Source of the DNA: Chlorobiaceae bacterium
GTDB taxonomy: Bacteria > Bacteroidota > Ignavibacteria > Ignavibacteriales > Ignavibacteriaceae
Reading direction: 5' to 3'
DNA length: 64,000 nt
Assembly: GCA_013824085.1 (NCBI GenBank)
Contig: PNNF01000005.1
Location: forward strand, 1 to 64,000
Shown: piece after piece, positions 1-64,000 of the stretch
Position numbering within the stretch: position 1 is the first letter of the stretch
Layout of the letters: every line of letters starts with the position of its first letter
Program-made: the position numbers and the translations under genes
Notes under the pieces: model-generated
What the model was told of the DNA's origin: nothing
The model's input: the letters and a program-made list of their open reading frames with translations, nothing else
The model's database searches: none

Positions 1-292
1 CAGCGGAGTAATTGAGGCGGAGTCGAAGTCAGCGGAGTAATTGAGGCGGAGTCGAAGTCAGCGGAGTAATTGAGGCGGAGTCGAAGTCAGCGGAGTAATT
101 GAGGCGGAGTCGAAGTCAGCGGAGTCGAAGTCAGCGGAGTCGAAGTCAGCGGAGTCGAAGTCAGCGGAGTCGAAGTCAGCAAAGTAATTGAGGCGGAGTC
201 GAAGTCAGCAAAGTAATTGAGGCGGAGTCGAAGTCAGCATAGTAATTGAGGCGGAGTCGAAGTCAGCATAGTAATTGAGGCAGAGTCGAAGT
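1..292. repeat. Tandem array of 29-bp and 15-bp units
   Basis: Four contiguous 29-bp units (1-116) are followed by four 15-bp units (117-176) and four variant 29-bp units (177-292). Each long unit begins CAGCGGAGT and ends GGCGGAGTCGAAGT. The short unit CAGCGGAGTCGAAGT is the long unit minus 14 bp lying between two GGAGT copies. The last four long units drift (CAGCAAAGT twice, CAGCATAGT twice). Beyond 292 the motif decays, and 293-433 holds no gene, only the AT-rich leader of uvrA. The array may continue past the left edge. There are no spacers, and the unit contains TAA and is not a multiple of three, so it is neither CRISPR nor coding. Confidence 0.95.
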
Positions 293-433
293 CAGCATTA
301 TCAAAATCAGCAATTCCTCTCAAAAATATTTCGAGTTTCAGCTTATGAGTATATCAGCCCATTACCTCAATCAAAATAAAAATTTGTTAATTAAAATTTC
401 GATAGCTAAAATACTGATTGAATAAAAATATAT

Positions 434-3265
434 TTGGTAAGATTGGAAAAAGAAAAAATAACGATACGTGGTGCGCGTCAACATAACTTGAAAAATATTG
501 ATTTAGAAATTCCGCGAAATAGTTTTACTGTCATTACTGGCTTGAGCGGCTCAGGAAAATCATCTCTCGCATTTGATACTATTTACGCAGAAGGACAAAG
601 ACGCTATATCGAATGTCTCTCTGCTTACGCTCGTCAATTCCTTGATATGCTTGAAAAACCTGATGTCGATTTAATCGAAGGACTTTCTCCATCAATTTCT
701 ATCGAGCAAAAAGTTACTTCAGGTAATCCAAGATCAACAGTGGGAACGGTTACGGAAATCTATGATTATCTACGATTGCTCTTTGCTAAATTAGGTATTC
801 CGCATTGTTGTAACTGCGGCAGCACTATCTCTAAACAATCGTCAGCAAAAATATTTGAAACAATTCTCCAAGAAATGAATGGAAAAAAAATTCTTCTGCT
901 TGCACCAGTTGTTAGAGGAAGAAAAGGCCACTATCGAGAATTGTTTGATGAAATTCTAAAAGATGGATTCTTGAAAGTTAGAGTTGATAATGAAATAATT
1001 GAGCTCGTAAAAAATTATCATGTCGATCGATATAAGATTCACAATATTGAAATCATTATCGATAAAATTAAAATTGATAAAAATTCTGTAAGTCGGTTGA
1101 CCGAATCGATTGAAGTTGCGTTAAAATATGGCGATGGAAATATTATTGTTAATGATGGCGAAAAAGATTTTATTTTCAGTAAGCATCTTGCTTGTCTCGC
1201 TTGTGGAATAAGTTATCAAGAACTTGCACCGAACTCATTCTCATTTAATTCGCCATATGGATCTTGTCCAAAATGCGAAGGACTCGGAGAAAAAAAAGAA
1301 CTCGATCTTTCGTTAATAATTCCTGATTGGGATAAATCTATCAATGAAGAAGGGATAGCTGCACTAGGGAAGCCCCGCAGCACTTGGATATTTACTCAGC
1401 TTGAAGCCGTAACAGAATATTTTAAATTCGATTACAACACCAAGTTGAAAGACTTGACAAAAGAACAAAAGGAAATTCTACTCAACGGTTCTAAAGAAAA
1501 AATTCCTTTTAGTTACAGCTATGGCGGCAGCAAAGCAGTAAATTATTTTCATAAATTTAATGGAGTTTTGAGTTATCTAAATAATTATTATAGCACAACC
1601 AGCTCATCAAATATGCGTGAGTGGGTTGAATCTTTTATGAATACTGCACGATGTTCAGAATGTAATGGCGGAAGATTAAAAAAAGAATCGTTATCAGTTA
1701 AGTTTCAAGGAAAAAATATTTCCGAAATTACTCAACTCTCGATTCAGCGGTGTAAAGAATTTTTTGAAAAAATAAAACTTACTGGAAATGATGAAATAAT
1801 TTTTCGACCGATACTCAAAGAAATTTTATCTCGACTTCATTTCCTTTTGAATGTCGGGCTTGAATATTTATCGCTTGATAGAAGTGCTCGTACATTATCT
1901 GGAGGCGAATCACAACGAATTAGATTAGCTACACAAATAGGAACACAGCTCGCAGGCGTGCTTTATGTACTTGATGAACCAAGCATTGGTTTGCATCAAA
2001 GTGATAATTTAAAACTTATCGATTCGCTAAAACAGTTGCGTGATTTAAATAATACTGTAATTGTTGTTGAGCACGATAAGGAAACAATTTATAATTCAGA
2101 TTACTTAATTGATTTGGGGCCTGCTGCAGGTGAACACGGTGGTGAAATTTGTGCCATTGGTGAAACTAATAAATTAATTTACTCGAACAATGAGTTCAGT
2201 TCAATTACTCTCGATTATTTAAGTGGAAAAAAAGAAATATCAATTCCCAAAGCAAGAAGAATTGGAAATAATAAAACTATTGAGCTGCTTGGTGCAAGCG
2301 GTAATAATCTTCAAAATATTGATCTTAAAATTCCACTTGGCAGATTAATTGCAGTTACTGGAGTGAGTGGCTCTGGCAAATCAAGTCTGTTAAATGAAAC
2401 TTTTGTAAAAATATTAATGAGAGATATTTATAAATCAAAAGTTGTTCCACTCCCTTACAAAAAAATTGTTGGCTTAGAAAATATCGACAAAGTAATTGAG
2501 ATAGATCAAACACCAATTGGGCGAACTCCAAGATCGAATCCCGCTACTTATACTGGATTGTTTCAGCACATTCGCGATTTGTATTCACAGTTGCCTGAAT
2601 CAAAAGTAAGAGGTTATCCAACTGGTAGATTTAGTTTCAATGTAAGCGGCGGAAGATGCGAAGAGTGTAAAGGTGATGGACTCAAAAAAATTGAGATGAA
2701 TTTTCTTCCTGATGTTTATGTGCAATGTGAATCTTGTAAAGGCAAAAGATATAACCGCGAAACTCTTGAAATATTATTTAAAACAAAATCGATTTCAGAT
2801 TTGCTCGAAATGAGAGTTGAAGAAGCGCTTGATTTTTTTGAAGACCTACCAAGAATAAAAAGAAAAGTAAAAGCAATAAACGACGTTGGTCTTGGCTATA
2901 TCAGACTTGGTCAGCAAGCAACTACACTTTCGGGTGGAGAAGCACAAAGAGTAAAACTCGCCGCTGAGCTTAGTAAAATCGGGACGGGAAATACAATCTA
3001 TATTTTAGATGAACCAACTACAGGGCTTCACTTTGATGATGTGAGAGTTTTGTTGAACGTCTTAAATAAACTTGTCGATAAAGGAAATACGGTAATCATC
3101 ATTGAGCACAATCTCGACGTTATAAAATCAGCCGATTGGATTATTGACCTTGGGCCAAAAGGTGGAGAGTATGGTGGACAAATAATTGCAGAAGGAACTC
3201 CCGAAGAATTAATTTTGAATGAAGCAAGTGTTACGGGAAAATTTTTAAGTAAAGAATTAAAATAA
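434..3265 (+). CDS. uvrA: Excinuclease ABC subunit A
   Basis: UvrA is the damage-sensing ATPase of nucleotide excision repair; it dimerises and loads UvrB at lesions. At 943 residues it has full family length. The first Walker A (GLSGSGKSS) is at 36-44, the first zinc module uses C254, C257, C278 and C281, and an LSGGES signature lies near 488. The second half has another Walker A (GVSGSGKSS) near 643, a CxxC zinc module near 740 and LSGGEAQ near 833. The TTG start at 434 has no clear Shine-Dalgarno; a second TTG at 443 is also possible. The start is uncertain, the identity is not. Confidence 0.97.
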
Positions 3266-3282
3266 TTTTAGTGAGGCATCAA

Positions 3283-3636
3283 ATGGAAGATACAATAAAT
3301 CAAAAAAAACAATATAGAGCAGAGATGAACGAAAAAATATTAAATTCTGGCTTCCGTGATTTTAATAAATTTTTTGCTCTCGATAATAAAGCTTATCACA
3401 AAGGAACACTTGACACAAAGACAAAAGAACTGATGGGCTTAGTTGGCTCAATGGTACTGCGTTGTAACGATTGTATTTTTTATCATATCGATCGTTCGAT
3501 TGAAGAAGGTGCAACTCGCGAAGAACTTCATGAAACAATGAATATCGCACTAATAATTGGTGGCTCAATTGTTATCCCTCACTTAAGATTTGCTTTTGAG
3601 TCGATGGATAAACTGTTTGATAAAAAGCAAGAATAA
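3283..3636 (+). CDS. Carboxymuconolactone decarboxylase / AhpD-like protein
   Basis: A 117-residue cytoplasmic protein with the AhpD-like signature CNDCIFYH (CxxC followed by His) in a helical context and the sequence EEGATREEL after it. AhpD-type proteins use the two cysteines as a thiol redox pair; others in the family are decarboxylases. The ATG at 3283 is preferred over an in-frame GTG at 3271, because GTGAGG sits just upstream of the ATG as a ribosome-binding site. It lies 17 bp after uvrA and may be cotranscribed. The substrate is unknown. Confidence 0.8.
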   Translation: MEDTINQKKQYRAEMNEKILNSGFRDFNKFFALDNKAYHKGTLDTKTKELMGLVGSMVLRCNDCIFYHIDRSIEEGATREELHETMNIALIIGGSIVIPHLRFAFESMDKLFDKKQE

Positions 3637-3772
3637 GTAAAAAGAATTTGGATGAAGAATAAAAATCTGATTCAATAAATTGTTGAAAGAAACAGATCAA
3701 TAAAAATCTTTAGGACAAAACCGATAAAAATATAAACAAAAAAAAAGAAAGAAATTTTTTCAAGGATTGAGT

Positions 3773-4258
3773 ATGAAACTAATTTTCACAAAAGAAAATA
3801 TTATTAAGGGCGGACTAATTTATTGCATTGGTGATACTATTGCAGCTCTAATTACAAATGATTTTTCAATTTCTCGAATGATTGGAATTTTATTAATGGG
3901 TGCAACAATTTACGCATTTGAAATACCAAATTATTTAGCTTGGCTTAACAATCGAAATTTCGGTTCATCTGCAAAAGCTAACATTATTCGTATGGTACTT
4001 TTTTCACTTTACTTCAATCCTCTTTGGATCGCAAGACACTTGTTACTCTTAAATATTTTTTCGGGTGATTTTCAAAAAATTAATTGGAGCTTGATGTCAA
4101 TAAGTTTGGACTCATTTATCTATAGCATTCCAATTTCTTTGGCGGGTAATTATGTTATTCAGAATGTAATTCCATTCCAGCATAGATTTCCATCGACAGC
4201 AATCTTCTCTGGATTTATGGCAATTTATTATGCTTTGAGCGAAACTTTATTCGGTTAA
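3773..4258 (+). CDS. Mpv17/PMP22-like integral membrane protein (tentative)
   Basis: A 161-residue protein with about four hydrophobic segments. The order of features recalls eukaryotic Mpv17/PMP22: an early GD pair, an R-x(5)-MG helix ending in a PNYLAWL segment, a W-x(5)-SLDSF segment, then an N-Y...P...R run before the last helix. Identity is low and this is by eye only. ATG at 3773 is chosen because AAGGA lies 6 bp upstream; an in-frame TTG at 3767 overlaps that site. It stands alone between the AhpD-like gene and rdgB. The function is unknown. Confidence 0.45.
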   Translation: MKLIFTKENIIKGGLIYCIGDTIAALITNDFSISRMIGILLMGATIYAFEIPNYLAWLNNRNFGSSAKANIIRMVLFSLYFNPLWIARHLLLLNIFSGDFQKINWSLMSISLDSFIYSIPISLAGNYVIQNVIPFQHRFPSTAIFSGFMAIYYALSETLFG

Positions 4259-4296
4259 ATTTGAACTAATATTTTAAAAATATAATTTAAAACTCA

Positions 4297-4887
4297 ATGG
4301 ATAAAATAATTTTTGCTTCGCGCAATGAAGGTAAAATTAGAGAAGTAAGAGAGATACTCAAAAATGATTTTGAGGTATTAAGTATTGATGGAATTGAACT
4401 TCACGAAGTAATTGAAAATGGAAAAACCTTTGAAGAGAACGCTAAGAAAAAAGCTGTCGAAGTTTACAATCAACTTTTTGTTCCAATAATAGCTGATGAT
4501 TCAGGAATCTCAGTTGAACAGCTAAATGGTTTGCCCGGTGTTGACTCAAAAATATTTGCAGGCGAAAATGCAACTGATGAAATGAATAATCAAAAATTGA
4601 TTAACGAAATTTCTAAATTCAATCCGCCTCACTTAGCAAAGTATGTTTGTTGTGCTGTTTATTACGATGGGAAAAATTTAATTTCAACTTTTGGAGAATG
4701 TGAAGGAAGAATCACAACAACACCAAATGGGGCCAATGGATTTGGGTACGATCCATTGTTTCTACCCAATGGATTCAATGTTACAATGGCAGAAATTGAT
4801 GCCGAAACAAAGAATAAAATTAGTCATAGGTTTAAAGCTTTTTCTTTACTCAAAGAATTAATTAAAAAAAATGGAGATGAATTATGA
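4297..4887 (+). CDS. rdgB: Non-canonical purine NTP pyrophosphatase (RdgB/HAM1)
   Basis: RdgB hydrolyses ITP, dITP and XTP to monophosphates and so keeps deaminated purines out of DNA and RNA. The 196-residue length is normal. The nucleotide-binding SRNEGK motif is at 8-13, followed by ADDSG near 68, GFGYDPLF near 150 and SHR near 178, all in family order. Its last codons overlap the start of the following lipoprotein gene by 4 bp (ATGA), so the two are translationally coupled. Confidence 0.95.
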   Translation: MDKIIFASRNEGKIREVREILKNDFEVLSIDGIELHEVIENGKTFEENAKKKAVEVYNQLFVPIIADDSGISVEQLNGLPGVDSKIFAGENATDEMNNQKLINEISKFNPPHLAKYVCCAVYYDGKNLISTFGECEGRITTTPNGANGFGYDPLFLPNGFNVTMAEIDAETKNKISHRFKAFSLLKELIKKNGDEL

Positions 4888-5645
4888 AAAAAATAATGAT
4901 TGTTATTTTATTAGGATTATTTTTTGTTAGTTGTAAGGAAGGGGACACTTCAACTAATCCACCAGCTTTTTCTGATGATTATTTCCCTTCTCATATTGGA
5001 TATACACTTGGATATCAGCTTGATTCTATTGCTCAATCTGGAATTCCAGTAAAAATCGGAAACAGATTTACTACTGTAACTAAAGATACATTAATTGCGG
5101 GCACACCTTATCGAATTTTTTCAGATTCTATTGTGATAAACAACGTAACATCACGCGGTCAAAGTTTTGTCCGCAGTAGTTCTGCAGGAGTATATTATTT
5201 TATTGATACTTCTGGCTTATCGTTGGTTGTTCCAGATAGCCTAAGAAGATTAATGCTAATTGATCGAGAAGTAACAGCGCTTTCATATCCCCTGACAATT
5301 GGAAGAAGTTGGGCACCGTTTCGATTGACCTTCCTCAATATTCCAATAATTGATTTTACAGCATTAGTTGAGGCTGAGGAAAAAATTCAAATAAATGCAA
5401 ACAACACAAATTATAATTTTGATGCGAAAAGAATTGGTTATCGATTAAAATTATTTATTCCTGATTTAACTATGACGGGCAACGTTATTAATCTTGAGTT
5501 TAATGCTAAAGGTTGGTTTGTAAAAGGAATTGGATTAGTGAAGTTGGAAGGGAATAGTTCAATAATTGGATTTTTTAATGGTGGCGATATAAATATTTCG
5601 GATACCACTTCGGTGCTGTCACAGAAATTAATTTCATTCAAATAG
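4884..5645 (+). CDS. Predicted lipoprotein of unknown function
   Basis: A 253-residue protein with a lysine-rich start, a hydrophobic stretch and a lipobox ending FVSC at residue 17, so it should be lipidated and sent to the envelope. The mature part has many beta-prone segments and no motif I recognise. The start overlaps the end of rdgB by 4 bp. Convergent menG ends only 6 bp away, leaving no room for a terminator. Confidence 0.75.
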   Translation: MKKIMIVILLGLFFVSCKEGDTSTNPPAFSDDYFPSHIGYTLGYQLDSIAQSGIPVKIGNRFTTVTKDTLIAGTPYRIFSDSIVINNVTSRGQSFVRSSSAGVYYFIDTSGLSLVVPDSLRRLMLIDREVTALSYPLTIGRSWAPFRLTFLNIPIIDFTALVEAEEKIQINANNTNYNFDAKRIGYRLKLFIPDLTMTGNVINLEFNAKGWFVKGIGLVKLEGNSSIIGFFNGGDINISDTTSVLSQKLISFK

Positions 5646-5651
5646 AAATTT

Positions 5652-6335
5652 TTATTTCGTTGCAATAACTACTTGAACTAAGCCGAATGTTAGCAAGTGT
5701 TTTTCAACGCTTCTGAATTTTGCTTGATAAAATATCTTTTCAAGGTCAACATTTTTGTCAAACTCTTCTACTGAGTCGGGCAAATATGTATATGCACTTT
5801 TATCTTTAGAAATTATTTTCCCGATGATTGGTAAAATATGTTTGAAGTAAGAGCGATAAATAAATTTTAAGATTATATTTTTCGGCATACTAAATTCAAG
5901 CACAATAACTTTTCCATCTTTTCTCAATACATCATAGAAAGAATTAAAAGCTGTCTGAATTTCATAAAAATTTCTAACACCAAAAGCGACAGTAATTTTA
6001 GAAAAAACATTTGGCTTGAATGGAAGAATTTCAGCAACCAATCTCACATTTCTTCCCGAAATCCATTTCGATTTTTTGTTAAACAGCGTTAACATATTAA
6101 AAGAAAAGTCAGCAGCAAAAATATTTTGCACACCCATTCTTTTTGATTCAATCGCAAAGTCACCAGTTCCGCAAGCAATATCGAGCAGCACATCATTAGA
6201 TTTAATCTCAGACAACTTAAGCGCCTTTTTTCTCCAATAAATATCAATGCCAGCACTAAGTAAATGATTGAGCAAATCGTATCGATAAGCAATCGAATCA
6301 AACATCATTCTGACTTGTTCTTTTTTGTTCATCAT
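5652..6335 (-). CDS. menG: Demethylmenaquinone methyltransferase (MenG/UbiE family)
   Basis: A SAM-dependent C-methyltransferase that converts demethylmenaquinone to menaquinone, the last step of quinone synthesis. The 227 residues show the family N-terminus (FDSIAYRYDLLNHLLS), the SAM-binding LDIACGTGDFA loop, VAFGVRN and LEFSMP. No ubiquinone genes are seen and the window carries a menaquinone-type succinate dehydrogenase, hence menG. It is third in a minus-strand unit after rsmA and the PAP2 gene, with an ATGA overlap. Two adjacent ATGs (6335 and 6332) are possible starts. Confidence 0.92.
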   Translation of the reverse strand: MMNKKEQVRMMFDSIAYRYDLLNHLLSAGIDIYWRKKALKLSEIKSNDVLLDIACGTGDFAIESKRMGVQNIFAADFSFNMLTLFNKKSKWISGRNVRLVAEILPFKPNVFSKITVAFGVRNFYEIQTAFNSFYDVLRKDGKVIVLEFSMPKNIILKFIYRSYFKHILPIIGKIISKDKSAYTYLPDSVEEFDKNVDLEKIFYQAKFRSVEKHLLTFGLVQVVIATK

Positions 6336-7267
6336 AAAATTTTTTTATTTGAAAAATTTTCATTCCACCAATTATTAATATGCTTTGCCGACCACATTGT
6401 AGCCGCAAGCCAAACTAATGATGCTACAAGATCAATCACATAATGGTAGCGTAAATAAACGGTGGAAATTATTAAAAGAATTCCTGTTACAAGCAATAGA
6501 TATCTGAACCTGTCGTTAAACTTAAAAGCGAGGATCATCGTGATGAGTGTTACCAAAGTATGTCCACTCGGAAAAACATCACGTTGCACAGTTTCCATAG
6601 GTATAGCAGAACCTGGAGGAGCGCCGCCACCAACATTCACCAAATTTCGAAAAAACTCTGCAGCAAAAATTCCGGGTAACTCTACATCTGTTTGCGAAAA
6701 ATCATGAAGCGTAAATCTTGGACCAACTCCAGGCACCATAAAGTATCCGAAGTATGAAAGTAAAAATCCAAGTACAACTGCAAACATTACATATTTTGAT
6801 TCTTTCTGTTTATTGTTCAGCCAAAGTGAAATTGCCAGAATGATTGGCAAAAAGTAGAATGAAAAATAAACGAACTGCAGTATCTCAGTAATAATTGGAT
6901 GAGCAAATTGATGCATCCAAACAGTTGGATCAGTGCCGAACATAAATCGATCAATAGCAATTAGTTGTGCGTCATAATCTATTGGTCGCAGTGGTTTGAT
7001 AAAAACATTTGTTAGTTTGTAAGAGAGCAAAACCATCGGCGGCAAATACCAATAATGAATTTGTCTTATCCAGAATGTATTTTTCTTCAGATGAAGATTT
7101 GCAATAAAAAAAATAAAAGCAATCAGAAGAACTGAAATTGCAACGACCCAATACCAGTTGCTAATAGAAGCGTGAAATAATAAAGCAGTGATTGTAAGAA
7201 GTAAATAAAAAATTACAACTACAAAATCAGTAACATTTAACGGAGAAAATATTTTTTTCAAATTCAT
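6332..7267 (-). CDS. PAP2-family membrane phosphatase
   Basis: A 311-residue membrane protein with about six predicted helices. The C-terminal half has the PAP2 core: PSGHT in motif 2 and RYHYVIDL carrying the second catalytic His of motif 3. Family members remove phosphate from lipid phosphates or transfer inositol-phosphate groups, with the active site facing out of the cytoplasm. It overlaps rsmA and menG by 4 bp each. A role in polyprenyl- or phospholipid-phosphate turnover is an inference. Confidence 0.85.
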   Translation of the reverse strand: MNLKKIFSPLNVTDFVVVIFYLLLTITALLFHASISNWYWVVAISVLLIAFIFFIANLHLKKNTFWIRQIHYWYLPPMVLLSYKLTNVFIKPLRPIDYDAQLIAIDRFMFGTDPTVWMHQFAHPIITEILQFVYFSFYFLPIILAISLWLNNKQKESKYVMFAVVLGFLLSYFGYFMVPGVGPRFTLHDFSQTDVELPGIFAAEFFRNLVNVGGGAPPGSAIPMETVQRDVFPSGHTLVTLITMILAFKFNDRFRYLLLVTGILLIISTVYLRYHYVIDLVASLVWLAATMWSAKHINNWWNENFSNKKIL

Positions 7268-8061
7268 TTTTTATTTTTATGATAATAATTTGCAAGAGTA
7301 ATAAATTCAGCTAAATCCAATTGTTCTGCCCTTAATGATAAGTCAACACCACAGTTGGAAAAATCAAACTCTGCAAATATACCATTTCGTAAAGAATTTT
7401 TTAAAGTCTTTCGGCGTGTACTGAATGCTGCTTTTACAATTTTAATAAATATTTTTTCGTCAATTAAATCTGTAACTATCTCCTTAAAGCTAATTTTAAT
7501 AACAGCAGAAAAAACTTTGGGCTTTGGAAAAAAGACATTAGGAGAAACCTTAAAACATAATTCTGTGTCGCCAAAAGTATTTAAAATTACTGCAAGAATT
7601 CCATAATCTTTTGTCCCTTTTTTTGCAGTTATTCTTTGTGCTACCTCAAGTTGAACCAAGAATACAGCGTCTTTAACGATTGCTCTTTTTTCTAACAACT
7701 TAAAAATTATTGGAGAAGTAATATTGTAAGGAATGTTTCCAGCGACTCTAATTTTTTTAGTTTTATCTTTTTGTAATTCATCTAAATCAATTTGTAGAAA
7801 ATCACTAACAATTAAATTTATTCGCGGAAATTTTTTTATTAGTAATTCACTTATTCTTTTATCGATTTCAACGCAACATAAATTTTCAACTTTGTCGTAA
7901 AGAAATTCAGTGAGTGCACCTAAGCCGGGACCAATCTCAACAAATTGGTCATTCTGCTGTGGGTCGATGACTTCAGTAATTTTTCGCAAAATATTTTTAT
8001 CTTGAAGATAATTCTGCCCAAAATTTTTTAACGGAACAATTTTTTTATTATCGATTTTCAT
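7264..8061 (-). CDS. rsmA: 16S rRNA (A1518/A1519) dimethyltransferase
   Basis: RsmA (KsgA) dimethylates two adjacent adenines in helix 45 of 16S rRNA during small-subunit maturation. The 265 residues carry FGQNYL near the start, the SAM site EIGPGLG at 42-48, the catalytic NIPYN at 109-113 and FFPKPKV later. It heads a three-gene minus-strand unit (rsmA, PAP2, menG) and is divergent from the ROK kinase. Confidence 0.96.
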   Translation of the reverse strand: MKIDNKKIVPLKNFGQNYLQDKNILRKITEVIDPQQNDQFVEIGPGLGALTEFLYDKVENLCCVEIDKRISELLIKKFPRINLIVSDFLQIDLDELQKDKTKKIRVAGNIPYNITSPIIFKLLEKRAIVKDAVFLVQLEVAQRITAKKGTKDYGILAVILNTFGDTELCFKVSPNVFFPKPKVFSAVIKISFKEIVTDLIDEKIFIKIVKAAFSTRRKTLKNSLRNGIFAEFDFSNCGVDLSLRAEQLDLAEFITLANYYHKNKK

Positions 8062-8070
8062 ACCTATTTT

Positions 8071-8101
8071 TGAATATAAAAAGAGTTATTCATTAAGACA
8101 A
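8071..8101 (-). promoter_or_regulatory. Possible promoter of the rsmA unit
   Basis: Read on the minus strand the gap holds TTGTCT, 17 bp, then TATATTCA. It resembles the TTG...TAnnTTTG promoters elsewhere in the window but misses the final G. The Crp-family gene has the same TATATTCA box with the same spacing. Confidence 0.3.
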
Positions 8102-8130
8102 ATTAACAATAAAAACTTTGCGGAGGACAC

Positions 8131-9105
8131 TTGGAAAAAAGTTGTATCATTAGTATCGATATGGGTGGAACAAAAATGTTAGCTGCCAAAGTTAGTTCAA
8201 AAGAGGGAATTGTTGCTCGTGTAAAAAAAGCTACGAAAGTTGGAAAGGAAAAAATTAATTATGCAAAAGCTTTATATGAATTGATTGAAGAAACAAAAAT
8301 TAAAGCCGAAATTTCTGATAAACATATAAAAGCAATTTGCCTTGGAGTTCCCGGTTCTGTTAATGTTGAGCTTGGTAAAATTGGAATGGCTCCAAATCTT
8401 GGAATAAAAAATTATTTCATTCAGAAAGAACTACAAAAATTTACTTCAATTCCCGTCTTAGTAGAAAATGATGTAAACCTTGCTGCGCTTGGTGGTAAAG
8501 CATTTGGACACGGCATCGGAAAAAAAAATATTTTATCTGTCTTCGTCGGAACTGGAATTGGTGCGGGCATTATAATCGATGGAAAAATTTATAGAGGCAG
8601 TTCATTTCTTGCTGGTGAAATTGGACACTTAATTGTTAATCCCAAAGGTGTTATTTGTGGTTGCGGTATGCGTGGATGTTTTGAGACTGAAGCATCTCGA
8701 ACTGCAATCGTCAGAAAAATTGTTAAAGAAATTAAAGCAGGAAAGAAAAGCAAACTTTCTGAATTGGTCAAAACAAAAACACCAATAAAGAGTAAAGCGC
8801 TTGCTGCAGCTGTGCGTGGGAATGACAAAGTAACTATTAAATATGTCGATGAAGCTTGCAATACTATTGGTGCTGTGTTGGCAAATTGCAATAACTTGAT
8901 GAACTTCGAGTTGATTGTTTTGGGTGGCGGAGTGATTGAAGCTCTGAATTTTTATATGGTACCTAAAATTAAAGAAGCATTCTTAAAATTTTCTTTAAGT
9001 GAATCTGCAAAAGCTGTAAAGATTTTACCAACTAAATTAGGTGACGATGCAGCATTGTATGGTGGAATTGTTTTGGCTGAAGAATTATTAGGAATAAAAA
9101 TTTAA
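8131..9105 (+). CDS. ROK-family sugar kinase (glucokinase-like)
   Basis: A 324-residue ROK protein without an N-terminal DNA-binding domain, so a kinase rather than a repressor. It has the phosphate-binding D-x-GGTK motif at 10-15, a GTGIGAG loop, and the ROK zinc motif with C176, C178 and C183 ahead of E185. Glucose or a related hexose is the likely substrate, which fits the nearby gap and pgk. The start is TTG at 8131, fixed by GGAGG 5-9 bp upstream. Its TAA shares the sequence TTAA with the stop of the convergent ABC-F gene. Confidence 0.9.
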   Translation: MEKSCIISIDMGGTKMLAAKVSSKEGIVARVKKATKVGKEKINYAKALYELIEETKIKAEISDKHIKAICLGVPGSVNVELGKIGMAPNLGIKNYFIQKELQKFTSIPVLVENDVNLAALGGKAFGHGIGKKNILSVFVGTGIGAGIIIDGKIYRGSSFLAGEIGHLIVNPKGVICGCGMRGCFETEASRTAIVRKIVKEIKAGKKSKLSELVKTKTPIKSKALAAAVRGNDKVTIKYVDEACNTIGAVLANCNNLMNFELIVLGGGVIEALNFYMVPKIKEAFLKFSLSESAKAVKILPTKLGDDAALYGGIVLAEELLGIKI

Positions 9106-11051
9106 CTAAAATTTTTTTCTATCTTTAAAAGTTTTTCACTTAATTCTGTCCACTTATTTATTGCGGCTTCAAGTTTATTTTTTACCGAAGCATATTCAGA
9201 ATTTTTTTCTTTAATAAGACTTGGAACCGAATAAATTTTTTCATCAGTTAATGCAAGTTCTATTTCAGATTTATTTTTTTCTAACTTCTCAATTAACGTT
9301 TCAAGTTTTTTTATCTCTTCACTAATTCCTTTAGTGCTCTCATATCTTTTTTTACGTAAATCAGCTTCTAATCTTTTCTGTTCTTTACGATCAACAATTG
9401 GTTTTGTTGTCTCTTTCTTTTCACCATCCTCATTTCCTGAAGAAAAAGCATCTTTCCTTTTTTGTAAGTAGTAATCAATTCCGCCAACAAAATTTTTGAC
9501 AACACCTTTTCTAATTTCAACTACACGATTAACAATCGGTCTTAAAAAATCGATATCGTGTGAAACTAAAATTAACGAACCATTAAAATCGATGAGTGCC
9601 TTCTGCAAAATTGCTTTAGATGAAATATCAAGATGGTTTGTTGGTTCATCAAGGACAATGAGATTAGCCTTTGTTAGCAATACTTTGATCAATGCAACTC
9701 TACTTTTTTCTCCACCCGACAACACTCCAACTTTTTTAAAAACATCATCACCAGAAAAAAGAAAACAGCCGAGCAGTGAACGGATTTGCGAAAGAGATTT
9801 ATCAGATCCCATTTCGTAAATAGTTTCTAAAACATCTAAATCGAGATTTAAATTGTCAGAAACATCTTGTGCGTAGTATGAGATGAATGTATTGTATCCG
9901 ACATTTCTTTTTCCTGAATCGATAATTACTTGATCAGAAATTATTTTTGATAGCGTTGTTTTACCAGCACCATTCGGTCCAACGAACGCAATTTTTTCTC
10001 CACGCTCAACAACAAAATCGAGATTTGAAAAAATATTATTTTGTCCATAAGATTTTGAAACGCCGCTAAGCTCAATGTTGATTCTACCGCTTTGAACAAC
10101 GGGAGGAAACTTTATTGTAATTTCATCTTTCGTTTCTTCTAACTCAACAAGCTCCATTTTTTCCAGCATTTTAATTCTACTCTGAACTTGTTTTGCTTTC
10201 GTATTTTTAGATCGAAAACGATCAATGAATTTTTGTGTCTGTTTTATCACTTGCTGTTGTTGATAAAGCTGCGCCTCGGCTAGTCGGTCTCGCTCTGTCT
10301 TAAATTTTAAAAAGTTTTCATACTTTCCGTTGTAAGAGTTGAACTTGCCGAGATAAATTTCAAGCGTCTTGTTTGTTACTTCGTTCACAAAATATTTATC
10401 GTGAGAGACAGCAATCAATGCCCCTTTGAAAGATTTCATAAAACTTATTAACCAGTCGAGTGAATCAAGATCAAGATGATTCGTCGGCTCATCCATCAAT
10501 AAAATATCATTTTGTGCAATAAGAATTTTTGCAAGAGCAATTCTCATCTGCCAACCGCCTGAAAATTCTTCAGTCCTTCTTAAGAAATCTTTCTCTTCAA
10601 AGCCCAGCCCTATTAAGACTTTTTCAACTTTTGATTTAGTTGAATATGAACCAAGTTCTTCAAGGCGAAAATGAACTTCACCAAGTTGATTTATCAAATC
10701 ATTTTTTTCTTCAATATTCAGAAGTGAAGAATTTAGTTGTTCAGTAATTTCATTTTCTTTTTCCCTCAGCCAAAAAATATCTGCTAATGCTGACTCCGCT
10801 TCTTCAATTAATGTCTTACCAAAGTGAGTTACATTTTCCTGCGGCAGATAACCAATAGTTATTCTTTTTTGTTTAATTATTTTTCCACTCTCAGGTGGGA
10901 ATTGTCCGAAGATAATTTTTAGAAGTGAAGATTTTCCTGCACCATTTGGGCCTACGAGACAAATTCTTTCGCCCGCATTAATTTTAAGATTAACTTCCTT
11001 GAATAAATATTTTCCGCCGAACTGAAGTGATACATTATAAAGATCAATCAT
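9102..11051 (-). CDS. ABC-F family ATPase
   Basis: A soluble protein of 649 residues with two ABC ATPase domains and no membrane segments. Walker A motifs are GPNGAGKS and GPNGAGKT, signatures are FSGGWQMR and LSGGEKSR, and both domains have DEPTNHLD. A charged linker between the domains and a C-terminal coiled coil rich in Lys and Glu are also visible. ABC-F proteins act at the ribosomal E site to relieve stalling or antibiotics; which subfamily this belongs to is unclear. Its ATG directly follows the TAG of the upstream propeller gene with no gap. Confidence 0.93.
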   Translation of the reverse strand: MIDLYNVSLQFGGKYLFKEVNLKINAGERICLVGPNGAGKSSLLKIIFGQFPPESGKIIKQKRITIGYLPQENVTHFGKTLIEEAESALADIFWLREKENEITEQLNSSLLNIEEKNDLINQLGEVHFRLEELGSYSTKSKVEKVLIGLGFEEKDFLRRTEEFSGGWQMRIALAKILIAQNDILLMDEPTNHLDLDSLDWLISFMKSFKGALIAVSHDKYFVNEVTNKTLEIYLGKFNSYNGKYENFLKFKTERDRLAEAQLYQQQQVIKQTQKFIDRFRSKNTKAKQVQSRIKMLEKMELVELEETKDEITIKFPPVVQSGRINIELSGVSKSYGQNNIFSNLDFVVERGEKIAFVGPNGAGKTTLSKIISDQVIIDSGKRNVGYNTFISYYAQDVSDNLNLDLDVLETIYEMGSDKSLSQIRSLLGCFLFSGDDVFKKVGVLSGGEKSRVALIKVLLTKANLIVLDEPTNHLDISSKAILQKALIDFNGSLILVSHDIDFLRPIVNRVVEIRKGVVKNFVGGIDYYLQKRKDAFSSGNEDGEKKETTKPIVDRKEQKRLEADLRKKRYESTKGISEEIKKLETLIEKLEKNKSEIELALTDEKIYSVPSLIKEKNSEYASVKNKLEAAINKWTELSEKLLKIEKNFS

Positions 11052-13298
11052 CTATTTCCTAATTACAGCAACCTTTGCGGTCTTGACTGTATTTCCTTCT
11101 TTGTCTGATGCAACTAAAATATAGACACCAGTGTTTACAAAATTTCCATCATTATTTTTTCCGTCCCAAAACGCAATTCTTCCACCGAGCGATTCAACAT
11201 TTCTAACTAATTTCCCTGAAGCCGATAGCAACTTTATTTCTGCATCTTTTATTAAACCGTCAATTGTTAAGAATGAATTTCCATCACCAATAACAAAAGG
11301 ACTTGGATAAAGATTTATCTCTTCAAAACTTGAAACAGGTTCAAGTGAAGTTGTATAAAACGCTGTCAGTCCGCCTTCAACTCCAACATAGACGATTCCA
11401 TTCTCTTCATCAATTGCAATGCTTACAATCTGATCTGAAAGCAACGGGCTGTTTGTTGTATTAAAAACATTTAAAATTTGAATTCCATCACTTGTAACTA
11501 ACAGTAAACCTTGGTTCGTCCCAACCCATTTTCTATTGATTGCATCAACACCAATTGCATTTATTGATTGCTGTCGAAGTGAAAAAACTGAAGAGACACG
11601 AAATTGTGGAACGTTGTTCAATGCTACATTTGTATTGGAAATTATATTTACTCCAAGATTTGTTCCTACCCAAAGATCACCGCGCTTGTCGAGTGAAATA
11701 CAATTTATTAAATTTGAATTTAATCCAGTTGAAGCATTAATAAAGCCGTGTCTGTCGTCATTCAAATTTGCTAAAGTTTGGTTTTCATTAAAAAAATATA
11801 AACCTGCATTTTGCGATCTCGGAGATGCGTGATACCACTTTGTATCAAACTGGTCAATAATTAAATTCCCATTAAATACCGCAATGTCGGGATTATTGAT
11901 GTATTCAAATTCGTACCACAAACTATCTTTTGTTAATACACTCAAAACTTTTTTATCTGCTGGATCAAAATTCATTAACCATAAATTACCTTTTGAATCT
12001 TTTGCTAAACCTGCTATTACTACGAATTGTGGATTTAATGGAATTCCTGTTAGCGGACTATTTTCCGTAGTAAAAATTTCAACCGAATCATTTTTATCGA
12101 TATGAATAAATCCAAATCCCCAATTCCCAATATAAGTATTTCCCTGGTTATCTGAATAAGATTTGAAGTAGGAGTTAGATGGTAATCGCGGAAAAGTATT
12201 GCGATTAAAATTTTCCCAATTCACTCCATCAAATTTATAAAAGCCAACTCCAGTAACATCAGAACCACTTGCGACCCATAAATTGCCGCGTGTATCAGTT
12301 GACATACTAATGAATTGATTTTTTTCTGGTCCATTTGGATAAAGGAGAGCGACTCTTTGGTTATTATTATAAACTTCAACGCCTCTGTCACTTGTTAAGA
12401 AAAAATTATTTTCTCTAAACCCAATTAATTTTTTGGATGAAAAATTATCAGCAATTAAGAGTGTAAAAATTCCATTTCTAAAAATCGAAATTGAAGTGTT
12501 CGTAATAATTATTATTGAATCATTCTTGACAGAAAAATCTGAAATAGAATTAGTAGCTAATTGCGGAATTAAAGAACGCCAATTTGTTCCATCAAAAACT
12601 GAAACACCTCTTGTAGTAGCCGCTATTATAGAATCTCTGAATGAGCTTATTTTTCTTACGTTCTCAGATGTCAAACCATTTGCAGTTGTGTATAAAATCC
12701 AAGATTCAGGTGCAGCTAAATTTATTGCACCAACTCTCGAGACAGCAATTCCACTTTCAGTCGCAACAAAAATTCTGTCCTTCTTAAAAATATAATTCAC
12801 TTTTGAGTTTGATGGAAGAGTTGAAAACTTTAAGTAAGAATCGATAAAAGAAAATGTCTGACTATTAATTAACACAGCTCCAAAATCAGTTGAAACAAAA
12901 ACAGTATCACCGCTAACAGAAAAATTATTTATCTGTCTAAACGTTCTTCCTGAGTTTGCAATGTCAATAATTCTTCTTGTGTTTTTTGTCTTCTCGTCAT
13001 AGACATCAATTGTTCCATCTTGACTACCGAGCCAAATTTTCCCATGACTATCAATTATTGATGCAGTGATTGGCGAGCCATTCAGTCCTTCAGTTTTTGT
13101 AAGAAGTGTGTAAGTGCTATCAGAAAATTTAAACTTGAATGCGCCGCCTGTTGTAGCAGCCCACAATGAACTATCATTTATTGTTGCAGAACGAACATCT
13201 TTCATATCACTAAAATTTCTTAGCGATAAAATTTCTTGTCCATTTGCAACAGTAAAAAATAAAAGAGAGAAAAAGAGAACAAGTGGTTTTGATTTCAT
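11052..13298 (-). CDS. Secreted beta-propeller protein with FlgD/T9SS-like C-terminus
   Basis: 748 residues with a signal peptide (MKSKPLVLFFSLLFFTVANG). The body is a string of two-component-regulator-type propeller blades with the recurring pattern KIWLGSQDG or DLWVGTNLGV. The last 85 residues (NLYPSPFVI, WDGKNNDG, GVYILVAS) form a FlgD-like or T9SS type A domain. There is no transmembrane, histidine-kinase or DNA-binding part, unlike the hybrid sensors that usually carry this propeller. It is probably exported and surface-associated. It joins end-to-start with the ABC-F gene. Confidence 0.85.
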   Translation of the reverse strand: MKSKPLVLFFSLLFFTVANGQEILSLRNFSDMKDVRSATINDSSLWAATTGGAFKFKFSDSTYTLLTKTEGLNGSPITASIIDSHGKIWLGSQDGTIDVYDEKTKNTRRIIDIANSGRTFRQINNFSVSGDTVFVSTDFGAVLINSQTFSFIDSYLKFSTLPSNSKVNYIFKKDRIFVATESGIAVSRVGAINLAAPESWILYTTANGLTSENVRKISSFRDSIIAATTRGVSVFDGTNWRSLIPQLATNSISDFSVKNDSIIIITNTSISIFRNGIFTLLIADNFSSKKLIGFRENNFFLTSDRGVEVYNNNQRVALLYPNGPEKNQFISMSTDTRGNLWVASGSDVTGVGFYKFDGVNWENFNRNTFPRLPSNSYFKSYSDNQGNTYIGNWGFGFIHIDKNDSVEIFTTENSPLTGIPLNPQFVVIAGLAKDSKGNLWLMNFDPADKKVLSVLTKDSLWYEFEYINNPDIAVFNGNLIIDQFDTKWYHASPRSQNAGLYFFNENQTLANLNDDRHGFINASTGLNSNLINCISLDKRGDLWVGTNLGVNIISNTNVALNNVPQFRVSSVFSLRQQSINAIGVDAINRKWVGTNQGLLLVTSDGIQILNVFNTTNSPLLSDQIVSIAIDEENGIVYVGVEGGLTAFYTTSLEPVSSFEEINLYPSPFVIGDGNSFLTIDGLIKDAEIKLLSASGKLVRNVESLGGRIAFWDGKNNDGNFVNTGVYILVASDKEGNTVKTAKVAVIRK

Positions 13299-13380
13299 TT
13301 ATTCAATTGAATATTTATTAATAGTTAAAGTTAGTGCTGAATTTACGAATTCAACAGTCAAAATTTTTTCAACTGAATTT

Positions 13381-13842
13381 TTAGATTGCCTTCAAAAGAT
13401 TTGCCATTTCGATTGCAGAGAGTGCTGCATCCCAGCCTTTATTACCAGCCTTTGTGCCAGCTCTTTCAATTGCTTGTTCAATATTTTCAGTTGTAAGAAC
13501 TCCAAATGTAACAGGAATGCAATGCTTCATTGAGACAGCGGCAATTCCTTTTGTAACTTCTGAAGCGATGTAATCGAAGTGTGGAGTAGCTCCTCTAATC
13601 AGAGCGCCCAAACAAATAATTGCATCATATTTTTTTTGCGAAGCTAATTTTTCTGCCGCCAATGGAATTTCAAACGATCCCGGAACTTTTACAAGAACAA
13701 TATTCTCCGATTCAACTGAATGTTTTTTCAGACATTCAAGAGCACCGTCAACAAGTTTATTAGTTATAAAATCGTTGAATCGACTTGTTACAATTGCGAA
13801 TTTTAAATTATCTGTTGATAAATTGGCTTCAATAGTTTTCAT
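13381..13842 (-). CDS. ribH: 6,7-dimethyl-8-ribityllumazine synthase
   Basis: RibH condenses the ribityl-aminouracil intermediate with dihydroxybutanone phosphate to give lumazine, the precursor of riboflavin. 153 residues with family motifs [21 protein letters not shown]-x-TPHFDYI and FGVLTT. The chosen ATG gives the canonical N-terminus MKTIEANL; another ATG at 13854 adds four residues. It is not beside ribD and ribE, which are 30 kb away in the greA operon. Confidence 0.95.
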
Positions 13843-13904
13843 TTTTTTTCTCATAAATATTTAATAACAATGTAAAATTATCTGATTTTTTAATCTCTAA
13901 AAAA

Positions 13905-14726
13905 CTAAATTTTTGTGGATATTAATCTTTTTTTCATTTCATCAATAAACTTTGATGGAATTGAGTAGTTACCCAAATTATATTCATCATTTCTTTTTCC
14001 GCCGTGGAAATCTGAACCGCCTGAAGTTAGTAAAAAATATTCAGAGGCAATTTTGCGAAAATTTTTTGTTTGAAATTCTGAATGCGAAGGATGAATTATT
14101 TCTATTCCGTCCAAACCACTCTCAATCAATTCAATCAATACGCGATCTACAATATTTCCGGGATGAGCCAAGAAAGCTAAGCCCCCCGCATCATTGATAA
14201 TTTTATACGCACTCGCCGGTGAGATATAAACTTTCTTTACATAAGCGGAGGCGTGATTACCAAGATATTTTCCGAAAGCTTCAACATAAGAAGGCACAAT
14301 ATTTTTTTCGATTAGCACTTGAGCAATGTGCGGTCTTCCGACAGCAGAATCTTTTGCAATTCTAAAAACATCTTCGGTAGAAATATCAACCCCTAATAAA
14401 TTTAATTTCTTAACAATTTTTTCTGCTCGACGAACGCGTTCAGTTCTAAAAAATTTAAGATATTCATTTAGCTCAACATTTTTAGTGTCAATAAAATATC
14501 CAAGTATATGAATTTCTCTTCCCGCAATTTCTGAACTTAATTCAACGCCACTAATTAATTCAATATTATATTTAGCAGCTTCTACTGATGCAGCATCATA
14601 AGCAGAGATACTGTCGTGATCAGTAATCGCAATAACTTTGATTTTTTTTTCAGCAGCTTTTATAACTAACTGCTCAGGACCAAAATATCCATCTGAGTGA
14701 TTCGTATGTAAGTGAAGATCTACCAA
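13905..14726 (-). CDS. PHP-domain metal-dependent phosphoesterase (TrpH/YciV-like)
   Basis: A 273-residue PHP protein. The metal ligands appear in order: HLHTNHSDG near 4-12, ITDHDS near 36, a Glu in the GVELS segment, FLAHPG near 185 and GSDFHG near 240. Relatives cleave 3',5'-bisphosphonucleotides or short RNA 5' ends. The start is TTG at 14726 with GGCGG just upstream. The Crp-family gene ends 11 bp before it, so the two are probably cotranscribed. Confidence 0.88.
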   Translation of the reverse strand: MVDLHLHTNHSDGYFGPEQLVIKAAEKKIKVIAITDHDSISAYDAASVEAAKYNIELISGVELSSEIAGREIHILGYFIDTKNVELNEYLKFFRTERVRRAEKIVKKLNLLGVDISTEDVFRIAKDSAVGRPHIAQVLIEKNIVPSYVEAFGKYLGNHASAYVKKVYISPASAYKIINDAGGLAFLAHPGNIVDRVLIELIESGLDGIEIIHPSHSEFQTKNFRKIASEYFLLTSGGSDFHGGKRNDEYNLGNYSIPSKFIDEMKKRLISTKI

Positions 14727-14737
14727 AGCCGCCTAGT

Positions 14738-15424
14738 TTAAGGATTATACAATTTTACGAATTTGTTGTAATCTAAAATTCGTACTTTATTACCATCTAT
14801 TTCTATCAATCCTTTTTTCGCAAAAGAATGTAAAGTTCGAGATATAGTTTCTCTTGAGGTGCCCGCCATTTTTGCCAAATCATGTTGGAAAGGAAGCTTC
14901 TCAATTTCAACAATTCCTTTTTTTATTTTACCAACGTCATCTGCTAATTGCAATAGAACAGTTGCAACTTTTCCTTCGGCATCTTTTAATGAAAGCGATT
15001 TAATTTTTTGATCAGCATTTCTCAATCGCTTCGTCAACTCTTGCAGCAATGAAATTGATACTTCTGGAAACTGAGTTAGCAAGTCCAGAAAATCTTTTCT
15101 TTGAATGATAAATAATTTTGATTCTTCCAAAGCAGTTACATTTGCTGAGCGATTCAATCCGTCGAGCAATGCCATCTCGCCAAAGAAATCAGATTTATTC
15201 AACATTGATAATATTACCTCTTTCCCATCTTCACTAACTCGTGAAACTTTAACAGATCCAGAAATAATAACAAAGAATGCTGAGCCAGATTCTGATTCAA
15301 CTAAAATTAGTTCATCTTTTTTATAAGTTCTATGTTTTCCTAACCGCGAAATTTTTTCAATAGTCTCGTCTCCAACGTCGTTAAAAATTGGGACGTTGCG
15401 TAAAAACTCATTTTGGGTATCCAT
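14738..15424 (-). CDS. Crp/Fnr-family transcriptional regulator
   Basis: 228 residues. Residues about 10-125 form a cyclic-nucleotide-binding fold (FFGEMALLDGLNRSANV), followed by a long dimerisation helix. The C-terminal winged helix-turn-helix near 170-218 includes DLAKMAGTSRETISR. There is no Fnr-type cysteine cluster, so a ligand other than an Fe-S cluster is likely. It is divergent from gap across about 140 bp and could act there; that is inference from position only. Confidence 0.92.
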   Translation of the reverse strand: MDTQNEFLRNVPIFNDVGDETIEKISRLGKHRTYKKDELILVESESGSAFFVIISGSVKVSRVSEDGKEVILSMLNKSDFFGEMALLDGLNRSANVTALEESKLFIIQRKDFLDLLTQFPEVSISLLQELTKRLRNADQKIKSLSLKDAEGKVATVLLQLADDVGKIKKGIVEIEKLPFQHDLAKMAGTSRETISRTLHSFAKKGLIEIDGNKVRILDYNKFVKLYNP

Positions 15425-15448
15425 TATAAACCTAAAAATATTCGTTTA

Positions 15449-15479
15449 TGAATATAGTTTTGTCTTTCAATAAAAGCAA
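15449..15479 (-). promoter_or_regulatory. Possible promoter of the Crp-family gene
   Basis: On the minus strand TTGCTT, 17 bp, TATATTCA, about 25 bp before the start codon. It has the same box and spacing as the candidate upstream of rsmA, but differs from TAnnTTTG at the last two positions. Confidence 0.3.
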
Positions 15480-15490
15480 TTTTTATTAAA

Positions 15491-15521
15491 TTGAATTTTG
15501 ACTCCATCTTAAGTAACTTTG
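15491..15521 (+). promoter_or_regulatory. Promoter of gap (TTGAAT-17-TAACTTTG)
   Basis: TTGAAT at 15491-15496 and TAACTTTG at 15514-15521 are 17 bp apart and 42 bp upstream of the gap ATG. This matches the Bacteroidota -33 TTG / -7 TAnnTTTG form and the promoters found before greA and both tRNA genes. Confidence 0.65.
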
Positions 15522-15526
15522 TATGA

Positions 15527-16624
<1,098 letters not shown>

Positions 16625-16631
16625 TTTCTAT

Positions 16632-16662
16632 AAAGGGCTTATTTTTTAAGCCCTTTCTTTTT
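16632..16662 (+). terminator. Rho-independent terminator after gap
   Basis: A 10-bp stem, AAAGGGCTTA pairing with TAAGCCCTTT, with a short T loop, followed by a T-rich tail. It lies 8 bp after the gap stop codon. Confidence 0.85.
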
Positions 16663-16700
16663 TCTAAATGAATTATTAATGATGTTGAAAGAAAATTTAT

Positions 16701-17897
16701 ATGAATAAAAAAACGATTGAAAATATTGAACTAAAAAATAAACGTGTAATCGTCAGAGTTGATTTCAATGTTCCGCTTGATGAGAATCAAAATATTACTG
16801 ATGATACAAGAATAGTTGAATCGCTACCAACAATAAATAAAATTATCGCCGATGGTGGAAAAGCAATTTTGATGAGTCACCTTGGCCGACCAAAAGGAAA
16901 AGTAAACTTAAAATATTCTTTAAAACCTGCTGCAGCAAGACTATCTGAATTGATAAATAAAGAAGTAAAATTTGCACCTGATTGTATTGGAGATGAGACA
17001 AAAAAAATTGTTAACTCACTGCAGAGCGGCGATGTTTTGCTTTTAGAAAATTTAAGATTTTATGACAATGAAGAAAAAAATGATCCCGAGTTTGCAAAAA
17101 AATTATCCGAACTTGGTGATGTTTATGTTAACGACGCTTTTGGAAGTGCACACCGCGCACACGCATCAACAGAGGGGATAACTAAATATATCTCAATTGC
17201 TGTTGCGGGGTTATTGATGGAAAAAGAATTAAATTATCTTGGACAAGCAGTAACAAATCCAAAACGTCCTTACTGCGCAATTCTTGGTGGAGCAAAAATT
17301 TCTGGCAAGATTGATGTGATAAATAATTTGTTTGGCAAAGTTGACACATTGATTATTGGCGGCGGAATGGCTTTCACTTTTTATAAAGCAAAAGGTTATG
17401 AAATTGGAAGTTCTTTATTGGAAGAGGAAAAAGTTGAGCTCGCAAAAGAGATTTTGAAAAAAGCAGAAACTTCAAAAATAAAATTTATTCTTCCAGTGGA
17501 TGTTGTGGTTGCTAATGAATTTAAAAATGAATCTCCTTCACAAGTTGTTGCTGTTGATAAGATGCCTGCAGATAAGATGGGATTGGATATTGGACCAGAA
17601 ACAATTAAATTGTTTAGTTCTGAAATAATGAAGTCAAACACAATAGTTTGGAACGGACCAATGGGAGTTTTTGAATTTGATAATTTTGAGAAAGGGACAT
17701 TTGCGATTGCTGAAGCATTAGTTGATGCAACTTCAAAAGGTGCAATAACAGTAGTTGGCGGAGGAGACTCAGCAGCGGCAATAGCAAAGGCAGGATTAGA
17801 GAAAAAAGTTTCTCATGTCTCTACTGGTGGCGGTGCTTCTCTCGAATTTCTCGAAGGTAAAATTTTGCCAGGCGTAGCAGCACTTAACAATAAATAA
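16701..17897 (+). CDS. pgk: Phosphoglycerate kinase
   Basis: PGK transfers the acyl phosphate of 1,3-bisphosphoglycerate to ADP, the next glycolytic step after gap. 398 residues with RVDFNVPLD near 20-28, SHLGRPKG, the [13 protein letters not shown] block, GGAKISGKI and the nucleotide-binding GGGDSAAA near 355. The length is typical. A strong terminator follows. No tpiA is adjacent. Confidence 0.97.
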
Positions 17898-17920
17898 GAA
17901 AATTATCTAATTAATTTTTT

Positions 17921-17949
17921 ATGGGCGAGCAATCGCCCATTTTTTTTTA
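17921..17949 (+). terminator. Rho-independent terminator after pgk
   Basis: An 8-bp stem ATGGGCGA / TCGCCCAT with a GCAA loop, directly followed by eight or more Ts. Confidence 0.9.
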
Positions 17950-18003
17950 TAATTTTATTAAATTATTTATCATAAATTTTAGTTTAGAAAAAAAAGGATT
18001 TGA

Positions 18004-18927
18004 ATGGGTTATCAAGATAGAGATTATTATCGTCCTTCAGGATTTGGTGGATTTAGATTTTTTCCTCCTGTGATAAAAAATCTTTTAATTATTAACGGCG
18101 CTATTTTCTTCTTGATGCTGTTAATGCAAAATGTAAATTTTAACGGAATACCAGCAGAAAATATTATTATCAAGTGGTTTGCCCTTTGGCCATTCGGTTC
18201 TGGTGCTTTCGGAATTTGGCAATTAATTTCTTATCAATTTTTGCACGGCGGTTTTTCACATATTCTTTTCAATATGTTTGCTCTATGGATGTTTGGTGCT
18301 GAGATAGAAAATATTTGGGGCTCAAAAAAAATCTTAATCTTTTATCTCTTGTGTGGAGTTGGGGCAGGATTCATCCATATGTTGCTTTCACCAATATTGA
18401 CAGAAGGCGCCGCTCCTACTATTGGTGCTTCTGGTTCAGTCTATGGAATTATGATCGCATTCGCAATGATGTTTCCAAATCGATTAATCTATCTTTATTT
18501 TTTAATCCCCGTAAAAGCAAAATTTTTAATCGGGTTTTTGATTATCCTTGAGTTACTCTTAGTTGATAAGGCTGGTAGTGGCGTTGCACATCTTGCACAC
18601 TTAGGTGGTGCGTTGGTCGGATTTATTTTCATTATGCTCGACAAGAACACGGACGTTCCACTAAAAGATATGTTAAATATGAGCCGAAAATCGAAATGGC
18701 AGAGTAGCCAAAAGGAGAGTAATTCGATTTTTAATGTTTTCAATAAAAAAGAAGAAAAAGTTTCTGACGCAAATTATTATGAAATTGATAATGACAAAGT
18801 CGATGATGATAAAATAACTCAAGATGATATTGATAAAATTTTAGATAAGATAAGTCAATCTGGATATAAAAATTTGACCGAACGAGAAAAAAAGATTCTC
18901 TTTGAAGCAAGTAAAAGAATGAAATAA
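18004..18927 (+). CDS. Rhomboid-family intramembrane serine protease
   Basis: 307 residues. Six hydrophobic segments fill residues about 20-215 and contain the rhomboid core: HGGFSHILFNM, GASGSVYG with catalytic Ser143, and AHLAHLGG with catalytic His199. The roughly 90-residue cytoplasmic tail is polar and rich in Asp and Lys. Rhomboids cut transmembrane substrates; the target here is unknown. The stop overlaps the next start (TAATG), so the two are coupled. Confidence 0.93.
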   Translation: MGYQDRDYYRPSGFGGFRFFPPVIKNLLIINGAIFFLMLLMQNVNFNGIPAENIIIKWFALWPFGSGAFGIWQLISYQFLHGGFSHILFNMFALWMFGAEIENIWGSKKILIFYLLCGVGAGFIHMLLSPILTEGAAPTIGASGSVYGIMIAFAMMFPNRLIYLYFLIPVKAKFLIGFLIILELLLVDKAGSGVAHLAHLGGALVGFIFIMLDKNTDVPLKDMLNMSRKSKWQSSQKESNSIFNVFNKKEEKVSDANYYEIDNDKVDDDKITQDDIDKILDKISQSGYKNLTEREKKILFEASKRMK

Positions 18928-19259
18928 TGATTGGAAAAAAAAATCTTTTTTCAATTGCATTTTTTTTGTTGACAGCAATAATAATTTTTTATATTCTGTT
19001 TGCTGATCAAAAAATGAGTGAAGAAAAATTCATTCTGTTTTATACTGATTTAATAATCGCTCAAGATTCTCTCGGTAATGACTTACAATCCAATGAAGCG
19101 ATAAGGAAAAGTCTGTTTGAAAAATATGATGTTAGTGAATCGGAATATCAAAATACTCTCGACTACTTTAATCAAAAGAGTGAAAGATGGGAATCGTTTT
19201 TTGGAAAAGTGATTGAGCATTTGGAAAAGCGACAAGCAGAAAATTTGAAAAAAGAATAG
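18927..19259 (+). CDS. Small membrane-anchored protein, DUF4296-like (tentative)
   Basis: 110 residues with one N-terminal hydrophobic segment (about 8-26) and a helical polar remainder. The pattern of a short FILFYTDLIIAQ helix, then LFEKYDVSESEYQNTLDYF, resembles Bacteroidota DUF4296 proteins; I recognise this by eye only. The start overlaps the rhomboid stop by 1 bp, so it may be a partner or substrate of the protease. That link is an inference from coupling. Confidence 0.6.
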   Translation: MIGKKNLFSIAFFLLTAIIIFYILFADQKMSEEKFILFYTDLIIAQDSLGNDLQSNEAIRKSLFEKYDVSESEYQNTLDYFNQKSERWESFFGKVIEHLEKRQAENLKKE

Positions 19260-19395
19260 CAGGAATTTCTAAAACAAAAATTATAACACCACAAATCACT
19301 TACATTCTGTTTTAACTATCTGTGGAGATTGAAAGATTGGTTTAATAAGAGTAGAGTGAATTAGCTCGCACAAAAATTTTTTCTAAAGTAATGGA

Positions 19396-19425
19396 CAAAA
19401 AAAATCCCGAAATTAATCGGGATTT
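19396..19425 (-). terminator. Terminator of tRNA-Lys
   Basis: On the minus strand a 9-bp stem AAATCCCGA / TCGGGATTT is followed by a T run. It lies about 10 bp past the tRNA 3' end. Confidence 0.85.
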
Positions 19426-19434
19426 TCTTAATCG

Positions 19435-19506
19435 TGAGCGCGGGTGGGCTCGAACCACCGACCCTTTGCTTAAAAGGCAAATGCTCTACCCCTGAGCTAC
19501 GCGCCC
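19435..19506 (-). tRNA. tRNA-Lys (TTT)
   Basis: Folds as a cloverleaf of 72 nt. The acceptor GGGCGCG pairs with CGCGCTC with one G-U, the anticodon stem TTTGC/GCAAA encloses the loop CTTTTAA with anticodon TTT, and the T arm GGTGG-TTCGAGC-CCACC is perfect. The discriminator is A. CCA is not encoded. Confidence 0.97.
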
Positions 19507-19523
19507 CTTCTTTTTTAAGCTTA

Positions 19524-19553
19524 CAAATTTAACTGATTTATCTCAATTCTCAA
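19524..19553 (-). promoter_or_regulatory. Promoter of tRNA-Lys (TTGAGA-16-TAAATTTG)
   Basis: Read on the minus strand: TTGAGA, 16 bp, TAAATTTG, then TAAGCT, ending about 18 bp before the tRNA 5' end. The tRNA-Met gene at 35273 has the same TAAATTTGTAAGCT with the same 16-bp spacing. Confidence 0.7.
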
Positions 19554-19675
19554 AGTCTTTTAAAATATTTTTCAAGAAAAGATTTTATTGCCAATTCGGT
19601 TCAAAACCGATTTTTATTTTATCGTTTTTTTATTCCGTCCAAAAGGTTTACTTTCGACTATGTTCTTTTTTTGAA

Positions 19676-19782
19676 TTGCGGTGTCCCACATTGAATGGGA
19701 ATTATAGGGAACTCGGTGTAAGTCCGAGACTGTCGCGCAACTGTAAGAATCAATTTGATTTAAGTCAGGAGACCTGCCGCAA
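19676..19782 (+). ncRNA. Cobalamin riboswitch aptamer
   Basis: Conserved B12-element blocks appear in order: AGGGAACTCGGTGTAAGTCC, CTGTCGCGCAACTGT and the B12 box AAGTCAGGAGACCTGCC at 19762-19778. The closing P1 helix is exact: TTGCGG at 19676-19681 pairs with CCGCAA at 19777-19782. It precedes btuB by 113 nt. The rest of 19260-19895 holds the tRNA-Lys unit and this leader, with no other gene seen. Confidence 0.95.
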
Positions 19783-19853
19783 CCATTACATAAATCAACC
19801 TTCGCGGGTAAGGTTAGATTGAATGAGAAATCATTTCTTTCTTTTTTTCCCTC

Positions 19854-19894
19854 GAAGTTACATCTTTCAAACATTTTCTTTAAGGAGTAACTTC
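19854..19894 (+). promoter_or_regulatory. RBS-masking hairpin, likely expression platform of the B12 riboswitch
   Basis: GAAGTTAC at 19854-19861 is exactly complementary to GTAACTTC at 19887-19894. The second arm starts at the last base of the AAGGAG ribosome-binding site and ends one base before the btuB ATG. Folding would block initiation. No strong GC-rich terminator is seen between aptamer and gene, which favours translational control. Confidence 0.6.
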
Positions 19895-19895
19895 T

Positions 19896-21830
19896 ATGTC
19901 ATTACGTTTTTTTGTAATCTTATTATTTTTTTCGGCAACAACAATTCTTTCACAAGATGAAAAAGAAAAAAATAAAGTCTATCATCTTTCTGAAGTTGTT
20001 ATTTCAGCAACTAGAACCGCAACACCACTTTTAGAAATAGGAAGTTCCATAACTGTTATCGACAGAGATGAAATTGAAAAAAGTAACAAAAATACTTTGT
20101 ATGAACTTCTAACAGATGTGCCAGGGATTTACTTAGCCCAATATGGCGGAACTGGTAAACTAACTTATCTCTATATGCGTGGAGCAAATTCAAACCACAC
20201 TCTTGTTTTCATTGATGGAATTGAAATGAATAACCCTGGAGATCCGAGCAACACTTTTGATTTTTCAAATTTGTTGACTGATGAAATTGAGACAGTAGAA
20301 ATTTTGAGAGGACCACAAAGCACACTCTATGGCTCTGATGCAATGGCGGGAGTGATAAATATAATCACAAAAAAAATTTCTGACGCAAAAAAATATTCCC
20401 TAATGGCTGAAGGCGGAACTTATAATACTTTTAAATTTGATCTCGCCACTTCTGGCAGAGTTGAAAATTTTGGTTACTTAATAAATTTGAATCAATTCAA
20501 AACAGATGGATTTCCCGCAGCGTCAAAAAAATATTTTAACACAATGAATAATGGCTCTGAAAATAATCTTGCGCGACTAAATCTAACTTATGATTTTTCG
20601 CCGCTGACTAAAATTTCTTTTCAAGGCAGATTTACTGATGGTTATGCTGCATTGCCACAATCGGGTGGGCTAAACGGAGAGGATCCCAATTACAATTATG
20701 ATCTTCAAGAAACAATGTTAAGTGGTAAAGTGGATTTTTCAAATCCCGAAAAAAATCTCAACACAATTTTTACTCTTTCCTATTTACGAAATTTTAGAAA
20801 ATATTCTGATGAAGTCGATTTTCTGCGTCCAACAATTTCATCTAAAGCCCGATATGATGGATACAAAGTCAAATACGAGTTGATGAATACTGTGAAGATA
20901 AATGAATCGAACAGAATTATTTTGGGTGCTGAACGTGAAGAGGAGAGCGCAGTCTCAGATTATTTTTATGATGATGGACTGTTTCCATTTATGAGTTCGT
21001 TCCCAAGAAACTCAATTAGTAATTGGGGAATCTATCTGCAAAATCAAGTTGAGATTGACAAGAGTATGTTTGTGAATGTTGGAGGACGTTTAGACTTAAA
21101 TCAAAAATTCGGTTCATATTTTACGTATAGAATTGCGCCAACATATTTTTATTGGGTAACGCGAACAAAGTTAAAAGGGAGCTTGGGTACTGGCTTCAAG
21201 TCACCTTCACTTTTTTATCTATTCGATCCAGTCTATGGAAATCAATCTCTTCAGCCAGAAAAAAATGTAGGATGGGATGTTGGCTTTGAACAATTATTGT
21301 TTGATGATAAAATAATTTTAGACATTACATATTTTGCAAATAATTTTAAAGACTTGTTTGGATTTGACAACCGCTTTAAGGCAACAAACATTTCGAAGGC
21401 TGAATCTAAAGGCGTTGAAGCAAATCTTTTGATGAATATTAGTGATAAATTAAATTTTAAATTGAGTCATACAAGAGTTGATGCAATCGATAAAAATGAA
21501 AACTCAGTTGATTATAATGAACAACTCTTGCGTCGTCCAAAAAATAAATCTTCAATCTCGTTTAATTATAAATTTTTAGACGCAGCAAATTTATTTGCAG
21601 AAACTATTTTTGTTGGAGAGAGAGGAGATAAAGATTTTTCTAAATTTCCTGCAGAAAGAGTAACGTTAAAAAAATATACTTTGGTGAACCTTTCTCTCTC
21701 GTATGAAATTTTGGAATATTTAGAAATTTATGGTCGGATACATAATTTGCTGAATGAAGAATATGAAGAAGTGCTCGGGTATGGCACAGCAGAATTTTCA
21801 AGTTACTTTGGCTTTAGAGTTAATTTATAA
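19896..21830 (+). CDS. btuB: TonB-dependent vitamin B12 receptor
   Basis: A 644-residue outer-membrane receptor. The signal peptide ends near residue 19, followed by a TonB-box-like EVVISATRTATP, a plug domain with LRGPQSTLYGSDAMAGVINI, and a beta barrel ending in a C-terminal aromatic-rich strand (SYFGFRVNL). Cobalamin as ligand follows from the riboswitch directly upstream and from BtuB-like length. AAGGAG lies 8 bp before the ATG. A DUF6580-like membrane gene follows after 90 bp. Confidence 0.92.
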   Translation: MSLRFFVILLFFSATTILSQDEKEKNKVYHLSEVVISATRTATPLLEIGSSITVIDRDEIEKSNKNTLYELLTDVPGIYLAQYGGTGKLTYLYMRGANSNHTLVFIDGIEMNNPGDPSNTFDFSNLLTDEIETVEILRGPQSTLYGSDAMAGVINIITKKISDAKKYSLMAEGGTYNTFKFDLATSGRVENFGYLINLNQFKTDGFPAASKKYFNTMNNGSENNLARLNLTYDFSPLTKISFQGRFTDGYAALPQSGGLNGEDPNYNYDLQETMLSGKVDFSNPEKNLNTIFTLSYLRNFRKYSDEVDFLRPTISSKARYDGYKVKYELMNTVKINESNRIILGAEREEESAVSDYFYDDGLFPFMSSFPRNSISNWGIYLQNQVEIDKSMFVNVGGRLDLNQKFGSYFTYRIAPTYFYWVTRTKLKGSLGTGFKSPSLFYLFDPVYGNQSLQPEKNVGWDVGFEQLLFDDKIILDITYFANNFKDLFGFDNRFKATNISKAESKGVEANLLMNISDKLNFKLSHTRVDAIDKNENSVDYNEQLLRRPKNKSSISFNYKFLDAANLFAETIFVGERGDKDFSKFPAERVTLKKYTLVNLSLSYEILEYLEIYGRIHNLLNEEYEEVLGYGTAEFSSYFGFRVNL

Positions 21831-21920
21831 AATTGGTTTAATGAATAATGGAATATTTTTTTTAATTTGAAGAGTTGAGAAAATAAAACTCTTTAGAATT
21901 GTTTTAGAAAGGAAGAATAA

Positions 21921-22457
21921 ATGAAAGAAAAAATTTTATCTGGAAACTTTTTGTTGGTCGTTACATTGATAATAGTGGCGATTGCATCGAGGTTAATTCC
22001 ACACCCACCAAATTTTGCTCCGATAGCTGCAATTGCACTTTTTAGTGGAGCATATTTTAGCAACAAACAATTAGCATTTGCTGTCCCATTAATTGCACTT
22101 TTTATTTCTGATTGGATAATTGGTTTTCACGATATGATGATTGCAGTTTATGCTTGCTTCATTGCAGCTATATTTATTGGGTTTATGCTGAAGGAAAAAA
22201 TTAAATTCAAAAACGTGGCTCTTGCTGCAGTTGTTTCCTCCGTCCTCTTTTTTGTTGTAACAAATTTTGCGGTCTGGGCTTTTAGTGGTGGAGTTATTTA
22301 TCAGAAAAATATTGCGGGCTTGCTTCAGTGTTATGTAGCAGCAATTCCATTTTTTCATAATACTCTATTAGGCGATTTAGTCTATTCAGGAATTTTATTT
22401 GGTGCTTATGAAACAGCAAAAGTAAAACTCCCGTGGCTTGTAACTGAAAAAGTATAA
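21921..22457 (+). CDS. DUF6580-like integral membrane protein, candidate B12-linked transporter
   Basis: 178 residues with about five hydrophobic segments. The opening PHPPNFAPIAAIALFSGAYF and the end (GDLVYSGILFGAYE) look like DUF6580, a family resembling the S components of ECF vitamin transporters. It lies 90 bp after btuB on the same strand with GGAAG before the ATG. This suggests inner-membrane uptake of cobalamin or a precursor. No BtuCDF or ECF energising subunits are nearby. Confidence 0.7.
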   Translation: MKEKILSGNFLLVVTLIIVAIASRLIPHPPNFAPIAAIALFSGAYFSNKQLAFAVPLIALFISDWIIGFHDMMIAVYACFIAAIFIGFMLKEKIKFKNVALAAVVSSVLFFVVTNFAVWAFSGGVIYQKNIAGLLQCYVAAIPFFHNTLLGDLVYSGILFGAYETAKVKLPWLVTEKV

Positions 22458-22493
22458 CGTCTATTTTTTGTAATTTCTAAATTTCTTTTTTTA

Positions 22494-22522
22494 GTCATCT
22501 TGAAGAAGCGGAGCATCTCGAG
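22494..22522. repeat. Degenerate dispersed GTCAT...CTCGAG intergenic repeat
   Basis: The segment from GTCATCTTGAAG to GCATCTCGAG resembles the dispersed GTCATTCTGAGC..GAATCTCG elements common between genes in Bacteroidota. Only one degenerate copy is clear. The rest of 22458-22755 has no gene or signal that I can support. Confidence 0.4.
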
Positions 22523-22755
22523 TCAATTTAGTGAGACTCTTTTTCCCTACTTTAGGAATGCACCACAATGCTTCTGCTGTTATAACTGAGAGCGTGAGAG
22601 TATTTTTAGAAGTAACTTTTTTTGAAAAATTATTTTTAAAATTTCTAATTGTAATTTTTAAGTGTTGATAGAATTTGTGTTTCGGAGTTTAGAGCGTTGA
22701 GCAGAGTGAGAACAATTTTATCGAAATATTTTTTGCTATAGTGTTTAAAAAAAAT

Positions 22756-22803
22756 AAGCCTGATTTTCTTTCAAATAAATTGAAAAAAGAATCAGGCTTT
22801 TTA
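22756..22803. terminator. Bidirectional terminator
   Basis: AAGCCTGATT at 22756-22765 pairs with AATCAGGCTT, extended by an imperfect TTCTTTCAA/TTGAAAAAAG stem. T runs follow on both strands. It ends the zinc-ribbon gene on the minus strand and would stop btuB-operon readthrough on the plus strand. Confidence 0.85.
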
Positions 22804-22819
22804 ATATCAATTCTAAATA

Positions 22820-23110
22820 TTAAAAATCAAAAAGTTGTCCTAATACAGATTTCTTTTTCTTGTACTTATAATAATCATCATCTCTCCTATAATATTGGCC
22901 AGGCGGCGGTGGTGGTGGAGGATGATTATAATTTGGAGGCGGCGGCGGAGGTGGCGGAGAATTTCTCTCTTCCATATCCACTGAGCGTTCAATAATTTTA
23001 TCTAGTTCGCCTCTATCGAGCCAAACACCTCTACATTTTGGACAATAATCAATCTCAATATTTTCTCTATTGCTTATTTGAAGTGTCACATCACATACGG
23101 GACAGTTCAT
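22820..23110 (-). CDS. TFIIB-type zinc-ribbon protein with polyproline tracts
   Basis: 96 residues. A zinc ribbon uses C3, C6, C23 and C26 (CPVC and CPKC), with the GVWLDRGELDKI segment typical of the zf-TFIIB family. It is followed by two polyproline runs (8 and 7 Pro) and a tyrosine- and lysine-rich tail ending LGQLFDF. Members are small cytoplasmic proteins of unknown role. It has its own terminator. Confidence 0.85.
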   Translation of the reverse strand: MNCPVCDVTLQISNRENIEIDYCPKCRGVWLDRGELDKIIERSVDMEERNSPPPPPPPPNYNHPPPPPPPGQYYRRDDDYYKYKKKKSVLGQLFDF

Positions 23111-23170
23111 ATTTTTTCCTTTCTCTTGTTAAAAAATTCTTATTTGAAAAATACTAAAAATTTATAGCTA

Positions 23171-24226
23171 CTAATTAACTTTTTTTTGGGCTCTTTCCAA
23201 CGCCAAAAAAATTATCTTTTCTAATGTTTCATCGTAACTTAAACCAAACGCTTCAGCCGAACGCATAAAGCCCGCTCCTTCAGTAAGATCAGGATTTGGA
23301 TTTACCTCCAGCACAAAGAGTTGATTCTTATCGGTCAAACGCATATCGACACGTGCGTAATCTCTTGTGCCCATTGTTTTGAAAGCTTGAAGTGCAATTG
23401 CTTCAGCTTTTTTCAAAATGCTCTTTGGAAGAATCGCCGGACAAATAGGAAGAGTTTTATGATAAGCTTCATGAAGCTGATCCCACTTTGCTTGAAAACT
23501 TACTATCTTATCTAAATGAGGAGGCATCGTTGAAAAATCTATTTCACTAATTGGTAGAACTGTAGGATTCTGATTTCCAAGCACCGCAACATTTAATTCA
23601 CGCCCATCAATATATTCCTCAAGCAATGCGGTCTGTTTAAACTCCATTAAAATATAGTTTAATCGGTTTTTTAATTCCAATGAATTTCGCACAACAGCAT
23701 TAAAATCAATTCCGATGCTCGCATCCTCAAACGCAGGTTTAACAATAATTGGATATTTTAATTTCGTAGTATATCGGTCTTGAATTTTTTCTACTAATTC
23801 AAATTTTGCAGTCTTAATTCCAATTGATTTTAATATTCGTTTGGTTAAAATTTTATTTTGACAATTAGCCAAACCCAATGGTGAAGCACCTGTGTAAGGG
23901 ATTTTCATCAATTCATATAAACCGCAGATATTCATTTCTAAACGAGCGACGCTATTAAAAATTTCTACAAAATTAAAAATTACATCGGGCTTTTCTTTTT
24001 TCAGACTATTAATCAATAAGATTAGATCATCTTTGATATTCAATGTATAAACATCGAAGCCCCGATTTGCGAGTCGTTCAGAAAGCGATCGATATGCTTC
24101 CTCAGGTGAGTTGTCCTCGATATCAAAAACCGGATTAAATCCAAGTAATTTTGGATCGAAGGTCTGTTTTGGCTTTGGAGGAGCCAAAGGAAATTCATTA
24201 TAAATTACAGCAATTTTAATTTTCAT
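23171..24226 (-). CDS. ATP-grasp ligase, D-Ala-D-Ala ligase-like
   Basis: 351 residues with an ATP-grasp fold: YTGASPLGLANCQNK, the nucleotide-binding YPIIVKPAFEDASIGI, LLEEYIDGREL, and the metal site FVLEVNPNPDL. It resembles D-alanine-D-alanine ligases, but the substrate region differs and there are no mur genes around, so it may join other amino acids or modify a peptide. ATG at 24226 is preferred over 24253 because an A-rich AAAAAAG sits before it. It is divergent, across 91 bp, from a C39-like peptidase. Confidence 0.85.
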   Translation of the reverse strand: MKIKIAVIYNEFPLAPPKPKQTFDPKLLGFNPVFDIEDNSPEEAYRSLSERLANRGFDVYTLNIKDDLILLINSLKKEKPDVIFNFVEIFNSVARLEMNICGLYELMKIPYTGASPLGLANCQNKILTKRILKSIGIKTAKFELVEKIQDRYTTKLKYPIIVKPAFEDASIGIDFNAVVRNSLELKNRLNYILMEFKQTALLEEYIDGRELNVAVLGNQNPTVLPISEIDFSTMPPHLDKIVSFQAKWDQLHEAYHKTLPICPAILPKSILKKAEAIALQAFKTMGTRDYARVDMRLTDKNQLFVLEVNPNPDLTEGAGFMRSAEAFGLSYDETLEKIIFLALERAQKKVN

Positions 24227-24317
24227 CTTTTTTTTATAAAAATAATTCGACAAATTTCATTTCAATAATTTAATTTACCAAAACATTAACTGTTAAAAAA
24301 TTTGTGTTTTTTACTAA

Positions 24318-25154
24318 ATGAGTTTTTATCCACAGCCGTATAAATATCAGTGTGGTCCGTTTGCACTAAAATATTCTTTAGTGATGCTCGGACAATTTAG
24401 AAATGAAAGGGAGATCGGAAAAAAAGCCGGTAGCAATTGGTGGTATGGAACCGATGAGATTGGTCTCGCAAAAGCTGCCAAAAGTTACGATTGCAAAATG
24501 AAATATTTTAGGCGTGAGACTGCAAACGACGCGATAAAAATTTTAGTCTCACATCTAAAAACTGGAACTCCTTGCATTTTAAGTGTTGATAATTGGGAGC
24601 ATTGGTTCACTGTAATTAATTTTCAACAAGATAAATTTATTGTTGTCGATAGTGGCTTAGACAAAGTAATAGTAATCTACACACTTTCACAATTAATAAA
24701 ACGCTGGAAATATTTTGATCAAGAAACCAAAGAACTTAGTTTCGATGGTTACGCGGTTGTTCCAAAATTTAAAGCTAAAACAAAAGCTCTCTTCTCCTTA
24801 GAAAAAGCTCGATACGTAATGCACAAACGAAATGTTGACCTCGCTGAAAAATGGGATACTTACTTCAACGATTTGATAAACATTTGCCGTCCACAAATTC
24901 CCAATTCAAAAAAAACAATTTCATTCAGCGAATTTCTTAGACGCTACGAAAATTTAATTGTAAAAGAAGTAGCTAACTGGCACGGAACACCAAAGTACAA
25001 TGAGCTAAAAAAAATTCTTAAAAACTTAAAGTTCGTTGCTGAAGTTTACGATCTCGTAATTTATAATGAAGATCAAAAAAAAGCGTTAATTGATTTGTCG
25101 GCTCTGTTAATGATGTACGCTTGCGGAAAATATGGAATGGATCCAATCTATTAA
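24318..25154 (+). CDS. C39-like papain-fold cysteine peptidase
   Basis: 278 residues without signal peptide or membrane segment. The N-terminal 120 residues look like a C39 bacteriocin-processing peptidase: QCGPFALKYS with Cys12, EHWFTVI with His95, and VVDSG with Asp111, in triad order. The C-terminal 150 residues are helical and unrecognised. Unlike usual C39 domains it is not fused to an ABC transporter. The divergent ATP-grasp ligase may make its substrate, or both may act on one peptide; this is inference. Confidence 0.7.
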   Translation: MSFYPQPYKYQCGPFALKYSLVMLGQFRNEREIGKKAGSNWWYGTDEIGLAKAAKSYDCKMKYFRRETANDAIKILVSHLKTGTPCILSVDNWEHWFTVINFQQDKFIVVDSGLDKVIVIYTLSQLIKRWKYFDQETKELSFDGYAVVPKFKAKTKALFSLEKARYVMHKRNVDLAEKWDTYFNDLINICRPQIPNSKKTISFSEFLRRYENLIVKEVANWHGTPKYNELKKILKNLKFVAEVYDLVIYNEDQKKALIDLSALLMMYACGKYGMDPIY

Positions 25155-25182
25155 TTTTTTTATAATCAAGTAGGAAGATAAA

Positions 25183-25746
25183 ATGGAATTAAATCATTTT
25201 GCGAAAAAACTAAAAAAAGGAACTGCTGCTTTATTAGTCATTGATATTCAAGAAAAAATTCTTCCAGTGATTAATGAGTCACAAAGAGTTGTTGAGAATA
25301 GTTTAAAACTTGTGAAGGCATTTAAGCAGATGGAATTGCCAGTCTTTTACACTGAACAATATCCAAAGGGTTTGGGCTCAACAGAAGAATCGATAAAAGC
25401 CGCGCTGGGTGAATACGAGGCATTCCAAAAAATGACTTTCAGTTGTATTGGTGCAGAAAATCTTTTCTCTATTTTTAAGAAAAAACATCTCGAACAAATT
25501 GTCGTTTGTGGAGTTGAAGCTCACGTATGCGTTCAACAAACTGTGTTAGATTTGCTTGCAAATAAATTTCAAGTGAATGTAGCAGTGGATGCAATTTCTT
25601 CACGCAAAATAATAGACGCAGAGACTGCAATTAGAAGAATGCAAAACCATGGTGCAGAAATCACCACAACTGAAGCGGCAATATTTGAATTGTTAAATTT
25701 ATCGGGAACGGAAGAGTTCAAAGCAATTTCAAAAATTGTTAAATAA
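25183..25746 (+). CDS. Isochorismatase-family cysteine hydrolase
   Basis: 187 residues. The family triad is visible: Asp21 in LLVIDIQEK, Lys near 67 in EQYPKGLG, and Cys116 in CGVEAHVCV. Members include nicotinamidases and hydrolases of amides or isochorismate; the short length and the pattern fit the YcaC-like/nicotinamidase-related branch. It starts 28 bp after the C39-like gene on the same strand, so it could be part of the same transcript. The substrate is unknown. Confidence 0.88.
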   Translation: MELNHFAKKLKKGTAALLVIDIQEKILPVINESQRVVENSLKLVKAFKQMELPVFYTEQYPKGLGSTEESIKAALGEYEAFQKMTFSCIGAENLFSIFKKKHLEQIVVCGVEAHVCVQQTVLDLLANKFQVNVAVDAISSRKIIDAETAIRRMQNHGAEITTTEAAIFELLNLSGTEEFKAISKIVK

Positions 25747-25830
25747 AAATTTTTCAGATGAAATTTGCTCGTTACATATAATTAATTTTCTATTTTTTAA
25801 CTTAATTTTTTGGATTAATTGGAGTTACAA

Positions 25831-26580
25831 ATGTCATGGTTAACTAACATGATGAGTTCTTCTATCGGGAAAAAATTCTTGATGGGATTAACTGGTCTTT
25901 TTTTGTGCAGCTTTCTTGTTGTCCATCTTACAGGAAATTTGCTACTCCTAAAAAATGATGGCGGAGTGGCTTTTAATCAGTACTCTGAGTTCATGTCGAG
26001 CAGTGGAAATATCCCAATAAGAATTATGGAAGTTGGACTTTTTTTATTTTTTATTCTACACATTGTAAACGGAATAAAATTATGGATCGAAAATAAAAAA
26101 GCTCGTCCTGTAAAATATGCGATGAATAACCCTGCAAATAATAGTTCGGTTTTTTCAAGAAGCATGTTTGTTAGTGCATCCGTTGTTTTTATTTTTTTAA
26201 TTGTTCATCTCAACACTTTTTTTGTTGATCATAGAATTTTTGGAGATGGCGTAAAAAAAGAAATTGAAATAATTAATCATGCAACTCAAGAAACAGAAAA
26301 ATTATTATTCTCAACTGCAAGCGGATTAACAATGGCTGAAAGCGTAATGAAAGCATTTGAGAATCCATTCTACTCTTTGTTCTATGTTTTGGCAATGATA
26401 TTACTTGGTTATCACTTGAATCATGGATTCCAAAGTGCCTTCCAAACATTTGGTATTAACAACAAAAAATATACTCCTGTAATAAAAGGATTGGGAATGG
26501 GCTTTGCGATCCTGATGTCTGTTGGTTATTCAGTGATACCCATCTTTTTTTTCTTGAAAAGTTATTTGGGAGGAAATTAA
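25831..26580 (+). CDS. sdhC: Succinate dehydrogenase / fumarate reductase cytochrome b subunit
   Basis: A 249-residue membrane anchor with five predicted helices and conserved histidines ([30 protein letters not shown]) for two b hemes. This is the class B type where one fused subunit replaces SdhC plus SdhD; it works with menaquinone, in line with menG. The ATG at 25831 is set by GGAG 6 bp upstream; an in-frame TTG at 25819 lies before that site. It is the first gene of sdhCAB, 1 bp before sdhA. Confidence 0.95.
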
Positions 26581-26581
26581 A

Positions 26582-28495
26582 ATGACAAAATTAAATTCAA
26601 AAATTCCTGCGGGTAATTTAAGTGAAAAATGGACTTCACATAAATTTAACTTAAAACTTGTTAATCCTGCCAATAAAAGGAAATATCATATTCTTGTTGT
26701 CGGAACAGGATTAGCTGGTGCTTCTGCTGCTGCATCTTTAGCAGAGTTAGGTTATAAAGTTTCAGTTTTTTGTTATCAAGACTCTGCACGTAGAGCCCAC
26801 AGTATTGCAGCTCAAGGTGGAATTAACGCATCGAAAAATTATCAAAATGATGGCGATTCTGTTTATCGACTTTTTTATGATACACTCAAAGGTGGAGACT
26901 ATAGAGCCAGAGAAGCCAATGTTCATCGGCTCGCGGAGGTGAGCTCAGGAATTATTGACCAATGCGTTGCTCAAGGTGTTCCATTTGCAAGAGAGTACGG
27001 CGGACTTCTCGATAATCGTTCTTTTGGTGGTGCACAAGTTTCTCGAACTTTTTATGCACGCGGACAAACAGGTCAACAGCTTTTGCTCGGTGCTTACAGT
27101 GCATTGAACAGACAAATATCTCTCGGAAATATTAAACCATTTTATAGAAGAGAAATGTTAAGTCAAATAGTTGTAGATGGTGTAGCGTCTGGAATTATTT
27201 GTCGGAATCTTGTTACGGGTGAGTTAGAGCGATATGCAGGTGATGCAGTTCTGTTATGCACAGGCGGATATGGAAATGTTTTTTATCTCTCAACGAACGC
27301 AAAAAATTGTAACGCAACTGCCATCTGGCGTGCTCATAAAAAAGGCGCACTTTTTGGAAATCCATGTTTTACACAGATTCATCCAACTTGCATTCCTATT
27401 CATGGCGACTATCAATCTAAGTTGACTTTGATGAGTGAAAGTCTTAGAAATGATGGAAGAATTTGGGTGCCGAAAAATAAAGGCGACAAAAGAAAAGTTG
27501 TAGATATTCCTGAAAATGAACGTGATTATTTTCTCGAAAGAAAATATCCATCATTCGGAAATTTAGTTCCGCGTGATGTTGCATCTCGTGCAGCCAAAGA
27601 ACAGTGCGATGCCGGGAATGGCGTTGGTGAAACTGGAATGGCGGTCTATCTCGATTTTGCAGAGTCAATAAATCGTTTAGGAAAAAATGTAATTGAAGAA
27701 CGTTACGGAAATCTTTTCCAAATGTATGAAACAATTACTGGAGAAAACCCATACAACGTTCCGATGATGATTTATCCCGCTGTTCACTACACGATGGGAG
27801 GACTGTGGGTCGATTATAATTTGATGACAACTATCCCAGGTTTGTATGCACTTGGCGAAGCGAATTTTTCTGACCACGGTGCAAATCGCCTTGGTGCTTC
27901 TGCTCTGATGCAAGGTTTAGCCGATGGATATTTCGTTATCCCATACACAATTGGTGATTATCTCTCATCCATTAAACCTTCTAAAGTAAAAACTGATCAT
28001 GAAGAATTTGTTAAAGAAGAAAAAGAGTTAAGAGATTTTATCAACAAGCTTATTTCAATAAAAGGAAAATCTACTGTTGATGACTTCCACAAAAAACTTG
28101 GAAAAGTTATGTGGAACAAAGTTGGAATGGGAAGAAATGCAAAAGGTTTGAATGAAGCCATTAATGAAATCAGAGCTATCAAAGCGGAATTTTGGAAAGA
28201 TGTAAATGTAGTTGGTAGTAATGAAAGCTTGAACCAAACACTTGAAAAAGCGGGACGCGTAGTTGATTATTTTGAACTTGCAGAATTAATGGCAAAAGAT
28301 GCGCTGAACAGAAATGAATCTTGTGGAGGACATTTCAGAGAAGAGTATCAGACTGAAGAAGGCGAGGCACTCAGAAATGATGATGACTATGCATACGTTG
28401 CAGCTTGGGAATACAAAGGTGAGAGCAATTGGGAACTTAACAAAGAATCTTTAAATTTTGAATTCGTAAAACCTTCGCAAAGGAGTTATAAATAA
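26582..28495 (+). CDS. sdhA: Succinate dehydrogenase / fumarate reductase flavoprotein subunit
   Basis: The catalytic subunit that interconverts succinate and fumarate. 637 residues with the FAD-binding [15 protein letters not shown] near 40, [11 protein letters not shown] carrying the His for covalent FAD, QIHPTC, and the active-site [10 protein letters not shown]. The C-terminus ends in a long helical domain. Its stop overlaps the sdhB start (TAATG). Confidence 0.97.
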
Positions 28496-29250
28496 TGAGT
28501 AGCAAAAAATTAAATCTGGCTCTAAAAATTTGGCGTCAAGAAAATTCTAATTCTAAAGGTGAATTTAAAACTTACAAATTAGAGAATATCTCTTCTGATG
28601 CGTCATTTCTGGAAATGCTTGATATTCTTAACGAAGATCTGCAACGTAAGAATGAAGACCCCGTTGCGTTTGATCACGACTGTCGTGAAGGTATTTGTGG
28701 CTCGTGCAATATTTATATTAATGGAAGAGCACACGGACACTTAAAAGGAATTACTGCTTGTCAACTTCATATGCGTCATTTTGATGAAGGCGAAACTATT
28801 TTTATTGAACCTTGGCGTGCAAAACCTTTTCCTGTTATAAAAGATTTGATAGTTGACAGAAGTGCTTTTGAAAGAATTTTGTATGCAGGTGGATTTGTTT
28901 CAGTAAATACTGGAGGAGTTCCCGATGCAAATTTAATTCCGATTCCAAAAGATGTTTCAAATTTAGCAATGGATGCAGCACAGTGCATCGGTTGTGGTGC
29001 GTGCGTTGCAGCCTGTAAAAATGCAAGTGCTATGCTCTTTGTAGCTGCAAAAGTTTCGCATCTCGCGCTACTTCCGCAAGGACAACAAGAAAAAAGAGAA
29101 CGAGTATTGTCGATGGTCGCTCAAATGGATAAAGAAGGATTTGGAAGTTGCACGAATACTGCAGCTTGCGAAGCTGAGTGTCCTAAGCAAATTTCTATCT
29201 CAAATATTGCTCGAATGAACAGAGAATACCTTTTCGCCAATATTAAATAA
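28495..29250 (+). CDS. sdhB: Succinate dehydrogenase / fumarate reductase iron-sulfur subunit
   Basis: 251 residues that pass electrons between SdhA and SdhC. All three cluster sites are present: 2Fe-2S (CREGICGSC...C), 4Fe-4S ([11 protein letters not shown]) and 3Fe-4S ([12 protein letters not shown]). The protein is soluble and bound to the inner face of the membrane. It ends the operon, and a terminator follows. Confidence 0.97.
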
Positions 29251-29275
29251 GCTATTTTATTTTCTTTTTTATGAC

Positions 29276-29309
29276 TCCCGATAAATTCTTTTATCGGGAT
29301 TTTTTTTAT
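29276..29309 (+). terminator. Rho-independent terminator after sdhB
   Basis: A 10-bp stem TCCCGATAAA / TTTATCGGGA with a short loop, then a run of eight Ts. Confidence 0.9.
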
Positions 29310-29337
29310 CTTACACTATCATTAATTAATAATCTCA

Positions 29338-32213
<2,876 letters not shown>

Positions 32214-32228
32214 TATTCAGGAACAATT

Positions 32229-33071
32229 ATGAATAAAATAAAACATACTTCGCTGGTTATCTTAGTCTTCATTTCTTCATTTACAATTTTTTCTTGTGAT
32301 GAAGGAATAAATATTTTTACAGTCCAAGATGACGTTGCGCTTGGTTTACAAGTTGAACAAGAAATCTACAACAATACTCAAGAATATCCGATATTTAGAG
32401 GTGATCCTGCAATAAAAAATTATATCAACAATAATATTCTTCAAGCAATTCTCGCATCGCCAAAAATTGAGAGAGCGAACGTATTTCAGTACAGCGTTGA
32501 AATTATTGCTCGGGACGATGTTCTGAATGCTTTTGTTTTGCCCGGCGGAAGAATGTTTGTTTATACTGGACTCCTAAAATATTTAGATTCGGAAGCAGCA
32601 CTTGCTGGAATTCTTGCTCACGAAGTAGCTCATGCTGAAGAACGACACGCTACTGAACGTATGACGAAGCAATATGGAATTTCAATTTTGATTGGAATTA
32701 TACTTGGCGACAAACCTTCGCAACTTGCTGAGATTGCAGCCAATCTTTTTGCGGGGCTTACATTATTAGCCAATAGCCGAGCAGATGAAGATCAGAGTGA
32801 TCTCAGATCTTTTGAATATTTGCAAGACACGAAATATTATCCCGGTTCAGTAAAATTCTTTTTTGAAAAAATGCGAGATGAAGGAATTGTAAATAGTAAT
32901 CCTGCAAAAATTGAGACATTTTTATCAACACATCCAAATCCAATTGAACGGATTGCAGTTACTAACCAACGTTTGCAACAAGCAGGAATTGCGGTTAAAG
33001 ATTGGCGCAGCAATGATGCTGGAATATTTAGAAATGATTATTTAACTAATATCAGAAATAGACTTCCATAA
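32229..33071 (+). CDS. M48-family metallopeptidase lipoprotein
   Basis: 280 residues. The signal peptide ends in a lipobox FSC at residue 23. The zinc site HEVAHAEERH is near 131-140, with the third ligand Glu in RADEDQSD further on. Family members such as BepA/YfgC clean up misassembled outer-membrane proteins in the periplasm; that role here is inferred. It follows obgE by 15 bp. Confidence 0.9.
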   Translation: MNKIKHTSLVILVFISSFTIFSCDEGINIFTVQDDVALGLQVEQEIYNNTQEYPIFRGDPAIKNYINNNILQAILASPKIERANVFQYSVEIIARDDVLNAFVLPGGRMFVYTGLLKYLDSEAALAGILAHEVAHAEERHATERMTKQYGISILIGIILGDKPSQLAEIAANLFAGLTLLANSRADEDQSDLRSFEYLQDTKYYPGSVKFFFEKMRDEGIVNSNPAKIETFLSTHPNPIERIAVTNQRLQQAGIAVKDWRSNDAGIFRNDYLTNIRNRLP

Positions 33072-33097
33072 AATAATTTTAAATCGATAGGATTAAT

Positions 33098-35131
33098 ATG
33101 TACTTCAGACTAATCATCACATTGTTAGTATTATGTTCCACACTATTAATTAGCCAAGATAAACGCCCAATGACCGCAGAGGATATTTGGAAAATTAAAA
33201 GAGTGAGTGGCTTACAAATTTCTCCAGATAAATCTACCGCAGTGGTTACTGTTGCAGAGTTTGATATCAAAGAGAATAAAGGAAATACCGATATTCATCT
33301 TATTGATCTTGCAACAAAGCAATCAAAAAAACTTACAACAAGTCGAGCAAATGATGTAGCACCAATTTGGTCACCTGATGGAAAACAAATCGCATTTATT
33401 TCTCGACGCGATGGCGATGATGTTTCACAAATATATTTAATTCCTGTTGATGGCGGCGAAGCAGAACGACTTACAGAATTACCAACTTCACCAACTTCAT
33501 TAAAATGGAGTGAAGATGGAGAAAAAATTTATTTCGCAGCAAATGTTTTTTTGGGATTTGAAAATGATTTTGCTGAACTGAAAAAAGAAATAAAAAAAAG
33601 AAAAGAAAATAAAGTTACTGCAAAAGTTACTGAGAATAGATTCTATAGACATTGGGATATTTGGCTTACTGATGGATATGTAACTCATATTTTTCAATTC
33701 GACTTAAAAACAAAAACAGCAAAAAACTTAACACCCGGACTAGATAAAATTTTATCAACAAGCGGAAGTGGCGCTGAGTTTGATGTTTCACCTGATGGAA
33801 AAATAATAGCACTGATTGCAAATTCAACTTTACCTCCATTCAAAGAGGAATTAAATTTCGATCTCTATCTTTTCGATACAGATAATTTTAAGTCGTTAGT
33901 TAATCTTACTGCTGATAATCTTGCCGATGACTCATCACCCGAATTTTCAAGCGATAGTAAATTTTTGTTTTATACTAAAAGACTTCATCCCGACAAACAA
34001 GCAGAGAATGGAAAACTTGCACGTTTCAACTTAGAAACAAAAGAAGCAAAATTATTGTCGGCTGATATCGATTTATCTGTAATGGAAAAAATTCTTTCGG
34101 ATGACTTAAAATCAATTTACTTTACTGCTGAAGATAGTGGCAGAGTCTCAATTTATAATCTTGATGTAAATGGAAATAATTTATCAAAAGTTTTTGCTAA
34201 AGGAACAAATGGCGCAATTGAACTTGGAAAAAACAAAATTTATTTTCTTCATCAGAGCTTGTCATATCCAACCGAACTTTTTTCACACGACTTAGTTTCA
34301 AAAAAAACTGAGCAGGTTTCATTTTTTAATAAAAACTTGATGGATAGTCTTGTGCTTGGAAAAGTTGAAGATTTATATTTCCCAGGTGCAAATGATGCCC
34401 AAGTCCAGATGTATCTTCTTTATCCACCAAATTTTGATCCCAAGAAAAAATATGGATTAGTTCATTTAATTCACGGCGGACCTCATCAATCATTCAATGA
34501 TGATTTTCACCCGAGATGGAATGCACAAGTTTTTGCTGCGATGGGATATTTTGTAGCGACAGTAAATTTTCACGGCTCGACTGGATGGGGAGAAGCATTT
34601 GCTGAATCGATAGTTGGCAAGCACGCACCCAAGCCATTTACAGATGTGATGAGAGCAACCGACTTTCTAATAAAAAATTATAAAAATATCGACTCGCTTA
34701 GACTTGGTGCGGCTGGCGGAAGTTATGGCGGCTATCTTGTTAATTGGATTGCTGGTCACACTAATCGGTTTTCTGCTTTAGTTTCTCACGCAGGTGTCTA
34801 TAATTTTATGGGACAATTTGCATCAGACATTACTCACTTTAGAGAAATTGCTTATGGCGGCTCGCCTTGGGAAAATAAAGAAAATTTGATGAGATACAAT
34901 CCCTCTGAATTTGCTGCAAATTTTAATACACCAATGCTCGTAATTCATGGCGAAAAAGATTACCGCGTTGTTGTTACTCAAGGCCTTGAGCTTTATGGAG
35001 TTTTGCAAGGAAAAGGCGTTCCATCTCGATTAATTTATTATCCTGATGAAAACCATTGGATCTTACAACCACAAAATTCAATATTTTGGTATAATGAGAT
35101 AGAAAGTTGGTTTAAGAGATTTCTAAAATAA
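33098..35131 (+). CDS. S9-family prolyl-oligopeptidase-like serine peptidase
   Basis: 677 residues with a signal peptide. The N-terminal two-thirds is a WD40-like propeller with TolB-type motifs (WSPDGKQIAFIS, FDVSPDGK, FSSDSKFLFY). The C-terminal alpha/beta-hydrolase has GGSYGGY with Ser near 541, Asp in GEKDYRV near 620 and His in ENHW near 651. Such enzymes trim peptides in the periplasm. The start lies 26 bp after the M48 gene. Confidence 0.93.
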   Translation: MYFRLIITLLVLCSTLLISQDKRPMTAEDIWKIKRVSGLQISPDKSTAVVTVAEFDIKENKGNTDIHLIDLATKQSKKLTTSRANDVAPIWSPDGKQIAFISRRDGDDVSQIYLIPVDGGEAERLTELPTSPTSLKWSEDGEKIYFAANVFLGFENDFAELKKEIKKRKENKVTAKVTENRFYRHWDIWLTDGYVTHIFQFDLKTKTAKNLTPGLDKILSTSGSGAEFDVSPDGKIIALIANSTLPPFKEELNFDLYLFDTDNFKSLVNLTADNLADDSSPEFSSDSKFLFYTKRLHPDKQAENGKLARFNLETKEAKLLSADIDLSVMEKILSDDLKSIYFTAEDSGRVSIYNLDVNGNNLSKVFAKGTNGAIELGKNKIYFLHQSLSYPTELFSHDLVSKKTEQVSFFNKNLMDSLVLGKVEDLYFPGANDAQVQMYLLYPPNFDPKKKYGLVHLIHGGPHQSFNDDFHPRWNAQVFAAMGYFVATVNFHGSTGWGEAFAESIVGKHAPKPFTDVMRATDFLIKNYKNIDSLRLGAAGGSYGGYLVNWIAGHTNRFSALVSHAGVYNFMGQFASDITHFREIAYGGSPWENKENLMRYNPSEFAANFNTPMLVIHGEKDYRVVVTQGLELYGVLQGKGVPSRLIYYPDENHWILQPQNSIFWYNEIESWFKRFLK

Positions 35132-35219
35132 TTGTAAATTAAAAGTATGATTAATTCAATTTAGTAAAAGTTGAAAAAGTCGTAAACGAAATTGACAAAA
35201 AGAATCTGTAAAAATGGAT

Positions 35220-35249
35220 TTGTTATTACTACTTCCTTTGCTAAATTTG
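35220..35249 (+). promoter_or_regulatory. Promoter of tRNA-Met (TTGTTA-16-TAAATTTG)
   Basis: TTGTTA at 35220-35225 and TAAATTTG at 35242-35249, followed by TAAGCT. It is the same box and spacing as the tRNA-Lys promoter and lies 23 bp before the tRNA. secG, 21 bp after the tRNA, is probably read from it too. Confidence 0.7.
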
Positions 35250-35272
35250 TAAGCTAATTTTGTTTAAACTTT

Positions 35273-35346
35273 GGCGGGGTAGCTCAGTTGGTTAGAGCAA
35301 CGGAATCATAATCCGTGTGTCGGGGGTTCAAATCCCTCCCCCGCTA
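35273..35346 (+). tRNA. tRNA-Met (CAT), elongator type
   Basis: Cloverleaf of 74 nt. The acceptor GGCGGGG pairs with CCCCGCT, with a terminal G-U. The anticodon stem ACGGA/TCCGT encloses ATCATAA with anticodon CAT. The start is not the unpaired C1 of initiator tRNA, so this is elongator tRNA-Met; tRNA-Ile2 with a modified CAT is possible but less likely. CCA is not encoded. Confidence 0.93.
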
Positions 35347-35367
35347 CTATTAAATATTGGAGTTATT

Positions 35368-35697
35368 ATGTTTAGTCTTTTTTTGATTATTACGGTGCTC
35401 ATCTCTGTTGCACTAATTGTTATTGTCTTGTTACAAGCTTCTAAAGGCGGCGGACTTGCAGGAACATTCGGTGGTTCACAAGTTGGGTCTATGTTTGGAA
35501 CCAGAAGAACATCAGATTTTTTGAGTAAATCTACTTGGTGGTTAGCTGGTGTGTTAATTGTCTTAGCGATTATTATCAATTTATTCTTTTTACCTGGAGC
35601 TTCAGATCGTCAATCAGTAATTCAGCAATCGGCTAAACCTCCAGTGCCAACACAACCAACTTTGCCACAAACTCAGCAAGCTCCTCCAACTCAGTAA
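35368..35697 (+). CDS. secG: Protein translocase subunit SecG
   Basis: A small subunit of the SecYEG channel. 109 residues with two membrane helices (about 1-22 and 50-72) joined by the conserved GGGLAGTFGG...MFG segment, and a Pro/Gln-rich tail. The ATG at 35368 has GGAG upstream; the open frame extends back into the tRNA, which cannot be coding. It sits directly behind tRNA-Met. Confidence 0.95.
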   Translation: MFSLFLIITVLISVALIVIVLLQASKGGGLAGTFGGSQVGSMFGTRRTSDFLSKSTWWLAGVLIVLAIIINLFFLPGASDRQSVIQQSAKPPVPTQPTLPQTQQAPPTQ

Positions 35698-35706
35698 TTT
35701 TTTTTA

Positions 35707-35733
35707 ATTAGCCGAGCTTAATGTTCGGCTAAT
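35707..35733. terminator. Hairpin between convergent secG and dacB
   Basis: A 9-bp stem ATTAGCCGA / TCGGCTAAT with a 9-nt loop overlaps the last codons of dacB. The T run is weak on the plus strand and absent on the minus strand, so terminator function is uncertain. Confidence 0.4.
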
Positions 35734-36953
35734 ATTTTAATAATCTGATCTTGAATTCTTCGATAAAACGTCTGTCCTTTTCGACTAAATTCAAAAATTA
35801 TTGCAACTATGTAATCATCTTTGTTTGCGCTTGTTAAATATCCAGCAACTGATGAAGCTCCATTTAATGTTCCCGTCTTTCCATGAAAATTATGCTGAGC
35901 ATCGCTGCCAATCATTCTGCCGCCTAAAGTTCCATCACCTCCAGCAATGCTAAGTGAATTGTGAAACACTTCAAAATTTTTTGTGTCTAAATACATAAAT
36001 TCTAGTAAGCTTACAATTGCTCCAACAGAGACTTGATTAGAACGCGATATTCCCGAACCATCGACAACTTTAGTTCCTCTGTTTTCAATATCATTGTCAA
36101 ATAAAAATTTATTTATTGCTTGTGCAGAATTGAAAGCCGAGCCTTCTTCACCCGAATAATTTGCTCCAATAATTTTAAATAAACACTCAGAAAGGAAATT
36201 ATCAGATCTCTTATTTATTAGTGAGAGGAATTCGGTCAGCTTAACATCGTTTGAAACTAATTCAATTTTTATTCCGCTGGCTACTCCAACAGTCGCTTCT
36301 CCGTCAATAATAACATCTCTATTTTTCAATTTTGTATAGAGCAAATTTGCCGCATGCAAAGGGGGATTTTTAACATTTACAAAAACATTTCGAAATCTAT
36401 TTCGTCTAATTCGTCTTCTTTCGACAGCCTGATTTTTATTGATTACAATGGCTGAAACCGGTGGTACTCTAACGTTTGCGAACTCGCCTTCAATCCAATC
36501 AGCACGGCTATAAACCTGATCAAAGAAAGAATCATCACCTACAACATCTCCAGTAATTCTTGAAATATTATAATCTAAAAGTTTGGAAATCATAACATCG
36601 AGATCTTGGTCTGTGAACAATCCATCGCCATAACCGCGCAGATACAAATTCCCATTAATAATTCCGTCGCTCAAATCGGGATCGTCAGTATAAAATTTAG
36701 TTGAGATTAAATAATCTGCACCCAAATAATTAATTGCAGCAGCAGTTGTAAATAATTTTGTGTTCGATGCTGGTATTAAGGGCTTAAAAGCATTGTGTTG
36801 AAAAATCGTGTCGTTGGTTAGGGGATTTATGATTAATATTGCATAATTAGTATTTTTGGGTACTTGATCAAGTACAGTTTCAATTTTACTTTTAATATCT
36901 TGTGGATAGATTTTTTCTGAAATATGAAAATTAAAAATAATACCAAATATCAA
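35718..36953 (-). CDS. dacB: D-alanyl-D-alanine carboxypeptidase / endopeptidase (PBP4 type)
   Basis: Trims peptidoglycan cross-links in the periplasm. 411 residues with the penicillin-binding triad: SNTK at 63-66, SxN-like VDGSGISRSN, and HGKTGT near the end. The TTG start at 36953 has no ribosome-binding site and leaves a short signal peptide. Eight codons upstream, an ATT at 36977 lies 6 bp after GGAG and would complete the signal peptide (RTSLFLSLIFGIIF). No ATG, GTG or TTG exists further up to the stop, so ATT initiation is plausible. Confidence 0.9.
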   Translation of the reverse strand: MIFGIIFNFHISEKIYPQDIKSKIETVLDQVPKNTNYAILIINPLTNDTIFQHNAFKPLIPASNTKLFTTAAAINYLGADYLISTKFYTDDPDLSDGIINGNLYLRGYGDGLFTDQDLDVMISKLLDYNISRITGDVVGDDSFFDQVYSRADWIEGEFANVRVPPVSAIVINKNQAVERRRIRRNRFRNVFVNVKNPPLHAANLLYTKLKNRDVIIDGEATVGVASGIKIELVSNDVKLTEFLSLINKRSDNFLSECLFKIIGANYSGEEGSAFNSAQAINKFLFDNDIENRGTKVVDGSGISRSNQVSVGAIVSLLEFMYLDTKNFEVFHNSLSIAGGDGTLGGRMIGSDAQHNFHGKTGTLNGASSVAGYLTSANKDDYIVAIIFEFSRKGQTFYRRIQDQIIKILAEH

Positions 36954-37069
36954 GCTAAGGAATAATGACGTTCTAATTTTATTCTCCGTTAGTTTAAAAC
37001 AAATTTTTACGAACTTAAAGTTAATGCGAAGTTAAATATTTTAAAATTTTTTTTATTGAAAGTTTAATT

Positions 37070-37900
37070 ATGAAAAAAAATACTAGACCTATTAAAGCTT
37101 ATCAAAACTTATCATTCCTAAAATCAGCAGATGCAAGACTAGTCAGGATGCTCTCAGAATATTTGGAACCTGCGAGTCGTTTTGAAAAATTTAATATTGC
37201 TGATACTATTGTCTTTTTTGGTTCAGCCAGATTGAAGTCACGCAAAGATGCATTAAAAGAATTTAACTTGATCAAAAATAGTGACCCAAAATTAACTCCC
37301 GATTTTGCAAAAAAATTGAGACAATCACAACAGCACGTCGAGATGTCAAAATATTATGAAGACACAGTAGAGCTTTCGAGATTGCTAACAGAATGGTCGA
37401 TGGGTTTAAGTCTTGAAAAAAACAGATTCATTGTTTGCACTGGTGGTGGTCCTGGAATAATGGAAGCGGCAAACAAAGGAGCGAAAGTTGCGGGCGGTTT
37501 TTCTGTTGGATTAAATATTAGCATTCCATTCGAGCAATTTGTAAATAAATTTGTTACTCAAGAACTTAGTTTTGAATTTCATTACTTCTTTATGCGAAAA
37601 TTTTGGTTCGCATATTTAGCCAAAGCACTAATTGTTTTCCCAGGTGGATTCGGAACGATGGATGAATTATTTGAGATATTAACATTAATTCAGACAGAAA
37701 AAATTAAGAAAGATTTGCTCGTTGTCGTTTATGATGAAAAATATTGGAAGCGACTAATTAATTTTGACTTACTCGAAGAGATGGGAATGATTAGCAAATC
37801 CGATCTGAATTTATTTCGATTTTGCAACACACCAAATGAAGCGTTCAATCTGATAACAAAATACTTTGAGAAAAATTATTTGAAGAAGGGAAAAAAATAA
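37070..37900 (+). CDS. LOG-family nucleotide-processing protein
   Basis: 276 residues. The core has TGGGPGIMEAANKGA near 124-138 and FPGGFGTMDE near 190-199, the motif of LOG phosphoribohydrolases, which release bases from nucleoside 5'-monophosphates (formerly called lysine decarboxylase-like). There is an N-terminal extension of roughly 60 residues. It stands alone, followed by a bidirectional terminator. Confidence 0.9.
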   Translation: MKKNTRPIKAYQNLSFLKSADARLVRMLSEYLEPASRFEKFNIADTIVFFGSARLKSRKDALKEFNLIKNSDPKLTPDFAKKLRQSQQHVEMSKYYEDTVELSRLLTEWSMGLSLEKNRFIVCTGGGPGIMEAANKGAKVAGGFSVGLNISIPFEQFVNKFVTQELSFEFHYFFMRKFWFAYLAKALIVFPGGFGTMDELFEILTLIQTEKIKKDLLVVVYDEKYWKRLINFDLLEEMGMISKSDLNLFRFCNTPNEAFNLITKYFEKNYLKKGKK

Positions 37901-37922
37901 GTCCCGAAGGACTTATTTTTTT
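37894..37922. terminator. Bidirectional terminator between LOG gene and rpsU
   Basis: Stem ATAAGTCC / GGACTTAT with a CGAA loop, flanked by an A run and a T run, so it works for both convergent genes. Confidence 0.88.
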
Positions 37923-37929
37923 TATGGAC

Positions 37930-38130
37930 TTATTTTGAGTTATCCATGAAATCTGTTCTGTGAGCTCTTCGTTGAGCTTTAATTCTTTCCATACGTTTCT
38001 TTACTGAAGGTTTTTGGAAAAAAGTTCTCTTCTTGTATTCCTTCAATACACCAGATCTTTCGTATTTCTTTTTGAATCTTTTTAATGCACGATCTATAGA
38101 TTCATTTTCTTGAATGGCTATTCCAACCAA
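37930..38130 (-). CDS. rpsU: 30S ribosomal protein S21
   Basis: 66 residues, very basic, with the family pattern ENESIDRALKRFKKK and RRAHR. S21 helps mRNA docking at the 16S anti-Shine-Dalgarno end. The start is TTG at 38130, set by GAGGTG 6 bp upstream; no ATG is available. A 27-bp gap separates it from the upstream zinc-ribbon gene on the same strand. Confidence 0.97.
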   Translation of the reverse strand: MVGIAIQENESIDRALKRFKKKYERSGVLKEYKKRTFFQKPSVKKRMERIKAQRRAHRTDFMDNSK

Positions 38131-38157
38131 TTAATTCACCTCTTTTCACTTGGTATT

Positions 38158-38529
38158 TTAATTTGCTAATAATTTCTTTTGACCTAATTTTTCAAATTCT
38201 ACTGTAATCGATTTTTTACCATCAGATAATATTTCTTTCGATAATACAACTCCGAAGTCATTCCATTTTTCATGATAAAGTGATTGCCCAATATTAAATG
38301 AAGACAAAGGGGAATAACTTTTTACTTCTTCGTTTCTCATCTCTTCAAAAGCTGCTTTTGAATCTTTCGGCTTTTCTTCAAGAACAATAAGAACAGTTTG
38401 CTTACATTTTTTACATTTTGCCCAACGCTTCCCTTCGGCAACGGTTGTGCCTAATTCAGCAGAAAGCTCCATTTTATGGACGTGGTTACAAAAGCTACAA
38501 TGAGCTTCAATATTCTTAATTCTAGCCAT
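38158..38529 (-). CDS. Zinc-ribbon protein with UvrD/PcrA Tudor-like C-terminus (tentative)
   Basis: 123 residues. An N-terminal zinc ribbon uses C11, C14, C39 and C42. The last 50 residues (FNIGQSLYHEKWNDFGVVLS, then VEFEKLGQKKLL) match the pattern of the C-terminal Tudor-like domain of PcrA/UvrD, which binds RNA polymerase. There is no helicase. A small RNA-polymerase- or ribosome-associated protein is a reasonable guess, as it precedes rpsU. Confidence 0.65.
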   Translation of the reverse strand: MARIKNIEAHCSFCNHVHKMELSAELGTTVAEGKRWAKCKKCKQTVLIVLEEKPKDSKAAFEEMRNEEVKSYSPLSSFNIGQSLYHEKWNDFGVVLSKEILSDGKKSITVEFEKLGQKKLLAN

Positions 38530-38605
38530 TACTAACCTTAAACATTATTTGACAGATTAACAAATTAGCAAAGATTTAGTAAAAAATCAAGAAAAATATG
38601 ATTCC

Positions 38606-39442
38606 TTATCGTGGATTTTTTTGCGTACAAAAATTAGCAGATAAAATGATTGGGTCGCAGTTCGTTACAATTGTGCAGATATTGTTCCCACTTTTTGTGA
38701 TCATTACAGTCCGAGTGCTATCCCTTTGCGTAAAACAATTACCGTCATTGATGAACGCAATTAAATTTGTGGGCAGCTCTATTATTTTTTTATTCATCAA
38801 TAAATTCTCATCAACTTGAAAAACATAAACAATCGCATCACTCTCAGTCATATAAACGTGATGGGCTAATTTTTCGCCATGATTTTCTGAAACAACCGCA
38901 CCAACTAAACTCCATCCATTTACTAATTGCACTTCAGTAGGATAATTAACTCCTGACGCTATGAAAAATTCTCTGATTGAGTCAGGATTTACACTCAAGA
39001 ATTGCGGCTTTAATGAACCTGCAAGAATAGAATTAAAATTGTTTCCTGCTTGAATGAACATATTGTTTGCGCCTTCAAACTCGAATCGAAAATTCTTTGA
39101 CTCGTTAATCTTAAATATTACGATGAAGAAGGCAAGCAGAACAATTCCGTATGAAACTGCGTAGATAGGTTTGTGAAGAAAAAAACTGAAGAGGGAGCTT
39201 TCATTATTTTTTTTTGAGGAGATATTGCTTTGTTTTAAGATTTTTGATCTTACTGCATCTGGAGTTTTAACTCTTTTTATTTTACTCGATACAAGTTTTT
39301 TTGTTAACGATTGAATTTGAAATTCCATTTTAAGTTCAGGATCAGATGCAATCGATGATTCAATTTTTATCTTTTCATCGGCACTTAAATTTTGTTTATC
39401 TACATAAGCAGCAATTAAATTTAATATCTCTAAATTTTTCAT
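38606..39442 (-). CDS. Membrane anti-sigma factor-like protein
   Basis: 278 residues. A cytoplasmic helical N-terminus of about 90 residues (IAAYVDKQNLSADEKIKIE) lacks the HxxxCxxC zinc motif of classical anti-sigma factors. One membrane helix follows near 93-112 and then a periplasmic part of about 165 residues with three late cysteines. It directly follows the ECF sigma gene, with 12 bp between stop and start, so anti-sigma function is inferred from position and topology. A TTG at 39448 is an alternative start. Confidence 0.75.
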   Translation of the reverse strand: MKNLEILNLIAAYVDKQNLSADEKIKIESSIASDPELKMEFQIQSLTKKLVSSKIKRVKTPDAVRSKILKQSNISSKKNNESSLFSFFLHKPIYAVSYGIVLLAFFIVIFKINESKNFRFEFEGANNMFIQAGNNFNSILAGSLKPQFLSVNPDSIREFFIASGVNYPTEVQLVNGWSLVGAVVSENHGEKLAHHVYMTESDAIVYVFQVDENLLMNKKIIELPTNLIAFINDGNCFTQRDSTRTVMITKSGNNICTIVTNCDPIILSANFCTQKNPR

Positions 39443-39454
39443 GTCCAATGATCA

Positions 39455-40027
39455 TTAGTCCTGAGTAATAAAACCTTTTTTCGAAGCATATTTGTGAAGT
39501 TTTGCGTATAACATTTTTCTTGCTCTATGTAATCTTGATCTTACAGTGCCAACGGGACAATCAATAAAATCGGCAATTTCATCGTAAGTAAATTCCTCAA
39601 TATCAGAGAGGATAATGACAGTTCTAAAATCTTCTGGAAGTGATTGAATAGCAGTAGAGACTTCATCATCGAGCAAATTATCAAACAGTTCTTTTTCTAA
39701 ATGAGCATCATCTGTAGAAGATGGCTTTACATTCTCATAAAAATTTTCAATCTCTTGATAATCAACTTTGTTAGGTTCATTTGTACTTTTTCGATAATTA
39801 TTGATAAAAGTATTTTTCATAATTCTGAACAACCAAGCTTTGCAGTTAGTTCCCTTTTCAAACTTATCGAAAAATCGGAAAGCTCTTAGGTAAGTTTCTT
39901 GAATCAAATCGTCGGCATCGTCGGAGTCGCCCGTCATACGAAGTGCATAATTATAAAGAGTATCCATATGAGGAATAGCTTCTTTATTGAACTCGTCATT
40001 TATTTTTTTATTTTTTTCGTCAGACAT
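39455..40027 (-). CDS. ECF-type RNA polymerase sigma factor
   Basis: 190 residues with sigma region 2 (DADDLIQETYLRAF, FDKFEKGTNCKAWLFRI) and region 4 (EEFTYDEIADFIDCPVGTVRSRLHRAR), and neither region 1 nor 3. It therefore belongs to the extracytoplasmic-function group and should respond to an envelope signal through the downstream membrane protein. ECF sigmas often control their own operon. Confidence 0.95.
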   Translation of the reverse strand: MSDEKNKKINDEFNKEAIPHMDTLYNYALRMTGDSDDADDLIQETYLRAFRFFDKFEKGTNCKAWLFRIMKNTFINNYRKSTNEPNKVDYQEIENFYENVKPSSTDDAHLEKELFDNLLDDEVSTAIQSLPEDFRTVIILSDIEEFTYDEIADFIDCPVGTVRSRLHRARKMLYAKLHKYASKKGFITQD

Positions 40028-40071
40028 TAATTTTTTTTTGCAAAATCTTGAATATAAAATAACAAAAAAAA

Positions 40072-41526
40072 TTATTCAATAATACCGTTTAATATAAATC
40101 CCGTCCTTGTCGCGACGTCATAAATAAATCCATTTACAATCACAAATTTTGTTTTATCATTTTTTTTTATAACTAAGTCGGCTCTATTTCCAATTTTTAT
40201 TTCATCTATTACTTTTTGATTATTTGTTTTTAAGTTTATTCCGAGTCGAGTGTAACGATCTCTGATTAAATTATTTTTAAACTTGAGTGTCGTGTAACCA
40301 GCACGATATAAATTTTCCAACTCTATTTTGTTAATCTCTTTTTGCGACTTAAAAATTTTAGGAAATAGTTTACCGTAGTCAACAGTGTAACCTTCCAAAT
40401 CTAAATCTTTTAAACCAAAGAAAATTGAAAGATCTCCAACATCTTCAATAGTACTTTGAAAATAGGAACCATCAGTCTCCTCAATGTTTACTTCGTTAAG
40501 ATTAATTGCAATATCTGCCTTGAAAGATTTATCACCCTGTTTAATAGTTAAATTTCTCAGGACTAAATCGTAAATATATTTTTCATTAAATGGAAGATTT
40601 TCGTAAACCAGAATTTGGTTGGTGATAAATCTTTTTTCTGCAATTGATTTTAATGCAGAAAGGAGAGCAACAAAATTTAATTTTCTAACAAATTGTTTTT
40701 CAACATCATCTTTCCAACCTCCCGACTCAACAAGCACAGTGCTCATCCCAAGTTTTTGAAAATTATCTCCAAATGCTCTTGGTTCAAAATCATCTAAATA
40801 TTTTGCAAGATGTCCCGGAATAAAATTGTTCAGTGTATTAATCATTTCTACAATTACTTTAACAGAATTATCGCGAACGTGATTATATTCTTTCTCGTAG
40901 TTGTATGGCGGCGCAAGAAAAGAGATTGTCGCTTGCTTGAAAGAACTTCCAACTGAATAGCGACTGCTTTGGTCGTGTAGATTAAAGCCGAAGTCAGCAT
41001 TTATTGATTTGTAAGTTGACATCAAAATTTTTGCTTCTGGAGTTTCCAATCTTGCTGCGTCGCGATTTAAATCAATTTCTAATTTATTTCTGCGTTGGAA
41101 TAATTCTGCGCCATCGGGATTTACATTAGGCATAAAATAGATTGTTAGTTGTTCGGCGATATTTTTTTTTACGTCGCAAAAATCTTGTGAAGCCAAAAAA
41201 TTAAAAATATCGAACAACGCCATTGTTGCTGTTGGTTCGTCGCCATGCATTTGTGACCACAAAAAAACTTTTCTTTTTCCTGAACCGTATTTTATTAAAA
41301 ATATTTCTCGCCCTTCAACTGATTTACCTTGCGTAACAATAGTAAAGATAGAATTCTTTTTATGTTTCTCAATTAATTTGATGAACTCATCATACTTAAA
41401 TCTCTTCTGTTGTATGTTACTCTCAAGATATTTCGAATAGTTCTCATAAAGTAGATTTGCAAAATTCATATCCTGTGACCAAGTTAATGACGAAAAAAAA
41501 ATGTAAAATATTATTATATTTTTCAT
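40072..41526 (-). CDS. M14-family zinc carboxypeptidase-like protein
   Basis: 484 residues with a signal peptide (MKNIIIFYIFFSSLTWSQ). The M14 zinc site appears as SQMHGDEPTAT, then NVNPDGAELFQRRN, LNRDAARL, FNLHDQ and the catalytic VESGG. It is predicted to cleave C-terminal residues of peptides, perhaps peptidoglycan-derived, outside the cytoplasm. The C-terminal 180 residues are beta-rich. ATG at 41526 has AGGA upstream; a longer frame to 41559 overlaps the divergent gene. Confidence 0.88.
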   Translation of the reverse strand: MKNIIIFYIFFSSLTWSQDMNFANLLYENYSKYLESNIQQKRFKYDEFIKLIEKHKKNSIFTIVTQGKSVEGREIFLIKYGSGKRKVFLWSQMHGDEPTATMALFDIFNFLASQDFCDVKKNIAEQLTIYFMPNVNPDGAELFQRRNKLEIDLNRDAARLETPEAKILMSTYKSINADFGFNLHDQSSRYSVGSSFKQATISFLAPPYNYEKEYNHVRDNSVKVIVEMINTLNNFIPGHLAKYLDDFEPRAFGDNFQKLGMSTVLVESGGWKDDVEKQFVRKLNFVALLSALKSIAEKRFITNQILVYENLPFNEKYIYDLVLRNLTIKQGDKSFKADIAINLNEVNIEETDGSYFQSTIEDVGDLSIFFGLKDLDLEGYTVDYGKLFPKIFKSQKEINKIELENLYRAGYTTLKFKNNLIRDRYTRLGINLKTNNQKVIDEIKIGNRADLVIKKNDKTKFVIVNGFIYDVATRTGFILNGIIE

Positions 41527-41547
41527 AACTAAAATCCTAAAGAAATT

Positions 41548-42102
41548 ATGAACAACCAAAATATAAAACTAAGTATTGGAAGCGTAATTCCGAACTTCAA
41601 ATTAAAATCGACAGATGAAAAATTTTATTTACTCGAATCGTTTGATTCAGCAAAATATTTGTTGGTTATTTTCAGTTGCAATCATTGTCCTTATGTTCAA
41701 GCTTATGAAGAGCGAATCATATCGCTGCAAGATGAATTTTTGGAGGAAGGATTAAGGGTGATTGCGATTAATTCAAATGATCCAGCTACTCATCCCGAAG
41801 ATTCATTTGAAAAGATGCAGCAACGAGCCAAAGAAAAATCGTTTAATTTTTATTATCTGCATGATGAAGATCAATCAGTAGCCAAAGCATTTGATGCTGT
41901 CTCAACACCAGAAATATTTTTGTTTGACGAAAAGAGAAGATTAGTTTATACGGGAAAGATTGATGACAATTGGAGAGAACCAGAACGAGTTAACTCAAGA
42001 TATTTGAGAGATGCAATTTTGGAATTGATTTCAGGAGTTGAAGTTTCTGTCCCTGAAACTTTTGCTATTGGATGTTCAATCAAATGGAAGAATAAAAATT
42101 AA
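41548..42102 (+). CDS. Thioredoxin-fold redoxin (AhpC/TSA-like)
   Basis: 184 residues, no signal peptide. The redox pair is C44 and C47 (SCNHCPY), with STPEIFLFDE carrying the cis-Pro. The CNHCPY motif marks a branch of cytoplasmic redoxins of unclear substrate. The start is only 21 bp from the divergent M14 start, so their promoters must overlap. Its TAA shares TTAA with the stop of the convergent DUF2461 gene. Confidence 0.88.
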   Translation: MNNQNIKLSIGSVIPNFKLKSTDEKFYLLESFDSAKYLLVIFSCNHCPYVQAYEERIISLQDEFLEEGLRVIAINSNDPATHPEDSFEKMQQRAKEKSFNFYYLHDEDQSVAKAFDAVSTPEIFLFDEKRRLVYTGKIDDNWREPERVNSRYLRDAILELISGVEVSVPETFAIGCSIKWKNKN

Positions 42103-42821
42103 TTTGCGATTCCTAAATTTTCTTCAAAATGTTCAATTAACTTGAGTGGCGTTGGGCTTATTGCAAAGCAATAGAGGGGGTACAATCTCGAGAATAATTT
42201 TATACAATCAATTATTAAATTTTCTGAAGTGCAAATTTTTTCGGTTTTCAAAAATTGTTTTTCGAGTAGAATAAATTTCGTTTCTATCAGTTTATCGAAA
42301 TGTTTTTTGGCGGCAAATTTTAGTTCAATACACTGAGGATATTTTTTAAAATCACTGAGAGAAAAATTATTGTTTAGTTTATACTTCTCAAAAACTGAAA
42401 TAATTTCTTTCTCATATTTAATAACGTTCTGATAAAAAAATAAATTTTCATCTTTCATATTATTTAAGAAGAGTCCGATGCACATTTTTGATTTATCAAA
42501 GAAGAGATAAAACTCGCTATCCATTTTGAATCTTCCAAAATGAACCAATAGAAAAGTTCTGTATGGTTCCCCTTTAGCGAAACGCATATCTTTATTGATT
42601 CGCATGATTGTCTTATTAAATTTTGCTTCACGCCGAATAGTCGGATTTAATTGTTCAAAGAAGGGAGCAATATTGTCAATAAAAAGTTTGGCGGGCTTTA
42701 CGATAAATTGTTCATAGTTATTTCTGTTCGCATCAAAAAAAGATTTGGAATTATTTTTTTCCAGACTTTCGAAGAAATCAAAAATATCTAACGAAAATCC
42801 GGAAAAATTATTTTCATCCAT
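42099..42821 (-). CDS. DUF2461 (TIGR02453) family protein
   Basis: 240 residues. The N-terminal FDFFESLEKNNSKSFFDANR and the middle FNKTIMRINKDMRFAKGEPYRT...HFGR are the family marks. Members are widespread cytoplasmic proteins of unknown function. Its start overlaps the stop of the upstream barrel gene by 1 bp. Confidence 0.85.
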   Translation of the reverse strand: MDENNFSGFSLDIFDFFESLEKNNSKSFFDANRNNYEQFIVKPAKLFIDNIAPFFEQLNPTIRREAKFNKTIMRINKDMRFAKGEPYRTFLLVHFGRFKMDSEFYLFFDKSKMCIGLFLNNMKDENLFFYQNVIKYEKEIISVFEKYKLNNNFSLSDFKKYPQCIELKFAAKKHFDKLIETKFILLEKQFLKTEKICTSENLIIDCIKLFSRLYPLYCFAISPTPLKLIEHFEENLGIAN

Positions 42822-43465
42822 TAATACATAGTTCCAAAATTCAAAGTAAGAAAAAATCCACCTAAAGTTTTTTGAAACCTGTTGTCAAGCCCTTCAACGC
42901 CTTCATCAAAAAATTGAATAACATAGTAACGCACATTTAGCCCAAGTAATTTCTTTTCATCGATTCCAATATTTGCACCAAAGCCGATATATCCACCTAC
43001 TGTATATCGAGCGTGAGCTTTTCCAAATGCAGAAAAGAATTCTCTTTCGTAAGGCGTAGTTACAACCATAGAAGGTCCAACACCAGCATTGATGTAGGGT
43101 CGCAAGTTATCTGTAATCGCATCTTTGAAGAGACGATATTGTAAACCCAAATTTAGTGGAAGAATAAAAATTCTATTTTTTTTGCCGGGCACAAATGTTT
43201 GTCCCCAATAATCGATGTATTCCATTTCACGATCATCTTTAGATTCAGAAATAGAAAAATCTGTAAAAAATGTGAACGACTGATTCAATTGTCTCCGATA
43301 AAATCCACCGAGACCAAATCCGCCTTCACTAAAGATTACATCGACCCCAAGCGCGTTGTCGGGAAATACGATCAGTTTTTTTTCCGGAGCCAGCTCACCA
43401 ATTATTTGCGAGTTTGCTACGAAGAAAGGAATGGTTATAATTGCTATCAACAAATATTTTTTCAT
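42821..43465 (-). CDS. Small outer-membrane beta-barrel protein
   Basis: 214 residues with a signal peptide (MKKYLLIAIITIPFFVANSQ). The rest alternates polar and aromatic residues in short strands, with GFGLGGFYRRQL, YINAGVGPSMV and a closing FFLTLNFG strand ending in an aromatic residue. This is typical of 8- to 10-strand barrels. The ligand is unknown. It is coupled to the DUF2461 gene. Confidence 0.75.
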   Translation of the reverse strand: MKKYLLIAIITIPFFVANSQIIGELAPEKKLIVFPDNALGVDVIFSEGGFGLGGFYRRQLNQSFTFFTDFSISESKDDREMEYIDYWGQTFVPGKKNRIFILPLNLGLQYRLFKDAITDNLRPYINAGVGPSMVVTTPYEREFFSAFGKAHARYTVGGYIGFGANIGIDEKKLLGLNVRYYVIQFFDEGVEGLDNRFQKTLGGFFLTLNFGTMY

Positions 43466-43530
43466 AAAAAGAGATTTTTTTTTCTTAAAGTAAATTAGAA
43501 TGTATTAAAAATCAATATCATAAAATTTAT

Positions 43531-44040
43531 ATGCCCAAAAATTTAGAAATTAAAGTAAAGTTAGATTCCTTCTCAGAAATAGAAAAAAAACTAAAATTAA
43601 TCGAAGCAAAATATTTTAGAATTATTGTCCAGCAAGATAACTACTTTAAGTCTCCTAAAGGAATATTAAAGTTAAGATTAGAAGAGAGCAAGAAAGAATT
43701 GATTTTATATAATCGAAATGAATCTTCAGAAAAAAGATGGTCGGACTATAAAATTTGGGAAATTGAAGATGACGCACAAATAGAGATGTTAAAAGATATT
43801 TTGGAAACAGAAGTAATTGTTGAAAAGAAAAGAAAATTATTTATTTATGAAAACACAAGAATTCATCTTGATGAAGTAGAATCAATAGGGAAGTTCCTCG
43901 AGTTAGAATCAGTGGTTGTTGACAACGATGAAAGTGCTCAAAGAGAATACAATTTTGTTTACGATTCTTTGGGGCTAAGAGATTATGAAGAGCTCAGATG
44001 TTCGTATCGCGACTTAATTCTCAAAAACAAAAATATTTAA
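43531..44040 (+). CDS. CYTH-domain protein (class IV adenylate cyclase-like)
   Basis: 169 residues. The N-terminal LEIKVK matches the ExExK motif, and basic/acidic strand pairs (LKLRLEE, RIHLDEVESIGKFLELE) line the CYTH tunnel. CYTH proteins act on triphosphates: adenylate cyclase, thiamine triphosphatase or tripolyphosphatase. Which one applies cannot be told here. Confidence 0.82.
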   Translation: MPKNLEIKVKLDSFSEIEKKLKLIEAKYFRIIVQQDNYFKSPKGILKLRLEESKKELILYNRNESSEKRWSDYKIWEIEDDAQIEMLKDILETEVIVEKKRKLFIYENTRIHLDEVESIGKFLELESVVVDNDESAQREYNFVYDSLGLRDYEELRCSYRDLILKNKNI

Positions 44041-44088
44041 AGTCAACAAATTTCTTTTATTTTTTGAAATTATACTTTTAAAGAATTC

Positions 44089-44119
44089 TTGACAACAAAT
44101 TTAAATTTTTTTAAGTTTG
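44089..44119 (+). promoter_or_regulatory. Promoter of the greA operon (TTGACA-17-TAAGTTTG)
   Basis: TTGACA at 44089-44094 and TAAGTTTG at 44112-44119, 17 bp apart: the best promoter in the window. It lies 71 bp upstream of the greA start codon. Confidence 0.75.
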
Positions 44120-44124
44120 TCATG

Positions 44125-44152
44125 CCATCGCAAAAGCGGTGGTAATTTTTTT
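44125..44152 (+). terminator. Terminator-like hairpin in the greA leader
   Basis: CCATCGC / GCGGTGG (7 bp with one wobble) with an AAAA loop, followed by TAA and a T run. It begins only 5 bp after the -7 box, so it would be the 5' end of the greA transcript or a terminator for the CYTH gene upstream. Confidence 0.6.
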
Positions 44153-44189
44153 TAAATCCTCGACTAATTAATAGAAAAAAGAGCAAGTA

Positions 44190-44672
44190 ATGAACGAAAC
44201 TAAATTTGTCTATTTAACGCAAGCGCGCATTGTGCAGCTTGAAAAAGAATTACAAAGCTTAAAAATAAATGGAAGAAAAGAAATAGCACAAAAAATTGCT
44301 GATGCCAGAGCGCACGGTGATTTGAGTGAGAACGCTGAATATGATGCAGCAAAAGAGGAGCAAGGATTGTTCGAACTCAAAATAGCAAGACTTGCTGATG
44401 TGCTTTCTCGAGCAAAAGTTATTGACACATCTAAGTTCGATCCTGAAACAATTCATATTCTTTCAGAAGTAGAAGTAAAAAATCTAAAGACTAATAAAGT
44501 TTACAATTATTGTTTAGTTTCTCCTGAAGAAGCAGATTTTCAAAAGGGTAAAATTTCAATTACTTCGCCTGTTGGTCAAGGCTTGCTCGGGAAAAAATTA
44601 GGAGAAAAAATTAAAGTAAACGCTCCTGCAGGTATTCTTGAATTTGAAATTTTGTCATTAGTACAACCTTGA
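44190..44672 (+). CDS. greA: Transcription elongation factor GreA
   Basis: GreA enters the RNA polymerase secondary channel and triggers cleavage of backtracked RNA. 160 residues with the coiled-coil tip ARAHGDLSENAEYDAAKEEQ near 40-60 and the FKBP-like C-domain ending SPVGQGLLGKKLGE. It leads the operon greA-ribD-ribE-tilS-hpt-ftsH-kinase and overlaps ribD by 4 bp. Confidence 0.97.
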   Translation: MNETKFVYLTQARIVQLEKELQSLKINGRKEIAQKIADARAHGDLSENAEYDAAKEEQGLFELKIARLADVLSRAKVIDTSKFDPETIHILSEVEVKNLKTNKVYNYCLVSPEEADFQKGKISITSPVGQGLLGKKLGEKIKVNAPAGILEFEILSLVQP

Positions 44673-45751
44673 CAGAGGAGTCATACATAAAGTTGACTTT
44701 AGAAATCGCCAAGAAGGGATTGGGTAAAGTAAGCCCTAATCCTTTAGTTGGTTGTGTGATAGTAAAAAATCAAAAAATTATTGGAGCGGGTTTTCATCAA
44801 AAATATGGTGAAGCTCATGCAGAAATTAATGCGATAAAAAATGCTACTGAATCGATAAAAGACGCAACTCTTTATGTGAACCTTGAGCCTTGTGCACACT
44901 TCGGAAAAACTCCCCCTTGCGTCGATGAATTAATAAATCAAAAAATTAAAAAAGTTGTCATCGGCACTTTAGATTCAAATCCACTTGTCGCAGGCAAAGG
45001 CGTAGAAAAATTACTGAGTAATGGAATTGAAGTTAAAGTAGGAGTGTTAGAAGATGAGTGCAAAGAATTAAATAAATTTTTCTTTAACTTTATCGAAAAA
45101 AAAATTCCTTATGTTACATTGAAAGCCGCACAAACTATTGATTCCAAAATTGCTGATACGTTTGGCGAATCAAAATGGATTAGCTCAAAAGAGTCGAGAA
45201 AATTTGTGCACGAAATGCGCTCGAAGTATGATGCTGTTTTAGTCGGGGCAAACACTGTGCTGAAAGATGATCCCAAATTAGATGTAAGATTGATTGAAGG
45301 AAGAAATCCGAAAAGATTGATACTTGATGCAAGATTAAGAATTAAACTCACTTCTTCAATTTTAAATTCCGAAAAAAATGTTACAATCATTACATCAAAA
45401 AATGCGATGCTGAAAAGAAAAAAAATTGAGCAGTTAAAAAAATTAGGAGTAAATCTTTTCTTCATCAAAAATATTAATGAGCATGAAATTGATATTAAAT
45501 CTATGCTCAAGACTTTAGCCAAAAATAATGTAACTTCATTATTGGTTGAAGGAGGAGGAAAAGTTTTTAGTTCTTTCTTGAATGCAAAATTATTCAATGA
45601 AATTCGGCTTTTCCTTGCACCAAAAATTTTGGGAAACGGAATAAATACTTTCGGTGATCTCGGCAACAATAAAATTGAAGATGCACTGAAACTTAGAATA
45701 AATAAATTTGAAAAAATTGGGGATGATATAATGATTGATTTTAGGAGATAA
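44669..45751 (+). CDS. ribD: Bifunctional pyrimidine deaminase / reductase RibD
   Basis: Carries out deamination and side-chain reduction of the riboflavin pyrimidine intermediate. 360 residues: a deaminase domain (about 1-145) with zinc ligands H50, C75 and C84 and catalytic E52, then a reductase domain with TLKAAQTIDSKIA and LLVEGGGKV. The TTG start at 44669 overlaps the greA stop (TTGA) and gives the canonical N-terminus. ribE follows after 1 bp. Confidence 0.95.
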   Translation: MTEESYIKLTLEIAKKGLGKVSPNPLVGCVIVKNQKIIGAGFHQKYGEAHAEINAIKNATESIKDATLYVNLEPCAHFGKTPPCVDELINQKIKKVVIGTLDSNPLVAGKGVEKLLSNGIEVKVGVLEDECKELNKFFFNFIEKKIPYVTLKAAQTIDSKIADTFGESKWISSKESRKFVHEMRSKYDAVLVGANTVLKDDPKLDVRLIEGRNPKRLILDARLRIKLTSSILNSEKNVTIITSKNAMLKRKKIEQLKKLGVNLFFIKNINEHEIDIKSMLKTLAKNNVTSLLVEGGGKVFSSFLNAKLFNEIRLFLAPKILGNGINTFGDLGNNKIEDALKLRINKFEKIGDDIMIDFRR

Positions 45752-45752
45752 T

Positions 45753-46391
45753 ATGTTCACAGGTTTGATTGAAGAACTCGGTATTATTAAAAAAAAAACT
45801 TCTCAAGGAAGTGGAATTAGATTTGAGATAGATGCAGCAATCTGTTTAGGCGATTTGAAAATTGGTGATAGTATTAATATTAATGGAGCTTGCCAAACTG
45901 TTGTTGTCGTAAATAATAATTCTTTTGTTGTTGATACTATTGAAGAGACATTGAATAAAACAAATTTTAAGAATTTTGAAGTTGGTGATAAAGTCAATCT
46001 CGAAAGATCTTTGAGAGTAGGTGACAGATTAGGCGGACACTTTGTTTTAGGGCACGTTGATACTGTTGGGACAATTCAGGAGATAAAAAAACTTACCACA
46101 AGTCATGAAGTAAAAATTTCTTTTCCGAAAGAGTTTGGAAAATATTTAGTTAATGTCGGCTCAATTGCAGTTGATGGAATTAGCTTAACTCTTGCAAAAG
46201 TTGAAGCAGAAAATTTCAGCGTTGCAATCATTCCACACTCTTGGGATGTAACCAATCTTGCCAATAAAAAAAGAGGCGACAAAGTAAATCTTGAATTTGA
46301 TATTCTTGGAAAATATACTGCAAAAATTTTAGGTCAGAAAAAGACTGAGAGCAATATTTCAGAGGACTGGCTTAGGACACATGGATTTTAA
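45753..46391 (+). CDS. ribE: Riboflavin synthase, alpha subunit
   Basis: Dismutates two lumazines to riboflavin, the last step of the pathway whose previous enzyme is ribH at 13.4 kb. 212 residues made of two lumazine-binding repeats (FTGLIEELG, then GGHFVLGHVDTVG). The ATG at 45753 has GGAGAT upstream; the open frame begins earlier inside ribD. Its stop overlaps the tilS start. Confidence 0.95.
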   Translation: MFTGLIEELGIIKKKTSQGSGIRFEIDAAICLGDLKIGDSININGACQTVVVVNNNSFVVDTIEETLNKTNFKNFEVGDKVNLERSLRVGDRLGGHFVLGHVDTVGTIQEIKKLTTSHEVKISFPKEFGKYLVNVGSIAVDGISLTLAKVEAENFSVAIIPHSWDVTNLANKKRGDKVNLEFDILGKYTAKILGQKKTESNISEDWLRTHGF

Positions 46392-47758
46392 TGTCTAAGC
46401 ATTTAAAAGAGATTGAACAAAAAATAATTGATTTCATCTCTGCAAAAGAATTAATCAGCCCCAAAGAAAAAATTCTACTAACGTTAAGTGGTGGAGCTGA
46501 CTCTGTTTTTATGTTGAGCTTCTTCAAGAAATTTCAGAAAAAATTTAAAATTGAGTTAGTTGCTCTTCACGTAAATCATAAACTGCGTGGAAAAAATTCT
46601 GACAAAGATGAAATGTTTTGTAAAGTATTATGCGAAAAAAATGAAATTCCTTTCTACTCTTTTTCAGTCGATGTAAATAAAACTTCTAAATTATTAAAAA
46701 TATCGTTAGAGGAAGCCGGAAGATTTGTTCGATATAATATCTTCTCAAAAGCATTGTTTGAGCTTAAGTTTGATAAGATAGCAACCGCCCACAATAAGAA
46801 TGACAACACCGAAACTGTTCTCTTCAATATGATAAAAGGGACTGGTATCAAAGGGCTTTGCGGAATTCCGATAAAGCGAGATAAAATTATCAGACCAATT
46901 TTATGTTTAACTAAAGATGAGATTTTGCATTACCTAAAAGAGAATAAAATTAAGTTCCGTGAAGATTCGAGTAATAAAGATGAATTGTTTAAACGAAATT
47001 ATTTAAGACTTAAAATTTTACCGCAGTTGAGAAAGAATATTAATCCTGCACTCGATGAAAATATTTTTTCTCTTACTCAAATTCTTTCAGAAGTAAATGA
47101 TGTTTATAAAAAAAAATTAAATGATTATCAAAACCAAATTGAAAAAGAAGAAGCAAGAATTTCATTCGACATAGATAAAATTTCGTTTGGAGATTTGGTG
47201 ATGACAGATGTAATTAGAAATACAATATTGAATAAGTTTAATCTCGAAATAAATTTCAAAAAAAGTATAAAGATTTTGAATCTGAGGACTAATCAGAAGG
47301 GGAAAGAGATTCAGATTGACAAAAATATTTCGGCTATTCGTGAAGCTGACAAAATAATTATTTATAAAAAACAAAAACGTTTGGTTGAAGAGAGTTTTAT
47401 AGAAGTTGATTCTGAGCGTTTGATTGATGAACAAAAAATATCAATTAGAAGAGTTGATAAAAAAGAAGTAAAAATAAATTCTAATGCGAAGATAGAATTT
47501 ATTGATGCTGATAAAGTGAAATCAAATCTAAAAATTAGAAGATGGCAAAAGGGCGATTTTTTTTATCCACTTGGAATGAATGGTAAAAAAAAAATTTCTG
47601 ATTATCTTACTAATTGTAAAATTGATTCTTCTAAAAAGAAAAATCAAATTGTTCTACTTCATGAAGAAAAAATAGTTTGGTTAGTTGGGAGAAGATTAGA
47701 CAATAGATTTAAGATAACGAACGATACAAAAAATATTCTAAAATTGGAGATAAGTTGA
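46391..47758 (+). CDS. tilS: tRNA(Ile)-lysidine synthase
   Basis: TilS attaches lysine to C34 of tRNA-Ile(CAU) so that it reads AUA. 455 residues with the PP-loop SGGADS at 33-38, HVNHKLRG, TAHNKNDNTET and a C-terminal domain with RRWQKGDFFYPLGM. It overlaps hpt by 4 bp. The tilS-hpt-ftsH order is conserved in many bacteria, including Bacillus. Confidence 0.95.
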   Translation: MSKHLKEIEQKIIDFISAKELISPKEKILLTLSGGADSVFMLSFFKKFQKKFKIELVALHVNHKLRGKNSDKDEMFCKVLCEKNEIPFYSFSVDVNKTSKLLKISLEEAGRFVRYNIFSKALFELKFDKIATAHNKNDNTETVLFNMIKGTGIKGLCGIPIKRDKIIRPILCLTKDEILHYLKENKIKFREDSSNKDELFKRNYLRLKILPQLRKNINPALDENIFSLTQILSEVNDVYKKKLNDYQNQIEKEEARISFDIDKISFGDLVMTDVIRNTILNKFNLEINFKKSIKILNLRTNQKGKEIQIDKNISAIREADKIIIYKKQKRLVEESFIEVDSERLIDEQKISIRRVDKKEVKINSNAKIEFIDADKVKSNLKIRRWQKGDFFYPLGMNGKKKISDYLTNCKIDSSKKKNQIVLLHEEKIVWLVGRRLDNRFKITNDTKNILKLEIS

Positions 47759-48300
47759 ACGAAATAATGATTGGAAATGAAAAATTCGTCCCATTCATTT
47801 CTGAGGAAGCTATTGAAAGAAGAGTTAAGGACTTAGCAAAAGAATTATCTGAAGAGTATAAAGATCGAGTTCCAGTTTTTATCGGAATTCTAAACGGTTC
47901 ATTTATTTTTTTATCAGATTTAATTAAAAATTTTCAGGGCGACTGTGAAGTCGATTTTTTCAAACTGTCGAGCTATGGTGACGAAAAAATTTCATCCGGA
48001 AGTGTTCGATTATTAAAGGAATTGAACTGTGAAGTGAACGATAGAGACTTGATTATTGTTGAAGATATCGTCGATAGTGGATTATCAATTAAATATATGG
48101 AAGAACTTATTGAAGGGCATCATCCACGTTCAATGAAAGTTGTTACACTTTTACTGAAGCCCAACAGTCTTAAATATGATGTTAAAATTGATTATATTGG
48201 ATTTGAAATTCCGAGCAAGTTTGTTATCGGATATGGATTAGATTATGCACAAAAATTTAGGAATCTAAGTTCAATTTATGTTTTAAGTGAGCAAGGATAA
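47755..48300 (+). CDS. hpt: Hypoxanthine phosphoribosyltransferase
   Basis: Salvages hypoxanthine and guanine to IMP and GMP with PRPP. 181 residues with GILNGSFIF near the start and the PRPP loop [10 protein letters not shown] near 103. The TTG at 47755 is preferred over an ATG at 47767, because GGAG lies 5 bp before it and it overlaps the tilS stop in the usual coupled way. Confidence 0.93.
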
Positions 48301-48307
48301 TTTTTTT

Positions 48308-50392
48308 ATGGAAGACATGAATAGAAAATTTTATAACGAAGAAAATACACCAGACGATAAAAAATCGCCTAATAAAAATTTAAAAATTCCACGAAATGGA
48401 AATAACAATAGACCTGACGATAACTTTGATTGGTCAAAAATAATTAGAATCGTTTTTAGCTGGGGAGCTGTAGTAATTGCAGCTGTAATAGTGATGCAGT
48501 TGTTCAAGACTGGCGCTCCAACCTTTATTGAAATCCCTTATAATCAATACATAACATTTCTTAATGAAGGAAAAATCGCTAAAGCTACAATCACAAAATC
48601 TGATGTGAACGATTTCTTTTTTAAAGGTGAATTAAAAGCCGAAGAATTTATTAAGATAAAAGATAAAGAAGTAAAGATCAGATATTTCACTGTTTACTTG
48701 CCTGAACCTGTAATTAAAGATCACGAAACAAAATGGATTGCTCAAGGAATTGTCTATTCATTTGAAAGACAGTCGAGCGAATGGCTGACGATATTGATTG
48801 GAATTCTTCCTTGGATTTTGATCATAGGTATTTGGATCTTTTTTATGAGAAGAATGCAAGGCGGCGGAGGTGGTGGGGGCTCGCGCGGAATTTTCAGCTT
48901 TGGAAAAAGTCGTGCAAAAATGATTGGACAAACTACAAATAAAGTTACATTCAAGGATGTAGCTGGTGCTGACGAAGCTAAAGTAGAACTTCTAGAAATT
49001 ATCGAATTCTTAAAAGAGCCAACTAAGTTTCAAAAACTTGGAGGAAAAATTCCAAGAGGTGTATTGTTACTCGGACCTCCAGGAACAGGAAAGACATTAC
49101 TCGCAAGAGCTGTGGCAGGCGAAGCTGGTGTTCCATTCTATTCAATAAGCGGAGCTGATTTCGTTGAGATGTTCGTGGGAGTTGGCGCTAGCAGAGTTCG
49201 TGATTTATTTGAACAAGGAAAAAAGAACGCTCCGTGTATTATTTTTATTGATGAAATTGATGCAGTCGGAAGACAAAGAGGAGCAGGACTTGGTGGCGGG
49301 CACGATGAAAGAGAACAGACATTGAATCAACTTCTCGTTGAGATGGATGGATTTGAACAGAACAGCGGCGTAATTATTATTGCTGCTACAAATAGACCAG
49401 ATGTGCTTGATCCCGCTTTGTTAAGACCTGGTAGATTTGATAGACAAGTAGTTGTTGATAGACCTGATGTTAAAGGGCGCGAAGGAATTCTTAAAGTTCA
49501 TACAAGAAAAATTCCGCTTGGCAAAGATGTAAAACTTCCTATCCTTGCTAAAGGAACTCCGGGACTTGCGGGTGCAGATTTAGCAAACCTCGTGAATGAA
49601 GCAGCATTGCTCGCAGCCCGAAAAAATAAGGCTAGCGTTAATATGGAAGATTTTGAAGAAGCTAAAGACAAAGTAATGATGGGAATGGAAAGAAAGAGTT
49701 TGATAATCTCTGACAAAGAGAAAAAAATTACTGCTTACCATGAAATTGGACACGTGCTGGTTGCGAAAAAATTACCCGAAGCTGATCCTGTGCACAAGGT
49801 AACTATTATTCCTCGTGGCAGAGCTTTAGGTGTTACGAGCTACTTACCTGTTGATGAGAAGCATACTTATTCAAAAGAATATCTTGAGGCAATCATTACT
49901 TACGCAATGGGTGGAAGAGCTGCAGAAAAAATTGTCTTCAATCATTTTACTACTGGTGCCGGAAATGATATTGAAAAATCTACGAACATCGCTCGCAAAA
50001 TGGTTTGTGAATGGGGAATGAGCGAAACTTTGGGACCACTCGCATATGGTTCAAAAGAGGAAGAAATTTTCTTAGGCAGAGAAATTCAAAAGCATAGAGA
50101 TTATAGTGAAAAAACTGCTGTCGATATTGATAATGAAATTAGAAATATTGTAAGCTCTTGTATGCAAAGGGCTGAAGAAATTTTACGAGAAGATATTGCA
50201 ACACTACATCTTTTATCAAATGAACTTCTTGAGAGAGAAATTCTTGATGGTGAGGAAATTGATAAACTAATGAAAGGTGAAGCGTTACCTCCAATTAAGA
50301 AAAATGGTAGTTCAGAGGCACACGAGGAAGAGGAAGTTCCTGAACACGTTAAAAAACTTTTGGATCAACGGAATCCGTCTTCAACTGCTTGA
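48308..50392 (+). CDS. ftsH: ATP-dependent zinc metalloprotease FtsH
   Basis: A membrane-bound AAA+ protease for quality control of membrane and short-lived proteins. 694 residues: two membrane helices near 35-57 and 155-178, Walker A GPPGTGKT near 257, the SRH region (RPGRFDRQ), and zinc site HEIGH near 479. A Gly-rich stretch follows the second helix. ATG at 48308 is chosen; a GTG at 48287 would overlap hpt. It lies 7 bp after hpt. Confidence 0.96.
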
Positions 50393-50396
50393 ATAA

Positions 50397-51065
50397 ATGA
50401 ACCATATTGATAACACAACTATAAACTACAGAGATGAGTTAGTCCGCAAGGGTGTTCATTTCTGTAGTCTTTCGATACCAACTATTTATTATTTTATTCC
50501 TCGCTTTGATGCGATTGTAATTTTAAGTGTTCTAACATTTGTTGCTCTTGCATTAGATATAGGGCGCTTTGCTATTCCTCAGGTTGGAGTTTTTTTTAAT
50601 AAATATTTTGCGTTTATGATGAGAAAACATGAACTCGATACAAAGAAAAAAAATCTCAACGGCGCTTCTTATGTTTTAATTTCTGCTTTAGCATGTGTAA
50701 TTATTTTTCCGAAAGTTATTGTTGTAACAGCGTTTGCAATTCTGATTATTAGTGATTCGTTTGCTGCTTTGATTGGTAGAAGATTTGGCACGCGAAAATT
50801 TCTTTCCAAAAGTTTAGAAGGAACGATTGCATTTTTTATTACTGCAGTTGTGGTTGTACTCGTAACTCCCAAAGTATATTATTTGCCTATTGAATTTGTT
50901 ATTGGGTTTATTGCTGCATTCGTTGGAACAATTGTAGAAAACATCTCGTTCGGATTTGCTGATGACAATCTCTCAATTCCACTTGCAATTGGATTCACAA
51001 TGTGGGGGCTTTATTTACTGCTCCTTCCCAATGTCGATTTGATTTTAAAAAATGTTCCTCTATAG
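50397..51065 (+). CDS. Polyprenol/dolichol kinase-like (SEC59/VTE5-type) membrane protein
   Basis: 222 residues with about six membrane helices. The motifs VRKGVHF near 16, ISDSFAALIGRRFG and KSLEGTIAFF match CTP-dependent polyprenol, phytol or diacylglycerol kinases and the C-terminus of CdsA-type enzymes. It is probably involved in lipid or isoprenoid phosphate recycling; the substrate is unknown. It is last in the greA operon, 4 bp after ftsH. Confidence 0.82.
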   Translation: MNHIDNTTINYRDELVRKGVHFCSLSIPTIYYFIPRFDAIVILSVLTFVALALDIGRFAIPQVGVFFNKYFAFMMRKHELDTKKKNLNGASYVLISALACVIIFPKVIVVTAFAILIISDSFAALIGRRFGTRKFLSKSLEGTIAFFITAVVVVLVTPKVYYLPIEFVIGFIAAFVGTIVENISFGFADDNLSIPLAIGFTMWGLYLLLLPNVDLILKNVPL

Positions 51066-51342
51066 AACAAAAATATTTTTGACAACAATTTCTATTCCAT
51101 ACAAAAATTTTTAAATAATAAAAATTAGTTTTGTCCCCTCTCATCATTCTAATAGTAAAATTTCAAATTAAGTCGTTTAGTCTCAATTCATTTAATCAAT
51201 ATTTTAAAATGAGAGATTTTTTTTGTGATTGTTTTTTTAAAAAAGTGCTTTACAAATTCAAAAAAAAATGTAGATTGCATTTAACAATTAAATAATCTTA
51301 ATGAAGATTATTAAAAAACATTTTATTAACGATGGAGGCAAC

Positions 51343-52989
51343 ATGGTTAGATTCCTTACTTTTTCGTTTCTACTACTTCTCTCTTTCTCTCAAATGATGG
51401 CTCAAACACAACGCTTTACTAGAAGCGCGCAAATACCTACTTGGAATTTTGAAAGAGGTGGTTTCGGTGGCGTTATTGCAGGCGTTGATTTTGATAAAGA
51501 TCGAAGACCAGAAATTTATGTTTGCAATACTAATATGGTTGACAGACCGTTAGAGTTGATTCCGAGATTATATAAATTTGAATTGAGTGGAACAACTTGG
51601 CAAAGAGTTTGGTCAGTCGAGTCTGATATTCCAGCTCAGAATACTTGGCCTGCGCTAACTTGGGGTGACATGGACAACGATACCAAACCTGAAATTTTTT
51701 GGGGACCGGTTAATTATCTAAATGCTGTCACGAATCCAAATCCTGCAAGAATTTTAGTTTATGAATATCCCGGTGATGGCACTGACAATATGGGCGTCAA
51801 CGATGGCTTTGGTGGATTTTTACCAAACGCAAAATTTGCAATGACTACAACCAATATGTTTGAGCTTAGACCAATAAAATGGTTTGTTCAAAATGTTGAT
51901 GCAGATACTAGACCTGAATTAATTTTTGCTGATAGAAGAGGCGGAGCTGACTCAATTCGTTATAATTTTGGAATTGTTCAAGCAAGCAATATTCCTGACA
52001 ACGGAAATGCTTCTGAAGTTTGGACTGTTAAAGAACATGGCTTAAATAAACCCGGAATGGCTGGCTCTGGAAGTAAATGGGATTTAGCAATTCTAAATAA
52101 TATTATATATTTCTTTGACAACGGAGGAAGATTATTTCCTGTCCGACACAATGTAAACGTTTGGCAATACTTACCATCGCAAGGCGGACTAGCAGGCGGA
52201 CGTGGTTCTTTCAAAGGTTCTGTAGTTGCTGACATTGACAAAGATGCAACTCAAGAAATTGTTGTTGGTTCTTGGTTAGATCCTGCTGTTTATGTTTTAA
52301 GAAGAAGTGGCGATACGCTTCGTTCGTTTATGATTGCTGACTTAAGATCACTTGGAGCAAGAAGGCTAAATGGTGCTGCATCTGGCGACTTAGATAATGA
52401 TGGAAATATTGATTTTGTTTTCGGTACGAGATTTGTAACTGATAGTGTTAGAAATAATCTTGTTGTTAGAGTTGAATATCAAGGTGGCGATATTACAAGC
52501 CCTTCAAGCTATATTTCATCTGTGATTGATTCATTGCTTCTTCCACTCGGAGGAGATTTGGACGTTATAACAATTGCAAATGTTGATGGCGATCCAGCAG
52601 GTGAAGTTATTTATACTCAAGGTTATTCAAGAGGTAATCCTACTGATTCAGTTTCAGCGTTAGTAGTACTTGATCTTCAATTTACTCCTGTGAGTGTTGA
52701 GCGAGAAGATTCACAAATTCCTTCAACAATTTATCTCGAACAAAATTATCCAAATCCTTTTAACCCAAGCACAAATATTAAGTTTGGTTTAGATCAAGAA
52801 GCTCGTGTTGATTTAAGAGTGTTTGATATTCTCGGAAGGGAAGTTGCAGTATTAATTAATAATCAGAATTTTTCTGCAGGGAATTATACCTCTGAGTTTA
52901 ATGCTGAAAATCTCGCAAGTGGAATTTATATTTATTCACTTAAAGCAGATAATAAAACTATAACTAAGAAGATGCATTTGCTGAAGTAA
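51343..52989 (+). CDS. FG-GAP repeat protein with T9SS type A sorting domain
   Basis: 548 residues with a signal peptide (about 1-20, LLLSFSQMMAQ). At least six FG-GAP/VCBS-type units follow, each with an Asp-rich calcium-like loop (DFDKDRRPEIY, DMDNDTKPEIF, DLDNDGNIDFV). The C-terminal 85 residues are a classic T9SS domain: NYPNPFNPST, VFDILGREV, SGIYIYSLKA. It should cross the outer membrane by type IX secretion. ATG at 51343 is set by GGAGG upstream, not the earlier ATG at 51301. Confidence 0.93.
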   Translation: MVRFLTFSFLLLLSFSQMMAQTQRFTRSAQIPTWNFERGGFGGVIAGVDFDKDRRPEIYVCNTNMVDRPLELIPRLYKFELSGTTWQRVWSVESDIPAQNTWPALTWGDMDNDTKPEIFWGPVNYLNAVTNPNPARILVYEYPGDGTDNMGVNDGFGGFLPNAKFAMTTTNMFELRPIKWFVQNVDADTRPELIFADRRGGADSIRYNFGIVQASNIPDNGNASEVWTVKEHGLNKPGMAGSGSKWDLAILNNIIYFFDNGGRLFPVRHNVNVWQYLPSQGGLAGGRGSFKGSVVADIDKDATQEIVVGSWLDPAVYVLRRSGDTLRSFMIADLRSLGARRLNGAASGDLDNDGNIDFVFGTRFVTDSVRNNLVVRVEYQGGDITSPSSYISSVIDSLLLPLGGDLDVITIANVDGDPAGEVIYTQGYSRGNPTDSVSALVVLDLQFTPVSVEREDSQIPSTIYLEQNYPNPFNPSTNIKFGLDQEARVDLRVFDILGREVAVLINNQNFSAGNYTSEFNAENLASGIYIYSLKADNKTITKKMHLLK

Positions 52990-53005
52990 TCAGAAGAATT
53001 TCAAT

Positions 53006-53057
53006 TGATGGTTGTTTATTACCAATGAAAAATTTTTCAAGTTATAAACAACCGTCA
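53006..53057. other. Long two-tier hairpin between T9SS cargo and TonB receptor
   Basis: TGATGGTTGTTTAT at 53006-53019 pairs over 14 bp (one wobble) with ATAAACAACCGTCA at 53044-53057. Inside lies a perfect palindrome TGAAAAATTTTTCA at 53026-53039. No T run follows, so it is not a standard terminator. It may be an RNA processing or stability element. Confidence 0.5.
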
Positions 53058-53115
53058 TTCTGTTCTGATTTTCCGACATAAAAAATTAATATTTAATTTG
53101 CTATCCGAGGTGAAC

Positions 53116-55839
53116 ATGAAAAAGAATCTACTTTTTATTCTATTTTTGCTCGCAATATTTTTTTCACTCCCTAATTTTGTATTCTCTCAGACGGGAAAAA
53201 TATCAGGCAAAATTACAGACGAAGCGACCAATGAAGATCTGATTGGCGTTAGTGTTCTTGTTGAAGGAACATATCTTGGGGCTGCAACCAATGTTGATGG
53301 AACTTTTACAATCCTTAACATAAATCCCGGGACTTATAACCTTCTAATTTCTGCAGTTGGTTTTCAGAAAAAGAAAATTACTAATGTAAGAGTAGCAACT
53401 AACTTTACTACAAGAATAGATGCTCAACTAGTTTCTGATGCAATTGGTCTCGAAGAAGTTGTGGTAGAAGCCGAAAGACCTTTAATCAGAAAAGATCTTA
53501 CTTCTTCAAGAACAGTTATGGACGATTCACAAATTGAAGCACTTCCAGTTGAAAGTATTGATCAGATTCTCTCATTGCAAGCGGGTATAACAAAAGGTGC
53601 AAGCGGTGAACTTCATATACGCGGCGGTCGTTCTACAGAAATCGCGTTTAATGTGAATGGAGTTTCGGCTGTTAATCCTTTCGATTTTTCTCGCTCTGTA
53701 CAAATATCTACTAATGCAATAAAAGAGTTATCAGTTGTTAGCGGAACGTTTAATGCTGAATATGGCGATGCACTCAGCGGAGTTGTAAATACTGTTACAA
53801 AAGAAGGTGGAAAAAAATATAAAGGCACAGTTTCATATTACACTGGTGATTATTTCACTTCAAATAAAGATGTATTTTTTAATATCAATGATATTAATCC
53901 GATAAATAATCAAGTAATCGAAGGAACATTTGGCGGACCTTTTCCATTCTCAGATCAAAAAGTTACTTTCTTTTTTTCAGGACGCTATAACAATGATCAG
54001 GGCTATTTATATGGTCAGCGACAACATACGATTTATGATTCAGTCTATCGTAATGTGAATAATCCAAATGACATTAGATTATCTATGACGGGTGACAATG
54101 CGATAGTTTCGCTCAACCCAAGTGAAGATATTACGTCAACTGCAAAATTTACTTACACTCCAATTCCTGTTGTAAAAATTAATTATGATCTTATCTATTC
54201 TCAATCAGATTTTAGAACTTATAACCACGAATTAAAATATAATCCTGATGCGAATTATAATAGATACGAATGGGGTCTTATTAATTCATTAGAATTGCGA
54301 CACGCTTTAAGTGGAACAACTTTTTATAATTTAAGTGGTGCATTCAGCGTTTACGATTTTAAGAGATATTTATTCCCGATGCTTGATTCTTCTGGTAATG
54401 CAGTTTCGTTCAGGCCTGGTATGGATTTGTCAAATCTTATTATTGATAATCGTTATCAGCCCGCACATAAAAATGTGAAAGTTTCTACATATACTTTTTC
54501 TTCAGGTGGAACTTTGAATGAACATTTTTATCAACGCTCATACACAACTGAATTAAAATTTGATATCACTTCTCAAATTACTTCTCAGCACGAAGTAAAA
54601 TTTGGAATGAGATTTAAATCAGACCAAATGGATTTTCATAATTTTAGTATTTTAAGAGATACTATTACATACAGAACACCAAAAATTTTAGGACCTGAAA
54701 CCCTCTCTCAAGATTTGTATTCAAGAGAACCAATTCAATTTTCTGCATACATTCAAGATAAGATGGAATTTGAAACGATGATTATTAATGCGGGTTTGAG
54801 ATTCGATTATTTCGATTCGAGAGCATTGTCAGCGCCAAATATTTTTGAGCCAACCGCAAATCTAATTGATGCTGAAGCTAAATCTACTTTTAGTCCACGC
54901 TTAGGAATTTCATTCCCAATTACAGACCGAGGAATAATTCATTTTTCTTATGGACATTTCTATCAATTGCCACCATACCGATTTTTATACACGAATCCAA
55001 ATTTTGAATCATTCGGTGCAACACCAACTTATGGAAATGCGAATTTAAATCCAGAAAAAAATGTTACGTATGAAATGGGATTGCAACAACAGCTATCAGA
55101 CAATATTGCTATGAATATTACGGGCTTCTATAAAGACGTTAGAGATTTACTTGCACTGCAACGTTTGAGAGCAAGCAGCAGTGTTACTTATTATAAATAT
55201 GTAAATAAAGATTACGGAAATATCAAAGGATTAACTTTCTCTTTCAACAAACGAAAAGGAAGTAATGATCTTTTTGGTGCGTCTGTTGATTATACATTTC
55301 AAGTAGCTGAAGGAAATGAAACTGGAGCAGATGCCTTCTTTTTAGATATTGCTTCAGGCAGACAAAGTGAAAAAACTCCCGTCCCATTAAATTGGGATCA
55401 ACGTCATACACTAAACGGTGTTGTAACTATTGGTACTAGTGACGATTGGTTTGTAACACTTGTTGGAACTATTGGTTCTGGTTTACCTTACTCTCCCGAA
55501 TTGTTTGAGCGACAAATATTTTTATCTCCGAACAGTGGTAGAAAGCCGATGCAAACAAATGTCAATCTCTTCTTTGAAAAATCTTATGATGTGTTTGATG
55601 CAGTCTTTACAGTCTTCTTAAAGGTCTTCAATCTTTTCGATGCAAAGAATGAAGCGTTTGTTTTTGATGATACAGGTCGTGCAACATACACACTCGAAGA
55701 AACTAAAGGTGGTGCGCAAGAGACAAATAATATTGCGGCGAGAGTTCCTGGAGTAAAAACAGCAACTGAATATTTTATTCGACCACAATATTTTACAGCA
55801 CCACGCGAAATCAGAATCGGTTTTTCTTTTGAATATTAA
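53116..55839 (+). CDS. TonB-dependent receptor with carboxypeptidase-like regulatory domain
   Basis: 907 residues. After the signal peptide comes a carboxypeptidase-D-like domain (GKISGKITDEATNEDLIGVS, about 25-110), a plug with LHIRGGRSTEIAFNVNG and EYGDALSGVVN, and a large barrel ending IRIGFSFEY. The layout is SusC-like, but no SusD partner is present; the two genes after it take that place. The ligand is unknown. ATG at 53116 is preferred because GAGGTG lies upstream. Confidence 0.92.
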   Translation: MKKNLLFILFLLAIFFSLPNFVFSQTGKISGKITDEATNEDLIGVSVLVEGTYLGAATNVDGTFTILNINPGTYNLLISAVGFQKKKITNVRVATNFTTRIDAQLVSDAIGLEEVVVEAERPLIRKDLTSSRTVMDDSQIEALPVESIDQILSLQAGITKGASGELHIRGGRSTEIAFNVNGVSAVNPFDFSRSVQISTNAIKELSVVSGTFNAEYGDALSGVVNTVTKEGGKKYKGTVSYYTGDYFTSNKDVFFNINDINPINNQVIEGTFGGPFPFSDQKVTFFFSGRYNNDQGYLYGQRQHTIYDSVYRNVNNPNDIRLSMTGDNAIVSLNPSEDITSTAKFTYTPIPVVKINYDLIYSQSDFRTYNHELKYNPDANYNRYEWGLINSLELRHALSGTTFYNLSGAFSVYDFKRYLFPMLDSSGNAVSFRPGMDLSNLIIDNRYQPAHKNVKVSTYTFSSGGTLNEHFYQRSYTTELKFDITSQITSQHEVKFGMRFKSDQMDFHNFSILRDTITYRTPKILGPETLSQDLYSREPIQFSAYIQDKMEFETMIINAGLRFDYFDSRALSAPNIFEPTANLIDAEAKSTFSPRLGISFPITDRGIIHFSYGHFYQLPPYRFLYTNPNFESFGATPTYGNANLNPEKNVTYEMGLQQQLSDNIAMNITGFYKDVRDLLALQRLRASSSVTYYKYVNKDYGNIKGLTFSFNKRKGSNDLFGASVDYTFQVAEGNETGADAFFLDIASGRQSEKTPVPLNWDQRHTLNGVVTIGTSDDWFVTLVGTIGSGLPYSPELFERQIFLSPNSGRKPMQTNVNLFFEKSYDVFDAVFTVFLKVFNLFDAKNEAFVFDDTGRATYTLEETKGGAQETNNIAARVPGVKTATEYFIRPQYFTAPREIRIGFSFEY

Positions 55840-55856
55840 AGTTTAAGGAGCAAATG

Positions 55857-58800
55857 ATGTCATTAATAAAAAAATACTTTCTTTTTTGTTTTTCAATAAT
55901 TCTAATCTTAAATATTTCTGATTTGTTCGCACAGTCGAACGATGTAAAAGAAAGAAGAGCAAGAGAACATCAAACTGTAATTGATTATATGAATCAAAGA
56001 ATAAATTCTTCTCTTCCATTACAGAACAATTCGTCAGATATTCATAAATATTCTTTGAGAGAAAAGTTTACAAAACCTTCTGCTGAAACAGACAGAAAAA
56101 GATATTTGATGAATGGAAATAATATTTTGGTTGAGCTTTGGAATTATGGTGGAATTGGACCAGGCAGACCCGGAGCAGAATTAAGGGAACTACTTGCATT
56201 AGTTTGGAAAGACGCTCCATACATTTTTCAATTCTCGCCCATAGTTGGTGCAGCCGTTCCAAGTGCTGACAATCCTAATCAAAAATTATTTATCGTTACT
56301 GACGGACTTTTTGATTATGATGGATTCAGAGATGAAGATCCCGCAACAGGTTTTAGATGGACTTGGCAACCACTTCCCGGCTATGCAGATCCTAATCAAG
56401 ATTTCATGGCTTCCAATCCCGCATTTGATTCAGACAGAGATGGAAAACCAGATTCTTGGCCTCGTGATTGGTACAACTCAACTTTAGGACAATATGTTTG
56501 GCCCGGCTATTTGGTGCAAGGTGAAAATAATGCAGACTTGGAAGTTTTCTGGGCGAAGGATGATAGAGACAATCGTGAATTTAGATATTTCCCTTTTACA
56601 AATGATTCGTTGCGAAGAGGACTTGGAGTTCAGATTGATGGAAGAGCATTTCAGTGGAGCAATTCGCTCGCTGCAAATACGCTCTTCATAGTTTGGACAA
56701 TTACGAATGTTAGTGATAAAGATTTAGACACTGTATTTTTTGGAATCTATGGCGATCCAGATGTTGGCGGAAGAGACAACAAAGATGATAATGGATTTTT
56801 CATTCCTCCGTATGGCGATGCCGTTAGAAATATTCCTCCGTATGCGAGAAGTATGGTTTATTTTTGGGATCCAGATATGAGAGGTGATCTTGGTCGTCCT
56901 TTAGGTTTCTTAGGTTGTAAATTTCTTGAAAGTCCAGGCAATCCGAACAACGGAATTGATGATGATGGCGATGGAATGATTGACGAAAGACAAGACGATG
57001 GAATTGATAATGACCGCGACTGGAATATTGATACTGATGATCTCGGCAGAGATGGAATTGCAAACACTGCTGATATCGGTGAAGGAGATGGAATCCCAAC
57101 TGCTGGAAATCGACTTGCTGATGGAAGACCTGACCCGTTGAATCCGGGCGAACCGAATTTTGAATATACTGATCTTGATGAAGCTGATCAAATTGGATTG
57201 ACAAGTTTTAATAGTTGGACGTGGAGTTCAGCCAATGCCATCAGGCATGATGAGTTAGTTTGGAATAGAAATATTCCCGGAAATTTTGGAGATATTTCGA
57301 ATAATACTGATATCGTTTTCACTTTTGGTTCGGGATATATCTCACTTAAAAAAGGTGAGTCAAAAAGAATTTCAATGGCATTTTTGTTCGGAGATAATTT
57401 AAACGATCTATTAGTTACAGCAGAAACCGTTCAAGATATTTATAACAAAAATTATCGATTCTTCAGACCTCCAAAACTTCCAAAAGTTGAAGCAGTTGCG
57501 GGCGATAAAAAAGTAACTTTGTATTGGGATTCTGGTGCTGAAGAAAGTATCGACCCAATTACAGGAAAAGATTTTGAAGGATATGTTATTTATAGAAGTA
57601 CGCGTCCCGACTTTGCTGATATCCAAAAAATAACTGATGGAAGAGCATCAACATTTTTGCACGAACCATTAAGAGACGTAATGGGATTTGATGCAAAGTG
57701 GGATTTGATAAATGCTTGGAAAGGTTACCACCCTGTCTCTTATCAAGGCAGAGGAGTAAAATATTATCTTGGCGATAACTCAGGATTGAGAAGAAGTTTT
57801 GTCGATTCGAACAATGTTTTGAATGGTCAAACTTATTACTACGCAGTTGTTGCTTATGATCATGGCGACTCTTTGGGAATTCCTCCATCTGAAACAACAA
57901 AGAAAATTTCTCTTGACCCAATTACATCGCAATTAATTTTTGATGATAATACGGTTAGTGTAATTCCTGGCCCAAGAGCCGCGGGCTATATCACTCCAAC
58001 CATTGGAAACACAAGCGTCAATCAAGTTGGTGGCTTTGCAAATGGTGATGTCAATTTCCAAATTTTAAATGATCTTGAAGTTAGAGATGAATCATACACT
58101 TTAAGTTTTAGTGATAGAAAAATATTAGAGGACACAGTAATTCTTCAGAAAAATTATTCTGTTATTGGAACTGAAATAATAAATGAAAAAATAAAATTGT
58201 TTGATTCGAAGTATGCAAATCTCTCTAAAGAAAATATTATTAAAGACCAAAGACTTGTCGTCAAAGATTTATCTGGAAAAATTTTTAGAGATACTATCGA
58301 CTACGTAATGAATTTATTAAAAGGACAAATTCGCAGAAGCAACAATAGTACAATCCCAAATAATAGCGAAGTAAATATTAGTTACGGTTATTATTCAGTC
58401 TATCAAAGCACTGCGTTAAAAGCAGAAGACTCGAATCCAGTTTTCGATGGAATAAAAGTTACAGTCTATGATCACACTCTTCTCGAATTTGATTCCGAAA
58501 GATCTAAGTGGTCACGTCCGGATCTTAACATTCCTGTAAATGTTGCTTTTTCATCAATTGGAGTTGCAGCAAGAAAGAAATTTTTTCCGGGAGATTATAT
58601 TATAACTTTTTCTTCATCAAATATTGACTCGGCAAAAAAACGGAGTGGCGCTGCATTGATAAACATTCCTGTTAAATATAAAGTTGAAGAAGTATCGACG
58701 GGCATCGCAAGAAGAGTATGGACATTGCTCGAAGAGAGAGTCATTAATGATTCTGCTTGGTCACGTGGCGATGAAATGATTTTATTTCAACCAGGCGCAT

Positions 58801-59303
58801 CTGGCGTAGGAACTGATACTCTAACTTGGGCATTGACTTGGAACAGAATGACTGCGGGTGATTCTGTGATGCCAAAAACAGGCGACGCATTTTTATTCTA
58901 TTCAAAAAGACCTTTTACGTCAATTGATAAATTTACACTAGCTACAGAGAGTGGAGCGATTGATAGATCATTAGCGAGCTCGAGGTTGGATAATATTTAT
59001 GTAGTTCCAAATCCTTATGTTGGTGCAAATGTTTTAGAACCAGCAAACAGATTGCCAAATCAAAATAGAGGAGAGCGAAGAATTTATTTTGAAAATCTTC
59101 CGACTAAATGTACGATCAGAATTTTTACAATTAGTGGAGAACTTGTTACAACATTAGAACACGAGTCGGGCTTTGATAATGGACGCGCCTTTTGGAATTT
59201 GTTGAATCGCGATGGCTTCAGTGTTGCGTATGGTGTTTATCTCGCACACATTGATGCTCCTGAGGTTGGCGAGAAGACAATTAAATTTGCAATAATTAAG
59301 TAG
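55857..59303 (+). CDS. Large secreted protein with calcium-type repeats and T9SS/FlgD-like C-terminus
   Basis: 1148 residues with a signal peptide ending near FAQ (25-27). Around 360-430 is a dense Asp-rich stretch (DDDGDGMID, DNDRDWNID) like thrombospondin type 3 calcium loops. A fibronectin-like region follows (KVTLYWDSGAEES, GYVIYRSTRP). The last 110 residues (VVPNPYVGAN, RIFTISGELV, GVYLAHIDAP) form a FlgD/T9SS-like end. Of two adjacent ATGs, 55857 has better spacing from AAGGAG. It lies between the TonB receptor and the PorV-like gene. The function is unknown. Confidence 0.85.
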   Translation: MSLIKKYFLFCFSIILILNISDLFAQSNDVKERRAREHQTVIDYMNQRINSSLPLQNNSSDIHKYSLREKFTKPSAETDRKRYLMNGNNILVELWNYGGIGPGRPGAELRELLALVWKDAPYIFQFSPIVGAAVPSADNPNQKLFIVTDGLFDYDGFRDEDPATGFRWTWQPLPGYADPNQDFMASNPAFDSDRDGKPDSWPRDWYNSTLGQYVWPGYLVQGENNADLEVFWAKDDRDNREFRYFPFTNDSLRRGLGVQIDGRAFQWSNSLAANTLFIVWTITNVSDKDLDTVFFGIYGDPDVGGRDNKDDNGFFIPPYGDAVRNIPPYARSMVYFWDPDMRGDLGRPLGFLGCKFLESPGNPNNGIDDDGDGMIDERQDDGIDNDRDWNIDTDDLGRDGIANTADIGEGDGIPTAGNRLADGRPDPLNPGEPNFEYTDLDEADQIGLTSFNSWTWSSANAIRHDELVWNRNIPGNFGDISNNTDIVFTFGSGYISLKKGESKRISMAFLFGDNLNDLLVTAETVQDIYNKNYRFFRPPKLPKVEAVAGDKKVTLYWDSGAEESIDPITGKDFEGYVIYRSTRPDFADIQKITDGRASTFLHEPLRDVMGFDAKWDLINAWKGYHPVSYQGRGVKYYLGDNSGLRRSFVDSNNVLNGQTYYYAVVAYDHGDSLGIPPSETTKKISLDPITSQLIFDDNTVSVIPGPRAAGYITPTIGNTSVNQVGGFANGDVNFQILNDLEVRDESYTLSFSDRKILEDTVILQKNYSVIGTEIINEKIKLFDSKYANLSKENIIKDQRLVVKDLSGKIFRDTIDYVMNLLKGQIRRSNNSTIPNNSEVNISYGYYSVYQSTALKAEDSNPVFDGIKVTVYDHTLLEFDSERSKWSRPDLNIPVNVAFSSIGVAARKKFFPGDYIITFSSSNIDSAKKRSGAALINIPVKYKVEEVSTGIARRVWTLLEERVINDSAWSRGDEMILFQPGASGVGTDTLTWALTWNRMTAGDSVMPKTGDAFLFYSKRPFTSIDKFTLATESGAIDRSLASSRLDNIYVVPNPYVGANVLEPANRLPNQNRGERRIYFENLPTKCTIRIFTISGELVTTLEHESGFDNGRAFWNLLNRDGFSVAYGVYLAHIDAPEVGEKTIKFAIIK

Positions 59304-59320
59304 AAGGCAAAGAGGTTTTT

Positions 59321-60334
59321 ATGAAAACAATAAAATTAGTTTTTACTCTTCTTTTTTCATTTTGTGTAATTGTTGAATCGTTTCCGCAAACATTGAAGAC
59401 GGGAACAACAGCAGCACAAATGCTAAAGTTTAATGTCGGACCAAGAGCGATTGGATTGGGTGGTGCCTTTACATCTATTGCAAATGATGTTTCGGCAATG
59501 TATTGGAATCCGAGTGGCACTGCAAACATTCAATCAAATGAAGTTTTCTTTAATCACTCTTCACTCTTTTTAGATCTAAGACATAATTATGCTGCAGTTG
59601 CAAGTACAATCTCAGACGTCGGAACATTTGGAGCTTTCGTTTCAGTCCTTACAATGGATGAAATGATGGTTAGAACTGTCGAGCGGCCCGAAGGCACGGG
59701 AGAGTTGTTCAGTGCGGGTACGATTGTGATGGGTGTAAATTTTTCTAAATATTTGATTGAAAATTTTGCAATTGGTTTTAACTTAAAATATATCAGTGAA
59801 TCAATTTGGAATATGAATGCAACCGGCTTTGCAATTGATATCGGAACGATGTATAAAATTCCAATATTAAATGAGCTAAGAATTGCTTCAAGTATTTCTA
59901 ACTTTGGTACTAAGATGAGTTTGCAAGGAAGAGATGCGACAATCATTTATAACTCGGGTGCAGGCGGTGGTAACTTTGTAAATGCAGACATTGAGATGGG
60001 AGAATTTGATCTTCCATTAATTTTTAGATTCGGAATTTCTGCTGATATCATCAAAGATGAAACATCACGACTAACAACTGCAATAGATGCAATTCATCCC
60101 AACGATCATACTGAATATGTAAATTCGGGAATTGAATATTCATGGAATGAATCAATATTTTTGCGGGGAGGATACAATTCATTATTTGAAAAAGATTCCG
60201 AAAAAGGATTAACATTTGGATTTGGTTTGCAGTATAGATTATTTGAATTAACAAAAATAAAAATTGATTACGCATTTCAAGAATTCGGAAGATTAAAAAA
60301 TATTCACTACTTCTCGGTGGGTATGATATTTTAA
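59321..60334 (+). CDS. PorV/PorQ-family outer-membrane protein
   Basis: 337 residues with a signal peptide. The sequence after it (AAQMLKFNVGPRAIGLGGAF, DVSAMYWNPSG) is the PorV/PorQ mark, followed by a FadL-like barrel ending FSVGMIF. In T9SS, PorV shuttles cargo from the translocon to the attachment complex. This copy ends a cluster of two T9SS-type secreted proteins and a TonB receptor and may be a dedicated paralogue. A terminator follows. Confidence 0.9.
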   Translation: MKTIKLVFTLLFSFCVIVESFPQTLKTGTTAAQMLKFNVGPRAIGLGGAFTSIANDVSAMYWNPSGTANIQSNEVFFNHSSLFLDLRHNYAAVASTISDVGTFGAFVSVLTMDEMMVRTVERPEGTGELFSAGTIVMGVNFSKYLIENFAIGFNLKYISESIWNMNATGFAIDIGTMYKIPILNELRIASSISNFGTKMSLQGRDATIIYNSGAGGGNFVNADIEMGEFDLPLIFRFGISADIIKDETSRLTTAIDAIHPNDHTEYVNSGIEYSWNESIFLRGGYNSLFEKDSEKGLTFGFGLQYRLFELTKIKIDYAFQEFGRLKNIHYFSVGMIF

Positions 60335-60371
60335 GAAAATAATTCCTTAGCGAATTTTCATTATTAAATTC

Positions 60372-60404
60372 AAGGACTCCAAAAATTTGGAGTCCTTTTT
60401 TTTT
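60372..60404 (+). terminator. Rho-independent terminator after the PorV-like gene
   Basis: A 12-bp stem AAGGACTCCAAA / TTTGGAGTCCTT with a 2-nt centre, followed by a long T run. The remaining 180 bp to sthA shows nothing I can support. Confidence 0.92.
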
Positions 60405-60585
60405 GAGATAAAAAAATTATAATGTATAGAATTGATGAACTTAAGAGAGCCCAGACTTATTAAATGAACTCCAATAAAAATTTTCGCTTTTAAAAATTAA
60501 ATCAATATTTTTTGCAGAAAAAAGATAATCAGAGTGATCAACTGAGTATCTAAAAAAAAATAACTCAACAAAAATTTTCTAAAAT

Positions 60586-61962
60586 CTACTTAAACATTTT
60601 CACTCTGTTAATTCCATTCAATGCAGCAACTCTGTATGCTTCCGCCATTGTTGGGTAGTTAAATGTTGTGTTGATGAAATACATTAATGAATTATTCGGT
60701 TTGGGTTGTGCCATTATCGCCTGACCAATGTGAATAATTTCGGATGCTTCATTTCCAAAACAGTGAATGCCGAGAATTTCTAATGTCTCACGATGAAATA
60801 ATATTTTTAGCATACCAACAGTTCGACCAGTTATTTGTGCACGCGCAAGATGTTTGAAAAACGAATGCCCAACTTCATATGGAATTTTTTGTTCAGTCAA
60901 TTCTCGTTCAGTTAATCCGACAGAGCTAATTTCAGGAATTGTATAAATACCGGTAGGAATAAAATTTATTAAATGAGCTTCACACTCACCTGTTACTGCG
61001 TGAGAAGCTGCAAATCGTCCTTGATCGTAAGCCGCGCTTGCAAGCGAAGGAAATCCCACTACATCTCCAACAGAATAAATATTTTTCTTTTCAGTCTGAA
61101 AATTTTCATTAACAAGTATTGAACCTCGTTGATTTATTTTTATTCCAAGTTTTTCTAATCCGATATTTTGCGAGTTTCCTGTTCTCCCCTCAGCCCAAAG
61201 AATGTAATCACTGCGAATTATTTTATTAGATTTCAGATGAAGATTAACGCCTGTGTCATCAGCTTCAACTTTGGAGTACTCCTCATTGTGTCTAATCAAA
61301 ACACCATTCTCGCGTAGATGATACGAGAGCGCATCAATAATTTCGTCGTCTAAAAATGATAATAATTTATCACGAGTATTTATCAAATTAACTTTTATTT
61401 TTAATCCTCTAAATATTGACGCATACTCACAACCTAAAACTCCCGCACCATAAATTGTAATTGAACGAGGATTGTCTTTTAATTCCAAAAGTGTATCGCT
61501 ATCTAAAATTCGAGGATGAGTAAAGTCAATATTGGTGGGGTGATACGGTCTTGAGCCTACGGCCACAATAAATTTTTCGGCACTGAATTCTTCTTCACCG
61601 CCGTGTGTCATTTTAATTTTTAATTTATTTTCAGAAATGAATTCAGCTTTCCCATCAATAATATCAACTAAATTTCGATCATAAAAACTTTTTCTCAATT
61701 CATACTGCTTGTGAATTACGCGTTCAGCATCCTTCAACAATGTTTGAAAACTTGAATCACGAATATTACCATTTTCGTAAAGTATCTGACTTGCGTGTCT
61801 AAGTGCTTTGCTTGGAATTGTTCCTCGATGCGTACAACTACCGCCAATCATAGAGAACTCATCAGCGATAGCAGTTCTCTTTTTTTCTTTTACTGACTTC
61901 ATCGCAGCGCCTTCTCCACCAGGTCCGCTTCCGATAACAATTATATCATAATCGAATTTCAT
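60586..61962 (-). CDS. sthA: Soluble pyridine nucleotide transhydrogenase (Si-specific)
   Basis: Moves hydride between NADPH and NAD to balance the cofactor pools. 458 residues: FAD site [10 protein letters not shown] at 11-20, a second nucleotide site [11 protein letters not shown], and the dimerisation domain ending HIGQAI. The redox centre reads GGSCTHRGT with only Cys43; Thr48 replaces the second Cys of lipoamide dehydrogenase, which is diagnostic for SthA. It is divergent from the amidase gene. Confidence 0.93.
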
Positions 61963-61983
61963 TATTTAGCCCTATTTTTACTA

Positions 61984-62027
61984 TTGATAAAACAAAAATA
62001 TAATCTCCTTGATAGAAACAAAAATAT
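61984..62027. repeat. 25-bp-spaced direct repeat upstream of sthA
   Basis: TTGATAAAACAAAAATAT at 61984 recurs as TTGATAGAAACAAAAATAT at 62009. The period of 25 bp and the location in the divergent intergenic region make it a possible operator or promoter duplication. Confidence 0.4.
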
Positions 62028-62112
62028 TTATTGTTACGAAAAAAAAGAATCAAGAAGTTTTAGATTGTTAATTCAAAATTTTATTTTTTAAATCCAATTA
62101 TAACAGTGAATT

Positions 62113-64000
62113 ATGAAGCATAAATTACAAATCGCAATTCTATTTTTATTTTCCCAATTTTTATTTTTGGGATGCGCAACCAAGCCAATCGTAAAAGTTA
62201 TTAATGAAGAAAAAGAATTTTCTCTTCGAATAGAGAAAGAGGAGATTAAAGAAATAATTTCTACTGAAGCAAGATTAGATTCATTATCAAAAAATTTTGC
62301 AAAGATGAATTTTTCTTTTCCGATTCACCCCAGGACAAAAGTTGATACAATTATTATCGATGCTACACTGAAAGAAATTACATTCAGGTTAAGTAAAGAA
62401 TTTGCAACTAAACCGTTTAGAAATGATAATGTAAAAATTATTTACGATGAGATAAAAAATTATTTGGGTAATGACTTCGCTGACTACAAACTAAATATTA
62501 TTTCACTCAACCAAAATATTGAAGATTTAATCCCAAATTATTTTAGATTAGATAAAAGTTTATTTGATGAAGCGAGATTAAAAACTCAAGATGAAATTAC
62601 ATTGCAAGTTGTTCGCAATAATAGCAAACCAAATATCATAACGAATGGATTGAACAACAGAAATATCGCTTTGTGGCATAGTCACGGTTGGTATTTCAAT
62701 AACGAAGAGAAACGATGGGAATGGCAGCGACCGAGATTATTTCAGGCAGTCGAAGATTTAATTCCAATGTCTTTTACAATTCCATACATCATTCCAATGC
62801 TTGAAAATGCTGGTGCAAACGTCTTCGTTCCGCGCGAGAGAGATATTCAGACAAATGAAATTATCATCGACAATGATTCAAAAAAAAATCGCAGGTATGT
62901 TGAAAAAAGTTTAGTCAAAAAATTTAAGTGGAAGAAATCAGAAATTTCTGGATTTGCGATTAGCGACATGCCTTACGCTGAAGGCTTCAACCCTTTCCAA
63001 AGTGGAACAACTCGTTTTACAGAATCTGACCAAAAAGCATCTGCTCTCGTTGAATACATACCTGAAATTCCTGAAGCAGGAGAGTACGGAGTTTACATTT
63101 CATTCTCATCTTCAGAAAAAAATGTTAGCGATGCTGATTTCTCTGTTTATCACGAAGGTGGGAAAACAAATTTTAAAGTAAATCAAAAAATTGGTGGTGG
63201 GACTTGGATTTGGCTCGGAAAGTTTTATTTCAAAAAAGGTTTTAATCCTAAAGCGGGAAAAGTTGTTGCAACAAATTTGAGCAATGAAAAAGGAAAAATT
63301 GTTTCGGTTGATGCGGTAAGATTTGGTGGTGGTATGGGCATTGTAGAAAGGAATGATGCGGTTAGCGGCAGAGCAAAATTTCTTGAAGCAAGTAGATATT
63401 GGATGCAGTTCGCGGGAATGCCCGACACACTAGTATATAACTTGAACAATAATAAGAATGATTACAACGATGATTTTCAAGGGCGGCCTGAATTTGTAAA
63501 TTATTTGACTGGTGCACCAAGCGGACCAAATCGAAATAGAAATGAAAAAGGATTACAAATTCCAATCGACATTTCTCTCTCTTTTCATACTGATGCGGGA
63601 ATTACTGATAATGATACTACAATCGGTACTCTTTTAATTTATAGCATTAATGGTGCACAACAGGAAAATGTTTTTCCGTCTGGACTCTCGCGATATGCAA
63701 ATCGAGATTTAGCAGATATTCTTCAAGCACAAATTGTAAATGACATAAGAGCAAAGTATGATAACGCTTGGAATCAACGCCAACTGATGGAAGCACGATA
63801 CAGTGAAGCAGTTCGTCCTAATGTTCCTGCAGTTCTGCTTGAATTACTTTCGCATCAAAATTTTCTTGATATGAAATTTTTTCATGATCCAAGATTTAGA
63901 TTTGATGTTTCGAGATCAATCTATAAAGCTTTTTTAAGATTTCTTTCAGTCCAAAATAATTTTGAATATGTCGTTCAACCTTTACCAGTTAATTATTTCA
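62113..64000 (+). CDS. N-acetylmuramoyl-L-alanine amidase-like lipoprotein with golvesin-like insert (partial)
   Basis: 629 codons are open from ATG 62113 to the window edge, with no stop. The signal peptide ends in a lipobox LGC at residue 21. An amidase_3-like catalytic domain is split: His189 in WHSHGW, His492 in SFHTDAG and Glu577 in LLELLSHQN fit the zinc and catalytic positions. Between them, about 285-410, lies a golvesin/xanthan-lyase-type beta domain (AEGFNPFQSGTTRF, SVDAVRFGGG). It should hydrolyse peptidoglycan from an outer-membrane anchor. The C-terminus is missing. Confidence 0.8.
   Translation, partial: MKHKLQIAILFLFSQFLFLGCATKPIVKVINEEKEFSLRIEKEEIKEIISTEARLDSLSKNFAKMNFSFPIHPRTKVDTIIIDATLKEITFRLSKEFATKPFRNDNVKIIYDEIKNYLGNDFADYKLNIISLNQNIEDLIPNYFRLDKSLFDEARLKTQDEITLQVVRNNSKPNIITNGLNNRNIALWHSHGWYFNNEEKRWEWQRPRLFQAVEDLIPMSFTIPYIIPMLENAGANVFVPRERDIQTNEIIIDNDSKKNRRYVEKSLVKKFKWKKSEISGFAISDMPYAEGFNPFQSGTTRFTESDQKASALVEYIPEIPEAGEYGVYISFSSSEKNVSDADFSVYHEGGKTNFKVNQKIGGGTWIWLGKFYFKKGFNPKAGKVVATNLSNEKGKIVSVDAVRFGGGMGIVERNDAVSGRAKFLEASRYWMQFAGMPDTLVYNLNNNKNDYNDDFQGRPEFVNYLTGAPSGPNRNRNEKGLQIPIDISLSFHTDAGITDNDTTIGTLLIYSINGAQQENVFPSGLSRYANRDLADILQAQIVNDIRAKYDNAWNQRQLMEARYSEAVRPNVPAVLLELLSHQNFLDMKFFHDPRFRFDVSRSIYKAFLRFLSVQNNFEYVVQPLPVNYF

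Follow-up and report, generated by a model that had tools for sequence, protein, structure and literature searches.

A divergent gene pair encoding a Ddl-fold ATP-grasp ligase and a C39-fold cysteine enzyme is conserved in Ignavibacteria

ATP-grasp ligases and papain-fold cysteine enzymes have been brought together before in the non-ribosomal formation of amides. For closthioamide, PMC6772006 proposes such roles for the ATP-grasp enzyme CtaD and for CtaG, a putative peptidyl transferase that stands beside it; that antibiotic cluster also holds carrier proteins and a thioamide synthetase. According to PMC10318531, the butirosin enzyme BtrH (family BtrH_N, PF14399) is an acyltransferase related to C39, and papain-like DUF3335 proteins are frequently fused to GNAT domains, which are possible peptide ligases. 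The gene pair described here, an ATP-grasp enzyme with a papain-fold partner, is therefore of a known kind. BtrJ is presumably the ATP-grasp partner of BtrH. The papain-like core is common to the transporter C39 peptidases ComA and PCAT1 and to the pseudomurein endoisopeptidase PeiR (Z about 14 to 16), whereas the protein of the pair is soluble, lacks a transporter domain, and carries an additional helical domain of some 110 residues. The ligase shares its fold and the catalytic residues of the ATP/Mg site with Ddl, but its substrate positions are replaced and its scores lie under Ddl cut-offs. We have not found this gene combination, its order-wide conservation, or its tie to a KamA operon described: searches by title and abstract gave no paper describing the pair, for which an earlier mention in the amidoligase-neighborhood survey of Iyer et al. 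2009 is possible, and a description of the KamA-GNAT-ligase A-ligase B operon was not found in the literature searched.

The pair lies on contig 5 of a 2.65-Mb assembly (G000, its own genome), within a window of 64,000 nucleotides that is the whole stretch of DNA analyzed (Table 1). A sequence-only reading of this DNA had described an ATP-grasp gene and a C39-like gene diverging across 91 bp, followed in the direction of the latter by an isochorismatase-family hydrolase gene, with no mur genes nearby, and this layout was confirmed. Both open reading frames (ORFs) are in place, and the ATG start of the ligase gives the 91 bp; its frame opens earlier, with a TTG at 24253 as a possible alternative start. 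The spacer probably consists of two back-to-back promoters, and the isochorismatase-fold gene, which starts 28 bp after the C39-fold gene on the same strand, is likely cotranscribed with it. Neither a mur gene nor an ABC transporter was seen by eye among the ORFs of 18.0 to 32.0 kb, six of which were scanned against Pfam.

Table 1. Features of the locus, in positions of the window
Feature	Position	Strand	Basis or remark
Ddl-fold ATP-grasp ligase, 351 aa (ATG at 24226)	23171..24226	-	ORF list, Pfam
Divergent spacer, 91 bp	24227..24317	.	ORF ends; length conserved in relatives
C39-fold cysteine enzyme, 278 aa	24318..25154	+	ORF list, Pfam
Isochorismatase-fold cysteine hydrolase, 187 aa	25183..25746	+	ORF list, Pfam
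Zinc-ribbon protein, 96 aa, polyproline runs, downstream of ligase	22820..23110	-	Side observation
TonB receptor and DUF6580 protein	19896-22457		Near the pair in 27/102 loci

In order to assess conservation, the surroundings of C39 homologues were collected from the phylum sample and from named genomes, the latter represented by the best 80 of 207 confirmed relatives. The closest named relative among these 80 (L104, 82% identity) belongs to an uncultured member of Ignavibacteria, so that the window very likely derives from this class as well; no plasmid-borne relatives of the C39 protein were found. Merging identical last 200 residues reduced 113 C39 ORFs to 102 distinct loci. The ligase gene is divergent from the C39 gene at a distance of at most 311 nt in 93 of the 102, and the pairing is therefore far beyond chance. 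Four of the nine loci without a ligase neighbor (G140, G164, G208, and G216) belong to genomes with the partner ligase elsewhere, and two (G055 and G251) are second C39 copies (L062 and L063) whose other copy is paired; L105 is at a contig end, and no partner was seen for L064 (from G240) and L131. Among 100 loci surveyed for the spacer, near-duplicates included, an N-terminal motif allowed the start to be assigned in 88, and 81 of these have a spacer of 75 to 109 nt. Apart from the isochorismatase, no third family is found up to six genes away in more than 27 of the 102 loci; the pair is thus kept while its surroundings change. The neighborhood analysis suggested by the sequence-only reading accordingly shows the pair to be conserved outside its own genome, and the undescribed small system that it proposed stands as a real, conserved two-gene module.

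Two sets of neighbors were considered as further parts of the module and rejected. The TonB receptor and DUF6580 genes occur in too few loci (Table 1). Their position is taken by a corrinoid adenosyltransferase gene in other loci, which hints at vitamin B12 uptake. The zinc-ribbon gene was tried as a LysW-like carrier; none of the other ORFs in the fetched loci has its zinc motif, and the sole other BLAST match has an E value of 0.048. On these grounds the gene, which was not found beside the pair in other fetched loci, is not counted in the module.

Co-inheritance of the two proteins was followed in 296 genomes of the phylum, with E-value cut-offs of 1e-5 for C39, 1e-40 for the subfamily ligase, 1e-90 for KamA, and at most 1e-40 for close isochorismatase relatives. 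The C39 protein was found in 33 of these genomes, all of its own class and including 24 of the 28 of its own order, and not in the remaining 263. Ligase trees were read with 44 and 63 rows, C39-negative genomes being represented as a rule by their best match only and L194 (a very long branch) and the fusion proteins of G162 and G227 being left out of the reading. The ligases of the pair form one clade of 32 rows (support 100/99 in the 44-row tree; SH-aLRT 100 in the 63-row tree), and this clade is present in 32 of the 33 C39-positive genomes, 31 on the tree and G014 counted by adjacency; the exception is G240. Among the 263 C39-negative genomes, the clade was found only in G152: 23 of them have a subfamily ligase match, of which 21 are on the trees with G152 alone inside the clade, while G162 and G227 are unplaced. 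In G152 the ligase and isochorismatase genes are kept, separated by 172 bp, and the terminal part of a C39 gene is still present at L157:7714-7749 (YEKYGITKIYQ-stop, compared with CGKYGMTKIYQ-stop in L123), indicating that the C39 gene was deleted there. Fisher's test on these numbers (32/1/1/262) gives a p value of 1e-40 that ignores descent; every C39-positive genome belongs to one class, and the co-occurrence is confounded accordingly.

The clade of the pair's ligases branches inside the ligase-A lineage of a KamA operon, but the pair is unlinked to this operon, whose fetched stretch contains no C39-fold gene. The operon (L073:6334-10080, on G000:C4) encodes a KamA-like radical SAM protein, a GNAT protein, and two Ddl-like ATP-grasp ligases, A and B, in tandem, both from the same subfamily as the ligase of the pair. 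The KamA-like protein of the own genome (lysine-2,3-aminomutase-like) scores 463.7 bits to AblA, under the cut-off of 525.4; it may make beta-lysine. KamA homologues occur in 84 of the 296 genomes, and 43 fall into a close group (E of at most 1e-160, a cut-off chosen afterwards at a gap in the match list), in all 43 of which a subfamily ligase lies within 1.5 kb of the KamA gene. Close-group KamA is present in 31 of the 33 C39-positive genomes and in 12 of the 263 C39-negative ones; it is lacking in G156 and G047, the former also being without ligases A and B. Three members of the own order (G184, G009, and G066) have neither the C39 protein nor any subfamily ligase nor KamA at the above cut-offs. 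Most occurrences of the pair thus fall among the genomes that carry the KamA operon, a pattern that would follow if the pair acted on what this operon makes.

The ligase combines the Ddl fold with a different pocket. It matches Pfam Dala_Dala_lig_C with an E value of 1.4e-35, and all 50 PDB chains listed by Foldseek for its structure model (pLDDT 90.1) are Ddl or D-Ala:D-Lac ligases (best E 2.8e-24). Its scores are far below the curated NCBIfam cut-offs for Ddl (141.9 versus 245.65 bits for TIGR01205; 156.7 versus 243 for NF002378), and a separate Ddl with the usual residues (Ser, Tyr, Ser) is encoded on another contig of the same genome (G000:C6). Residues Ala169, Trp248, and Ala318 of the ligase align with the substrate positions of this Ddl, which correspond to Ser150, Tyr216, and Ser281 of Escherichia coli DdlB. 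The replacements extend to the homologues, counted over rows with a letter (Ala in 98/102, Trp in 101/101, and Ala in 91/101). R292, D294, E307, and N309 are invariant in all 101 rows with a letter, so that the fold and the catalytic Arg/Asp/Glu/Asn set of an ATP-grasp amide ligase are both present; K163 is kept too, and the motif NPNPD (D313) stands where Ddl has NTLPG. By scores, pocket residues, and the separate Ddl in the cell, the enzyme is not the ordinary D-Ala-D-Ala ligase, a possibility that the sequence-only reading had raised. With the catalytic residues kept and the substrate positions replaced, it should still form an acyl phosphate and an amide, from substrates other than those of Ddl.

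The C39-fold protein passes the gathering cut-off of Peptidase_C39 (PF03412) marginally (23.2 versus 22 bits). The full Cys-His-Asp triad previously noted is intact throughout the family, Cys12, His95, and Asp111 each being kept in 113/113 homologous ORFs and Gln6 in 112/113. The predicted structure (pLDDT 85.9) consists of a papain-like domain (residues ~5 to 150) and a helical C-terminal domain (~160 to 270) in which W221 and H222 are invariant. A bacteriocin-type C39 exporter was considered and rejected: the protein has no transporter domain, as the earlier reading had also stated, and neither an ABC-transporter neighbor nor a small ORF resembling a GG precursor is conserved.

The third gene is a frequent but loose partner of the pair. 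Its product matches Pfam Isochorismatase (E 7.4e-33), and Asp21, Lys83, and Cys116, which we take to be the catalytic triad of an isochorismatase-fold hydrolase, are conserved in at least 97% of 81 homologues. When the next four ORFs were checked in the 91 loci whose downstream sequence exceeds 1.5 kb, the gene was present in 68 and absent in 23; the gap from the C39 gene is 2 to 28 nt in 38 of 73 measured. Close relatives occur in 17 of the 33 C39-positive and 23 of the 263 C39-negative genomes. Because of its absence at 23/91 loci and its presence in C39-negative genomes, a role of the hydrolase in the module is weakly supported.

The reading that we favor, tentatively and short of calling it probable, is that Ignavibacteria have a non-ribosomal pathway for a small peptide, that the pair is one dedicated part of it, and that the C39-fold enzyme hydrolyzes the amide made by the ligase. 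The ligase would use ATP to activate a carboxylate as acyl phosphate and then join it to an amine; its substrate would most likely be the product of the unlinked KamA-GNAT-two-ligase operon. In the cytoplasm, Cys12 of the C39-fold enzyme, helped by Gln6, would attack the amide to give an acyl-enzyme that is then hydrolyzed, and the isochorismatase-fold enzyme, where present, might cleave off another small amide. With the genes transcribed divergently, synthesis by the ligase would be balanced against turnover by the C39-fold enzyme and the hydrolase, which would suit a peptide kept in the cell as a reserve or osmolyte. The presence of the C39 protein in most genomes of the order suggests core metabolism rather than a natural-product cluster.

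Hydrolysis is favored since the nearest structures are peptidases and since the C39-fold gene and the isochorismatase-fold gene share one direction, pointing away from the ligase, like a breakdown arm. In VIA-align, the C39-fold domain matches PeiR best (Z 16.4, rmsd 2.6, 130 aligned), followed by ComA (3k8u; Z 15.7, rmsd 2.4, 125 aligned). A peptidase-like predicted fold is, however, no proof of hydrolysis, and a transferase reading is nearly as good: the C39-fold enzyme might be an amide-forming acyl or peptidyl transferase of BtrH/CtaG type in the same pathway, in which case Cys12 would accept an acyl group, supplied by a thioester or by the ligase product, and hand it on to an amine. We regard this as possible, on balance somewhat doubtful. 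It is consistent with the proposed function of CtaG beside CtaD and the described function of BtrH, with weak Pfam BtrH_N matches (E of at most 0.1) in 9 of 14 family members (best E 1.4e-4), and with long Foldseek alignments to CtaG (E 5.9e-5) and AziU3/U2 (E 3.4e-3). Those alignments, however, have rmsd values of 18.5 and 19.2, and in VIA-align CtaG scores below the peptidases (Z 10.5, rmsd 3.6, 137 aligned) and covers only the catalytic domain, residues 9 to 152; the matches to PeiR, ComA, and CtaG are all confined to residues 8 to 152. In addition, profile comparison of the family with five Bacteroidota BtrH_N proteins is weak (77 columns, 56% probability), no protein of the own genome matches BtrH_N at E 1e-5, and no ORF of carrier-protein size is conserved near the pair. 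In other Bacteroidota, BtrH_N proteins were seen by eye beside an ABC-transporter ATPase gene (L170, L171, L174, and L176).

A cell-wall variant of Van type is improbable; here the ligase would supply peptidoglycan with an unusual dipeptide or depsipeptide, and the C39-fold enzyme would act as a precursor peptidase. The Ddl fold of the ligase and the top rank of PeiR are in line with it; against it stand the replaced substrate positions in nearly all ligase homologues, the Ddl already present in the genome, and the lack of any mur gene seen by eye in 18 to 32 kb. Somewhat less credible still are two unrelated housekeeping genes that simply retain a divergent promoter. Divergent gene pairs may persist for regulatory reasons; yet both genes are retained in the four genomes in which they lie apart, and both are missing together from the three order members named above. 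Least likely of all is ribosomal peptide (RiPP) maturation, with the ligase cross-linking a precursor in the manner of graspetides and the C39-fold enzyme cutting its leader: C39 peptidases do cut double-glycine leaders and ATP-grasp ligases do make graspetides (PMC8939145), but the ligase is of Ddl type, the C39 protein is spread through 24/28 genomes of the order, and neither a transporter neighbor nor a precursor-like ORF is conserved. The sequence-only reading had suggested looking for a conserved small ORF in relatives. When ORFs of 20 to 110 aa were collected up to 6 kb away from the C39 gene in 108 loci, some of them near-duplicates, no conserved precursor-like ORF emerged: a Cys-rich protein present in 24 loci makes up the largest cluster, and the next largest numbers 9. 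The "peptide maturation pair" of that reading holds as a conserved two-gene module and is not supported in the RiPP sense. The Cys-rich small protein often adjoins the corrinoid adenosyltransferase gene.

Returning to the favored reading of synthesis and hydrolysis within one pathway, its wider form would be that Ignavibacteria make an undescribed small peptide containing beta-amino acids, through KamA, GNAT, ligases A and B, and the ligase of the pair, that this peptide is a core compound with the role of osmolyte, reserve, or cofactor, and that the C39-fold protein with its helical domain founds a dedicated family of cytoplasmic cysteine enzymes; this broader proposal is speculative and, in our view, rather unlikely to hold in full. 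Present in the majority of sampled genomes of an order whose members are largely uncultured, and co-inherited with a second, unlinked operon, this unnamed enzyme pair gives concrete, testable grounds for supposing a core peptide metabolite yet to be recognized. Stygiobacter electus (L128), a cultured member of the order, provides a way into the biology of the pair, and Melioribacter roseus is, we assume, another cultured member.

Relatives of the ligase are also found outside the pair. Plasmid relatives number 563 records, and in the three of these that were inspected (two from Sinorhizobium and one from Thioflavicoccus) no C39 gene is annotated within 6 kb. On the Thioflavicoccus plasmid (L156:2467-7948), the related ATP-grasp gene lies beside annotated 2,3-diaminopropionate synthesis genes and a KamA-family gene. 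In other Bacteroidota, a Ddl-like ATP-grasp domain is fused to a methyltransferase in proteins of 640 and 647 aa (L168:5089-7011 and L169:5996-7939).
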